Part shown: in pieces, positions 1-48,526 of the stretch
How positions within the stretch are numbered: position 1 is the stretch's first letter
How the letters are laid out: each line of letters opens with the position of its first letter
DNA from: Candidatus Galloscillospira stercoripullorum
Lineage (GTDB): Bacteria > Bacillota > Clostridia > Oscillospirales > Oscillospiraceae
DNA: 48,526 nt
Assembly: GCA_018715695.1 (NCBI GenBank)
Contig: DVLB01000121.1
Span: 1-48,526, forward strand
Direction: 5' to 3'
Position numbers and translations under genes: made by a program
Notes under the pieces: model-generated
The model's database searches: none
What the model was told of the DNA's origin: nothing
Seen by the model: only the letters and a program-made list of their open reading frames with translations

Positions 1-40
1 CAAAAAGAAAGACACGCTGAAAAGCGTGTCTTTCTTTTTG
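1..40. terminator. Perfect 18-bp bidirectional terminator hairpin
   Basis: Positions 1-18 are the exact reverse complement of 23-40, closed by a GAAA tetraloop, with an A-rich left flank and T-rich right flank. This reads as a terminator on both strands. Which upstream gene it serves lies outside the window. Confidence 0.75.
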
Positions 41-70
41 GGTAAAGCCGCCCAGGGGGCGGCTTTACCC
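40..70. repeat. GC-rich 13-bp perfect hairpin directly abutting the previous one
   Basis: GGGTAAAGCCGCC (40-52) pairs with 58-70 around a five-base loop. No T-run follows. It shares base 40 with the preceding hairpin, so the two are in tandem. Confidence 0.7.
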
Positions 71-310
71 TTCGGTGACTACAATGCTCGGCGGAAGTGA
101 ATTCCGCCTGCGCCAAGGTTTTCGCCCTAGGCGAAAACGCTTGTACGGTACAAAAGCGCCGCCCCACCGTGTGGGGCCCCCATGTCCCACCAACATCTAT
201 AGAGATTTCAGACTTTTATCGTCCCACATATCAGAAGGCCCCGCGGCGGTACGCCGGGGAGAACAATACCGGTGACGAACCGGGACAGTGTAGATCTGTT
301 CAAATTCATG
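71..310. other. Gene-free stretch with further short palindromes
   Basis: No supported gene lies here; the short open frames lack ribosome binding sites and recognisable sequence. The stretch holds hairpins GGCGGAA (90-96)/102-108, GTTTTCGCC (118-126)/130-138 with a three-base loop, TTGTAC (141-146)/148-153, and GCCCCAC (161-167)/171-177. With 1-70 this makes six hairpins within 177 bases. Confidence 0.5.
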
Positions 311-319
311 TGATATAAT
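311..319 (+). promoter_or_regulatory. Extended -10 promoter candidate for the SUKH gene
   Basis: TATAAT at 314-319 is preceded by TG plus one base (an extended -10 motif). The sequence 17 bp further upstream does not look like a -35. It lies 40 bases before the start codon at 359. Confidence 0.4.
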
Positions 320-358
320 TTCCCCCAAAATAAAGCAATATTTGTGGAGGACAGCAAT

Positions 359-817
359 ATGTATCGAGAACTGATTGGGGATTTAGCAAAAGAAAACAAC
401 TGGGTAAAAATACAGCCACCATGTCCTGTTGAAGAAATTAGGCGTGCGGAACAGGTTGCAGGTTATCCTTTTCCCAAGGAGCTGCGCGAATTGCTTCAAG
501 AAGCAAATGGCGATCATTATTGTCTATTGTCCGCGCAAGAAATAATAGAAAATGTGGAACGAAACCGGAAAATTTTATTTCCTCTTTTTGAAGAGGATTA
601 CAGCAAAGAAAAATATATCGAATTGGTAGATAGATTTATTTTCTTTGCAACCAATGGTTGCGGAGATTATTATTGCTACCGTGTCACTGAAGACGGTATT
701 CCCGATGAAACCGCTATTTACATTTGGGAGCATGAATCTCTAGGCGAGAAATGCTGGAAAAAGGTTGCCGGAAACATGGGGGAATTTATTAGTAGGTATT
801 ACAAAGGCGAGATTTAA
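359..817 (+). CDS. SMI1/KNR4 (SUKH) family protein, likely immunity protein
   Basis: A 152-residue protein. The start is set at ATG 359 because GGAGG (346-350) sits eight bases upstream; a GTG at 344 is too close to that site. The N-terminal half has the SUKH pattern: a helix with E-x-x-x-A-E, then G-x-x-FP-x-ELRELL and a NG turn at about residue 50. The C-terminal part has aromatic-rich strands (NGCGDYYCYR) followed by IWEHES. Family knowledge: bacterial SUKH proteins are mostly cytoplasmic immunity proteins against polymorphic or contact-dependent toxins, though some are housekeeping. No toxin gene is adjacent, so the partner is unknown. Codon use is visibly AT-rich (AAA, GAA, AAT, TTA) against the GC-rich neighbours, which suggests recent transfer. 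Confidence 0.8.
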   Translation: MYRELIGDLAKENNWVKIQPPCPVEEIRRAEQVAGYPFPKELRELLQEANGDHYCLLSAQEIIENVERNRKILFPLFEEDYSKEKYIELVDRFIFFATNGCGDYYCYRVTEDGIPDETAIYIWEHESLGEKCWKKVAGNMGEFISRYYKGEI

Positions 818-877
818 CAATCTGGAGATCACCCTTCTTTTATCGTCTGAACCGCCGGAGCCCCAGCCCCCCTCCCC

Positions 878-906
878 TTGATTTCCCACTGGAAAGAGTA
901 TAAGAT
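878..906 (+). promoter_or_regulatory. Candidate sigma-70 promoter upstream of the LRR/SLH gene
   Basis: TTGATT (878-883), a 17-bp spacer, then TAAGAT (901-906). It leaves a leader of about 150 bases before the ATG at 1063. That leader is GC-rich with self-complementary stretches (TGCGGC near 954, GCCGCA near 1010), but I recognise no riboswitch class. Confidence 0.35.
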
Positions 907-1062
907 AATTGCCATAATCCTATATAGACCGCAGAATATGGCGGATTTTCACCTGCGGCGCGCCTCCGACACCACCGGCGGGGGACTGCCTTTGGGCGGA
1001 AAGTCTGCGGCCGCATTTTTCTGGCAGGGTCTTCTTCTGTATGCGAAAGGAGCGGTTACCTT

Positions 1063-3285
1063 ATGAAAATGTGCAAAAGAGGTCTGGCGGCACTGGTTTT
1101 ATGCCTGTGCCTGCTGACTGCTCTGGCTGCGGGAGCGTCGGCCATGGCCCCGGTGGATTCCGCAGCAAACAGCGCCACCCATCTGCGCACCTCCTACAAC
1201 GACAGCAACTATCTTGACCTGAGCATCTCCGGCAGCACTCTGACGGTGAGCGGCAGGCTCCTGGTGGACGGTCTCCAGCAGATTCAGGTCCAGGTGGGCA
1301 GTGTCTCCCGGACCGTGAATGCCGCAGACGGCCAGCTGTTTTCCACGCAGCTGACCATGACCCACAGCGGCTCGGCGGCGGTGCGGATCTACACCAAAAC
1401 CACCGGTACCAGCTTTACCAGTTTGACCTGGCGCAGCATCTACATCCAGAAGGGCTCCGGCGGATATGCGTTTCTGGAGTCCCGGGTGCTGAAGGGCAAC
1501 CTGGCCTTTACCGCCAGCTACCTGGACCCCCAGGATGCCTTCCGCATCCAGGTCCCCGATTCCGTAGCCGCCAAGTCCCAGGAGATCGTGGGAGACGAGA
1601 CTGACGACTATACCAAGGTGTTTCTGCTCAACCAGTGGGTGGCAGAAAACATCTACTACGATTACGACGCGCTGAACGGTCTGTCTGAGCGGATCACCGA
1701 TTCCGCCGGCGTACTGGAGTACAGGCGCAGCGTCTGCGAGGGATATGCCAAGCTGCTGCGGGATCTGATTTTGGCCCAGGGGATTCCCGCCATTTACAGC
1801 CTCAACGACGCCGTCAACAGCAGCTCCTATGCCCTGACCACCTCCGGCGGCGAGAGTCATGCCCATACGGAGGCCTATGTGGACGGGCGGTGGATCGTCA
1901 TGGACGCCACCTGGGACTCCAACAACAAATACCAAAACAGGGTCTATTCCTCTCAAGCGCCCAACGGCTTTTTCTACTTTGACATCACACCTGAGGTCTT
2001 CGCCCTGGACCACAAGATCACCGCCCGGGACACCAAGGACTATGTGGCCACCACCGAAGGCTTCGGCTATTCTCCCGACGGACTGAGCATCGTCGCCTAC
2101 GACGGACCCGGCGGCGCGGTGGTGATCCCGGACGGCGTCACAGCCATTGCCGACTACGCCTTCCTGGGCAACGGGGACATCACCAGCCTGACGGTGCCCG
2201 AGAGCGTCCGCTCCATCGGCCGTTCCGCCTTTGAGGGGTGCTACAGCCTGCTCTCCGTCACCCTGCCCGACAGTCTGACCTCCATCGGCAAGAGCGCCTT
2301 TTCCCGGTGCCGCAATCTCTCCAACCTGCGCCTGCCGGGGGGCAACGTGACCATCGGGGACGACGCCTTCTTCGGCTCCGCCATCACCGAGCTGACCATC
2401 ACCAGCGGCATGAAGCTGGGCGAGAGCGTATTCTGCGACTGCGAGGAGCTGCTCCGCGTCGTCCTGGAGCCCGGCGTCACCACCATCCCCTACGACACCT
2501 TCAACAACTGCTGGAGCATCACCTTCCTGGAGATCCCCGCCACCGTGACCACCATCGCCACGCGGGCCTTCGTCACCTGCAACGGCCTGGAAGATGTGTA
2601 CTTCGGCGGCACGCAGAGCCAGTGGGAATCCATTGCCATCGGGGAGCGCAACGACGTCCTGTCCAAGGCCACAATCCACTTTAACAGCGCCATGCCCGAG
2701 GAGGTGCCCGAGGTGGAGCCTGAGGAGGAGCCCGAGGACACCGGCCCCGTCATGAGTAAATGGGCCCAGGCCTCTGTGGAGCGCGCCGTTGCCAGCGGCT
2801 TCGTCCCCGACGGCATCTTTGGCAACGACTATACCGAGAGCATCACCCGCGCACAGTTTGCGGCGCTGGCCGTCAAGACCTATGAGACCCTCCACCGCGG
2901 CGCCGTGCCGTACAAAATGGTTGACTTTGCCGACTGCTCCGGCAACGTGGCCGTCGTCAAGGCCTACAATCTGGGCCTGCTCCAGGGGTATAACACCGCC
3001 CCCACCTACAGCGAGATCTACATCGGGCCTGACGATCCCATCACCCGTGAGCAGGCTGCCACTATGGTGGTCCGTCTGATCGAGTATCTGGGCCCTGCCA
3101 TGCCCACCGCCGACGAGCTGCCCTTTACCGACTCCTTCGCCAGCTGGGCCGAAGAGAGCGTTTCCAAGGTCTACAAGGCCGGCATCATGACCGGCACCAG
3201 CGCCACCGTCTTCTCGGCCAAGTCCGACTACACCATTGAGCAGTCCATTGTGACCATGATCCGCGTTGCGGACTACCTGGACTGA
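1063..3285 (+). CDS. Secreted transglutaminase-like / LRR_5 / SLH surface protein
   Basis: A 740-residue surface protein. It has a signal peptide at about residues 1-27 (charged MKMCKR, hydrophobic core, A-x-A end). A transglutaminase-like (papain-fold) domain spans about 150-330, with candidate catalytic Cys225 (SVCEGYAK), His266 (HAHTEAYVDG) and Asp281 (MDATWD), so the triad appears intact. Next come six or seven BspA/LRR_5-type repeats at about 356-530 (I-P-x-x-V-T-x-I-x-x-x-A-F pattern), an acidic Glu/Pro linker, and two to three SLH repeats at about 564-740 for binding the secondary cell-wall polymer. The start has an AAAGGAG site just upstream. Family knowledge: such proteins are exported and may act in adhesion or peptide/protein modification. 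The substrate is unknown. It is convergent with the giant adhesin and shares its terminator. Confidence 0.85.
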   Translation: MKMCKRGLAALVLCLCLLTALAAGASAMAPVDSAANSATHLRTSYNDSNYLDLSISGSTLTVSGRLLVDGLQQIQVQVGSVSRTVNAADGQLFSTQLTMTHSGSAAVRIYTKTTGTSFTSLTWRSIYIQKGSGGYAFLESRVLKGNLAFTASYLDPQDAFRIQVPDSVAAKSQEIVGDETDDYTKVFLLNQWVAENIYYDYDALNGLSERITDSAGVLEYRRSVCEGYAKLLRDLILAQGIPAIYSLNDAVNSSSYALTTSGGESHAHTEAYVDGRWIVMDATWDSNNKYQNRVYSSQAPNGFFYFDITPEVFALDHKITARDTKDYVATTEGFGYSPDGLSIVAYDGPGGAVVIPDGVTAIADYAFLGNGDITSLTVPESVRSIGRSAFEGCYSLLSVTLPDSLTSIGKSAFSRCRNLSNLRLPGGNVTIGDDAFFGSAITELTITSGMKLGESVFCDCEELLRVVLEPGVTTIPYDTFNNCWSITFLEIPATVTTIATRAFVTCNGLEDVYFGGTQSQWESIAIGERNDVLSKATIHFNSAMPEEVPEVEPEEEPEDTGPVMSKWAQASVERAVASGFVPDGIFGNDYTESITRAQFAALAVKTYETLHRGAVPYKMVDFADCSGNVAVVKAYNLGLLQGYNTAPTYSEIYIGPDDPITREQAATMVVRLIEYLGPAMPTADELPFTDSFASWAEESVSKVYKAGIMTGTSATVFSAKSDYTIEQSIVTMIRVADYLD

Positions 3286-3293
3286 CCACGCAA

Positions 3294-3341
3294 ACACAGC
3301 GGAGCCCCCGTGGAATCACTTCCACGGGGGCTCTGCTGTGT
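3294..3341. terminator. Long bidirectional hairpin between two convergent surface genes
   Basis: GAGCCCCCGTGGAA (3302-3315) pairs perfectly with 3320-3333 around TCAC. After one mismatch the stem continues with ACACAGC (3294-3300)/GCTGTGT (3335-3341). It has no classic T-run, but its position between convergent stop codons supports a terminator role on both strands. Confidence 0.7.
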
Positions 3342-3349
3342 GCCTGTGT

Positions 3350-6300
3350 TTACAGGCCCATGCTGCGGCAAAAACGCATGAGCATGGTGGCCACCTGGGC
3401 TCTCGTGGCCGCCGCTCTGGGTGTGAGGGCTTCGGCACTGACGCCCGTCACCAGACCCTCGGCGTTGGCCCAGCTCATGGCACTCTGGGCCCAGGCGCTG
3501 ATCTCAGAGGCGTCCTCATATCCGGAGAGATCGCTTCGGGCGCTGACATCCCAGCCCTTATACTGTGCATAACGGTAGAAGAGCACCGCCATCTGCTGCC
3601 GGGTGATGGGGTCACCGGGGGCAAACACCGCGTCGCTGTACCCTTCCACGATGCCCTCGCTGGCAGCCCAGCGCACCGCCTCGGTATACCACAGGCCCTG
3701 CCCCACATCCGCAAAGCTCATCAGGTAATTCACCTGAGGCCTGCCCTCCAGGTACCAGAGGGTGGTGACCAGCATGGCCCGGGTGGCTGTGGCGGAAGGC
3801 GCAAAGGCATCCGCACTGACGCCGTTCATCAGTCCCCGCTCCGCGCAGTAGTGTATCCCGTCGTGATACCAAGCTGTGAGATCCAGGTCCTCAAACCGGG
3901 CAGCCGGGCAGTCTGCGCCCAGGCCGCAGCCCTCAGGGCCGCCGGAGAAGAGGGCCCGGACGGTGACGGCGCTCTCCGGCATAGTGAAGGAGTACTTTCC
4001 GCCACCCAGGTCCCTGACTTCCACGGCAGCGCCGCTGCCGTCGGTGACGGTGAGGCGGAGGAGGCTCTCCCCGGCGGCGGGGGTGACGGTCAGGCTGACG
4101 GTGGAGTTGACGTAGGCCCAGTCGCGTCCGGCGCTTACGCTGCCACTGCCAATGTTCTCCACGCTGATGGCATAGCGCGACACCTCAATGACGGTTCCGC
4201 CCCCCTCTCCTTCTTCAGGGGAGCGCTCAGTCCAGTGGGCATACAAGGTGGTGTCCCGGGTGAAGCTGGTGCCGGTGGTGACGTATGTACCGCCCTCGCG
4301 CTCGGTGTACCAGCCGTCAAAGTCCATGGTGTCGTGTACCGGCTCGCCCAGATAGCTGAGCCGCCCGTTGTAGGTGAACTGGCTCACAACGTCATAGACG
4401 CCACCGTTGGGATCGAAGGTGATGAGGAACTCCCCGTAGTCGGCGGGATTTACGGTGATAGCCGCCGTCCGGCTCTTGATCTCCAGCGTCTCGCCGCCGC
4501 TCTCCACCGTGACCACGCAGTAGTAGTAGAAGCTGCCCTGGGTATGGGTGGGCGGGACAAAGCTGCTCCCCGACGAGATCATCACATCGCCGCTGTATAT
4601 TTCCTCATACCACCGATAGGTAACGGTATAGTCCTCGGGGGCAGTGACCGCCACCGTGAGGGGCTGGGCCGTCTCCCCCACGCGGTATGCCGCGTCCTGG
4701 GGCTGGACTGTGATCACCGGAGCCTCCAGGGCCTTCACGGTGATCTCCGCTCGGGCGGAGGTGGTGGAGGCGGTCTTGTTCACCGTGGCGTACTGGTTGG
4801 TGTTGGTGGCCACGCAGTAGTAGTAGAGGGTTCCGGGCGTGGTGGTAGGCGGGGTAAAGGTGCTCTGGGTGGCGCCGGGGATGGCCGTGCCGCCGCTGGT
4901 GGCGTCGCCGCTCACATACCACTGGTAGGAGATCACGCCGCCGTCATCGGTAAAGGCGCTGAAGAGGAGCGGCTCGGCCTGGGCCCCGGTGCCGTACTGG
5001 GCACTGTCCAGCCTGGCGTTTCCGACAGAGGGCGGCGCGGCATTCTCCACGCCGGTGGGGGCCGACACGGTCACACGGACCACGTCGCTGCGGACGCTGG
5101 CGGTCTGGCTGCCGGGGGCGTTGCGGTTGGTGTTGGTCACCACGCAATAGTAGTAGAAGGTGCCCGTCTGGGTGAGCAGTCCGGCAAACCAGCTCTCGGT
5201 CTCCCCCGCCACAGCCACACCGCCGGAGCCGTCGGCATTGCAGCGGTACCACTGGTAGGACAGCTCGCCGCCGTCTACAGGGTCCTCCACCTGCAGATTC
5301 AGCGCAGGCGTATAGTTGACCATGCAGTTGTCGTCATCGTCTGGCTGCTGCAGGATCACAGGGGTGGCCGCATCCGCGCCCCACCGGGCGTAGATGGTGC
5401 AGGCGTTTTCAAAGCTGTGGTCATCCTTAACCTGTTCTCCGCCCTCCCGCTCGGTGTACCAGCCGGTGAAGGTGTGGTCCTCCCAGGCGGGCGTGGGCAG
5501 GGTCCCGATCAGCCGGAACTCACCATAGCTCAGCCTCAGGGGCAGGGTATCGGGGTCCACCGTGCCGCCCTGGGGGTCCAGGGTGATGTAGGCGGTGCCC
5601 ACATAGACCGGAATGGCCGGGGTCTTGGCCGAGACGACCTGGTTGCCGGTGATATTGGGTGCCATGTTGGTGTTGGTCACCACACAGTAGTAGTAGCGGA
5701 TGCCCTCCTGGGCGGTATCCGGGTAGTAATTACCGCTCCGGGTCTCTGCCAGGAACGTCCCGTTCTCGTTGTCAGCGCCGCTGCTCTCATACCACTGGTA
5801 GGAGAGGGTTCCGCCGTCGCCCACCGAGGCGTCGACATAGAGCCATGCCCGCTCTCCCACTGCCGCGCTGACGCCCGTGGGGTAGCCGGTGATGGTGGGG
5901 GTATCGGCGTTCACCACCTCGCCGGTCTGGTCATAGTGGGCGTAGATGGTCTGCTCGGCCTGCCGGAACACGGTCTGGGTGGTGACCCGCTCGCCGCCCT
6001 CCTCCGCTGTGTACCAACCGGTGAAGGTGTGGCCGCCCTTTTCTGCCGCGCAGGAACCCAGGTCTGGCAGTCTTCCGTTGAGGGTTGTGGTGACGACACC
6101 GCCCGAGCCATTGGTCATCACCCCCGGATAGACGGGGTCCAGGGTGACCCGGCACTCCTGCTCCAGTACCTCGATGTTCACCGCTTCCGTATCTGCAGAG
6201 GCGGTCTTGATACCCGCCAGGGTGGACAGGGTGTTGGTCACCCGGCAGAAGTAGTTCCACACCCCCGCCGTGTCGGTGGACGGGGTGTACTCGCTGAGGG

Positions 6301-7780
6301 TGGCGTCGGAGATGAGCTGCGCCTGCGCCTGGTCGCTTTCATAGCGGTACCACTGATAGGAGAGGGCGCCGCCGTCGGTTACCGAGGCGGTGACGTAGAG
6401 GGTGTTGGCGGCGTTGCCCTTGGCGTAGACATACCCGCTCTCCGCCAGCATCGTGGCAGTGGGCGTCTCCGCGGTGAAGTCCTTGTCCTCGGCCACCCAC
6501 ACCTCCACCTGGGCGCCTGCGGCCGTCACGGCCTGCCCGGCGGCGTCCACGGCACTCTCCAGGGAGACGGCCACGTCATACTTCCCCGGCTGCGCGTTCT
6601 CGTCCACATAGTACCACAGGGTGATGACGGTCTCCTCCGAGGTGATGTCCTGCTGCGCGGTGTTGTTCACCACCAGCCGGAAGGGGTCGGCACCCCAGTC
6701 GTCATGGAGGGTGAAGCCCTCCTTGGGGAAAACGCTGCCCACGGAGTAGCCCACCAGGTGGAAGGGGGCGCCGTCAGGATAGTCCAGCTGGGCCAAAAAT
6801 CCCCAAAGGCCGGTGTTATTCTCCAGACGGAGACTCAGGCCAAAGGTCTTGCCCGCCATGGTCTTCACGTCGTCAGCGGTGAAGGTCAGCTCCTCCGTGC
6901 CGCCCAGGAGCATGGGGGCAGCGGCGTTCATGGGGGTTGCGGAGAGCAGGGCGGAGGCGGTGCTGCGGCCGAAGAAGTCCTCTCCCAGCAGCAGTCCGCC
7001 GGCGTAGGGGGTGGTAGCGCCGTAGTAGTTGGAGCCATCGGAAAACTCCAGCCGGACCCGTATCTCGGTGCTCTCGCCGTAATTGGGGTTGCGGTCCGGC
7101 ATCTGACTCACGTCCACACTGATGTTGCACAGGAAGGGGTTACCGCTGATCCACTCCCCATCGTAGATAGGCATGGTGACGGTGGTGTAATCGCCAAAGG
7201 TGAAGTCGTCCCGGAGATACTGCAAGCGGATGGTGACCTTATTGTCGTTGCTGCCGAAGGCGTAGCGATCGAAGTTGTCCGGCAGGTAGACGGCGATGTC
7301 GGTCTTGCCCACGGTGAGATCGGGCTGGGCAAGGGAGCTACCGCCGCTAACGGGGAAGGGCGCCTTTTCTATGACGATAAAGCTGTCCAGGAAGAGGTCC
7401 AGGGGCTTATAATTCTCGTTGCCCGGCCAGATGAGGCGCACGTTGTAGGCCCCCGCATCCTGGGGCCAGCCGGCGGCAGTGGAGTAGATGGGCACCTCTG
7501 TCCACTCCACCGAGGTGGCCACTCCCTGCTTGCGCCAGAGCACCTGGCAGTGCTGGTAGAACATGCCCGCGGCATAGAGTTCGCTGTCATTGAGACGCGT
7601 CATGAAGTCCACGGCGCCCCCACTCTGTGGGTGAGTACACTCCGTTGTAGGGGGTAAAGTCAGCCGCGGTGAGGCCGATGTCCAGCTTCTCCGAGACATA
7701 GGGGTAGAGGTAGAGGTCCCCATCGCTGCGGATGATGGTCTCGGCAGTATAGGCCTCGCCGGTGAAGGCGGGGTTATCAT
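3350..7780 (-). CDS. Giant SLH adhesin, C-terminal part (beyond frameshift)
   Basis: The open frame begins at 7780, but its first 50-odd residues are an out-of-frame reading of the upstream gene. Meaningful sequence starts at about 7616 (GAVDFMTRLNDSE). In order it holds: a beta-rich segment; a cohesin-like domain at about 6870-6480 (LSLRLENNTGLWGF..LDYP); five Ig-like modules, each with a SYQWY or TYRWY core and most with YYYCVVTNT (about 6470-6160, 5915-5600, 5375-5070, 5065-4740, 4735-4450); three InlB/Listeria-Bacteroides-type repeats ending FTGWYTxxEGGE (about 6165-5925, 5598-5380, 4440-4210); a further bacterial repeat; and three SLH domains (about 3900-3355). It lacks a signal peptide and a convincing ribosome binding site, so it is probably not made alone. 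It continues the gene at 7587-12263 after a one-base shift in the five-C run at 7617-7621. Confidence 0.75.
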   Translation of the reverse strand: MITPPSPARPILPRPSSAAMGTSTSTPMSRRSWTSASPRLTLPPTTECTHPQSGGAVDFMTRLNDSELYAAGMFYQHCQVLWRKQGVATSVEWTEVPIYSTAAGWPQDAGAYNVRLIWPGNENYKPLDLFLDSFIVIEKAPFPVSGGSSLAQPDLTVGKTDIAVYLPDNFDRYAFGSNDNKVTIRLQYLRDDFTFGDYTTVTMPIYDGEWISGNPFLCNISVDVSQMPDRNPNYGESTEIRVRLEFSDGSNYYGATTPYAGGLLLGEDFFGRSTASALLSATPMNAAAPMLLGGTEELTFTADDVKTMAGKTFGLSLRLENNTGLWGFLAQLDYPDGAPFHLVGYSVGSVFPKEGFTLHDDWGADPFRLVVNNTAQQDITSEETVITLWYYVDENAQPGKYDVAVSLESAVDAAGQAVTAAGAQVEVWVAEDKDFTAETPTATMLAESGYVYAKGNAANTLYVTASVTDGGALSYQWYRYESDQAQAQLISDATLSEYTPSTDTAGVWNYFCRVTNTLSTLAGIKTASADTEAVNIEVLEQECRVTLDPVYPGVMTNGSGGVVTTTLNGRLPDLGSCAAEKGGHTFTGWYTAEEGGERVTTQTVFRQAEQTIYAHYDQTGEVVNADTPTITGYPTGVSAAVGERAWLYVDASVGDGGTLSYQWYESSGADNENGTFLAETRSGNYYPDTAQEGIRYYYCVVTNTNMAPNITGNQVVSAKTPAIPVYVGTAYITLDPQGGTVDPDTLPLRLSYGEFRLIGTLPTPAWEDHTFTGWYTEREGGEQVKDDHSFENACTIYARWGADAATPVILQQPDDDDNCMVNYTPALNLQVEDPVDGGELSYQWYRCNADGSGGVAVAGETESWFAGLLTQTGTFYYYCVVTNTNRNAPGSQTASVRSDVVRVTVSAPTGVENAAPPSVGNARLDSAQYGTGAQAEPLLFSAFTDDGGVISYQWYVSGDATSGGTAIPGATQSTFTPPTTTPGTLYYYCVATNTNQYATVNKTASTTSARAEITVKALEAPVITVQPQDAAYRVGETAQPLTVAVTAPEDYTVTYRWYEEIYSGDVMISSGSSFVPPTHTQGSFYYYCVVTVESGGETLEIKSRTAAITVNPADYGEFLITFDPNGGVYDVVSQFTYNGRLSYLGEPVHDTMDFDGWYTEREGGTYVTTGTSFTRDTTLYAHWTERSPEEGEGGGTVIEVSRYAISVENIGSGSVSAGRDWAYVNSTVSLTVTPAAGESLLRLTVTDGSGAAVEVRDLGGGKYSFTMPESAVTVRALFSGGPEGCGLGADCPAARFEDLDLTAWYHDGIHYCAERGLMNGVSADAFAPSATATRAMLVTTLWYLEGRPQVNYLMSFADVGQGLWYTEAVRWAASEGIVEGYSDAVFAPGDPITRQQMAVLFYRYAQYKGWDVSARSDLSGYEDASEISAWAQSAMSWANAEGLVTGVSAEALTPRAAATRAQVATMLMRFCRSMGL

Positions 7781-10700
7781 ACCAGCCCACCAGCCGCTGG
7801 GTGGTGGTCATACCCAGCTCAGGCAGCGCGCCCAGGGCGCTGCCGTTGGGGACCTGGCGCAGCTCCAGCTCGGTGGTGGCGTTTTGCATGATGTGCACGT
7901 CCACCATGGTGGAGATGTACTTGGCGTAGAGGGTCATGGCCTCTCCGGGCATCCGCTCAGCGCCGAAGTCGAAGGGCTGGGTGCACTCGGGGTCTTTATA
8001 CCAGCCGTCCAGGTAGGCCCCCGCCAGAGTGGGCAGGGTGGGGGCGAAGACGATGGAGCCCTGGGGGTAGGCCACCGGGTCGATGGTGGGCATATCTTCC
8101 TCGGTCTGGTCCTCAGAGGGGGTAACCACAAAGCTGAGATCATAGGTGGGGGTATCCGTGCTCAGGGGAATGCAGGACACCGTGTAGGTGACCGAGCTGT
8201 CCGAGGGGGCCACCACCGGGCTGATGCCGTTGACCTTTACCGTCCCGCCCTTGACGTACTCTGCCAGGTGGGCATTGATGCCGCTGGTGTCCGGGGTCTC
8301 CCCGGCGCGGAAGGTGACGGAATAGTCGGGCACGCTCACGCCCAGGAAGGTGAAGGTGGCGGTACGGGCGGCGTCGGTGTAGTTGGCCGTGAGCGTGGCG
8401 CTGGTACCGTACTGCTCCAGGAAGCTCATGTCCACCTGGGTGTCCAGGGGGAAGGTATCGGCGCTCTCCCCCACCGTCAGGTTCTGGAAGACGGTGTAGG
8501 TGCCGCTCTGCGCATCGTCCGCACCGGTGTCTGCGAGGGAGGCGAGCTGGGCGAAGGGCTCCCCGTAGATGGTGGTGTAAACCGCGCCGGTGAGGCTGCC
8601 GTCCGCTTTCTGGATGCCCTCCACCGTCAGGCTGTATTCTCTCAGGGGGAGGTCATAGTAGTAGGTGGTATCCTCCTGGAGGGTGATGCCGGTGGTCTCG
8701 GAGACGGTGTAGCCGCCGGTGCCAGAATACTTGAGATTGGTACCGTCCTCGGCGGTGTAGGAGTCGTAGCCAACGAGCTCCAGGATCTCCTCCTGGGTGG
8801 GCAGGTCAACGGTCTGGGTGCGGTTGAACTGACCGCTCCACACGACCTGGTAGCCGTAGGTGGCGTTGCCCACCGCCACATAGGCGTTATAGAGCTTGCT
8901 GATCTCGCTCTGGCTGTAACTGGTCCACACCACCGGCACGGTGATGGACATGTCGTACTGGCTGAAGGGCAGCTTCTCCTTGGACCAGGTGATGATCATG
9001 TCTCCCTGGACGTAGCGAACCCCCTCCGCAAGGCTCCCCTTGTCGAAGCTGATGATCCCCTTATCGTCGATGGAGAAGGCGGGATTTGTGAAGCGGATGT
9101 GGTAATTGGAGATATCGTAGATGCCCTGGGCCCGCTGCCCGGTGGTCATGTCGATGGTCTTCATGTTCCGGTAGGCCTCGGGCAATTCCATTGTAACGCC
9201 GTTTGTCTCGTTCTGGTCCTCGTCCAGGATGTAGAGCAGGTCGGTGGGTCCGGGGTCCAGGGCGAAGTCGTAGATATTCTTCTTCTGCCCTGCCGTGATC
9301 AGTGAAAATTCCCCGTCATAGAGGGTTGGCTCATACTTGATGAGATCCTTGAGAGCCTGGGCCTTGAACTTGACGGTCAGGTAGATGCCAAAGTCCAGGT
9401 ACAGCGCTCCCAGCGTCTGTTCCTCCACATCCCACGCAGTTGTGTTTGCCGGCCGGAACTTGGTATAGGTATAGACGAAGTAGCCGTAGAGCTTGATATA
9501 GGGGCCCACCTCCAGGTTGGCGCCCACGCTGGCGATGGAGGTGCTGATGATGCCCACGGCCACGTCGATCTTGAAGCCGAAGCGAGCACCGATGTAGCCC
9601 ATGATGTAGAACTGGAAGCCGAAGCGCTCGTCCAGCAGGTCGGTCTCGCTGCTGCCCGACTTGCCCGCGAAGATCTTCACCCAGAAGCTGTACCGCTTGC
9701 CCATCTCATACTCCAGGTCCATGCCCATGGTGAGGTTCACGTCCACGGACACGATGAAGTTGACGCTGAGCTTGACGGCCAGGATTTTGATGTGGTACTC
9801 CTTGGAGAACATCTCATGGTTGAGAACCTGGGCCCAACCGCTCTCGTCGTCGAAAAGGGCGGAGTACTTGCTCATGAGCACTTCCAGGCCCGTTCTGCTC
9901 TCCTCCTCACTCTGGGCAGAGAGGACCTCCTCAAACTCGCTGCTCACGTCGGTCATGTTAAGCTCCGCTTCCAGCTGCTCAAAGGAGTACTCCTGGCCGC
10001 CCACGTTGACCTTGGGAAGGCTTCCCAGGATGCTGTCGATCTGATCCTGGACATCCTTGCCGCCGCCCAGCTTGCGCTGGAGGCGCAGCTGGTTGAGTTC
10101 CCGCAGGGCGTCGGTGTACTCCCCGTCCCGGATGAGGTTGATGAGCTCATTGTAGGACTCCTTCTTCTCTCGGGAGACGGTGTAGGTCTTGGCACTCAGG
10201 GAGATGTTGGAGTAGCTCTTCACGTCCACGGCTACCGAGAAGTTCACTTCCTTGAGCACGGGGATGATGACGTAGACATCCCAGTCGGTGCTGGCGTCCA
10301 CGCTCAGGCCGAAGGCCCCCTGCTGCTCAAAGTAGGCGCTCAGCTCGATTTTCAGCTCGTTTACGGTGGCTGTGGTGCCGCTGCCCACTTTTCTACTCAC
10401 GGTGAATCCAGCGCTCACCTGCACGCTCATGCCGTAGCCATCTTCATAGCGGTCGTTCACATGGACCCCCGGCGTGACGCTGGCTCCGTCGAAGGTGTAC
10501 TTGGTCCTCCCTCCCCCCAGGCCAGTCCGGGCGGCCATGGGCGAGGCAGCCAGGGCGCTGATCTCGGCGCTGCTCAGGCCCATATCCATGAGCTGGGCCT
10601 GGATGGTGGGGGTCTGGAAGGCCGCCGAGGCCATCATGGCCACCGCCTCGTCGGCGAAATCGCTCTCGGCCAGGTCGGCGGCCAGGGCGTTTTGCAGGGC

Positions 10701-12263
10701 GGTGGTGTCCAGGTCGTCCACACTGATGGGGGTGCTGACGAAGAGCCCGCCGGTGAGGTCCTCGATGTCGTCCTTGTCGATAATCTCATAGGCTACGGTG
10801 GTGCCGGTGAGGCCGGTCACCTTGGCGTAGACGGCGGAGCTATCTGCGTTGAGGGCAGCGAAGTCCTCTGCGTAGAACACCAGCAGGTCGCCGGTCTTGA
10901 ATGCCGGGGCCTCCGTCAGGCCCAGGGCCGCCCTGGCGGCGTGGTCGTAGCCGTTGGCGTCCACAGTGCCCGTGGTCCCCTTGCCCCCCGCGGGCAAGGT
11001 CTCCACCCGATAGGGGATGGTGTCGGGCAGGAGAACCACCTCGTCCAGGTCCTCCTCCCCCAGGGACTCGAAGTAGTAGAAGGAGGGGGTGGTATAGCCG
11101 CCCTCGATGCCGCCTAGCTCTATATCGGTGATGCGGATGTAAGCGATGGCGTCGTCCTCATAGAGGTCCTGGGTGTAGTCCCGATTTCTGGGGTCCACCG
11201 TCTCGTAGACGCACACCACGTCCCCCACCTGGAGGTCCAGGTTGCTGAGCGGGCTATCAAAGTCGATGGTGGAGATGCGGCCGGTGGTGATCTCCGTCTC
11301 ACCGCTGGCGTAAATGGGGATCTCCAGCACCTCCAGGCTCTGGCCGTAGGGGTTGGAGTCCGTGGGGTTCAGGTAGTAGTGGTAGGTGTCGATATGCTGA
11401 AGGAAGATGACGTCGTCGCTGAACTGGATGGTATCCTCCTCCTGCTTGGTGAAGGTAAGGGCAACTGTGCGATAGTAGTCCTCGTAGAGGGAGCCGTCCT
11501 CCTTGGCGAAGGTAAGGCCGTCACCGATGGTGAGCTCATAGGTGCCCCCCGGCCGGAAGCCGCCATCCGCTTTGACGCCGAAGAGGTTGCCGCCCTGGGC
11601 GGTGACGATGAGCTCTACCGGGTCGGAGCCGTCCTTGGTGAGCAGGGTGAGGGCAGCCTTGACCTGCTCGGCCGTCATACCCGGGGCACTCACGCGCAGC
11701 TCCAAAGCCGGGTCCTGCTCCGTCAGGGCGAAGGAGTCGATGTAGAGCTGCTCGGTGGGATCGATGGCCTGATAGGTGGCGGTGAGAGTCAGGTTGCTCA
11801 TCACCGGCTCGCTCTGGTAGAAGGGCTGGCCGTCAGCCATCTGCCAGCCGGTGAAGATATAGCCCTCCTTGGCGGGGGCAGGGATCTCCTGGGTGATGGC
11901 GTAGCCCTTCCCTACCTGGATGGGGTCGATGGTTCCCCCTCCGTCTGTCTCAAAGGTGACGGTCCAGAACTGGTCCGTCAGGTGGATATTGCCGGCCAGG
12001 TACTCCCGGATAAGGTCGGCGTCGGTCTCATCCACGGTGCTGTCGCCGTTCACGTCGGCATTGGCTGTATCGATGGAAGTGACCGTGCTGGGGTCAGCGA
12101 TGTACGCCTCGATCAGGTACACGTCCCCCATGTTCACATAGCCGTCCCCATCGGCGTCGCCCAGCAGGCTGCCGCCCAGGGCCATAGCCCGGAGGCTGGC
12201 GGCGGGCAGCAGCGAGAGCGCCATGCCCACCAGGAGCAGAAGGCTCATCAGTCGTTTTTTCAT
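7587..12263 (-). CDS. Giant adhesin/scaffold protein, N-terminal part (frameshift-truncated)
   Basis: A 1558-residue reading with a strong GGGAGG site before the ATG at 12263. It has a signal peptide at about residues 1-27. A dockerin-type pair of calcium-loop repeats follows at about 35-92 (DADGDGYVNMGD and DVNGDSTVDETD), then an InlB-like repeat at about 100-166. A long uncharacterised beta-rich region runs to about residue 1100. Two more InlB-like repeats lie near 1430-1545 (YLDGWYKDPEC, LVGWYDNPAF). The last residues (WGRRGLHDASQ) do not fit the pattern. Removing one base from the G5 run (C5 on the + strand, 7617-7621) joins TEWG to AVDFMTRL in the downstream frame, giving about 2970 aa ending in SLH domains. 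As written, the product would be secreted without its anchor. The cause could be a real mutation, phase variation or a sequencing error. Confidence 0.8.
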   Translation of the reverse strand: MKKRLMSLLLLVGMALSLLPAASLRAMALGGSLLGDADGDGYVNMGDVYLIEAYIADPSTVTSIDTANADVNGDSTVDETDADLIREYLAGNIHLTDQFWTVTFETDGGGTIDPIQVGKGYAITQEIPAPAKEGYIFTGWQMADGQPFYQSEPVMSNLTLTATYQAIDPTEQLYIDSFALTEQDPALELRVSAPGMTAEQVKAALTLLTKDGSDPVELIVTAQGGNLFGVKADGGFRPGGTYELTIGDGLTFAKEDGSLYEDYYRTVALTFTKQEEDTIQFSDDVIFLQHIDTYHYYLNPTDSNPYGQSLEVLEIPIYASGETEITTGRISTIDFDSPLSNLDLQVGDVVCVYETVDPRNRDYTQDLYEDDAIAYIRITDIELGGIEGGYTTPSFYYFESLGEEDLDEVVLLPDTIPYRVETLPAGGKGTTGTVDANGYDHAARAALGLTEAPAFKTGDLLVFYAEDFAALNADSSAVYAKVTGLTGTTVAYEIIDKDDIEDLTGGLFVSTPISVDDLDTTALQNALAADLAESDFADEAVAMMASAAFQTPTIQAQLMDMGLSSAEISALAASPMAARTGLGGGRTKYTFDGASVTPGVHVNDRYEDGYGMSVQVSAGFTVSRKVGSGTTATVNELKIELSAYFEQQGAFGLSVDASTDWDVYVIIPVLKEVNFSVAVDVKSYSNISLSAKTYTVSREKKESYNELINLIRDGEYTDALRELNQLRLQRKLGGGKDVQDQIDSILGSLPKVNVGGQEYSFEQLEAELNMTDVSSEFEEVLSAQSEEESRTGLEVLMSKYSALFDDESGWAQVLNHEMFSKEYHIKILAVKLSVNFIVSVDVNLTMGMDLEYEMGKRYSFWVKIFAGKSGSSETDLLDERFGFQFYIMGYIGARFGFKIDVAVGIISTSIASVGANLEVGPYIKLYGYFVYTYTKFRPANTTAWDVEEQTLGALYLDFGIYLTVKFKAQALKDLIKYEPTLYDGEFSLITAGQKKNIYDFALDPGPTDLLYILDEDQNETNGVTMELPEAYRNMKTIDMTTGQRAQGIYDISNYHIRFTNPAFSIDDKGIISFDKGSLAEGVRYVQGDMIITWSKEKLPFSQYDMSITVPVVWTSYSQSEISKLYNAYVAVGNATYGYQVVWSGQFNRTQTVDLPTQEEILELVGYDSYTAEDGTNLKYSGTGGYTVSETTGITLQEDTTYYYDLPLREYSLTVEGIQKADGSLTGAVYTTIYGEPFAQLASLADTGADDAQSGTYTVFQNLTVGESADTFPLDTQVDMSFLEQYGTSATLTANYTDAARTATFTFLGVSVPDYSVTFRAGETPDTSGINAHLAEYVKGGTVKVNGISPVVAPSDSSVTYTVSCIPLSTDTPTYDLSFVVTPSEDQTEEDMPTIDPVAYPQGSIVFAPTLPTLAGAYLDGWYKDPECTQPFDFGAERMPGEAMTLYAKYISTMVDVHIMQNATTELELRQVPNGSALGALPELGMTTTQRLVGWYDNPAFTGEAYTAETIIRSDGDLYLYPYVSEKLDIGLTAADFTPYNGVYSPTEWGRRGLHDASQ

Positions 12264-12325
12264 GGTTTCCCTCCCTCATGAATGGTTGCCTGTGGCGTTT
12301 TGTTCTGCGGAGTCTGTGGTCCGGA

Positions 12326-12628
12326 TCATCCTTCCCCGGCGCCCTGCTTTTGCCTCACCGGGTGGCGGCACACCCCGATCCAGCTATGCGCACCGGCGGA
12401 GGCGAAAAACCGGCAGGAGCCGCAGTCCTGGCACTCCTCTTCGTCGACGCTCTGTGCGTGGGGGCAGCGGTCCTCGCCGATGAACATCACCGGGCTGCCG
12501 CGGGGCGTGTAGACGGGGTTGGCCTTAAAGTCCGGATATTCCTCGATATACAGTCCCGAATGTGCGTCGTAGCGCAGGGGGATCTCCAGAGAGAGACCCT
12601 CGATCTCGTAATGTCTGGTCTGTGCCAT
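12326..12628 (-). CDS. Small cysteine-rich protein of unknown function
   Basis: 100 residues, preceded by an extended GGAGGAGGGAGG site. I do not recognise the family. The N-terminal half reads as a short beta-rich segment (YEIEGLSLEIPLRYD). The C-terminal half carries five cysteines spaced C-x10-C-x2-C-x2-C-x13-C (CPHAQ, CQDCGSC, GVCRHP), suggesting a small zinc or iron-sulfur site. No signal peptide or membrane segment is visible, so it is probably cytoplasmic. It ends 62 bases before the giant adhesin on the same strand with no terminator between, so the two are probably co-transcribed. A functional link with the adhesin is inference only. Confidence 0.6.
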   Translation of the reverse strand: MAQTRHYEIEGLSLEIPLRYDAHSGLYIEEYPDFKANPVYTPRGSPVMFIGEDRCPHAQSVDEEECQDCGSCRFFASAGAHSWIGVCRHPVRQKQGAGEG

Positions 12629-12667
12629 ATACCTCCCTCCTCCAGAATACAGGACGTCTCATGCTCT

Positions 12668-12695
12668 GCTGGTTATACTGTAACATGAAACCAGC
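12668..12695. promoter_or_regulatory. 7-bp inverted repeat upstream of the adhesin unit, operator candidate
   Basis: GCTGGTT (12668-12674) and AACCAGC (12689-12695) are perfectly inverted around 14 bases, in the region that should hold the promoter of the 12628 gene. A -10-like TATAAC on the minus strand falls inside. No convincing -35 is seen. Confidence 0.25.
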
Positions 12696-12720
12696 TCTCT
12701 GCCATCACCCGTTTGCACAA

Positions 12721-12758
12721 AAAAACGGGCTATCCCCTTGGTGGGGACAACCCGTTTT
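12721..12758. terminator. Bidirectional terminator downstream of the LuxR-type gene
   Basis: AAAACGGG (12722-12729) pairs with CCCGTTTT (12751-12758), and ATCCCC with TGGGGA inside. An A-run lies on the left and a T-run on the right. It sits 25 bases past the stop of the minus-strand regulator and separates it from the adhesin unit. Confidence 0.8.
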
Positions 12759-12782
12759 GGTCAGCGATGCCTGCCGGTTTCT

Positions 12783-13964
12783 TCATCGGAGCATATACTG
12801 CTTGAGATCCTTTCTCTGGCGTATATTCAATTTTTGCAGGGTATTGGAGATGTACTGCTTGACCGTGTTGGGGGAGATACCCATATGGTCGGCGATCTCC
12901 TGATTGGTCCAGCCCCGGGCTGCCAGCATGGCAGTGGCAAACTCTGTGGTGGTAAGATTGTCGGCCACGTCGTGGCCGGTGACCGGATTGTGGACCTTGC
13001 GCCAGCCAGCGGAAAAGCGGTATGTAATAGCAATGATGCGCTTGAAATCCTCTGGATAGTCTTTTTTCAGCACCGCCTCCAGCATACCGCCCACCAGTCC
13101 GTGGTGTTCGCCGAAGCCCTCGATCAGATCGTCCGGCTGGGCCAGGTGCCACGCCTTGCGCAGATGTTCCTCGGCCTTATCCGGCTGCTTGAGGCTCATG
13201 TAGTCCATAACGGCGGCCAGGTGCATGTAGAGGAGGGGGATGGGGTAGACTTCCGTCTCCATGGCGAAAGCGGTCTCCAGGATGCCAATGCTCTTTCCGT
13301 AATCCCCCTGGATGTAGGTGTAATGGGCCTGGACATATAGGGCGAACAGCCGGAGTCCCGGCGGCAGGAGTTTGATGCTTTTGTAGAACTCGTCACTCCC
13401 GTGGGGCAGGGGCAGGTGCAACAGCACCGCCGCCGCCGTAACGGTAAACAGGGCGGCCGCGCGCAGCTCCGGCGGGGTATCCGCGTTCACATCGGTGAGC
13501 ATGCTGCGCACCTCAGTCAGCGCATATCGGGCTTTTTGGATCATACCCGTGGACAGGTTGGCGTAGGCATAAAGAAGGCAGGCGGAGAGCCGCAGCTGCG
13601 GGTCCGGAGCGGACAGGTACAGCTCGGCCAGCCGGGCCGCCTCCTCGGGCTGCCCGCTGAAATAGAAATACTCGCTGCGGGCGATGTCCCGGATGTGGGA
13701 ATCAGCGATCCCTTCGATATACTCCAGGCACCGCCCCGGCGGGAAGGGCGAGTTGAGCAGTGGCATCAGCGCCGGACACGGGCCGGCGCTCTCTCCTCTC
13801 TCAGGAGAGGTTTCGTCAGAGGAACTCTCCTGTACGTCGGGGATAGCCCATGCGCCACCGAATTTCCTGGCTCCCGGAACCAGTCCGGCGGCACAGCGCT
13901 GCCGGATCAGCTTCTCGGAGCTGTTCCATCTCCGGGCCGCCTCCCGTACTGTTATGTATTCCAT
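12783..13964 (-). CDS. LuxR-type regulator with extra N-terminal HTH and TPR-like core
   Basis: About 393 residues, with an in-frame ATG six codons earlier at 13982. I chose ATG 13964 because GGAGG lies 11 bases upstream and the mapped promoter then gives a normal leader; 13982 has only a weak AGGA. The N-terminus (EYITVREAARRWNSSEKLIR, then GARKFGGAWAIP) resembles an excisionase/MerR-like helix-turn-helix. The middle (about 80-320) is alpha-helical and TPR-like. The C-terminus is a LuxR/GerE helix-turn-helix (ARGWTNQEIADHMGISPNTV, then LQKLNIRQRKDL). Family knowledge: the LuxR domain binds DNA as a dimer and TPR-like cores take protein or peptide signals. Two DNA-binding ends in one protein is uncommon. 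Targets are unknown; the adhesin unit beside it is a candidate. Confidence 0.8.
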   Translation of the reverse strand: MEYITVREAARRWNSSEKLIRQRCAAGLVPGARKFGGAWAIPDVQESSSDETSPERGESAGPCPALMPLLNSPFPPGRCLEYIEGIADSHIRDIARSEYFYFSGQPEEAARLAELYLSAPDPQLRLSACLLYAYANLSTGMIQKARYALTEVRSMLTDVNADTPPELRAAALFTVTAAAVLLHLPLPHGSDEFYKSIKLLPPGLRLFALYVQAHYTYIQGDYGKSIGILETAFAMETEVYPIPLLYMHLAAVMDYMSLKQPDKAEEHLRKAWHLAQPDDLIEGFGEHHGLVGGMLEAVLKKDYPEDFKRIIAITYRFSAGWRKVHNPVTGHDVADNLTTTEFATAMLAARGWTNQEIADHMGISPNTVKQYISNTLQKLNIRQRKDLKQYMLR

Positions 13965-14000
13965 CTCCGCGTCTGCCTCCATCCCGGTCCTATTTTATTC

Positions 14001-14029
14001 ATTATATGCCTCTTTTCAGGTGGTTTCAA
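14001..14029 (-). promoter_or_regulatory. Promoter of the LuxR-type regulator
   Basis: On the minus strand TTGAAA (14029-14024), exactly 17 bp, then a perfect TATAAT (14006-14001). It predicts a start near 13994, just before the gene. Confidence 0.65.
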
Positions 14030-14084
14030 CCATCAAAACAAGACCTTTTTCGGCACATGGGACGCGGGAGCCACCCCCTTTAAC

Positions 14085-14116
14085 AAAATAACCACACCCG
14101 AAGGTGTGGTTATTTT
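14085..14116. terminator. Perfect bidirectional terminator after the sodium symporter
   Basis: AAAATAACCACACC (14085-14098) is the exact reverse complement of 14103-14116, with a CGAA loop. It lies 18 bases past the symporter stop on the minus strand. Confidence 0.85.
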
Positions 14117-14133
14117 AGCATGCACCAATGATC

Positions 14134-15492
14134 TTAAATGGTGATGATATGGAGGGCGTCCAGCAGCGAGGAGACCAGGATCAGCACGATACACACAGGG
14201 GCCACGAATTTGATCATGACCGTAAAAAGCCTCTCCCTGCGGAATTTCGAAGAGATGCGCACCTCCTCGGCCACCGTCTTGGTTCCCATCACATAGCCTA
14301 CGAAAAGGCAGGTGATGAAGGCCACGATGGGCATGAGTACACTGTTGCTGATAAAGTCGAAGAAGTCCTGAAAATTTCTGCCCAGCAATACCACGCCGCT
14401 CCAAACACCCCAGCCCAGGGAGGAGGGCAGGGCAATGATCAGGCAGGCGATGAGTACCAACAGGCAGGTCCTCTTCCTGTTCCAGTGGAACTTGTCCTGG
14501 AGGATGGACACCACCGTCTCCATAAGGGACACCGAGGAGGTAAGGGCTGCAAAGAGCACCAACAGGAAGAACACCGCGCCAAAGGCATATCCCAGGGCCC
14601 CCGCGTCGGCAAAGACCTTGGGCAGGGTAACGAACATAAGGCTGGCCCCGGCGTTGAGGGCGGTGGCGTCGCCGTCAGAGTGGGCAAAGACCGCAGGGAT
14701 GATCATAAGTCCCGCGATGAAGGCCATGCCCGTGTCAAAGAGTTCGATCTGGGACACCGCCTTCTCCAGGTCACTGTCCTTTTTCATGTAGGAGCCGTAG
14801 GTGACCATGATGCCCATGGCCAGAGACATGGAGTAGAACATCTGGCCCATGGCGGCCAGCACCGTCAGGGGGGAGAAGCGGGAGAAGTCGGGAATGAGGT
14901 AATATTTGATGCCCTCCAGGGCCCCGGGGCGGGTCACCGAGTACAGGGAGACCAGCACGGAGAGGACCACCAGCACCGGCATCATCACCCGGCTGGCCTT
15001 TTCAATGCCCTTTTGCACGCCGAAAAAGACAATCACCGCGGTGACGCCCACGAACACGCACAGCCAGAGCACCGGCTCCACCGGCTGGCTGATAAAGCCC
15101 TTGAAGAAGGTGTCCTCCACCGCCTGGGCGCCCTGGCCCGTCAGGTAGACCGCCAGATATTTGGCCACCCATCCGCCGATGACGCAGTAGTAGGGGAAGA
15201 TGATCATGGGGACGATGGAGGTGAGATAGCCCAGGAAGGAGAACCGTTTATCCAGGGCCCGGAAGGCTCCCACCGCACTCAGTCCGGTCTTTCTACCGAT
15301 GGCGATCTCCGCCACCATCAGTGAAAACCCGAAGGACACCACCAGGATCAGGTAGACCAGCAGGAAGATGCCGCCCCCGTATTTCGCGGCCAGGTAGGGG
15401 AAGCGCCAGATATTGCCCAGCCCCACCGCCGAGCCGGCCGCGGCCAGCACGAAGCCGATCTTGCTGGAAAAGCTGTTGCGGGTGTGATGCAT
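14134..15492 (-). CDS. Sodium-dependent amino-acid transporter, NSS/SNF family
   Basis: A 452-residue inner-membrane protein of the neurotransmitter:sodium symporter family. Near residue 20 the TM1 signature GSAVGLGNIWRFPYL, with its unwound helix that holds sodium and substrate, is fully kept. It is followed by the TM2 motif and conserved FPYYCVIGGW. Hydrophobic segments fit 11 TM helices, the usual count for short bacterial NSS proteins such as MhsT or TnaT. Substrate is probably an amino acid, which cannot be named from sequence. The start at 15492 has AAGGAG eight bases upstream. It is a single-gene unit with its own promoter (15565-15537) and terminator (14085-14116). Confidence 0.9.
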   Translation of the reverse strand: MHHTRNSFSSKIGFVLAAAGSAVGLGNIWRFPYLAAKYGGGIFLLVYLILVVSFGFSLMVAEIAIGRKTGLSAVGAFRALDKRFSFLGYLTSIVPMIIFPYYCVIGGWVAKYLAVYLTGQGAQAVEDTFFKGFISQPVEPVLWLCVFVGVTAVIVFFGVQKGIEKASRVMMPVLVVLSVLVSLYSVTRPGALEGIKYYLIPDFSRFSPLTVLAAMGQMFYSMSLAMGIMVTYGSYMKKDSDLEKAVSQIELFDTGMAFIAGLMIIPAVFAHSDGDATALNAGASLMFVTLPKVFADAGALGYAFGAVFFLLVLFAALTSSVSLMETVVSILQDKFHWNRKRTCLLVLIACLIIALPSSLGWGVWSGVVLLGRNFQDFFDFISNSVLMPIVAFITCLFVGYVMGTKTVAEEVRISSKFRRERLFTVMIKFVAPVCIVLILVSSLLDALHIITI

Positions 15493-15536
15493 GACGGCAT
15501 CTCCTTTATCTCTATATTCCGTCAGGGAATGGTCCT

Positions 15537-15565
15537 ATTATGCCATATCCCGATGCCGGACGCAA
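15537..15565 (-). promoter_or_regulatory. Promoter of the NSS transporter
   Basis: On the minus strand TTGCGT (15565-15560), 17-bp spacer, CATAAT (15542-15537), about 45 bases before the start codon. Confidence 0.5.
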
Positions 15566-15614
15566 CCATGTCAGTGCTTTTTGCTTCTCTTTCCGTCCGA
15601 GGCACGTTTCGGGC

Positions 15615-15650
15615 AAAAAAGCCGCCGCGGGTATTCCCGCGGCAGCTTTG
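15615..15650 (-). terminator. Terminator of the 102-aa gene
   Basis: GCCGCGGG (15624-15631) pairs with CCCGCGGC (15636-15643) around TATT, extended by AAAGC/GCTTT. On the minus strand a run of six T follows (15620-15615). Confidence 0.75.
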
Positions 15651-15670
15651 GGTGATTTTTGATCTGGCTC

Positions 15671-15979
15671 TCAGATTGGATACTGCATACCGATGAGCTC
15701 CACCATAGCCGCAAACTGGTCCTCGTCGGCGTCCCACACGGAGAGCTCCCCGTTCATGGACCCGATGTAGTAGGTGTTGCCGCCCTGGAGGACCTTGAAC
15801 AGGGTCTCCATGCCGTGGTCCTGGATGTCGAGCAGATATCCAAATTCCACCTTCGCGTCCGCCAGATCGGCCTGGGTAAGCTTGCCTGCTTCCACCAGCA
15901 GGGCAAGCCCCTGCTCGGTGACTTCCTTCTTGAGCGCCTCGTTGTTCATCTGGCTGATGCCCACGCGTTTGTCTCCCAT
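15671..15979 (-). CDS. Conserved-looking hypothetical protein, 102 aa
   Basis: A small soluble protein with GGGAGG nine bases before the ATG. I do not recognise the family. The first half is helical and charged (NNEALKKEVTEQGLALLVEAGKL). The second half looks like an antiparallel beta unit (YLLDIQDHGMETLFKVLQGG, then TYYIGSMNGELSVWDADEDQF). No signal peptide, membrane segment or metal motif is visible. It appears to be a single-gene unit, with a candidate promoter at 16145-16118 leaving a leader of about 130 bases and a strong terminator downstream. No function can be assigned. Confidence 0.6.
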   Translation of the reverse strand: MGDKRVGISQMNNEALKKEVTEQGLALLVEAGKLTQADLADAKVEFGYLLDIQDHGMETLFKVLQGGNTYYIGSMNGELSVWDADEDQFAAMVELIGMQYPI

Positions 15980-16117
15980 GGTGATGTGCCTCCCTTTCTT
16001 AATATTTCACAGGCGCCCGCCCCACCTCGCGTCCGTCCCGGCGGTCCGGCGCTCTGCGCTCTTCCCTTTCGAGGAGCTTTCACAAAAACGTGCTGCCTGT
16101 CTCCTCCGTTTTTTGTT

Positions 16118-16145
16118 ATTTTACCATATTTGTTTCCTGTTGCAA
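16118..16145 (-). promoter_or_regulatory. Candidate promoter for the 102-aa gene
   Basis: On the minus strand TTGCAA (16145-16140), 16-bp spacer, TAAAAT (16123-16118), just past the stop of the isomerase gene. I recognise no riboswitch class in the resulting leader. Confidence 0.4.
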
Positions 16146-16153
16146 ACCTTTTT

Positions 16154-17212
16154 TTATCCGTTCTCTCCGAGCGCGCCGCACACCAGCAGCCGCAGGCCGC
16201 TGCAGGTAGTGCAGCGGCAGCGGGGCACCCCGTGGGGGAGGAAGAGCTCGTCCCCCTTCTTCACCGCCAGGCTGCCCCCATCCCAGCGCAGCTCCCCCTC
16301 CCCTTCCAGAACAAGGCACACCTGGAAAGCGGGGTTTTCCACCGTCTCCTCCTGTCCGGGGGCCAGGCGCAGCTCGTCCATGTAAAAGCGGCTGGTCTGC
16401 CGCCGGGTGATGAGCCTTCTCCAGCAGCCCTCCCCGGCGGGTCTTGCGCGGTAACGTTCCAACATCTCCACCCGGGGCAGGCAATCAAAGGTAAGGCAGT
16501 CCATCAGTCCATCCATCCCGGCTGCGCCGTACATGCTCTCCTTGGGCAGCACGGACCCGTCAGGGCGGATATACTCCGTGCGCAGCGTCACATCCACCGG
16601 CTCTTGGATCTCGGCCACCAGACAGTTGCTGCCCAGGGCGTGGACGGTTCCAGCCGGGATGAAATACACCTCCCCCGGCTGCAGCTCCACACGGTGCAGG
16701 CACTCCAGCATACCGGCGCTGTCCTGCTTTTCGATGAGGGCGCGGAAATGGTCCGGCGTGACGCCGGGCCGGAAGCCCAGCCAGATACAGGCGCCAGGCT
16801 TGCTGTCCAGAACATACCACGCCTCGTCCTTCCCCCGGGGCAGGCCGAAGTATTTCCGCGCCTTTTCCCCGTCCGGATGGGTCTGGATGAGCAGCCGGTC
16901 CCTGGAATGAAGCAGCTTGAGCAAGAAGCCCAGCTCGGCGCCCCAGCGCGCGGCGTGCTCCTCCCCCAGCCAGAGCGCGGCATTCTCGGCCAGGCAGTCG
17001 CGCAGGAAGCGGCCCGTCCCCGCCAGGCGGGAGAGCCCCGTGGTGGTACCCGGGCACAGGGCAGAGGTGACCAGAGAGGCCACCCACATCTGGGAGCAGG
17101 CCTTCTCCCCCTCTCCCCGGCCCAGGAAGTCGTTGATCATCTCGCCGCCCGGGATAAGATAGTCTACCAGGTTGGGTTCCAGCCGGACCACTCTCTGCGT
17201 TTCTTGGCACAT
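16154..17212 (-). CDS. manA: Mannose-6-phosphate isomerase, class I
   Basis: 352 residues; zinc-dependent cytosolic isomerase interconverting mannose-6-phosphate and fructose-6-phosphate. This supplies GDP-mannose synthesis or lets mannose enter glycolysis. Cupin-fold zinc ligands are visible: Gln110 and His112 (IQTHPD), Glu130 (KDEAWYVL) and His191 (GTVHALG). The family EIQEPxDVTLR stretch follows at about 201. A second, C-terminal cupin domain is present (LEGEGEL..KKGDELFLPHGVP). Length matches the short Firmicutes form. The start has AAGGAG nine bases upstream, and its own consensus promoter lies at 17275-17247. It is divergent from the MATE gene. No mannose transporter lies nearby, so the exact role is open. 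Confidence 0.88.
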   Translation of the reverse strand: MCQETQRVVRLEPNLVDYLIPGGEMINDFLGRGEGEKACSQMWVASLVTSALCPGTTTGLSRLAGTGRFLRDCLAENAALWLGEEHAARWGAELGFLLKLLHSRDRLLIQTHPDGEKARKYFGLPRGKDEAWYVLDSKPGACIWLGFRPGVTPDHFRALIEKQDSAGMLECLHRVELQPGEVYFIPAGTVHALGSNCLVAEIQEPVDVTLRTEYIRPDGSVLPKESMYGAAGMDGLMDCLTFDCLPRVEMLERYRARPAGEGCWRRLITRRQTSRFYMDELRLAPGQEETVENPAFQVCLVLEGEGELRWDGGSLAVKKGDELFLPHGVPRCRCTTCSGLRLLVCGALGENG

Positions 17213-17246
17213 ATCCGCTCACTCCTTGTCGGTTCTTTTAGAGAGC

Positions 17247-17275
17247 ATACTACTATGCCTCGTCTGAGATGTCAA
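17247..17275 (-). promoter_or_regulatory. Promoter of the mannose-6-phosphate isomerase gene
   Basis: On the minus strand a perfect TTGACA (17275-17270), 17-bp spacer, TAGTAT (17252-17247), 35 bases before the ATG. Confidence 0.65.
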
Positions 17276-17296
17276 CGATCGGCAGGAAAGAACTCC

Positions 17297-17325
17297 TTGC
17301 GTATTTGGCCGGACAGGCTTATCAT
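17297..17325 (+). promoter_or_regulatory. Candidate promoter for the first MATE gene
   Basis: TTGCGT (17297-17302), 17-bp spacer, TATCAT (17320-17325), about 50 bases before the chosen ATG at 17377. Confidence 0.4.
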
Positions 17326-17376
17326 AGAGGATACACGTCCGGGCCTCTGCCGCCCGGATCTGAGGGAGGTAGGAAA

Positions 17377-18738
17377 ATGCAGCGGGATCTGACAGCGGGG
17401 CCGGTGATCAGCACCATGCTCCTCTTTTCCCTGCCCATGATCCTGGGCAATCTTCTCCAGCAGTTTTATAACGTGGCGGACACCTTTATTGTGGGCCGCT
17501 ATCTGGGCACGGCTGCCCTGGGGGCCGTTGGGTCGGCGTACACCCTGATGACCTTTCTCACCTCGATCCTGCTGGGGCTGGCCATGGGCAGCGGCGCGGT
17601 CTTTTCCATTCGCTGGGGCCAGCGGGATATGGAGAAGCTCCGGGAGAGTATCTTCACCTCCTTCGTGCTCATCGCGGCCCTGGCGGTGGTGCTGAGCATT
17701 GCCGTATTTGCGCTGCTGGATGTGATCCTGGGTCTTTTGCAAGTGCCCGTGGAAAACTACGCGCTCATGCGCGCCTACCTCTTCGTGATTTTCTTCGGCA
17801 TCCCGGCCACCTTTCTCTATAACTACTTTGCCTGCCTGCTGCGCTCCATCGGCAACGCCTCGGTGCCGCTACTGTTTTTGGGGGTCTCCGCGGTGACCAA
17901 CGTGGTGCTGGACCTTTTGTTCGTGGTGGTCTTCCACTGGGGAGTGGAGGGCGCTGCTGGAGCCACGGTGGCGGCCCAGTACCTCTCGGGGGTGGGCCTG
18001 GTGCTGTATACGGCGGCCCGGTTCCCCCAGCTTCGCCCCGCTCGGCGGCACATGACCCTGCGGCGGGAGAGCATCCTGGAGATCAGTCAGTTCTCCCTCC
18101 TCACCTGCGCCCAGCAGTCGGTGATGAACTTCGGCATCCTCATGGTTCAGGGCCGGGTCAACTCCTTTGGCCCGGCGGTAATGGCCGCCTTTGCCGCGGC
18201 GGTGAAGATTGACTCCTTCGCCTATATGCCAGTGCAGGATTTCGCCAACGCCTTCTCCACCTTTGTGGCCCAGAACTATGGGGCCCGCAAGCCCGACCGA
18301 ATCCGCAGCGGCATCCGTTCGGCGGTCACCATTTCCATCCTGTTCTGTCTGGTGATCTCTGGCGTGGTGTTCGCGCTGGCCCACCCGCTCATGACCATCT
18401 TCGTAGAGCCGGAGGAAACCGAGATCCTCGCCATCGGTGTCACCTACCTTCGCATTGAGGGTGCTTTCTACCTGGGCATCGGCTGTCTGTTCCTCCTCTA
18501 TGGTCTCTACCGCGCCGTGGCTATGCCGGCCATGAGCGTAGTACTCACGGTGATTTCTCTGGGCACCCGGGTGCTGCTGGCCTATACCCTCTCGGCCGTC
18601 CCCGCCATCGGAGTGGTGGGCATCTGGTGGTCGGTGCCCATCGGGTGGTTTCTGGCCGACCTCACCGGCTTTGTCTACTATCTCCTGCGCCGGCGAGCCA
18701 TTGAGGAAAAGCTCCTGCGGGACACAAGCGCTCTCTGA
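17377..18738 (+). CDS. MATE family multidrug/sodium efflux transporter
   Basis: 453 residues. The start is ATG 17377, preceded by GGGAGGTAGG. The open frame extends 36 codons further upstream, but those residues are not MATE-like and would overlap the promoter. About 12 TM helices are arranged as two six-helix halves. The first half opens with the typical MLLFSLPMILGNLLQQFYN and VADTFIVGRYLGTAALGAVG signatures. Family knowledge: MATE proteins export cationic drugs, dyes or metabolites in exchange for sodium or protons at the inner membrane; the substrate cannot be read from sequence. It is divergent from the isomerase gene and convergent with the YczE-type gene. Confidence 0.9.
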   Translation: MQRDLTAGPVISTMLLFSLPMILGNLLQQFYNVADTFIVGRYLGTAALGAVGSAYTLMTFLTSILLGLAMGSGAVFSIRWGQRDMEKLRESIFTSFVLIAALAVVLSIAVFALLDVILGLLQVPVENYALMRAYLFVIFFGIPATFLYNYFACLLRSIGNASVPLLFLGVSAVTNVVLDLLFVVVFHWGVEGAAGATVAAQYLSGVGLVLYTAARFPQLRPARRHMTLRRESILEISQFSLLTCAQQSVMNFGILMVQGRVNSFGPAVMAAFAAAVKIDSFAYMPVQDFANAFSTFVAQNYGARKPDRIRSGIRSAVTISILFCLVISGVVFALAHPLMTIFVEPEETEILAIGVTYLRIEGAFYLGIGCLFLLYGLYRAVAMPAMSVVLTVISLGTRVLLAYTLSAVPAIGVVGIWWSVPIGWFLADLTGFVYYLLRRRAIEEKLLRDTSAL

Positions 18739-18755
18739 GCGGCTAAAGGCAATAA

Positions 18756-18788
18756 AAGGAGGGCGCAGCTTATGGCTGCGCCCTCCTT
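18756..18788. terminator. Bidirectional terminator between convergent genes
   Basis: AAGGAGGGCGCAGC (18756-18769) pairs perfectly with 18775-18788 around TTATG. A-rich sequence flanks it on the left and T-rich on the right, between the stops at 18738 and 18792. Confidence 0.85.
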
Positions 18789-18791
18789 CTT

Positions 18792-19475
18792 TCACGCTTG
18801 AGCTGCCGTGACGCTCTCCTTGCCCAGGAAGTAGTCCAGCTGCTGCCCCCCCAGCTTCATCACCACGCCCAGCACCTTGCCCACACCCAGGGCCGCCAGC
18901 ACCGTGCCCTCCCGGATGCCGTTGAGGCCATGGAAGAAGATCAGCGAGAGGACGATGGCAATGACGGTCACCGTCACGTCAAAGCCCATCTTGGCCCAGT
19001 GCAGTGGGATGTGGTACTTCTCGGAAATTGCCTGCATGACCCCCTCGCCGGGCAGCGCGGGCAGCTTGGGGGCGATATACAGGAAAATGCCCAGGGCCAC
19101 GCAGACGATACCCAGAACCAGCCAGATAAGCTGCATGAGGTAGTTGCCCGGTACGGGGAGGAAGCCGGTCAGGAAGTTGGTCAGATCCACAAACCAGCCG
19201 AAAATGAAGGAGCCTACGATCTGCAGAAGTCGTACCGGATGGAATTTTCTGCCCAGCAGCACGGCCTGGATGGCGATGTAGCAGCAGAACAGTCCCGTGG
19301 TGAACGTGCCCATGGAGATAGCGGGGACGATCTGGCTGAGCACATAGGGGATGGAGCTCATGGGCGAGACGCCCAGATCGGAGAGCACCGACAGCGAGAC
19401 GCCCAGCGCCATAATAAAAAGGCCCAGGCAATAGGCCAGAATGCGTTTGATCACGATTGCGGGAGTGAGTTTCAT
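18792..19475 (-). CDS. YczE/YyaS/YitT family integral membrane protein
   Basis: 227 residues with five or more TM helices. The N-terminus (ALGVSLSVLSDLGVSPMSSIPYVLS) matches the YczE-type signature of a glycine/serine-rich re-entrant segment after TM1. It ends in a short polar tail. Family knowledge: these proteins are widespread in Firmicutes; Bacillus YczE affects antibiotic synthase assembly, but no transport reaction is established. The start at 19475 has only a weak AAAGGA about 14 bases upstream. It lies 39 bases downstream of the 108-aa gene on the same strand and is probably co-transcribed with it. Confidence 0.8.
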   Translation of the reverse strand: MKLTPAIVIKRILAYCLGLFIMALGVSLSVLSDLGVSPMSSIPYVLSQIVPAISMGTFTTGLFCCYIAIQAVLLGRKFHPVRLLQIVGSFIFGWFVDLTNFLTGFLPVPGNYLMQLIWLVLGIVCVALGIFLYIAPKLPALPGEGVMQAISEKYHIPLHWAKMGFDVTVTVIAIVLSLIFFHGLNGIREGTVLAALGVGKVLGVVMKLGGQQLDYFLGKESVTAAQA

Positions 19476-19514
19476 AGCGGTATCTTCAGGTCCTTTCCAG
19501 CCATCATGGTAGTC

Positions 19515-19841
19515 TCAGTTTGTTTGCTGCGCCTGCTGCTCAGCGGAATGGACGCGCGCGTCCCTGCGCTCCAGGGTCTGCTCCAGCGTCTCCTCGGGCC
19601 GGGCGTTCATCTCCTCCGCCCAGGTGAGCAGCCATGCTCTGAGCTGGTCGATACCCTCTTCCGTCAGGGGAAATTCCCGCTTCTCCTCGATTTCGGCCAA
19701 CTCCAGGTTCCACGGTCCCTGCCAGACCTCCGCAGCGATGGTCTCCCCTCCCGCGGCCCGATAGCGCAGCTTGCCCGCGCTGGCGGTCCACACATTTCCG
19801 TTCTGGAAGTGGGAGAGCACGGGCAGATACAGCTCTTCCAT
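19515..19841 (-). CDS. Hypothetical protein, 108 aa
   Basis: The start is ATG 19841, because GGAGGGG lies six bases upstream; an in-frame ATG at 19856 overlaps that site. The first half is beta-rich (EELYLPVLSHFQNGNVWTAS, then GKLRYRAAG). The second half is a strongly charged helix (PEETLEQTLERRDARVHSAE) ending in Gln/Asn. There is no membrane segment. I do not recognise the family. It probably heads a two-gene unit with the YczE-type membrane gene, driven by the promoter at 19906-19878. Confidence 0.6.
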   Translation of the reverse strand: MEELYLPVLSHFQNGNVWTASAGKLRYRAAGGETIAAEVWQGPWNLELAEIEEKREFPLTEEGIDQLRAWLLTWAEEMNARPEETLEQTLERRDARVHSAEQQAQQTN

Positions 19842-19877
19842 TTGATTCCCCTCCATCCGTAAAATTCCTGAAATTTT

Positions 19878-19906
19878 ATTATACCGTCTTTCTTTCCACT
19901 CGACAA
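19878..19906 (-). promoter_or_regulatory. Promoter of the 108-aa / YczE unit
   Basis: On the minus strand TTGTCG (19906-19901), 17-bp spacer, perfect TATAAT (19883-19878), about 35 bases before ATG 19841. Confidence 0.6.
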
Positions 19907-19950
19907 GGGAAACTTTTTATGCTATCCTCATGAAAAAAGGAGGCTCTGCC

Positions 19951-20112
19951 ATGAAAAAGTACATTGCACTGGCTCTCATCGCGGCGGCGGCCGTGCTCAT
20001 CGTGCTGAGTATGGTCATCCCCGACTCCCCCATCTGGGTCTCCGTGGCGGGTCTGGTGCTGGCGGTCGTCGCCATCATCGTCAGCCCCAAGAAAGACCGG
20101 GAGCAGAAATAA
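19951..20112 (+). CDS. Small two-helix membrane protein, 53 aa
   Basis: The start is ATG 19951, with AAAGGAGG eight bases upstream; an in-frame ATG at 19930 is less well placed. Two hydrophobic helices (about residues 3-22 and 28-45) are separated by a short PDSPIW turn and followed by a lysine-rich tail (SPKKDREQK). This fits a hairpin membrane protein with both ends in the cytoplasm. No function is recognised. It lies alone, closed by a strong bidirectional terminator starting at its stop codon. Confidence 0.6.
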   Translation: MKKYIALALIAAAAVLIVLSMVIPDSPIWVSVAGLVLAVVAIIVSPKKDREQK

Positions 20113-20146
20113 AAGACCGGCCCGCCAGAAGGCGGGCCGGTCTTTT
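20111..20146. terminator. Perfect bidirectional terminator
   Basis: AAAAGACCGGCCCGCC (20111-20126) pairs exactly with 20131-20146 around AGAA. It serves the small membrane protein on + and the YeiH exporter on -. Confidence 0.9.
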
Positions 20147-20159
20147 GTCGTCATACTGT

Positions 20160-21185
20160 TTAGATCAGGCCCATGGCCCACTGGAGCAGCAGGCTCACGG
20201 CGGTGATGGCCACCCAGCAGCAGGCGCCCAGGGCCAGGGGCTTGCCGCCGCTTTTGACCAGCTTGACGATATTGGTATTCACGCCGATGGCGGCCATGGC
20301 CAGGACGATGAGGAACTTGCTCAGCTCTTTGACCGGGTCGAACACCCCGGCGTCAGCGCCCAGGTTCACTGCTACAGCGGTGATGACCGACGCACCGATA
20401 AAAAACAGGATGAAGAAGGGGAAGATCTTCTTCATGTCCACCGTTTTGCCCTCGCCGGCCCTTCTGGTGCGCAGGAAGGCCAGCACCAGGGTGATGGGGA
20501 TGATGGCCAGGGTGCGGGTGAGCTTGACGGTGACGGCCTTGTCCAGGGTGGCGGTGCCCAGGTTCCACATGCTGTCCCAGGTGGCGGCAGTGGCGGTGAC
20601 GGAGGAGGTGTCGTTGACGGCGGTGCCGGCAAAGATGCCGAAGGCCTCGCCGGAGGACGTGTCAAAGCCAATGAGCTGCCCCAGGGAGGGGAAGATCAGG
20701 GCGGCCAGAACGTTGAAAAAGAAGATGACCGAGATGGCCTGGGCCACCTCTTCCTCGTCGGCCTCGATGACCGGGGCGGTAGCGGCGATGGCAGAGCCGC
20801 CGCAGATGGAGGAGCCCACCCCCACCAGGGTGGCCACCTTGCCGGGAATACGCATACACCGGCTCAGCAGAAAGGCCGTGATCAGGGAGACCGAAATGGT
20901 GCACAAAATGATGGGCAGGGACTGCTTTCCCGTCTGCACCACCACATTGAGGTTCATGCCGAAGCCCAGCAGGACCACCGCCCACTGCAGCACCTTTTTG
21001 GAGACGAATTTCACGCCTCCCTCCACCCGGGACTTGTCCTGGATGAGCAGACTGAGCACCATGCCCGCCAGAATGGCGATGACGGCGCCGCCGATGATGG
21101 GAAAGGCCTTGCCCAGAAACCAGGACGGCACGGCCACCGCCAGGCACAGGACGATCCCCCATCCGTTTTTCTTCACAAAATTCAA
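20160..21185 (-). CDS. YeiH family putative anion (sulfate/sulfonate) exporter
   Basis: 341 residues with about ten TM helices. Family landmarks are visible: GMVLSLLIQDKS after TM2, LQWAVVLLGFGMNL, VGVGSSICGGSAIAATAPVI in the middle, and GIFAGTAVNDTSSVTA. The start reads as TTG at 21185 with AGGAG 11 bases upstream; a GTG three codons later (21176) is the alternative. Family knowledge: YeiH/UPF0324 proteins are predicted sulfate or sulfonate exporters, and in enterobacteria yeiH pairs with LysR-type yeiE. The same divergent pairing is seen here, supporting regulation by the LysR gene at 21370. The substrate is inferred only. Confidence 0.85.
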   Translation of the reverse strand: MNFVKKNGWGIVLCLAVAVPSWFLGKAFPIIGGAVIAILAGMVLSLLIQDKSRVEGGVKFVSKKVLQWAVVLLGFGMNLNVVVQTGKQSLPIILCTISVSLITAFLLSRCMRIPGKVATLVGVGSSICGGSAIAATAPVIEADEEEVAQAISVIFFFNVLAALIFPSLGQLIGFDTSSGEAFGIFAGTAVNDTSSVTATAATWDSMWNLGTATLDKAVTVKLTRTLAIIPITLVLAFLRTRRAGEGKTVDMKKIFPFFILFFIGASVITAVAVNLGADAGVFDPVKELSKFLIVLAMAAIGVNTNIVKLVKSGGKPLALGACCWVAITAVSLLLQWAMGLI

Positions 21186-21257
21186 CGCAAACCCCGCTCC
21201 TCTCTCTTCTCTCCGCCCGCTCGCAGGCGGTCAAATCTGGAAAATATGGCGGGACTG

Positions 21258-21325
21258 ATTATATACGCCTCCACGCAAAAAATAAAATGATATATCTTGA
21301 TATAAGCATAAGGATATATTATCAT
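21258..21325. promoter_or_regulatory. Divergent LysR/yeiH promoter region with inverted repeat
   Basis: For the + strand LysR gene: TTGATA (21297-21302), 17 bp, TATCAT (21320-21325). For the minus-strand exporter: a perfect TATAAT (21263-21258) with a poor -35, as expected for an activated promoter. Between them GATATATC (21289-21296) and GATATAT (21313-21319) form an AT-rich inverted repeat, a plausible LysR box about 40-70 bases upstream of the exporter start point. Confidence 0.5.
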
Positions 21326-21369
21326 AATCCCAGAATATACCGGGGCTAACCCGGGAGAGGAGGCGCGCC

Positions 21370-22254
21370 ATGCTGGACTTTCGCATCCAGACCTTTCTGG
21401 CGGTGTGCCGGCACATGAGCTTTACTGCCGCGGCGGAGGAGCTTCACATCACCCAGCCGGCGGTGTCCCAGCACATCCACCATCTGGAGGAGCACTACGG
21501 CGTCTCTCTTTTTTCCCGGGAGGGGCGGCATGTGGCCCTCACTCCGGCGGGAGAGGTCCTCCTCCGGACCATGCAGGGTCTTGAAAACGACGAGCAGGCT
21601 ATGCAGCGTCGGATGCACGAGGCGGGAAGCGGCAAGCGCACCCTGGTATTCGGGGTGACCATGACCATCGGGGAGTACGCGGTGGTGGGCGCATTGAGCC
21701 GGTACCTCAAGGCCCACCCGGACACCGACCTGGTGGTGCGTTTTGGCAACACCCGCACCCTGCTCGACAAGCTGCGCCTGGGAGAGATCGACTTTGCCCT
21801 GGTGGAGGGGTACTTTGTCTCCTCGGGCTTTGAGACTCTGGTGGACCGCAGTGAGCCCTATCTCCCGGTGTGTGCCTCGGGCCATGTGTTTTCCGGGGAG
21901 GTAGTGGGTCTGGAGGACCTGCTCTGCGAGCGGCTGCTGGTGCGGGAGGAGGGTTCGGGCACCCGGGAGATCCTGGAGAAGACACTGGCGGCCCACCACC
22001 TGCGCATCACCGACTTCGCCCACGTGACCGAGGTGGGCAATGTCCACGCTCTGGTGAGCCTGCTGGTCCAAGACTGCGGCGTGGCCTTTTTGTACCGCGC
22101 GGCGGTGGAGCGGGAGCTGGAGCAGGGCCTGCTGCGGACCATCCCCATCCCCGGCGTAGATATCCGCCATGACTTCACCTTCCTGTGGAACCGGGAGAGC
22201 TGCTTTCGGGAGGAGTACAAAAGCACCTGCCTGGAGCTGCGTTCCCTCTCCTGA
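21370..22254 (+). CDS. LysR family transcriptional regulator
   Basis: 294 residues with GAGAGGAGG before the ATG. The N-terminal winged HTH (about 1-60: FLAVCRHMSFTAAAEELHIT, then QPAVSQHIHHLEEHYG) is canonical. The rest (about 90-290) is the two-lobed effector-binding domain, with family features such as REEGSGTRE near 200. Family knowledge: LysR proteins bind as tetramers and usually control the divergent gene and themselves, which here is the YeiH exporter. The intergenic inverted repeat supports this. The effector is unknown; YeiE/CysL relatives sense sulfur compounds. Confidence 0.9.
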   Translation: MLDFRIQTFLAVCRHMSFTAAAEELHITQPAVSQHIHHLEEHYGVSLFSREGRHVALTPAGEVLLRTMQGLENDEQAMQRRMHEAGSGKRTLVFGVTMTIGEYAVVGALSRYLKAHPDTDLVVRFGNTRTLLDKLRLGEIDFALVEGYFVSSGFETLVDRSEPYLPVCASGHVFSGEVVGLEDLLCERLLVREEGSGTREILEKTLAAHHLRITDFAHVTEVGNVHALVSLLVQDCGVAFLYRAAVERELEQGLLRTIPIPGVDIRHDFTFLWNRESCFREEYKSTCLELRSLS

Positions 22255-22260
22255 GCACAC

Positions 22261-22303
22261 AAAAGCCCGTGGCCCCGCCAGTATGGCGGGGCCACGGGCT
22301 TTT
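22261..22303. terminator. Very strong 19-bp bidirectional terminator
   Basis: AAAAGCCCGTGGCCCCGCC (22261-22279) pairs exactly with 22285-22303 around AGTAT, between convergent stops at 22254 and 22310. Confidence 0.9.
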
Positions 22304-22309
22304 TCTTAT

Positions 22310-24385
22310 TTATGGCGTGTCGTGGGTCAGTCCCAGCTTGCCGTAGAAGTCCTGCTCCAGCACCAGGCGGGAGTAGGAGAACATGTCATTGACCTGCTTG
22401 AGGGTGGAGACCACATAGCCCTCGGGCACCTCCACCCCCTCGTTGGGGGTGAAGTGGTCGGCCTGGGAGTCGTAGCGGCCCAAGTCGGTGATAAAGCTGC
22501 GGTCGGAGAGGACCACCAGAGCGGGGCTGTCAGAGAGGATGTCCCGGCCCATGAGCAGCCGGGAGTCGTACTCCAGGCCGAAGAGGTTGGAGAGGGTGGG
22601 CAGAATGTCCAGGCTGGAGCAGGGCTTGGTCACCGTTACGCTCTCCTCCATGTCGGCGCACCAGAGGATGAGCGTGCTGCGGTAGACGTCAAAGCGCATA
22701 TCCAGGGGCCCACCGTTGAGCTCATCCAGCACCTCCTGTGAGAGTCCGTAGGGGTAGTGGTCGGCGGAGAGGACGATCACCGTGTCCTCCAGCACGCCCG
22801 CTTCCTCCAGATAGTTGAGGGTATACTCCAGGGCCCGGTCCAACTCCATCTGGCAGGCCAGGTAGGCCCGGAAGTTCTCGCTGTGATCCTCGTAGCCCAC
22901 CTCGTTGCGGTGCTTGGTGGCCATGGTGTTGCCGATGAAGGTGTAGTTCATGTGACCACTGACCGTCATGTAGTAGGCGTGGAAGGGCTCCTCCCCCACA
23001 TACTCGGGCAGGGTGAGTTCCATCATCTCCAGGTCGGACTCGGGCCAGGTGGCCTTTACGTCCAGGCCGTTGCCCAGGCCCTTGTAGACATAGCCCAGGT
23101 TGGGGTGGGACACATCCCGGCGGTAGTAGTTGTAGGTATGGTTGTGGTAGGCCCGGGTGTCGTATCCCAGGGCCCTAAGCTGGTTGCCCATGGCGAAGTA
23201 CATGTTGTTGCTGCCCGAGACGTACATGGACCACACCCCCGACTTGGGGATGAGCGAGGTGGTGGCCACATACTCCCCGTCGGAGGTGGAGACCCACCAG
23301 AGGGGATTGTAAAAGTTCTCAAAGACAAAGCCGCTGTTGGCAAGTTTATAGAGGGTGGGGGTGACCTCCTCGTCCACGGCAAAGCGGGAGAAACCCTCGG
23401 CGGTGAACCAAATGAGATTTTTCCCCTCAAAGAGGCCGGTGTACTCGTTTTGCATGGTGGGCTCCCGACTGCCGAAGTAGGCCGCCATTTTGCGCAGGGT
23501 CTCGTCGCCGCCCTCGGCGGCCAAGGCGCCCAGGTCCACCTCCATTACGTTGGGACCGTAGACCACCGGCGTAGGGGTAGGAGAGGCCTCCGGGTCGGGG
23601 GAGGTCTGGGGCTGGGTAGGCGAGGGGGTGGCGGGGGGCGGCGTGGTCTCGCTCTCCGGCACGCCGGAGCCGCCCAGGCCCAGCAGCCGCCCCACATCCA
23701 GCCGCAGGGTGGTCATCACCCCGAAGTTGGACACGCTGAGGTCGGGGATGAACTCCTGGTGATAGAGGTAGGCCGGCGAGATGCCCCCGCTGGCACTCAG
23801 GTTGATGGAAAGCAGCGCCAGAAGATGGAATACCACCGCGAAGGCCGCCAGCAGCCCCATGGTCCGTTTCTTCACCCGCCGCTCGGTCAGTACCGCCCGT
23901 CCCTTCCAGAACAGCAGCACCACCGGCAACACCAGCAGGATAAGGGGCAGCCAGGCCTTGGCCAGGCCGTCCAGGATGTCCCGCCAGAAGGTCCAGATCT
24001 TTCCGGCGGTGCCCACGGAGTAGACGGTCATAAACATGCGGAAGATGGTGTAATAGACCGTCTGCACCATCATCCACACCGTCACCAGGCAGGCCAGGAC
24101 CCGGGCAAGTCTCACCCTGCCCCGCTTTTTCAGCGGACAGCACGCGAGATCAAACAAAATGCCCAGGGCCGCGGAGAACAGAAGGGTAAACCAGGTTCCC
24201 CGGTTGAAGAGGGTGCCGAAGGCCCACACCTTCACCACCATCTCCTGGTAAAAGATCATCACCGGGAAGAAAAAAAGGGGCAGCAAGTCCCGCAGCAGCG
24301 GCGGGATGCGTCCGTCCCATCCGCTGGAGAGCCGCTTTCCACGCTGGCGGGCGGAGCTTTTCCCGGTCAGTGAGGAAGGTCCCAC
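22310..24385 (-). CDS. LTA synthase-like membrane sulfatase-fold enzyme
   Basis: 691 residues from GTG 24385, chosen because AGGAGGGG lies seven bases upstream. An in-frame ATG at 24448 would leave no ribosome site and lies inside the promoter. About five TM helices fill the first 200 residues. A proline/threonine-rich linker follows (PPPATPSPTQPQTSPDPEAS), then an extracellular alkaline-phosphatase-fold domain. Its TSDGEY segment probably holds the catalytic Thr, and the metal-site motifs ENFYNPLWW and SADHYPYG are present. Family knowledge: LtaS enzymes transfer glycerol-phosphate from phosphatidylglycerol to lipoteichoic acid; related sulfatase-fold proteins modify other envelope polymers. 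The exact acceptor is uncertain. It is a single-gene unit with its own promoter and terminator. Confidence 0.82.
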   Translation of the reverse strand: MGPSSLTGKSSARQRGKRLSSGWDGRIPPLLRDLLPLFFFPVMIFYQEMVVKVWAFGTLFNRGTWFTLLFSAALGILFDLACCPLKKRGRVRLARVLACLVTVWMMVQTVYYTIFRMFMTVYSVGTAGKIWTFWRDILDGLAKAWLPLILLVLPVVLLFWKGRAVLTERRVKKRTMGLLAAFAVVFHLLALLSINLSASGGISPAYLYHQEFIPDLSVSNFGVMTTLRLDVGRLLGLGGSGVPESETTPPPATPSPTQPQTSPDPEASPTPTPVVYGPNVMEVDLGALAAEGGDETLRKMAAYFGSREPTMQNEYTGLFEGKNLIWFTAEGFSRFAVDEEVTPTLYKLANSGFVFENFYNPLWWVSTSDGEYVATTSLIPKSGVWSMYVSGSNNMYFAMGNQLRALGYDTRAYHNHTYNYYRRDVSHPNLGYVYKGLGNGLDVKATWPESDLEMMELTLPEYVGEEPFHAYYMTVSGHMNYTFIGNTMATKHRNEVGYEDHSENFRAYLACQMELDRALEYTLNYLEEAGVLEDTVIVLSADHYPYGLSQEVLDELNGGPLDMRFDVYRSTLILWCADMEESVTVTKPCSSLDILPTLSNLFGLEYDSRLLMGRDILSDSPALVVLSDRSFITDLGRYDSQADHFTPNEGVEVPEGYVVSTLKQVNDMFSYSRLVLEQDFYGKLGLTHDTP

Positions 24386-24419
24386 CTTAATTCCCCTCCT
24401 TTCGTCAATATTTTTCTTT

Positions 24420-24448
24420 ATTGTATGGTCCGCCGTATCGGAAGTCAA
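24420..24448 (-). promoter_or_regulatory. Promoter of the LTA synthase-like gene
   Basis: On the minus strand TTGACT (24448-24443), 17-bp spacer, TACAAT (24425-24420), 35 bases before the GTG. Confidence 0.6.
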
Positions 24449-24584
24449 GGCGGGCAGGGCAAACGAAAGAATTTCTTAAAAACTGCCCCATGACACAGGA
24501 AACTTTTTCGCGCCGTATAGAACTCCCGGCTTTTCCATATCCTCTGAACAGTCCCAATCATCGCTGATACGGAGGAGAACGCCC

Positions 24585-25727
24585 ATGAAACGATATGCCG
24601 CGGCCCTGCTCTCGGCCGCCGTACTCATGCTGCCGCTCCTGTCCCCGGCCCGGGCCGCGTCCGCCCCAGCCGTGGATGCGGGCGCCGCCATTCTGATGGA
24701 AAAAGAGACCGGCACCATTTTATATGAGCAGAATTCCCACGATAAGCTGGAGCCCGCCAGCGTCACCAAGGTGATGACCCTGCTGCTGGTGATGGAGGCG
24801 GTGGATGAGGGCCGAGTGAGCCTGGACGATCTGGTGACGGTCTCCGCCCACGCCGCAGGCATGGGCGGCTCCCAGACCTATATGGAGCAGGGAGAGCAGT
24901 TTACCGTCCGGGACATGCTCAAGGCGGTGGCAGTGGTGTCCGGCAACGACGCCGCCGTAGCCCTGGCTGAGCATCTCTCGGGCAGCGAGGAGAGCTTCGT
25001 GGCCCTTATGAACCGCCGAGCCGCCGAGCTGGGCATGACGGACACTGCCTTCCAAAACTGTACGGGCCTACCCGCCGCGGGGCATCTCACCAGCGCCCAC
25101 GACATCGCCGTGATGAGCCGGGAGCTGATCCTCAACCACCCCGGCATCCGGGAATTCACCACCATCTGGATGGACTCCATCCGGGACGGGGCCTTCCAGC
25201 TGGTAAACACCAACAAGCTCATCCGCTTTTATGAAGGGGCCACGGGGCTCAAGACCGGCTCCACCGATGCCGCCCTCTACTGCCTCTCTGCCACGGCGGA
25301 GAAGGACGGGATGGAGCTCATCGCGGTGATTCTGAAGGCCCCCACCTCCGATGTGCGCTTTGCCTCCGCCCAGGCCCTGCTCAACTTTGGCTTCGCCAAC
25401 TACACCCTCACCGACGTCTACCCCAGCCAGGCTCTACCCCCCATCGACGTACTGCTGGGTGAACAGGCTCAGGTCCAGGGCGTCCTGTCCCGCTCCAGCC
25501 GTATTCTGGTGGAGAAGACCGAGCTCAACGCCGTAACCACCGAGCTTACACTGTGTGAGAACGTGGAAGCTCCGGTGGAAGCGGGGCAGAAGCTGGGTGA
25601 GATGAAGGTACTGGTGAACGGCCAGGTACGGGAGGCCATCCCCATTGTGGCCGCCCAGGCGGTGGAGCGGCTCACCGTACCCGGGATCTTCCTGCGCTTC
25701 CTCAGGACCCTATTCATGGCAGGCTGA
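24585..25727 (+). CDS. dacF: D-alanyl-D-alanine carboxypeptidase (DacF-type, class A PBP)
   Basis: 380 residues; trims the terminal D-Ala from peptidoglycan pentapeptides outside the membrane. It has a signal peptide at about 1-25 (ends A-R-A-A). The three penicillin-binding motifs are intact: SxxK at Ser59-Lys62 (SVTK), SxN at Ser119-Asn121 (SGND) and KTG at 223-225. A PBP5-like C-terminal beta domain occupies about 280-360. The last dozen residues (IFLRFLRTLFMAG) form an amphipathic helix typical of membrane anchoring. GGAGGAG precedes the ATG. The gene stands between the LTA synthase-like gene and a small regulator, with no clear operon partner. Whether it is vegetative or sporulation-linked cannot be told. 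Confidence 0.92.
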   Translation: MKRYAAALLSAAVLMLPLLSPARAASAPAVDAGAAILMEKETGTILYEQNSHDKLEPASVTKVMTLLLVMEAVDEGRVSLDDLVTVSAHAAGMGGSQTYMEQGEQFTVRDMLKAVAVVSGNDAAVALAEHLSGSEESFVALMNRRAAELGMTDTAFQNCTGLPAAGHLTSAHDIAVMSRELILNHPGIREFTTIWMDSIRDGAFQLVNTNKLIRFYEGATGLKTGSTDAALYCLSATAEKDGMELIAVILKAPTSDVRFASAQALLNFGFANYTLTDVYPSQALPPIDVLLGEQAQVQGVLSRSSRILVEKTELNAVTTELTLCENVEAPVEAGQKLGEMKVLVNGQVREAIPIVAAQAVERLTVPGIFLRFLRTLFMAG

Positions 25728-25772
25728 GGGAAGAAAACCTTCCCCGAAGCCCGCAAAGGGTGCCTGCCGCTC

Positions 25773-25801
25773 TTGCAAAACCCTCCTGATTCTGGTAAAC
25801 T
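25773..25801 (+). promoter_or_regulatory. Candidate promoter of the XRE regulator
   Basis: TTGCAA (25773-25778), 17-bp spacer, TAAACT (25796-25801), about 42 bases before the ATG at 25844. Confidence 0.45.
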
Positions 25802-25843
25802 GAACCACGGAAACGCAATTTTATCCACGACAGGAGGAACACC

Positions 25844-26422
25844 ATGACCCTGGGGCAGAAAATCAAGGAGGCCCGGCTCTCCCGGGGCATGACCCAGAAG
25901 GAGCTGGTGGGAGACTATATCACCCGCAATATGCTCTCTAAGATTGAAAACGACTCGGCCACCCCCTCGGTGCGCACGCTGGAATACCTGGCGGGCGCCC
26001 TTGGGCTGCCCACGGGCTATTTCCTTTCCGACGCCGTGGTGTCCGACGGCACCGCCCCCGACGGTCTGGACGAGGCCCGCTCCGCCTTCCGCTCGGGACG
26101 GTGGCTGGACTGTCTGGCCGCGCTGGAAGCCGACAAGAAGGCCGGTACCACCGACGAAGGGTATCTGCTCCACGCCTACGCGGGCGCCTATGCCGCCCGG
26201 GAGGCCCTCGCCCGGGGTGAGGTGGCCCAGGCTCGTGAGCTGGCGGAGACCGCTCAATACTATAATCAGGAGGGGATGTACTCCGCCCCTCATCTCTCCT
26301 GCCAGCTCTCCCTGATTCTGGGCGAGTGCTTTACCCGCCTGGGGGAAGAAGGCTACGAGACCCAGCGGGACTTTCTGCGCAAAGCCCTGGAGCGGCTGGA
26401 GGCCGCCCACAATGGATATTGA
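25844..26422 (+). CDS. XRE-family regulator with TPR-like C-terminal half
   Basis: 192 residues, with an AGGAGG site (ACAGGAGGAACACC) before the ATG. Residues 4-60 form a Cro/C1-type helix-turn-helix (IKEARLSRGMTQKELVGDYI, then RNMLSKIENDSATPSVRTLE). The remainder is helical, with repeated Ala/Leu/Tyr patterning (LLHAYAGAYAAREALARGEV) that looks like two or three TPR-type repeats. Family knowledge: this layout occurs in regulators that sense peptides or partner proteins. It is a single gene with its own terminator and lies just upstream of the glycogen operon promoter, so control of that operon is possible but unproven. Confidence 0.8.
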   Translation: MTLGQKIKEARLSRGMTQKELVGDYITRNMLSKIENDSATPSVRTLEYLAGALGLPTGYFLSDAVVSDGTAPDGLDEARSAFRSGRWLDCLAALEADKKAGTTDEGYLLHAYAGAYAAREALARGEVAQARELAETAQYYNQEGMYSAPHLSCQLSLILGECFTRLGEEGYETQRDFLRKALERLEAAHNGY

Positions 26423-26429
26423 CCCCACT

Positions 26430-26468
26430 CCGCCCCTTGTCCCAGTGTTGGACTAAGGGGCGGTTTTT
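26430..26468 (+). terminator. Rho-independent terminator after the XRE gene
   Basis: CCGCCCCTT and GTCC pair with GGAC and AAGGGGCGG (26430-26463, with one unpaired T in the right arm), followed by TTTTT (26464-26468). Confidence 0.85.
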
Positions 26469-26567
26469 CACGCGGCCAGGTACTCCAGCGCTCCACCCCC
26501 GTTTCCACGGGATGGAGCGGATACCATTCTGTCCCAGCATTCCCTGGAAAAAAAACCGAACAACGCC

Positions 26568-26660
26568 TTGACTAGTGTCCCTATGTGTTGTATACTTTAT
26601 ACAAATTACTGGCGTCAAATATGTCTCTTTGTGTCAATTTTTTGACATATTCCTTATAAT
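26568..26660 (+). promoter_or_regulatory. Glycogen operon promoter with two palindromic operator candidates
   Basis: TTGACT (26568-26573), 17-bp spacer and TATACT (26591-26596) form a near-consensus promoter. TTGTATA-N3-TATACAA (26588-26604), a perfect inverted repeat, overlaps the -10. A second perfect palindrome, TGTCAA-N4-TTGACA, lies at 26632-26647, just before a TATAAT at 26655-26660 that could belong to a second, weaker promoter. The leader to glgB is about 90 bases. Confidence 0.65.
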
Positions 26661-26691
26661 TTGTAGAATTTTCCATACACGGAGGTGTCCT

Positions 26692-28671
26692 ATGGCTCCA
26701 CGAAAGAATTCGCCGGTAGCGGCGAAGGAAACACCCCTCTCCCTGTTCCTGGAGGGGAAAAACAATCACGTTCAGGAATATTTAGGCGCCCATCCCTGCT
26801 CGCAGGACGGGCAGGATGGATATATATTCCGGGTCTGGGCTCCCCACGCCTCCCACGTGGCGGTGATGGGCGACTTCAACGGCTGGAATACGGACAGCCA
26901 TCCCATGACACGTCTGGAGGGCGGCGTCTGGGAGCGGTTCATCCCCGGACTGGGGCGGTACGATACATATAAGTACGCCGTGCGTGCCGCCGACGGCCGC
27001 GTGCTGGCCAAGGCCGATCCCTATGCCTTCCACGCCGAAACCCGGCCGGGCACGGCGTCCAAGCTGTACGATCTGAGCGGCTATGAATGGGGGGACGGGG
27101 CGTGGCTCCGCCGACGGGCCGCCAAGCCCATCTACGACCAGCCGCTGAATATTTATGAGGTCCACCTGGGCTCCTGGCGGCGCACCGGGGAGGACGAGTT
27201 CCTCTCCTACCGGGATATGGCCCGTTACCTGGTGCCCTACGTCAAGGAGATGGGGTTCACCCATGTGGAGCTCATGCCAGTGACTGAGCACCCGCTGGAC
27301 GCCTCCTGGGGCTACCAGTGTACCGGATACTTCGCGGCTACCAGCCGTTTCGGCACGCCCCATGACTTCATGTATCTGGTGGATCAGCTCCACCAGGCGG
27401 GGGTGGGCGTGATCCTGGACTGGGTGCCCGCCCACTTTCCCAAGGACGCCTTCGGCCTCTATGAGTTTGACGGCGAGGCCTGCTATGAATACGCCGATCC
27501 CCGCAAAGGCGAGCATGCTGACTGGGGCACCCGGGTATTTGACTTTGGGCGCAACGAGGTGCGCTCCTTCCTCTATTCCTCGGCCCATTTCTGGCTGGAC
27601 GCGTACCACATCGACGGTCTGCGGGTGGATGCGGTGGCCTCCATGCTGTACCTGGATTACAGCCGCCGGGATGGAGAGTGGATGCCCAACCAGTACGGAG
27701 GCAAGGAGAACCTGGAAGCCATTGAGTTCATCCGGGATCTCAACACCGGCATCTTTGCCGCCCACCCCGATGTGATGATGATCGCCGAGGAGTCCACCGC
27801 CTGGCCCATGGTATCCCACCCCGTGGACGCGGGTGGACTGGGTTTCAATCTCAAGTGGAACATGGGCTGGATGAATGACATCACCCACTACATGAAGCTG
27901 GACCCCTACTTCCGGCAGTTCAACCACAAGGACATCACCTTCTCTCTGATGTACGCCTTCTCCGAGAACTTCATTCTGCCTCTCTCCCACGACGAGGTGG
28001 TGCACATGAAGGGCTCCTTCCTCAACAAGATCCCCGGACCTTACGAGGAGAAGTTCGCCGGGGTGCGGGTGTTCTACACTTATATGCTCACCCATCCGGG
28101 CAAGAAGCTTTTGATGATGGGCAGTGAGTTCGGCCAGTGGAACGAGTGGCACTATGAGCACTCTCTGGACTGGCACCTGCTGGAGAACAAGGAGAACCGG
28201 GACATCCAGTCCTTCTTCAAGGCGGCCAACGCCTTTTACCTCAGCCACAGCCAGCTCTGGGAGGAGGATTTCTCCTGGGAGGGCTTCCAGTGGATCTGTG
28301 CCGACGATAACCAGAACAACTGCATCTCCTTCCTGCGGCGCAACAAAGCGGGGGACTTTTTGCTCACCGTGTGCAACTTCTCCCCGGTGGAGCGGCAGGG
28401 TTACCGGCTGGGCGCTCCGGTGGCCGGGCAATATGAGCGGGTCTTCTCCTCGGACGACCCGGCCTTCGGCGGCCAGGGTCTGGGGAGCGCGGGAATGGTA
28501 AAGAGCGAGTATGTGGAGAGCCACGGCATGGAGCAGTCCCTGGTGCTGGACCTGCCTCCCATGTCCGCCATGATCTACCGCTGCGCCCGGAAGTTCCCGC
28601 CCCGGCGCAAGGCCGCCGCGGCCAAGGCCCCGGTGAAGAAAGCCCCCGCGAAGAAGAAGCAGCGCCCCTAA
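26692..28671 (+). CDS. glgB: 1,4-alpha-glucan (glycogen) branching enzyme
   Basis: 659 residues; cuts alpha-1,4 chains and re-attaches them through alpha-1,6 bonds. The start is ATG 26692 (GGAGG six bases upstream); the open frame runs 39 codons further but has no site there. An N-terminal CBM48 domain (about 20-125: [20 protein letters not shown]) precedes the GH13 barrel. Catalytic residues are visible: nucleophile Asp313 (GLRVDAV), the acid/base Glu of AEES near 366, and Asp434 (LSHDEVVH). A C-terminal beta domain follows. The last 26 residues (from 28591) are a Lys/Ala/Pro-rich tail, resembling histone-H1-like tails and not needed for catalysis. First gene of the glg operon. Confidence 0.95.
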
Positions 28672-28714
28672 CCCCTTTGCTAACACCACTTCAATCAATT
28701 CAGGAGTGATCAGA

Positions 28715-29928
<1,214 letters not shown>

Positions 29929-29932
<4 letters not shown>

Positions 29933-31044
29933 TCAACGAGCTGCACGGCATTATCTTTGCCTACCGTTCCAACCCGGAGCTTCGCGAGCTCTCCCAGCTT
30001 CGCAACACCTGCTCCATCCCCTACGGCGGACGTTACCGGGTCATCGATTTCATTCTCTCCAACATGGTCAACGCGGGACTGACCGACGTGGGTCTCATCG
30101 TCCACGCCAACTACCAGTCCCTGCTGGACCATGTGGGCTCGGGCAAGGACTGGGACCTCTCCCGCAAGCACGGCGGCCTGCGCATCCTGCCCCCCTTCGG
30201 CTACGCCCATAAGGCTGACGGTATCTACCGGGGCCGGATGGACGCCCTGGCCGGGGTGCGCTCCTACCTGACCAACATCCGGCAGGACTATGTGGTGCTG
30301 GCCGGAGGCGACCTGGCCATGAACCTGCCGCTGCGGGATGTGTTTGAGCACCACCTGAAGTCCGGGGCCGACATCACGGCGGTCTGCACCAGCTCCCCCA
30401 AGGGCGACCCCCGGGGCTCCGACTACTTCACCGTGGGCGCCGACGGCTTCGTCAGCGACGTGTCGGTCCACCCCTTCACCGCGGTGGGCTATGAGTCCCT
30501 GGAGGTCTATATTCTCTCCAAGAGTCTGCTGCTCTCCCTGGTGGACCACTGCGACGCCCACAATATCCCCTCCTTCAGCCAGGGGGTGCTGCTCAATGCC
30601 GTGGGCAAGCTGAAGATTTCCCCCTACCTCTACGACGGGTACGCCGCCAGACTGCAGTCGGTGGCGGGATATTTCGCCCGGAGCATGGAGCTGCTGGACC
30701 CCGCAGTGCGTGCCCAGCTCTTTGACCCTGCCCGTCCCATCAAAACCAAGGATCAGTCCAACCCCTCCACCTACTACGGGCCCGAGTCCCTGTCGGTCAA
30801 CTCCCTGGTGTCCGACGGGTGTATCATCGAGGGCGAGGCGGTCGGCTCCATCCTCTCCCGCAATGTGCGGGTGGAGAAGGGCGCCCGGGTGGAAAACTGC
30901 ATCCTTATGCAGGGCACCACCATCCAGGCCGGTGCGGTGCTCAAATACGCCATCACCGACAAGAACGTGCGGGTCAACCCGGGGCGGATGCTCATGGGCC
31001 ACAAGACCTACCCCCTGGCCATCGCCAAGGGCGAGATCGTATAA
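29929..31044 (+). CDS. glgD: Glucose-1-phosphate adenylyltransferase-like subunit GlgD
   Basis: 371 residues, paralogous to GlgC. The catalytic glycine-rich loop is replaced ([20 protein letters not shown] where GlgC has [10 protein letters not shown]), while the fold markers [16 protein letters not shown] and the C-terminal beta-helix remain. Family knowledge: in Firmicutes GlgD is poorly active alone and raises GlgC activity in a hetero-oligomer. The ATGA overlap with glgC fits a stoichiometric partner. Confidence 0.93.
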
Positions 31045-31068
31045 GCGAGAGCAGAGAGGATTTGTGAT

Positions 31069-32499
31069 ATGAATATACTGTTTGCCTCCTCGGAGGTAGC
31101 TCCCTTTATCAAGACCGGCGGCCTGGCGGACGTGGCGGGCAGCCTACCCCAGGCCCTGGCTGCGGCCGGGCACGACGTGCGGGTTATCCTGCCCCTCTAT
31201 GAGGGCGTGGGTCAGGAGTGGCGCGAGCAGATGACCTATCTGACCAACTGGGGCGTGCGCCTTGCATGGCGGACTCCGTACTGTGGTCTCTTCGAGCTGA
31301 AGAAGGACGGCGTGACGTACTACTTCGTGGACAACGAGTACTACTTCAAGCGCGCCCAGGTCTACGGCCACTATGATGACGGAGAGCGCTTCGGCTTCTT
31401 CTCCCGGGCGGTGATCGAGACGCCCGCCCATGTGGGCTTCCATGTGGACATCCTCCACTGCAACGACTGGCAGACCGCCCTGGTGCCCATCTACCTGCTG
31501 GAAGAGCGCCAGCGCATCCCGGAGCTGAGCGGCACCAAGAGCGTATACACCATCCACAACATCGAATACCAGGGCCGGTACGGCAAGGAGACCCTGCGGG
31601 ACCTGTTCGGCCTGAACGCCGGGTACCTCCACGAGCACATGCTGGAGTACCACGGGGATGTGAACCTGATGAAGGGGGCCATCTACGCCGCCGACTATGT
31701 GACCACCGTCTCCCCCACCTACGCTTCGGAGCTCCAGTATGACTTCTTCGCCCACGGCCTGGCCGGGGTGGTGTCCGACAACCGCCACAAGCTGCGGGGC
31801 ATCCTCAACGGCATCGACACCGCCCTCTACGATCCCGCCAAGGACCCCGGGCTCATCCAGCACTTCTCCGCCAGGAGCATGGCCGGCAAGAAGAAGTGCA
31901 AAGCCGCCCTCCAGGAGGCTGTGGGGCTCAACGTCAATCCCAATGTACCCATCATCGCCTGTGTGTCCCGGCTGGTCAAGCACAAGGGCTTTGAGCTTGT
32001 TTCCGCCGCCCTGAGCGAGATCATGGGCATGGACGTGCAGATGGTGGTGCTGGGCACCGGCGACTGGAACTTCGAGGAGACCTTCCGCCACGCCCAGAAT
32101 CAGTATCCCGGCCGCTTTGCCGCCAAGATCATGTATTCATCCTCCCTGTCCACCGCCATCTACGGCGGGGCAGACCTGTTCCTCATGCCGTCCATCGCGG
32201 AGCCCTGCGGGCTCAGCCAGATGATCGCCATGCGTTACGGCACCCTGCCCATCGTCCGGGAAACCGGCGGTCTGCGGGACTCGGTGGTGCCTCACATGGC
32301 CCCCGGCGGAAACGGCTTTACCTTCGCGGACATCAATGTCCACGACATGGTCTGGGTCATTCGGGAAGCGGTGGACCTCTATCACAACGATCAGAAGGCG
32401 TGGAAGGCGCTCATGAAGAACGCCATGACCGCTGATTTCTCCTGGACGCGCTCTGCCGCAGCGTATCTGGAGATTTACGGTTGGTTGACACTCGGCTGA
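31069..32499 (+). CDS. glgA: Glycogen synthase (ADP-glucose, GT5)
   Basis: 476 residues; adds glucose from ADP-glucose to the non-reducing end of glycogen. The N-terminal ADP-glucose motif KTGGLADV starts at Lys15. The second GT-B lobe has CVSRLVKHKGFELV, SIAEPCGLSQMIAMRYG and the ETGGLRDSV loop, all intact. GAGAGGA lies upstream of the ATG. It is 24 bases behind glgD in the same operon. Its last codons overlap a consensus promoter for glgP, and a terminator follows immediately. Confidence 0.95.
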   Translation: MNILFASSEVAPFIKTGGLADVAGSLPQALAAAGHDVRVILPLYEGVGQEWREQMTYLTNWGVRLAWRTPYCGLFELKKDGVTYYFVDNEYYFKRAQVYGHYDDGERFGFFSRAVIETPAHVGFHVDILHCNDWQTALVPIYLLEERQRIPELSGTKSVYTIHNIEYQGRYGKETLRDLFGLNAGYLHEHMLEYHGDVNLMKGAIYAADYVTTVSPTYASELQYDFFAHGLAGVVSDNRHKLRGILNGIDTALYDPAKDPGLIQHFSARSMAGKKKCKAALQEAVGLNVNPNVPIIACVSRLVKHKGFELVSAALSEIMGMDVQMVVLGTGDWNFEETFRHAQNQYPGRFAAKIMYSSSLSTAIYGGADLFLMPSIAEPCGLSQMIAMRYGTLPIVRETGGLRDSVVPHMAPGGNGFTFADINVHDMVWVIREAVDLYHNDQKAWKALMKNAMTADFSWTRSAAAYLEIYGWLTLG

Positions 32500-32513
32500 G
32501 TCCGTGATAAAAT
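32485..32513 (+). promoter_or_regulatory. glgP promoter overlapping the end of glgA
   Basis: Perfect TTGACA (32485-32490), exactly 17 bp, TAAAAT (32508-32513). The glgA stop codon (32497-32499) lies inside the spacer. The predicted start near 32520 falls within the left arm of the following hairpin. Confidence 0.65.
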
Positions 32514-32560
32514 AGGTGCCTTGCGGGCCGGATTTCCCGACCCGCAGGCACCCATTTTTT
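32514..32560 (+). terminator. Terminator between glgA and glgP
   Basis: GGTGCCTTGCGGG (32515-32527) pairs with CCCGCAGGCACC (32541-32552), one base bulged, followed by ATTTTTT. It would stop read-through from the glgBCDA transcript. Confidence 0.8.
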
Positions 32561-32593
32561 ATATCCTGGTATCAATGATTGGAGATGGGATCA

Positions 32594-35038
32594 ATGGCAA
32601 TGCGACAGTATACAAAAGCGGAGCTGACCGACCTGATCGTGGGCAAGCTGCGCCGCAATTTCGGCCGAGACGTGGATGAGGCCACTCCCGCCTATATGTT
32701 CAAGGCCTGCGCGCTTGTGCTGCGGGACATCATGTCTGCCTATCAGATGGAGACGGCGGACCGGGTCCGGGACGAACATGCCCGGCAGGTACACTACCTC
32801 TCTCTGGAATTTTTGATGGGCCGCTCCCTGATGAAAAACGCCTTCAACCTGGGGGTGGTGGAGCCTCTGACCAAGGCCATCGAGGGTCTTGGCTTCAACG
32901 CCAGGGACCTCTTTGAGGTGGAGCCGGACGCCAGCCTGGGAAACGGCGGTCTGGGCCGTCTGGCCGCCTGCTATCTGGAGTCCATGACCACTCTGGAGAT
33001 TCCCGCCACGGGCTACTCCATCTGCTATGAACTGGGCATCTTCAAGCAGAAGATCGTGGACGGCGAGCAGGTGGAGCTAGCCGACAACTGGCTGGGCCTG
33101 GGCGACGCATGGCTCATCCCCAAGATGGACGAGACCGAGGAGGTCCGCTTCGGCGGCGAGGTCAAAGACGTGTGGGACGAGGCGGGCAACCACCATGTGG
33201 AACACACCGGCTACCAGTCGGTGCTGGCTATCCCCAAGGACATGGCCATCGCCGGCTACCGGACCGAGCACGTAAACCTGCTGCGGCTGTGGGACGCCAA
33301 GAGCCCCGTGCCGGTGGATATGTCCCTCTACTCCCGGGGTGAGTACCTCAAGGCGGTGGAGCAGCAGGCCATGGCGGAAGTTATCGCCAAGGTCCTCTAC
33401 CCTGACGACAACCACTATGAAGGCAAGTCCCTGCGCCTCAAGCAGCAGTACTTCTTCGTCTCGGCCACAGTGCAGTCCATCGTGCGCAAGCACCGCGCCG
33501 AGTACGGTACCCTGCGCAACTTCCACCTCAAGCACGTCATCCAGATCAACGACACCCACCCCACCCTGGTCATCCCCGAGCTCATGCGCATCCTCCTGGA
33601 CGAGGAGGGGTACAGCTGGGAGGAGGCCTGGTACATCGTTACCCGCACGGTTGCCTACACCAACCACACCGTCATGGCCGAGGCCCTGGAGCGCTGGCCC
33701 CAGCAGCTCATCGAGAGCCTGCTGCCCCGGATCTGGCAGCTGCTGGTGGAGATCAGCAACCGCTACCAGCAGCAGCTCACCGACTTCTTCCACGGGGACA
33801 TGTCCCGGGTGGAAAAGCTGGCCATCATCTGGGGCGGCGAGGTGCGCATGGCAAACCTCTGCGTGGCCACCTGCTACGCCGTCAACGGCGTGTCCGCCCT
33901 CCACTCCGACATCCTCAAGAGAGAAGTCTTCCACGACGCCTACGTGCGCACGCCGGAGAAGTTCCTCAACGTGACCAACGGCATCGACCACCGCCGTTGG
34001 GTGGCCGAGTGCAACCCCCGGCTCCACGCGCTGCTGCGCGAGTGCATCGGCAAGGGCAAGAACTACCTGCTCAAGCCCGAGTATTTCTCCCTTCTGGAGA
34101 AGTACAAGGACGATGCCGGGGTCCTGGATCGCCTTGGAGAGATCAAGGCGCAGAACAAGCGGGACTTCGCCGCCTATGTGGCCCGGGAGAGCGGCGTGGT
34201 GCTCAACACCGACGCCATCTTCGACGTGCAGGTCAAGCGGCTGCACGAGTATAAGCGTCAGCTGCTCAATGTGCTGCACATCACCTACCTCTACCAGCGT
34301 CTCAAGGCCGATCCCCACTTCACCTTCACTCCCCGGGTCTACCTCTTCGGGGCCAAGGCTGCCCCCGGCTACGCGGTGGCCAAGCGGATCATCCACCTCA
34401 TCAACTCCCTGGCCGCCACCGTCAACGCCGACCCCGCCTGCAAGGACCGGCTGCAGGTGGTCTTCCTGGAGAACTACCGGGTCTCCCTGGCCGAAAAGCT
34501 CATGCCCACCAGCGAGCTCTCCGAGCAGATCTCCACCGCCGGCAAGGAGGCCAGCGGCACCGGCAACATGAAGTTCATGATGAACGGCGCGCTGACCATC
34601 GGCACCCTGGACGGAGCCAACGTGGAGATGCACGACGTGCTGGGTGACGAGAACATGTTCCTCTTCGGTCTCAAGGCCCACGAGGTCACCGAGATGAAGC
34701 AGCACGGCTACAAGCCCTATGAGTACTACATGCACAACCAGGACCTCAAGGCGGTACTGGACCAGCTCACCCACGGCTTTGACGACGGCGTGAGCTACAC
34801 CGACCTCACCAACCGGCTTCTCTTCGGCGCGGGCGGCTCTCCCGACGAGTACATGCTCCTGGCCGACTTTGAGAGCTACCGCAACGCCCAGGCCCTGGCC
34901 GGGGCGGCCTACCTGGACCAGAAGAAGTGGAACCAGATGTCCCTGCTCAATATCGCCCGCAGCGGCATCTTCGCCGCTGACCGGAGCATCCGGGACTATG
35001 CCCGGGACATCTGGGACGTCCCCACCCGCAAGCTGTAA
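32594..35038 (+). CDS. glgP: Glycogen phosphorylase
   Basis: 814 residues; releases glucose-1-phosphate from glycogen with pyridoxal phosphate. The start is ATG 32594, nine bases after GGAG; a TTG at 32579 is too early. Family markers: LSLEFLMGRSL, EPDASLGNGGLGRLAACYLES near residue 110, NDTHPTLVIPELMRIL, and the PLP site GTGNMKFMMNGALTIGTLDG with Lys660. Length is standard for bacterial GlgP. It is separated from glgA by a terminator and driven by its own promoter, so degradation can be made without synthesis. Confidence 0.95.
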   Translation: MAMRQYTKAELTDLIVGKLRRNFGRDVDEATPAYMFKACALVLRDIMSAYQMETADRVRDEHARQVHYLSLEFLMGRSLMKNAFNLGVVEPLTKAIEGLGFNARDLFEVEPDASLGNGGLGRLAACYLESMTTLEIPATGYSICYELGIFKQKIVDGEQVELADNWLGLGDAWLIPKMDETEEVRFGGEVKDVWDEAGNHHVEHTGYQSVLAIPKDMAIAGYRTEHVNLLRLWDAKSPVPVDMSLYSRGEYLKAVEQQAMAEVIAKVLYPDDNHYEGKSLRLKQQYFFVSATVQSIVRKHRAEYGTLRNFHLKHVIQINDTHPTLVIPELMRILLDEEGYSWEEAWYIVTRTVAYTNHTVMAEALERWPQQLIESLLPRIWQLLVEISNRYQQQLTDFFHGDMSRVEKLAIIWGGEVRMANLCVATCYAVNGVSALHSDILKREVFHDAYVRTPEKFLNVTNGIDHRRWVAECNPRLHALLRECIGKGKNYLLKPEYFSLLEKYKDDAGVLDRLGEIKAQNKRDFAAYVARESGVVLNTDAIFDVQVKRLHEYKRQLLNVLHITYLYQRLKADPHFTFTPRVYLFGAKAAPGYAVAKRIIHLINSLAATVNADPACKDRLQVVFLENYRVSLAEKLMPTSELSEQISTAGKEASGTGNMKFMMNGALTIGTLDGANVEMHDVLGDENMFLFGLKAHEVTEMKQHGYKPYEYYMHNQDLKAVLDQLTHGFDDGVSYTDLTNRLLFGAGGSPDEYMLLADFESYRNAQALAGAAYLDQKKWNQMSLLNIARSGIFAADRSIRDYARDIWDVPTRKL

Positions 35039-35050
35039 ATCCCCAATGCC

Positions 35051-35285
35051 CGCTGGCCGGCGCCATGGGGCGCCGGCCAGCGGAGGTTGTCGATAAGCTC
35101 TCTTCACCAAAGGTTTCGGAGGGAAAGATAGTGTGAAAGAAAACCGTCAGGGTTGTCTTTCGCGTCTGATCAAACCACTTTTTGAACCCTTTTTAGAGGT
35201 TCAAAAAGTGCCTCAGCCTGTCGAAAAAGCTTTTTCGGCAGGCTGCACTGGCCGGCGCCCCCCAGGCGCCGGCCAGCTTTTTCCT
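35051..35285. repeat. Spacer with duplicated GC-rich hairpin around further palindromes
   Basis: This is the core of the 339-base gene-free spacer. CGCTGGCCGGCGCC (35051-35064) pairs perfectly with 35069-35082. The same 12-bp stem recurs at 35248-35259/35265-35276, followed by CTTTTT, making a full terminator for glgP. In between lie CACTTTTTGAACC (35176-35188)/35198-35210, a perfect 13-bp stem, and AGCCTGTCGAAAAA (35215-35228)/35231-35244, 14 bp with one wobble. Short open frames here are not convincing. Confidence 0.65.
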
Positions 35286-35310
35286 GTCCGTCCCCGGCCC
35301 TTCCAACGCA

Positions 35311-35339
35311 TTGACTTTCCCCGCCGGGGGCATTACAAT
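35311..35339 (+). promoter_or_regulatory. Promoter of the cysteine desulfurase gene
   Basis: TTGACT (35311-35316), 17-bp spacer, TACAAT (35334-35339), about 38 bases before the TTG start. Confidence 0.6.
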
Positions 35340-35377
35340 ACCGCTGAACAATCCGCCCATTATGAGGAGGGGTCTCT

Positions 35378-36499
35378 TTGATCTATCTGGATAACGCCGC
35401 CACCACTCCGGTCTGTCCCCAGGCTATCCATGCCTGCGTGGAGGCCATGAACGCGGGCTTTGCAAACCCCTCCTCGCTCCACGCCCCGGGGCGGGAGGCC
35501 GCCGCAAAGCTCTCATCCTGCCGCGCAGACGTGGCCTCCGTCCTGGGCTGCGCCCCCGAGGAGCTTTTCTTCACCTCCGGCGGCACCGAGGGGGACAACT
35601 TCTCCATCCGCGCCGCTGTGGAGCACGGCAGACGGCGGGGAAAGCACATCATTACCACCGCCATCGAGCACGCCGCCGTGCTGGAGCCTATAAAGGCCCT
35701 GGCCCGGCAGGGGTATGAGGTGACCTATCTGAGGCCCAACCGCGCCGGATATGTCTCGGTGGAGGACCTGAAGGCCGCCCTGCGAGCCGACACGGTGCTG
35801 GTGTCCATGATGCTGGTGAACAACGAGCTGGGCACGCTCCAGCCGGTCAGCGAGGCGGTGAAGGCGGTCAAGGCGTATGACCAGGACATTCTCTTCCACA
35901 CCGACGCGGTCCAGGCTCTGCTCAAGGTGCCCTTCTCCCCCGCCGCGCTGGGTGTGGATCTGCTCACCGTCAGCGGCCACAAGGTCCGCGCACCCAAGGG
36001 GATCGGCGCGCAGTACGTCCGCCGGGGTCTCAGGCTCTCTCCCCTGCTGCTGGGCGGCGGACAGGAGGGGGGCTGGCGCCCGGGCACCGAGCCCACCGCT
36101 CAGATCGCCGCCTTCGCCGCCGCCCTGCATGCCTGGCAGCCGGAGTGGGCCGAGCAGATCCGCGCGGTGAAGGACCACGCCCTCACCGTTTTGTCGGAAG
36201 TGTCCGGGCTGCAGATCATCAGCGCCGGGGATGCTCCCCACATCTGCGCCGTCAGCCTGCCAGGCTACCCCGCCGAAATGCTCCTGCGCTCCCTGTCTGA
36301 CCAGGGGGTGTGCGTCTCCTCGGGCTCTGCCTGCCACCGGGGCAAGCCCAGCCATGTGTTCGCCTCCCTGGGTCTGCCCAAAAACACCCTCATGGGCATG
36401 CTGCGCATCTCCTTCGGGCCGGAGAACACCTGCGAGGATGCCGAGGTCCTGCGGGATGCTCTCATCAAGATCACCGGGGAACGGGTCTCCCGGAGCTGA
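35378..36499 (+). CDS. Cysteine desulfurase, NifS/IscS family
   Basis: 373 residues; PLP enzyme moving sulfur from cysteine to an acceptor for Fe-S clusters or tRNA thiolation. It probably starts with TTG at 35378 (AGGAGGGG five bases upstream), giving the family N-terminus MIYLDNAATTP. The PLP lysine is Lys202 (SGHKVRAPKG), the cofactor-stacking His is in AIEHAAV, and the catalytic Cys319 sits in SSGSACHRG. The short loop at that Cys is closer to group II / NifS-like Firmicutes enzymes. No IscU or Thi partner is adjacent, so its acceptor is unknown. Own promoter just upstream. Confidence 0.9.
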   Translation: MIYLDNAATTPVCPQAIHACVEAMNAGFANPSSLHAPGREAAAKLSSCRADVASVLGCAPEELFFTSGGTEGDNFSIRAAVEHGRRRGKHIITTAIEHAAVLEPIKALARQGYEVTYLRPNRAGYVSVEDLKAALRADTVLVSMMLVNNELGTLQPVSEAVKAVKAYDQDILFHTDAVQALLKVPFSPAALGVDLLTVSGHKVRAPKGIGAQYVRRGLRLSPLLLGGGQEGGWRPGTEPTAQIAAFAAALHAWQPEWAEQIRAVKDHALTVLSEVSGLQIISAGDAPHICAVSLPGYPAEMLLRSLSDQGVCVSSGSACHRGKPSHVFASLGLPKNTLMGMLRISFGPENTCEDAEVLRDALIKITGERVSRS

Positions 36500-36536
36500 A
36501 ACGGGATCATTCTTTTTTGTTTCAAGGATGTGACAT

Positions 36537-37934
36537 ATGTTTTCCTATCTCCACCGGGGCCGGGCCTTCTACGCCGGCGTGCTGCGTCTGGCGCTGCCCC
36601 TCATCGCCCAAAACCTCATCACCACCTCCCTGGGCCTTATCGACACCCTGATGGTGGGTACCCTGGGGGAGGCCCCCCTGGCCGCCGTAGCCCAGGCCAA
36701 CATCCCGGTGTTTGTGATGCAGCTGGTAGTCTTCGGTCTCCAGAGCGGCTCGTCGGTGCTCATCAGCCAGTTCTGGGGCAAAGGGGACACCGACTCCATC
36801 AACCGGGTCATGGGTATCGGCTGCTATGTGGCGGGGGCGGTGTCTACCCTGTTCGCCCTCACCATGTTCTTCTTCCCCCAGGAGCTCATGGGCCTGCTCA
36901 CCGACAACGACGAGCTCATCCCCCTGGCCGCTGGCTACGCCCGGATCGTGGGCTTCTCCTATATCCTCAACAGCATCACCGGCGTATATGTGGGGGCCCA
37001 CCGCTCCATGGAAAATCCCAAGCTGGGCCTCATCATCTTCGCCGTTTCCATGTGCGCCAACACCCTGCTCAACTGGGTGTTCATCTTCGGCAACCTGGGC
37101 GCGCCCGCTCTGGGTGTAGTGGGTGCAGCGGTGGCCACCCTGGCCTCCCGGGTGCTGGAGTTCACGGTGATGGTCCTCTACGCCCTTTTTAACCGCCGCT
37201 TTACCCTGCGTTTTCCCCTGCTGCTGCGCCCCGGCAGCGCCCTTGTGGGAAAGTTCATCCGCTACTCCAGCCCTGTGGTGTGCAACGAGACGCTATGGGG
37301 CCTGGGCACCTCCATGTATAAGGTCATCATGGGCCACATGGCCGGCTCCACCGAGATTCTGGCCGCCAGGGCCCTGGCCGGCAACATCGAGGACATCTGT
37401 TCGGTGGCCATCTTCGCCGTAGCTGCCACTTCTTCCATCGTCATCGGCCGGGAGATCGGCCAGGGGCGGGACAGCGCCACGGTGTACGACGTGGGCAAAG
37501 CCATGGATACTCTGGCCCTGGCCTGTGGCCTGGTGCTGGGGACCTTCCTCACCGTGAGCGCCTGGACCTGGCTGCCCACCGCGGTCTATCCCATCTTTAG
37601 TCTCTCCCCCCAGGCCAGCTCCATCGCCTCCATGATGCTCTCCTTCACCGGCGTGTTCCTGGCCCTGCGGTCCTTCAACTCCGCCAACATCGTGGGAGTC
37701 CTCCGGGGCGGTGGAGACGTGCGCGCCGCCGCCGTCATCGACATCACACCGCTCTGGCTGGTGGCCATCCCCCTCTCCGCCCTGTTCGGCCTGGTGCTGC
37801 GCTGGGGCATCTTCTGGGTCTATGTGGGCATCGTGTCCGAGCAGGTGGTCAAATTCTTCCTGGGTATGTGGCGGCTTCGCTCCGGAGCGTGGATCAACGA
37901 CGTGACCCGGTCCGCCCCCTCCAGGGAAAGCTGA
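36537..37934 (+). CDS. MATE family efflux transporter (second copy)
   Basis: 465 residues with about 12 TM helices. The MATE opening is seen in LRLALPLIAQNLITTSLGLI and DTLMVGTLGEAPLAAVAQAN, and the second half has RSFNSANIVGVLRGGGD. It is clearly a different subgroup from the MATE at 17377. AAGGATG is a modest ribosome site. It follows the desulfurase by 37 bases with no terminator, so it is probably co-transcribed. The transported compound is not predictable. Confidence 0.9.
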   Translation: MFSYLHRGRAFYAGVLRLALPLIAQNLITTSLGLIDTLMVGTLGEAPLAAVAQANIPVFVMQLVVFGLQSGSSVLISQFWGKGDTDSINRVMGIGCYVAGAVSTLFALTMFFFPQELMGLLTDNDELIPLAAGYARIVGFSYILNSITGVYVGAHRSMENPKLGLIIFAVSMCANTLLNWVFIFGNLGAPALGVVGAAVATLASRVLEFTVMVLYALFNRRFTLRFPLLLRPGSALVGKFIRYSSPVVCNETLWGLGTSMYKVIMGHMAGSTEILAARALAGNIEDICSVAIFAVAATSSIVIGREIGQGRDSATVYDVGKAMDTLALACGLVLGTFLTVSAWTWLPTAVYPIFSLSPQASSIASMMLSFTGVFLALRSFNSANIVGVLRGGGDVRAAAVIDITPLWLVAIPLSALFGLVLRWGIFWVYVGIVSEQVVKFFLGMWRLRSGAWINDVTRSAPSRES

Positions 37935-37948
37935 TTTCATTTTTGCAG

Positions 37949-37981
37949 AGCCGTCCGGCCATATGCGCCGGGCGGCTTTTT
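37949..37981 (+). terminator. Terminator after the second MATE gene
   Basis: AGCCGTCCGGC (37949-37959) pairs with GCCGGGCGGCT (37967-37977) with one wobble, followed by TTTTTC. Confidence 0.8.
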
Positions 37982-38045
37982 CTTGGCAGTCTCCGCAATC
38001 TTTTGCTTTTTCTTCTCTGTTCACAAATCATTTACAACCGGCCTA

Positions 38046-38074
38046 TTGACAATTTCAGGGGGCGGTGGTACAGT
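38046..38074 (+). promoter_or_regulatory. Promoter of the hrcA heat-shock operon
   Basis: Perfect TTGACA (38046-38051), 17-bp spacer, TACAGT (38069-38074). The CIRCE element begins four bases downstream, covering the predicted start. Confidence 0.7.
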
Positions 38075-38078
38075 ATCG

Positions 38079-38105
38079 TTAGCACTCCAGGATGATGAGT
38101 GCTAA
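38079..38105. promoter_or_regulatory. CIRCE operator (HrcA binding site)
   Basis: TTAGCACTC-N9-GAGTGCTAA, a full match to the CIRCE consensus with the canonical nine-base spacer, between the promoter and hrcA. HrcA bound here represses the operon until heat or misfolded protein titrates GroEL away. Confidence 0.97.
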
Positions 38106-38131
38106 TCCTATGAAAGCAACGAGGTGAGGGC

Positions 38132-39187
38132 ATGGATCTGAGTGAACGCAAAAAAAAGATCCTCCGCGCCGTCATCGAGAGCTACATCGCCACCGCCGAG
38201 CCGGTGGGGTCCAAGTCGGTGTTGGAGCAGTCGGGGCTGAACATCTCTTCGGCCACCGTGCGCAATGAGCTCTCCGAGCTCACCGAGATGGGCCTGCTGG
38301 AGCAGCCCCACACCTCCGCCGGGCGGGTGCCCTCCCCCGCGGGCTACCGGCTCTACGTCAATGAGCTGATGGACCGGCAGCAACTCACCATCCAGGAGAC
38401 CGAGCGCATCAACGACGCGCTCAACCTGAAGATGGAGGAACTGGACCGGGTCATCGACCGGGCGGGCAAGGTCCTCTCCCAGCTGAGCGACTATCCGGTG
38501 TTCACCATGGCCGCCGCCCGGGGGAAAGTGACCGTCAAGCGCTTTGACCTTCTCACGGTGGAGGAAAACGCCTTCATCGCCGTGGTCATGACGGACAACT
38601 CGGTGGTCAAAAACAAGCTCATGCGCCTGCCGGAGGCCATCTCCGACCAGGAGCTGCAGATGCTCTCAGCCATGCTCAACAGCTCCTTTGTGGGCCTAAC
38701 TCGGGAGGCCATGGGTGAGACGCTCGGCAAGCTGGAGGCGCGGACCGCCCCCAGAGCCTTCGCCCTCATCGCGCTGGTGGTGGGGTTTGCAATGGAGGTG
38801 CTCTCCGACCAGAGCCAGCAGCATTTCCGCACCGAGGGCATCACCCACCTGCTGGAGCACCCCGAGTACCGCAGTCTGGACAAGGCCAAGCCCCTGATGG
38901 CATACCTCAGCGAGGAGCAGGATGTCTCCCAGCTGCCGGCCACCATGGAGGGCGGCATGAATATCCTCATCGGGCCGGAAAACGTCAGCGAGGCCCTCAA
39001 GGACACCAGCGTGGTCATGGCCAGCTACGACATTGGAGACGGGATGCGCGGCGTGATCGGCGTGGTGGGACCCACCCGGATGGATTACGCCAAGATCACC
39101 GCCCGGCTCTCCTATTTTGCCGACAGCCTCACCCGGATGTTCGGCAAGGAGCTGCCCAGCGGCGACGGCGAGAAGAAGGAGGAATAG
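38132..39187 (+). CDS. hrcA: Heat-inducible transcription repressor HrcA
   Basis: 351 residues. The N-terminal winged helix (about 1-75) has RKKKILRAVIESYIATAEPV, then GSKSV and ISSATVRNELSELTEMGLLE, followed by the family HTSAGRVPSPAGYRLYVN. The dimerisation and GAF-like C-terminal domains follow, with the IGPENVSEAL stretch near 290. GAGGTGAGG precedes the ATG. First gene of the chaperone operon, regulating itself through the CIRCE at 38079. Confidence 0.96.
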   Translation: MDLSERKKKILRAVIESYIATAEPVGSKSVLEQSGLNISSATVRNELSELTEMGLLEQPHTSAGRVPSPAGYRLYVNELMDRQQLTIQETERINDALNLKMEELDRVIDRAGKVLSQLSDYPVFTMAAARGKVTVKRFDLLTVEENAFIAVVMTDNSVVKNKLMRLPEAISDQELQMLSAMLNSSFVGLTREAMGETLGKLEARTAPRAFALIALVVGFAMEVLSDQSQQHFRTEGITHLLEHPEYRSLDKAKPLMAYLSEEQDVSQLPATMEGGMNILIGPENVSEALKDTSVVMASYDIGDGMRGVIGVVGPTRMDYAKITARLSYFADSLTRMFGKELPSGDGEKKEE

Positions 39188-39193
39188 CCCAAG

Positions 39194-39760
39194 ATGGCAA
39201 AGGATAAGAATAAAAAGGCCCAGGAGGCCCAGCAGATTCCGGAGCAGCAGGAGACCCCGGCGGCCGAGACCGCCGAGGAGGCCCAGGCCGTTCTCTCCCC
39301 TGAGGAGCAGGAGGCGTTGAAGGCCCAGGCTGAGGAGCTGCGCTCCCAGCTCGCCGCCAAAGAGGATTCCTACCTGCGTCTGGCCGCCGAGTACGACAAC
39401 TACCGCCGGCGCACCCAAAAGGAGAAGGAGGCCGCCTGGACCGACGCCAAGGCGGAGACCGCCGCAGCCTTCCTGCCGGTGTACGACAACCTGGAGCGGG
39501 CCCTCAAGCAGCCCACCGCCGACGAGGCGTACAAGAAGGGCGTGGAGATGACCATGAACCAGCTGCGGGAGGTCCTCTCCAAGCTGGGCATTGAGGAGAT
39601 CCCCGCCCTGGGCGAGACCTTCGACCCCAACGTGCACAACGCGGTCATGCATGTGGACGACCCCGAGGCCGGAGAGAGCGCCATCGTGGAGGTGTTCCAG
39701 ACCGGCTTCAAGTCCGGTGACAAAGTGGTCCGCTTCGCCATGGTAAAAGTGGCAAATTGA
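39194..39760 (+). CDS. grpE: Nucleotide exchange factor GrpE
   Basis: 188 residues; speeds ADP release from DnaK. Residues 1-50 are a Lys then Glu/Gln/Ala-rich disordered stretch, then a long coiled coil, the RLAAEYDNYRRRTQKEKE signature near 65, and the C-terminal beta wing (GETFDPNVHNAVMHVDD). It starts six bases after hrcA, with GGAGG overlapping the hrcA stop. Dimeric cytosolic cofactor. Confidence 0.96.
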   Translation: MAKDKNKKAQEAQQIPEQQETPAAETAEEAQAVLSPEEQEALKAQAEELRSQLAAKEDSYLRLAAEYDNYRRRTQKEKEAAWTDAKAETAAAFLPVYDNLERALKQPTADEAYKKGVEMTMNQLREVLSKLGIEEIPALGETFDPNVHNAVMHVDDPEAGESAIVEVFQTGFKSGDKVVRFAMVKVAN

Positions 39761-39823
39761 AAGAAGCGCGCCACCCATCCCACTCGTTAAAAAACAATTT
39801 ACGATATATTGGAGGAATTGATC

Positions 39824-41686
39824 ATGTCTAAAATCATCGGTATCGACCTTGGCACCACCAACAGCTGTGTGGCCGTGATGGAGGGCGGCGAGGCCGTCGT
39901 CATCCCCAACGCGGAAGGAAACCGCACTACCCCCTCTGTCGTGGCCTTCTCCAAGGACGGCGAGCGCATGGTAGGCCAGGTGGCCAAGCGCCAGGCCATC
40001 ACCAACCCCGAGCGCACCATCTCCTCCATCAAGCGTGAGATGGGCTCCAACTACAAGGTGACCATCGACGGCAAGAGCTATACCCCCCAGGAGATCAGCG
40101 CCATGATCCTGCAGAAGCTCAAGGCCGACGCCGAGGCCTATCTGGGCCAGAGCGTCACCGAGGCGGTCATCACCGTCCCCGCCTACTTCACCGACGCTCA
40201 GCGTCAGGCCACCAAGGACGCCGGCAAGATCGCCGGTCTGGATGTCAAGCGTATCATCAATGAGCCCACCGCCGCTGCCGTGGCCTACGGCGTGGACAAG
40301 GAGAGCGCCCAGAAAGTCATGGTGTACGACCTGGGCGGCGGTACCTTCGATGTGTCCATCCTGGACATCGACGACGGCGTTATCGAGGTGCTGGCCACTG
40401 CCGGCAACAACCGCCTGGGCGGCGACGACTTCGACAAGTGCGTCATGGACTACCTGGCCGCCGAGTTTAAGAAGGCCGAGGGCATCGACCTGACCGGCGA
40501 CAAGGTGGCCATGCAGCGCCTGAAGGAAGCCGCCGAGAAGGCTAAGATCGAGCTCTCCGGCGTCACCTCCACCAACATCAACCTGCCCTATATCACCGCC
40601 GACGCCACCGGCCCCAAGCACCTGGACCTGACCCTGACCCGGGCCAAGTTCAATGAGCTGACCGCTCATCTGGTGGAGGCCACCGCCGGCCCTGTCCGTC
40701 AGGCCATGAGCGACGCCGGCCTCACCGGCAGCGACATCCACAAGGTGCTGATGGTGGGCGGCTCCAGCCGTATCCCCGCCGTGCAGGAGATGGTCAAGAA
40801 GCTCACCGGCAAGGAGGGCTTCAAGGGCATCAACCCCGATGAGTGCGTGGCCATGGGCGCGGCCCTCCAGGGCGGCGTGTTCACCGGCGACGTGAAGGGC
40901 CTGCTGCTGCTGGACGTGACCCCCCTGTCCCTGGGCCTGGAAACCATGGGCGGCGTGATGACCAAGCTCATCGAGCGCAACACCACCATTCCCGTGAAGA
41001 AGAGCCAGGTCTTCACCACCGCCGCCGACAACCAGACCAGCGTGGAGGTCCATGTGCTCCAGGGCGAGCGTGAGATGGCCCAGTACAACAAGACTCTGGG
41101 CCGGTTCAACCTGGACGGCATCGCTCCCGCTCGCCGGGGTGTGCCGCAGATCGAGGTCACCTTCGACATCGACGCCAACGGCATTGTGAACGTCTCTGCC
41201 AAGGACCTGGGCACCGGTAAGGAGCAGCATATCACCATCACCTCCTCCACCAACATGTCCAAGGAGGACATCGATAAGGCCGTCCGCGAGGCTGAGCAGT
41301 TTGCCGCCGAGGACGCCAAGCGGAAGGAAGAGGTGGACGTCCGCAACCAGGCCGACCAGGTGGTCTACCAGACCGAAAAGGCCCTGGAGGACGCCAAGGA
41401 CAAGATCGACGCCAGCGACAAGGCCAGCGTGGAGTCCGCCCTCAACAAGCTGAAGGAGGCGCTGAAGGGCACCGACGTGGAGGCCATCAAGGCGGCCACC
41501 GAGGAGACCACCAAGGCCTTCTACCCTGTGGCCGAGAAGATGTATCAGCAGGCCAATCCCCAGGGCGGTCAGGCCGGCCCCGACATGGGCGGCGCGGGCT
41601 TCGGCGGTCAGACCGCCGGTGGATCCAATACCGACCCCAACGTGGTGGATGCCGACTACAAGGTCGTGGATGACGATAATAAGTAA
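39824..41686 (+). CDS. dnaK: Chaperone DnaK (Hsp70)
   Basis: 620 residues; ATP-driven folding chaperone. The start is ATG 39824 (GGAGG eight bases upstream) and not the frame opening at 39809. The nucleotide-binding domain begins [19 protein letters not shown] and contains [15 protein letters not shown]. The interdomain linker is [13 protein letters not shown] near 365. The substrate-binding domain and helical lid follow, then a Gly/Gln/Asn-rich tail ending in [14 protein letters not shown], a variant of the usual acidic terminus. Codon use is strongly biased, as for a highly expressed gene. Confidence 0.97.
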
Positions 41687-41747
41687 GATCCTTTTGAATT
41701 CAGAAGGGGCAGTCCGGCGGAGCGCCCGGCGCCCTATGGGAAGTGCA

Positions 41748-41773
41748 GGCGGGGTCTCCGACCCCGCCCCTTT
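41748..41773 (+). terminator. Hairpin between dnaK and dnaJ, possible partial terminator
   Basis: GGCGGGGTC (41748-41756) pairs perfectly with 41760-41768 around TCC, followed only by CCTTTCC. The weak T content suggests attenuation or 3' end protection, lowering DnaJ relative to DnaK, instead of full termination. Confidence 0.5.
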
Positions 41774-41795
41774 CCGCGCAAAGAGGTGAGAACCA

Positions 41796-42965
41796 ATGGC
41801 GGAACAGAAACGAGATTATTATGAGGTCCTGGGCGTCAGCAAGGGCGCTTCAGACGATGAGATCAAAAAGGCCTACCGCAAGCTGGCCAAGAAATATCAC
41901 CCCGACCTCAACCCCGGCGACAAGACGGCGGAGGCCAACTTCAAGGAGGTCAATGAGGCCTACGAGATTCTGTCGGATAAGGACAAGCGGGCCCGCTACG
42001 ACCAGTTTGGCCACGCGGGGGTGGACCCTAACTTCAATCCCGGTGGGGGCGGCGGCTTCGGCGGCTTCACCGACATGGGGGACATTGACCTGGGCGACCT
42101 GTTCGGGTCCTTCTTCGGCGGTGGATTTGGAGGCGGCTTCGGCGGCGGAGGCAGCCGGCGCAACGCCCCCCAGAAGGGCGAGACCATCCGGGCGGGGGTC
42201 ACAATCACCTTCGAGGAGGCGGCCTTTGGCTGCGAAAAGGAGGTCACGGTGAACCGTACCGAGCAGTGCGATGTCTGTAAGGGCACCGGCTGCGCTCCCG
42301 GCACCACGGCGGAGGTCTGCCCCGATTGCCATGGCAGCGGTACCGTGCGCATCCAGCGGGGCGGCGGCGGCTTCTCCTTCTCCACCACCACCTCCTGCCC
42401 CAAGTGCCACGGCACCGGAAAGATCATCCACCAGCCCTGCAAGACCTGCGGCGGCGCCGGCAGCGTCCGGCGGCAGAAGAAGCTGGCCGTCACCATCCCC
42501 GCCGGCATCGACAACGGTCAGGCCGTCTCCCTCCGTGGTCAGGGAGGCGCCGGGCGCAACGGCGGCCCGGCGGGCGACCTGCTTATTGGCGTCACCGTCA
42601 AGCCCCACCCCATCTTCCGTCGGGAGGGCACGGCGGTGTATATGGACCAGCCTGTCTCCTTCATTCAGGCGGCCTTGGGCGCCGAGCTGGAGATCCCCAC
42701 CATCGACGGTCATGTGAAGTATGAGATGCCCGAGGGCACCCAGTCGGGCACCACCTTCCGGCTTCGGGGCAAGGGTATCCCCGGCTTGGGCGGACGGGGC
42801 AGGGGGGACCAGTATGTCACCGTAAAGGTCCAGGTGCCCACCGGCCTCAACAAGGAGCAGAAGGACGCCCTGCGGGAGTTTGCCCGCACCATGGGGGAGA
42901 GCACCCACGCTGGCGACTCCATTAAGAATTTTTTTGAGAACCTGGGCAACAAAAAGAAAAAGTAA
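41796..42965 (+). CDS. dnaJ: Chaperone DnaJ (type I Hsp40)
   Basis: 389 residues; delivers clients to DnaK and stimulates its ATPase. The J-domain (about 1-70) has the HPD motif in [11 protein letters not shown] Gly/Phe-rich stretch follows at about 78-125. Four zinc motifs are complete: [32 protein letters not shown]. The C-terminal substrate domains end in a Lys-rich tail. GAGGTGAG precedes the ATG. Last gene of the heat-shock operon. Confidence 0.97.
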
Positions 42966-42975
42966 GACCATTTTA

Positions 42976-43006
42976 CCGGCGTCGGCTCTCTGTGGAGCCG
43001 CGCCGG
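42976..43006 (+). repeat. GC-rich hairpin after dnaJ
   Basis: CCGGCGTCGGCTC (42976-42988) pairs with GAGCCGCGCCGG (42995-43006) with one bulged T. No T-run follows, so it more likely protects the 3' end than terminates. Confidence 0.5.
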
Positions 43007-43052
43007 ATGTCTTATCCGGGGCATGCCACGATGCGTCAGCGGCAAGAATCTT

Positions 43053-43081
43053 TTGACATCTATAGGGAAAAGAAATAAAAT
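43053..43081 (+). promoter_or_regulatory. Promoter upstream of the GT39 gene, overlapping a terminator
   Basis: Perfect TTGACA (43053-43058), exactly 17 bp, TAAAAT (43076-43081). The -10 runs into the left arm of the hairpin at 43080-43111. Confidence 0.6.
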
Positions 43082-43116
43082 AGGGGACGGGCCAGCGTGC
43101 CCGTCCCCTATTTTTG
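43080..43116. terminator. Terminator of the dnaJ transcript
   Basis: ATAGGGGACGGGC (43080-43092) pairs perfectly with 43099-43111 around CAGCGT, followed by five T, with an A-rich left flank. It can act on both strands. Confidence 0.85.
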
Positions 43117-43136
43117 CTTTGCGCCGGAGGTGCTCC

Positions 43137-45368
43137 ATGACCCTGCAAACCATTTTAGACCAGTATATCCTGCCCTGCCTGCCGGGAATGCTCATTGCCC
43201 TGGCGGTGCTGACAGGGGTCTTCTTCTTTTTTGCCTACTGCTGTGCTGTCGCACGGCCCCGGAAGGGGAGCCTGGAATGGGTGGCCCTTCAAGAGCAGAG
43301 TCCCTTTTCCTTTACCATGCCCCATCATCCGGTGATGAGGGGAGACCTGCTGCCCATGCTCCTCATTACCGCCCTCTATGCCGCCACTGCCTTTTTCCGG
43401 CTGGGTTCCCTCGCAGCCCCTCAGTCCGCCCTGGACTTCGGGGCGGACCAGTCCGTCACCATAACCTTTTCTCGGGAGCTCCACATTACCAAGCTCATGT
43501 ACTTTTCCAACCTGGGCACCGGGGACTACAACCTGGAGATCTCCCGGGACGGGGAGACCTGGTACACCCTCTGGCAGAAGGAGGAGGACGGCAAAGAGGT
43601 GTGGTACTGGGCCGATGCCCGGGGCTATGACCCCAGCTACGCCCTTCCGCAAGCGTACAACGACCTTTTCAAGTGGCTGGAGGTGGAGCCCACCAACCCA
43701 CAGGACGCCAAGTATCTCCGCATCACCGGCAGGGCGGACAAGGGCCTGCTGGAGCTGGGAGAGCTGGCCCTCTACAGTGAAAACGGCCTCATCGACCTCA
43801 CCGGAAGCACAGAGGGTGGTGATCCCCTCTTTGATGAGCAGGACACTGTGCCGGAGTTGTCCACCTGGTACAACTCCACCTACTTTGACGAGATCTATCA
43901 CCCCCGTACCGCCCTGGAGCATATCGAGGGGATCTACCCCTATGAGGTCTCCCACCCGCCTCTGGGTAAGCTGACCATGAGCCTGGGCATCCTGCTCTTC
44001 GGCATGACCCCCTTCGGCTGGCGATTTATGGGGACCCTCCTGGGGGTACTCATGCTGCCCGTCCTCTATGTCTTTCTCAAAAACCTATTTGGCAAGCGGG
44101 CGGTGGCCGCCTGCGGCACCATCCTCTTTGCCACCGATTTCATGCATCTCACCCAGACCCGCATCGGCACCATCGACACCTATGGAGTCTTTTATATCCT
44201 CCTAATGTACTACTTCCTCTACCGGTGGCTGACCTTGGCGCCGGGGACCCCCTTCCGCCGCTGCGCCCTGCCGCTCTTTCTCTCCGGGCTCTTCTGGGGG
44301 ATCGGCGCCGCCAGTAAGTGGACGGTCATCTACGGGGGGGTGGGACTGGCCCTCCTCTACTTCGTGGGCCTCTGCTCCAAGCTCCGGGACTGGCCGGGCG
44401 GGGCGCCCGGGAAGCTGCCCTGGATGTGGAAGACCCTGGGCTTTTCGGTGCTGTGCTTCGTCCTCATCCCCGTGCTTATCTACACCCTCTCTTACTGGCC
44501 CTATGCGGCCGCCCGGGGCAATGGGGCCGGACTCTGGGGGATTCTGTCCGAGATCTTCGCCTGGCCCTTTGTGGAGCTGCCCAAGGTGCTGAGCGGTAAG
44601 CGGGAGCTCTTCCTCAAGGACAGCCGGAATGTGGTGGATATCATGCTCCAGAACCAGCACTTCATGCTGACCTATCACGAGGGGGTCACAGCCTCCCATC
44701 CCTACTCTTCCCGGTGGTATCAGTGGATCGTGGATGCCCGCCCTATCCTCTACTATCTGGACAGCACCTCCGGCAAGGCGGAGGGACTCAAGGCTGCCTT
44801 CGGCTGCTTCAACAACCCGGTGGTCTGCTGGACCGGCCTGCTGGCCATCCTGGCCTGTGGGGCCCAGGCCTTCCGCGAAAAGCGGTCCCGTGCGCTCTTC
44901 TTCCTCTTTACCGCCGCCGTGGCGGTGGCCGCCTGCCTGCTGGTGGAGCCCGCCTTCCGGCCCGAGGCCGGGACTATGGCGCTGGTGGGTGGTATCCTGC
45001 TGCTCTTGCTGGGTGTGGTCCTCTACCTGTGCGGCGGCGCCTTGGCCTGCTGGGCCTTTCCTCTCCGCTCTCCCCAGGCGCTCTTTATCGTGGTGGGCTA
45101 CTTCTCCCAGCTCATCCCCTGGATGTTCATTGGCCGCACCACCTTCGAGTACCATTATTTCCCCTCCACACTGTTCCTGGTGCTGGCCATCAGCCTCCTC
45201 TTTGACGGACTGACCGTGCGCAGCCGCCGATGGAAGAACGGGGTATATGGCCTTACCGGGGCGGCTGTGGGACTCTATATCGCCTTTTATCCCGTGCTCA
45301 TTGGCCTTATGGTGCCCACCTGGTATACCTCCAGTATCCTTAAGTGGTTTCCATCCTGGCCCTTCTGA
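43137..45368 (+). CDS. GT39/PMT-type membrane glycosyltransferase with discoidin-like insert
   Basis: 743 residues from ATG 43137 (GGAGG six bases upstream; the frame opens earlier at 43023 without a site). After two N-terminal TM helices comes a soluble segment at about 92-222 (YNLEISRDGETWYTLWQKEE, KYLRITGRADKGLLELGELA) that resembles an F5/8 type C (discoidin) carbohydrate-binding fold. Then the PMT signature: Asp251-Glu252 in TYFDEIYHPRTA, and SHPPLGKLTMSLGILLFG, followed by eight or more TM helices. Family knowledge: PMT enzymes transfer mannose or another sugar from a lipid-phosphate donor to proteins or glycans outside the membrane. The acceptor is unknown; surface proteins are plausible. 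Confidence 0.82.
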   Translation: MTLQTILDQYILPCLPGMLIALAVLTGVFFFFAYCCAVARPRKGSLEWVALQEQSPFSFTMPHHPVMRGDLLPMLLITALYAATAFFRLGSLAAPQSALDFGADQSVTITFSRELHITKLMYFSNLGTGDYNLEISRDGETWYTLWQKEEDGKEVWYWADARGYDPSYALPQAYNDLFKWLEVEPTNPQDAKYLRITGRADKGLLELGELALYSENGLIDLTGSTEGGDPLFDEQDTVPELSTWYNSTYFDEIYHPRTALEHIEGIYPYEVSHPPLGKLTMSLGILLFGMTPFGWRFMGTLLGVLMLPVLYVFLKNLFGKRAVAACGTILFATDFMHLTQTRIGTIDTYGVFYILLMYYFLYRWLTLAPGTPFRRCALPLFLSGLFWGIGAASKWTVIYGGVGLALLYFVGLCSKLRDWPGGAPGKLPWMWKTLGFSVLCFVLIPVLIYTLSYWPYAAARGNGAGLWGILSEIFAWPFVELPKVLSGKRELFLKDSRNVVDIMLQNQHFMLTYHEGVTASHPYSSRWYQWIVDARPILYYLDSTSGKAEGLKAAFGCFNNPVVCWTGLLAILACGAQAFREKRSRALFFLFTAAVAVAACLLVEPAFRPEAGTMALVGGILLLLLGVVLYLCGGALACWAFPLRSPQALFIVVGYFSQLIPWMFIGRTTFEYHYFPSTLFLVLAISLLFDGLTVRSRRWKNGVYGLTGAAVGLYIAFYPVLIGLMVPTWYTSSILKWFPSWPF

Positions 45369-45392
45369 GCCCACCCGTTGGAGGTCTGTCTT

Positions 45393-46199
45393 ATGTACTA
45401 TATCGACTATCATACGCATACCCGGCTCTCTCCCGACGGGGAGGTGCCCCTCACCGACATGGCCGAGGCCGCCGTACAGGCCGGCCTCTCCGAGTTGTGC
45501 GTCACCGACCATTATGACCTGGTGGATCTGGAGGGCAGCCCCACACCCGACAGCTATGACTGGAGCCCCGCCCTGGAGCAGTGGCGGGCAGCGGCGGCGC
45601 GGTATCGGGGGCGGCTCACCATCCGGCTTGGGATGGAGTTCGGCAGTGCCAACCGCTTTCCAGAACGGGCCAGGATAACCCTGGACCAGCCGGAGCTGGA
45701 TTTTGTCATCGGCTCCCTCCACAACCTCACTCCCGAAGGGGGCGCCAAAGATTTCTATTTTATGGACTATAATGCCCCCGAGGTGTGCTACGCCTGTCTG
45801 GACGACTACTTTGCCCAGATGATGCGCCTGGCCCCCCTGCCTGACTATGACGCTTTGGGGCACATCATCTATCCGCTGCGGTATATGTGTATGCGGGATG
45901 GGCAGACTGTCTCGCTGGAGCGGTACTGGGATCAGATCCGGGAGATCCTCCGCTCCGTCGTCCAGACCGGCCATGCCATAGAGCTCAACACCTACAACGG
46001 ACGCACTCTGGAGGATTGGATGCCGGTGCTGGCCATCTATAAAGAGGTAGGCGGAGAACTGATCACTGTGGGGTCCGATGCCCACCGGACGGAGAATGTG
46101 GGCAAGGGAGTGCCAGCGGCCTATGAACTCCTCTCCGCCGCCGGATTCCGGTATGTGACGCTGTACGAAAAGCGGAAGCCCAGACCCGTGAAGCTGTAA
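45393..46199 (+). CDS. PHP-domain phosphoesterase, histidinol-phosphatase type
   Basis: 268 residues from ATG 45393 (GGAGG at 45380-45384). Metal ligands of the PHP fold are in order: DYHTHTRLSPDGE at the start, CVTDHYDLVDL near 40, GMEFG near 85, IGSLHNL near 110, ALGHIIYPLRY, and the closing GSDAHR near 230. Family knowledge: HisJ/HisK-type enzymes hydrolyse histidinol phosphate in histidine synthesis. No his genes are nearby, so another small phosphate ester remains possible. It follows the glycosyltransferase by 24 bases and is probably in its transcript. Confidence 0.85.
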   Translation: MYYIDYHTHTRLSPDGEVPLTDMAEAAVQAGLSELCVTDHYDLVDLEGSPTPDSYDWSPALEQWRAAAARYRGRLTIRLGMEFGSANRFPERARITLDQPELDFVIGSLHNLTPEGGAKDFYFMDYNAPEVCYACLDDYFAQMMRLAPLPDYDALGHIIYPLRYMCMRDGQTVSLERYWDQIREILRSVVQTGHAIELNTYNGRTLEDWMPVLAIYKEVGGELITVGSDAHRTENVGKGVPAAYELLSAAGFRYVTLYEKRKPRPVKL

Positions 46200-46280
46200 G
46201 CTCCATAGCAGAGGTTGAACGGGGAATGATTTGAATACAAAATGTCATATTACATCGGAAAATCATCAGGAGGTATTACA

Positions 46281-46724
46281 ATGATCGCATTAGGTTCGGA
46301 TCACGGCGGGTTTCCGCTGAAGCAGCGTATCAAAGAGTATTTGGATGCCCATGGTCTGGAGTACCAGGACTTTGGCTGTATGGACACATCCAGCTGTGAC
46401 TACCCTGTTTATGCGCAACTTGCCGCCGAGGCGGTAGCGCTGGGGAAGTGTGAGCGGGGCATCGTCATCTGCACCACAGGTGTGGGTATCTCCATTGCTG
46501 CCAACAAGGTCAAGGGTATCCGCTGCGCCCTGTGTACCGATCCCTATGTGGCGGAGATGACCCGCCGCCACAACGACGCCAACATGTTGGCCATGGGGGC
46601 AGGCGTGGTGGGACCCAACCTGGCAGAACGGATCGTGGAGGCCTTTCTCACCACGGAATTTGAGGGAGGGCGCCACCAGCGTAGGGTGGATCTCATCACC
46701 GAGATGGAAGGAAAAACGAAATAA
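46281..46724 (+). CDS. rpiB: Ribose-5-phosphate isomerase B (RpiB/LacAB family)
   Basis: 147 residues from ATG 46281, with AGGAGG seven bases upstream. It interconverts ribose-5-phosphate and ribulose-5-phosphate in the pentose phosphate pathway. The GSDHGGFPLKQ start holds the phosphate loop. Cys64 in IVICTTGVGISIAANK is the usual catalytic base of RpiB. RRHNDANMLAMGAGVVG is the ring-opening and binding segment. Length is standard. Related allose- or galactose-6-phosphate isomerases share this fold, but the single stand-alone gene favours RpiB. It ends at a strong terminator. Confidence 0.92.
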   Translation: MIALGSDHGGFPLKQRIKEYLDAHGLEYQDFGCMDTSSCDYPVYAQLAAEAVALGKCERGIVICTTGVGISIAANKVKGIRCALCTDPYVAEMTRRHNDANMLAMGAGVVGPNLAERIVEAFLTTEFEGGRHQRRVDLITEMEGKTK

Positions 46725-46730
46725 TTGACA

Positions 46731-46774
46731 TAGGGAGCGTTGCAGAATAACGATCTGCAGCGCTCCCCTATTTT
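46731..46774 (+). terminator. Terminator of rpiB
   Basis: TAGGGAGCGTTGCAGA (46731-46746) pairs with TCTGCAGCGCTCCCCTA (46754-46770) with one bulge and one wobble, then TTTTAT. The spacer from here to 46905 holds no gene. Confidence 0.85.
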
Positions 46775-46843
46775 ATGTGGACGAGGAGGGGCATGAACCC
46801 CAGTTTGTGGAAAATGGATGCAAAAAAGTAGAAAAAGGGCGCA

Positions 46844-46900
46844 AGAAAACAGACACCAGAGGCAAAATCGGAGTCAAATGTGGGAACAATTCTGTTTTCT
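46844..46900. repeat. 10-bp inverted repeat just past the transposase stop
   Basis: AGAAAACAGA (46844-46853) and TCTGTTTTCT (46891-46900) are perfect complements 37 bases apart, six bases from the transposase stop codon. It may be a subterminal part of the element. No terminal repeat matching the other side could be identified. Confidence 0.4.
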
Positions 46901-46905
46901 GAGAC

Positions 46906-48459
46906 CTATGCCGTCATTTTCTCAGACACACGGGTCTGTAGTCTGCCGTGTTCCCGTTTCATCCACAGCTTCTTCAGGTCAAAAGCCAATGCCAAAAGAA
47001 AGAGTTCTATGCGGACATTGGCCTTGCCTCTGGTCAGAAAGCGGCGGAATCCAAAGTCATTTTTGAGCAGTCCAAATGCGCCCTCCACCTGGATGGAGCG
47101 GCAAAGGCGCAGATGAATGCCGCGCTCTGTCATGATATTTGCGGTTGCCTGCTTCCGCTTTTCCCAGAAGGTTTTGTGGAGCACGATCTCCTTGGCCTTG
47201 TTCAGATCCTTGGCCCGGCAGCATTGTACCCGGCAGGGACATTCGCTGCAATCTTCACACCGGTACCAGGCGGTGGACACAAGTTGTCCGTCCTGCACTT
47301 GCGTTGTCTCCCGTCTCAGGTACAGCTTTCTGCCCTGTGCGCAGGTGAAGCAGTCTGCTTCGGGGTCATATTCCATATTTTCAATTCGCCCCACCTGTTT
47401 GCGAAACTTGCTCGTTTTCTTCTGGTCGCAGTTGGTGGGCTTTATGAAGCACATCTGGCCACTGCGCTCCAGATACAGATAATTTTCCAGACTCTCATAG
47501 CCCGCGTCCGCTACAACTTCCTCATAGCGGGCCTGGTGCCACCGGGACAGCGTGTTCAGCATGGGGCGCGGCGTTTTTACATCCGTACGGTCTGAGAACA
47601 CCTCCAAGCCGGTGATATATTCGCTGTTTACGGCAATCTGGACATTATATCCCGGCTTTAGCTGGCCGTTTCTCATGTGGTCTTCCTTCATTCGCATGAA
47701 GGTGGCGTCTGTGTCGGTCTTGGCATAGCTGTTGCGCCCCTGGCCCATGATGGAAAGCATTTCTTCGTACTTTTCCCACCGCTCCAGAAGCGCCTTTTTC
47801 GTCTCCCATTCCCGCTGAGCCTGTCCTTTATGCCGACCCTTGCCGCTGACAAACGCGATCTTACTGGCTTCCTCCTCCAGCATGGAGCGCACAGCCGCAC
47901 AAGTGCTCAGCCCGGTCATGGATTTCAGCTTCTCTTTTACCCGGGCAAGCTGTTTCTCCACGTTCTTCCGCCACACAAAGCTATACCGCCCTGCTCGGCT
48001 TTCCAGCTTTGTGCCGTCTATGAACACTGCCCTGTGGTCTGTTTCGCCCATCCCTTCCAGCTTTCGGACAAACTGGTAGAACAGGTCCTCCACCACTTCC
48101 CGGCAGCGGCCCGTGCGGAACCGGGCAAGGGTACTGTGGTCCGGCGGCTTCCGGTCCTCCAGCAGCCATCTGAAGTCCACGCGGTACTGACAGGCCTCCT
48201 CCAACTTTCGGCTGGAGTAGATCCCGCACAGATACCCGTGCACCAATACCTTGAACAACACCCGTGGATCCGCCGCTGATTTTCTCCCTTTGGAAGAATA
48301 CGCTTCGTACAGTTTCCCGTACTCCAGTTCCTCAAGCTGGGCGTTTAGCAGACGGACGGGTGCGTCCTCCGGTATCATCATTTCTGAATTTAGTGCAAGT
48401 ACCAGTTGACCATTCCGCTCATATACGGTAAACTGGTCTTGCTTTTTCTTTTGCTTCAC
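46906..48459 (-). CDS. IS1182-type DDE transposase
   Basis: 517 residues. An N-terminal DUF772-like domain (about 40-120: DPRVLFKVLVHGYLCGIYSS, then FRWLLEDRKPPDHSTLARFR) is followed by a DDE catalytic core. Candidate acidic residues are in VFIDGTKLES, VVADAGYES and the late RSIQVEGAFGLLKNDFGFRR. A four-cysteine zinc-like patch lies in between (YRCEDCSECPCRVQC), typical of the IS1182 family. The frame is complete, so the enzyme may be active. The start is probably GTG 48459, but no good ribosome site is seen. Codon use is less GC-biased than its neighbours. The mobile element ends were not located; the right end may lie outside the window. Confidence 0.88.
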   Translation of the reverse strand: MKQKKKQDQFTVYERNGQLVLALNSEMMIPEDAPVRLLNAQLEELEYGKLYEAYSSKGRKSAADPRVLFKVLVHGYLCGIYSSRKLEEACQYRVDFRWLLEDRKPPDHSTLARFRTGRCREVVEDLFYQFVRKLEGMGETDHRAVFIDGTKLESRAGRYSFVWRKNVEKQLARVKEKLKSMTGLSTCAAVRSMLEEEASKIAFVSGKGRHKGQAQREWETKKALLERWEKYEEMLSIMGQGRNSYAKTDTDATFMRMKEDHMRNGQLKPGYNVQIAVNSEYITGLEVFSDRTDVKTPRPMLNTLSRWHQARYEEVVADAGYESLENYLYLERSGQMCFIKPTNCDQKKTSKFRKQVGRIENMEYDPEADCFTCAQGRKLYLRRETTQVQDGQLVSTAWYRCEDCSECPCRVQCCRAKDLNKAKEIVLHKTFWEKRKQATANIMTERGIHLRLCRSIQVEGAFGLLKNDFGFRRFLTRGKANVRIELFLLALAFDLKKLWMKREHGRLQTRVSEKMTA

Positions 48460-48478
48460 AAACTAAGAATAAAGCAAC

Positions 48479-48525
48479 GAGCGAGGTTTGGAAACCCTTT
48501 TGGGCTCCAAACCTCGCTCATTTTT
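48479..48525 (+). terminator. Strong hairpin at the window edge, upstream of the transposase
   Basis: GAGCGAGGTTTGGA (48479-48492) pairs exactly with 48506-48519, with inner CCC/GGG, followed by ATTTTTA. It reads as a terminator for + strand transcripts and sits 20 bases upstream of the minus-strand transposase start, where it could block read-through or limit translation. Confidence 0.7.
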
Positions 48526-48526
48526 A

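Follow-up and report, generated by a model that had tools for sequence, protein, structure and literature searches.

The window analyzed here, a stretch of 48,526 nucleotides (contig DVLB01000121.1) from Candidatus Galloscillospira stercoripullorum, carries on its minus strand a gene for a giant surface protein, which extends from position 12263 to position 3350 and is spread, as assembled, over two open reading frames in different frames (Table 1). ORF1, with a Shine-Dalgarno-like GGGAGGG just 5′ of its ATG, ends early, past a frameshift, at a stop at 7587, and the frame of ORF2 is already open from 7807. In the assembled DNA, the dockerin lies on one side of the frameshift and the cohesin and the S-layer homology (SLH) repeats lie on the other.

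Table 1. Features of the giant surface-protein gene and of the regulator gene upstream of it (positions in the window).
Feature	Positions	Strand	Content or basis
LuxR-type (GerE) regulator gene	12783..13982	-	PF00196, E 5.5e-13; upstream of the giant gene, same strand
ORF1	7587..12263	-	1558 aa; signal peptide, dockerin, InlB repeat, large conserved body, two InlB-type repeats
Type I dockerin	11988..12164 (Pfam 11997-12164)	-	PF00404; two intact calcium loops, recognition positions MG / ET
InlB B-repeat / Flg_new module	11778..11963	-	PF09479, residues 101-162
Large body domain, fold not recognized	8874..10556	-	also present in giant proteins of the taxonomic family that are anchored by N-terminal SLH
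Frame change from ORF1 to ORF2	7590..7640 (approximate)	-	within MBG-like domain
ORF2 open frame	3350..7807	-	1485 codons; cohesin, five Ig-like modules and InlB repeats, divergent InlB repeat, three SLH repeats
Divergent type I-like cohesin (predicted)	6485..6904 (best boundaries, approximate)	-	profiles and predicted fold
Five Ig-like modules (SYQWY/TYRWY motifs) among InlB/Flg_new repeats	4480..6480 (approximate)	-	motifs and Pfam
Three S-layer homology repeats	3389..3898	-	PF00395, E 3.1e-29; cell-wall anchor, C-terminal

Does this arrangement reflect one gene or two? The equivalent region of a relative (L019) is read through without a break, so that ORF1 and ORF2 are likely to derive from what was once a single protein, nearly 3,000 residues long. 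Two adjacent intact genes, as found in relatives with neighboring dockerin and cohesin-SLH genes, are disfavored, because the head of ORF2 has no start codon with a signal peptide and because the MBG-like domain, which comes after an InlB repeat, spans the junction of the two frames as it does in L019, as judged by eye. One broken gene is thus preferred, although it is unproven. The preliminary description of this DNA, made from the sequence alone, had assigned all modules to one predicted polypeptide. The unbroken relative suggests one ancestral chain, but in the assembly the dockerin is cut off by the frameshift from the cohesin and the SLH repeats, and the break could be either an assembly error or real. 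The cohesin and the SLH repeats both belong to ORF2 and are not parted by the frameshift; this is the pairing by which SLH-anchoring scaffoldins are recognized (PMC11557425).

The remaining modules correspond to what had been described before: five SYQWY/TYRWY motifs mark the five Ig-like modules, InlB/Flg_new repeats form three stretches in each of the two frames, and the C-terminus carries an SLH anchor of three repeats. The large body of ORF1 (residues 570-1130) gave a single-sequence AlphaFold model of low confidence (pLDDT 34.5). A third long open frame of 1463 codons, antisense to ORF2 (3266-7657, plus strand), can probably be put down to high G+C content.

The dockerin and the cohesin

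The building of enzyme complexes is what cohesins and dockerins are chiefly known for. The dockerin of ORF1 is readily recognized: PF00404 (Dockerin_1) matches residues 34-89, in agreement with the calcium-loop pair placed earlier at residues 35-92, with an E-value of 1.7e-11 in a Pfam scan of the ORF and 1.8e-13 in a genome-scale search, its score of 44.6 bits exceeds the curated Pfam cut-off of 22.9, and dockerins of the PDB match it with E-values from 2e-9. Both F-hand calcium loops, DADGDGYVNMGD and DVNGDSTVDETD, are complete, with ligands at positions 1, 3, 5, 9 and 12. The recognition positions are unlike between the two repeats (MG versus ET), and a dual binding mode is therefore unlikely for this dockerin.

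The cohesin is much less apparent. Pfam cohesin PF00963 gives no direct match to the segment even at E<=10, which reflects a detection convention rather than a biological requirement, and all cohesins taken together gave an alignment too divergent for use as a search query. When the single segment was compared by hhalign with 25 related cohesins, from which the window was excluded, a probability of 97.6% and an E-value of 2.7e-12 were obtained. The same 25-cohesin profile at genome scale found the segment with an E-value of 1.7e-14 and no further cohesin in the genome, and a lineage cohesin HMM built without the segment gave 3.8e-10, compared with 0.024 for the best of 200 shuffled sequences. 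The closest matches of the segment, with a best E-value of 1.1e-5, are cohesins from the same taxonomic family; those that were scanned exceed the Pfam cohesin cut-off themselves. An AlphaFold2 model, produced from an alignment with 16 relatives, each of which matches Pfam Cohesin, has a pLDDT of 87.4. Its top rows in Foldseek and VIA-align are all cohesins, with type I uppermost, including a Z-score of 18 to the type I cohesin CaCohA2; 6kgc_A is superimposed with a Z-score of 18.0 and an rmsd of 1.7 Å over 135 aligned residues. Since the aligned relatives could have pulled the model to their own fold, the profile tests (lineage HMM, hhalign and genome profile) should be regarded as the independent ones.

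The segment near 6870-6480, which the preliminary description had called cohesin-like and had proposed to compare with cohesins by profile or structure prediction, is on the evidence of independent profiles, hhalign and fold comparison a real, though divergent, cohesin with a predicted jelly-roll fold. A generic Ig domain is ruled out by the lack of any match to an Ig family and by the cohesin profile and fold matches. Dockerin, cohesin fold and SLH anchor are each shown, from the sequence or from a predicted structure. Viral contigs yielded no cohesin relatives.

Do these two modules still dock? The dockerin might have become a calcium-stabilized cap and the cohesin a further β-sandwich spacer. 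The divergence of the cohesin, which has no Pfam match and is placed among Ig-like spacers, and the mismatch of the dockerin repeats, which makes dual-mode binding unlikely, would fit such a loss, as would the 31 of 87 dockerin-bearing genomes of the family that have no Pfam cohesin. However, both calcium loops and the entire predicted cohesin fold have been retained, and seven of the 29 family dockerins compared likewise share neither recognition position between their repeats, so that a loss of docking seems improbable.

Relatives and known systems

Among 200 genomes of the family, a dockerin is found in 87 and a cohesin in 63: 56 genomes have both, 31 a dockerin only, seven a cohesin only and 106 neither, which corresponds to an odds ratio of 27 (p 2e-19, not corrected for relatedness). 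The profile detects a cohesin in 133 of the 394 genomes of an order-wide sample. The cohesin of L091, in the related genome G012, is an exact match to a named Oscillospiraceae MAG from goat rumen, on which the taxonomic label rests. Many members of the family possess more than one gene for dockerin and cohesin proteins, frequently in clusters. Chains that carry a cohesin together with a dockerin are common in the group, with 41 such ORFs among the regions read, which also include 14 ORFs with cohesin and SLH (ORF2 of the window among them) and three with dockerin, cohesin and SLH (L111, L119 and L134); these counts are not frequencies, as the regions were picked for cohesin or dockerin matches. 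Because Pfam can miss divergent cohesins, the spread of cohesin-dockerin systems is probably underestimated.

In L111 (5836-14454) and L119 (2390-12193), a single ORF for an S8 peptidase unites dockerin, cohesin and SLH. In L139 (5112-13851), a small anchor gene encoding a cohesin and three SLH repeats is followed directly by a separate gene encoding an S8 peptidase with a dockerin. The same two modules, separate in adjacent genes in one case and fused in the others, suggest that cohesin-SLH and dockerin modules of this type work as a functional pair. L111 (G194) and L119 (G163), which belong to the same family, share with the window protein, if this is one chain, the order of dockerin, cohesin and C-terminal SLH, but have a subtilase body and an internal dockerin, at residues 973-1021 and 886-937, respectively.

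Other arrangements were noticed in the regions read. Gene clusters in L091, L095, L105, L107, L175 and others encode successive proteins with a cohesin beside a C-terminal dockerin, which could form a daisy chain. In L121-L125 and L127-L132, dockerin proteins of about 1,650 aa adjoin a secreted SLH protein of 400-500 aa with an N-terminal β-rich domain. L121, the only one of these dockerin proteins scanned, is an M60 peptidase, and the M60-type protein and its SLH neighbor look like a pair of dockerin enzyme and anchor. A by-eye likeness of the N-terminal domain of these anchors to a cohesin found no support, as the profile probability is 0.8% and there is no PDB match.

The body of ORF1 has relatives of another kind. 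It is common to giant proteins in nine of 150 family genomes, the window's own included; in L024 (G061), the identity is 28% over about 1,450 columns. L024 and the related giants differ from the window protein in having an N-terminal SLH anchor, neither dockerin nor cohesin being detected in them, and those scanned with intact N-termini all have SLH and no dockerin there. As the giant relatives carry SLH at the N-terminus, the dockerin appears to stand where their anchor is, and anchoring of the window protein would be at the opposite end. A pattern search of the named genomes with whole ORF1 found no relative. Within the genus there is a single further genome, 70% complete, in which neither a homologue nor a dockerin or cohesin was found. 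A 26%-identical relative of the body occurs in L192 (MT836193.1), filed as 'Bacteriophage sp.' and flagged UNVERIFIED; it has no detectable dockerin, cohesin or SLH, its neighbors are by eye subtilase-like and TrpB-like proteins, and the DNA looks bacterial rather than phage.

The combination of dockerin, cohesin and SLH is uncommon but not unprecedented. ScaK of Acetivibrio cellulolyticus, the arrangement of which its authors termed the first of its kind, combines two dockerins, one of them N-terminal, with two cohesins and SLH (Dassa et al., 2012; PMC3413522). It resembles the window protein, if the latter is one chain, in having an N-terminal dockerin, cohesin and an SLH anchor. ScaK, with its paired dockerins and cohesins, is part of a large cellulosome system (PMC3413522), whereas the window protein has one of each on an adhesin-like body, with no cellulosome found. 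In Amy4 of Ruminococcus bromii, dockerin and cohesin are on one chain, and self-aggregation was proposed by the authors (PMC5814915). The window protein would resemble this Amy4/Sca1 amylosome enzyme in having both modules together, again if it is a single chain. Amy4, by contrast, is an amylase for which no SLH is described, with Sca2 to Sca5 as known scaffoldin partners and with several of the interactions measured (PMC5814915). ScaF and ScaJ of C. clariflavum have a single cohesin and three SLH repeats, like the window protein, but are described as consisting of cohesin and anchoring module only, without a dockerin (PMC4582956). Scaffoldins of the ScaO type unite peptidase, cohesin and dockerin (PMC6780208). 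The part of a classification available to us distinguishes eight scaffoldin classes, including SLH-anchoring and monovalent-adaptor ones, and names none that is both (PMC11557425). In gut bacteria, cohesin-dockerin systems outside cellulose breakdown are established, for example the Limousia mucinolysome (PMC12997984). What is new here is a ScaK-like set of modules on a non-enzymatic, adhesin-like giant body in a lineage in which no cellulosome is evident, together with the presence of SLH in the closest body relatives at the position that the dockerin occupies in the window protein.

A putative linker of surface proteins

The host assembly comprises 1.88 Mb in 121 contigs and is 74% complete. 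It contains a single dockerin by PF00404, that of the window, and no cohesin by Pfam; the sensitive lineage profile finds one cohesin, again that of the window. SLH matches number 33. The genome-wide search for other dockerin and cohesin proteins that the preliminary description had envisaged thus yielded no second copy of either module in the part assembled. GH9 was not found in the 74%-complete genome, with control genomes positive, and neither was GH48, for which no control genome was positive either; dockerin-bearing cellulases (e.g., GH9, GH48), the mark of a cellulosome, were accordingly not found in this assembly, which holds no other dockerin. The earlier remark that the species is not evidently cellulolytic fits these results.

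With which partner would the dockerin interact? We favor, with a probability of roughly 0.4, an SLH-anchored, non-enzymatic, adhesin-like surface protein that links through its predicted cohesin and dockerin, preferably to a copy of itself. The C-terminal SLH repeats would tether the chain to the cell wall. Within the C-terminal half, the cohesin would be a socket displayed at the cell surface, and the plug would be the calcium-loaded dockerin, located some 1,800 residues from it at the extreme N-terminus. Provided that the modules share one chain and that the dockerin does engage a cohesin, neighboring surface proteins could be joined in a calcium-dependent manner, the partner presumably being a like molecule. 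Docking between copies is favored because the search of the genome brought up no further cohesin or dockerin, and this uniqueness, together with the precedent of Amy4, makes putative self-chaining or self-assembly plausible, closely followed by partners encoded in the missing quarter of the genome. Co-occurrence of the two modules in the family, the fusions in L111, L119 and L134 and the precedents of ScaK and Amy4 are also consistent with linking. Against it count the frame break between the modules, an assembly that may miss partners and a cohesin too divergent for Pfam.

The second of these possibilities, in which the protein would be an ordinary anchor or adaptor, the cohesin holding other dockerin proteins and the dockerin plugging into another cohesin protein, gains from the fragmentation and incompleteness of the assembly, from the several, often clustered, dockerin and cohesin genes of many family members and from the small cohesin-SLH anchors that adjoin dockerin enzymes, as in L139. 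The assembled 1.88 Mb, however, has no second dockerin or cohesin even by the lineage-specific cohesin profile, which leaves this reading somewhat doubtful. Alternatively, the molecule might be closed into a loop by docking of its dockerin on the cohesin of its own chain. Each module is present only once, and the long repetitive spacer regions would allow closure, but the large body lies in the long interval between the modules, and such a loop is very improbable.

If linking between copies is pursued to its end, homotypic docking might build a calcium-dependent chain or lattice without scaffoldin or enzyme, serving as a surface coat or in cell linking; this extension is putative and on balance unlikely. 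A giant adhesin with one cohesin, one dockerin and a wall anchor would nevertheless offer a compact test case for the question of whether the pair can act as a glue of surface proteins.

The surroundings of the gene deserve mention. The GerE-type regulator encoded upstream possibly controls the giant gene. A different gene, LuxR-like by eye, likewise lies 5′ of a related giant SLH gene in L025 (9308-11827, minus strand). The convergent neighbor (1063-3285, plus strand) encodes another surface protein, with BspA-type LRR, a transglutaminase core and SLH. Farther on, at 344-817 (plus strand), a protein of the SUKH/SMI1-KNR4 family is encoded; such proteins are often immunity proteins of toxin systems.
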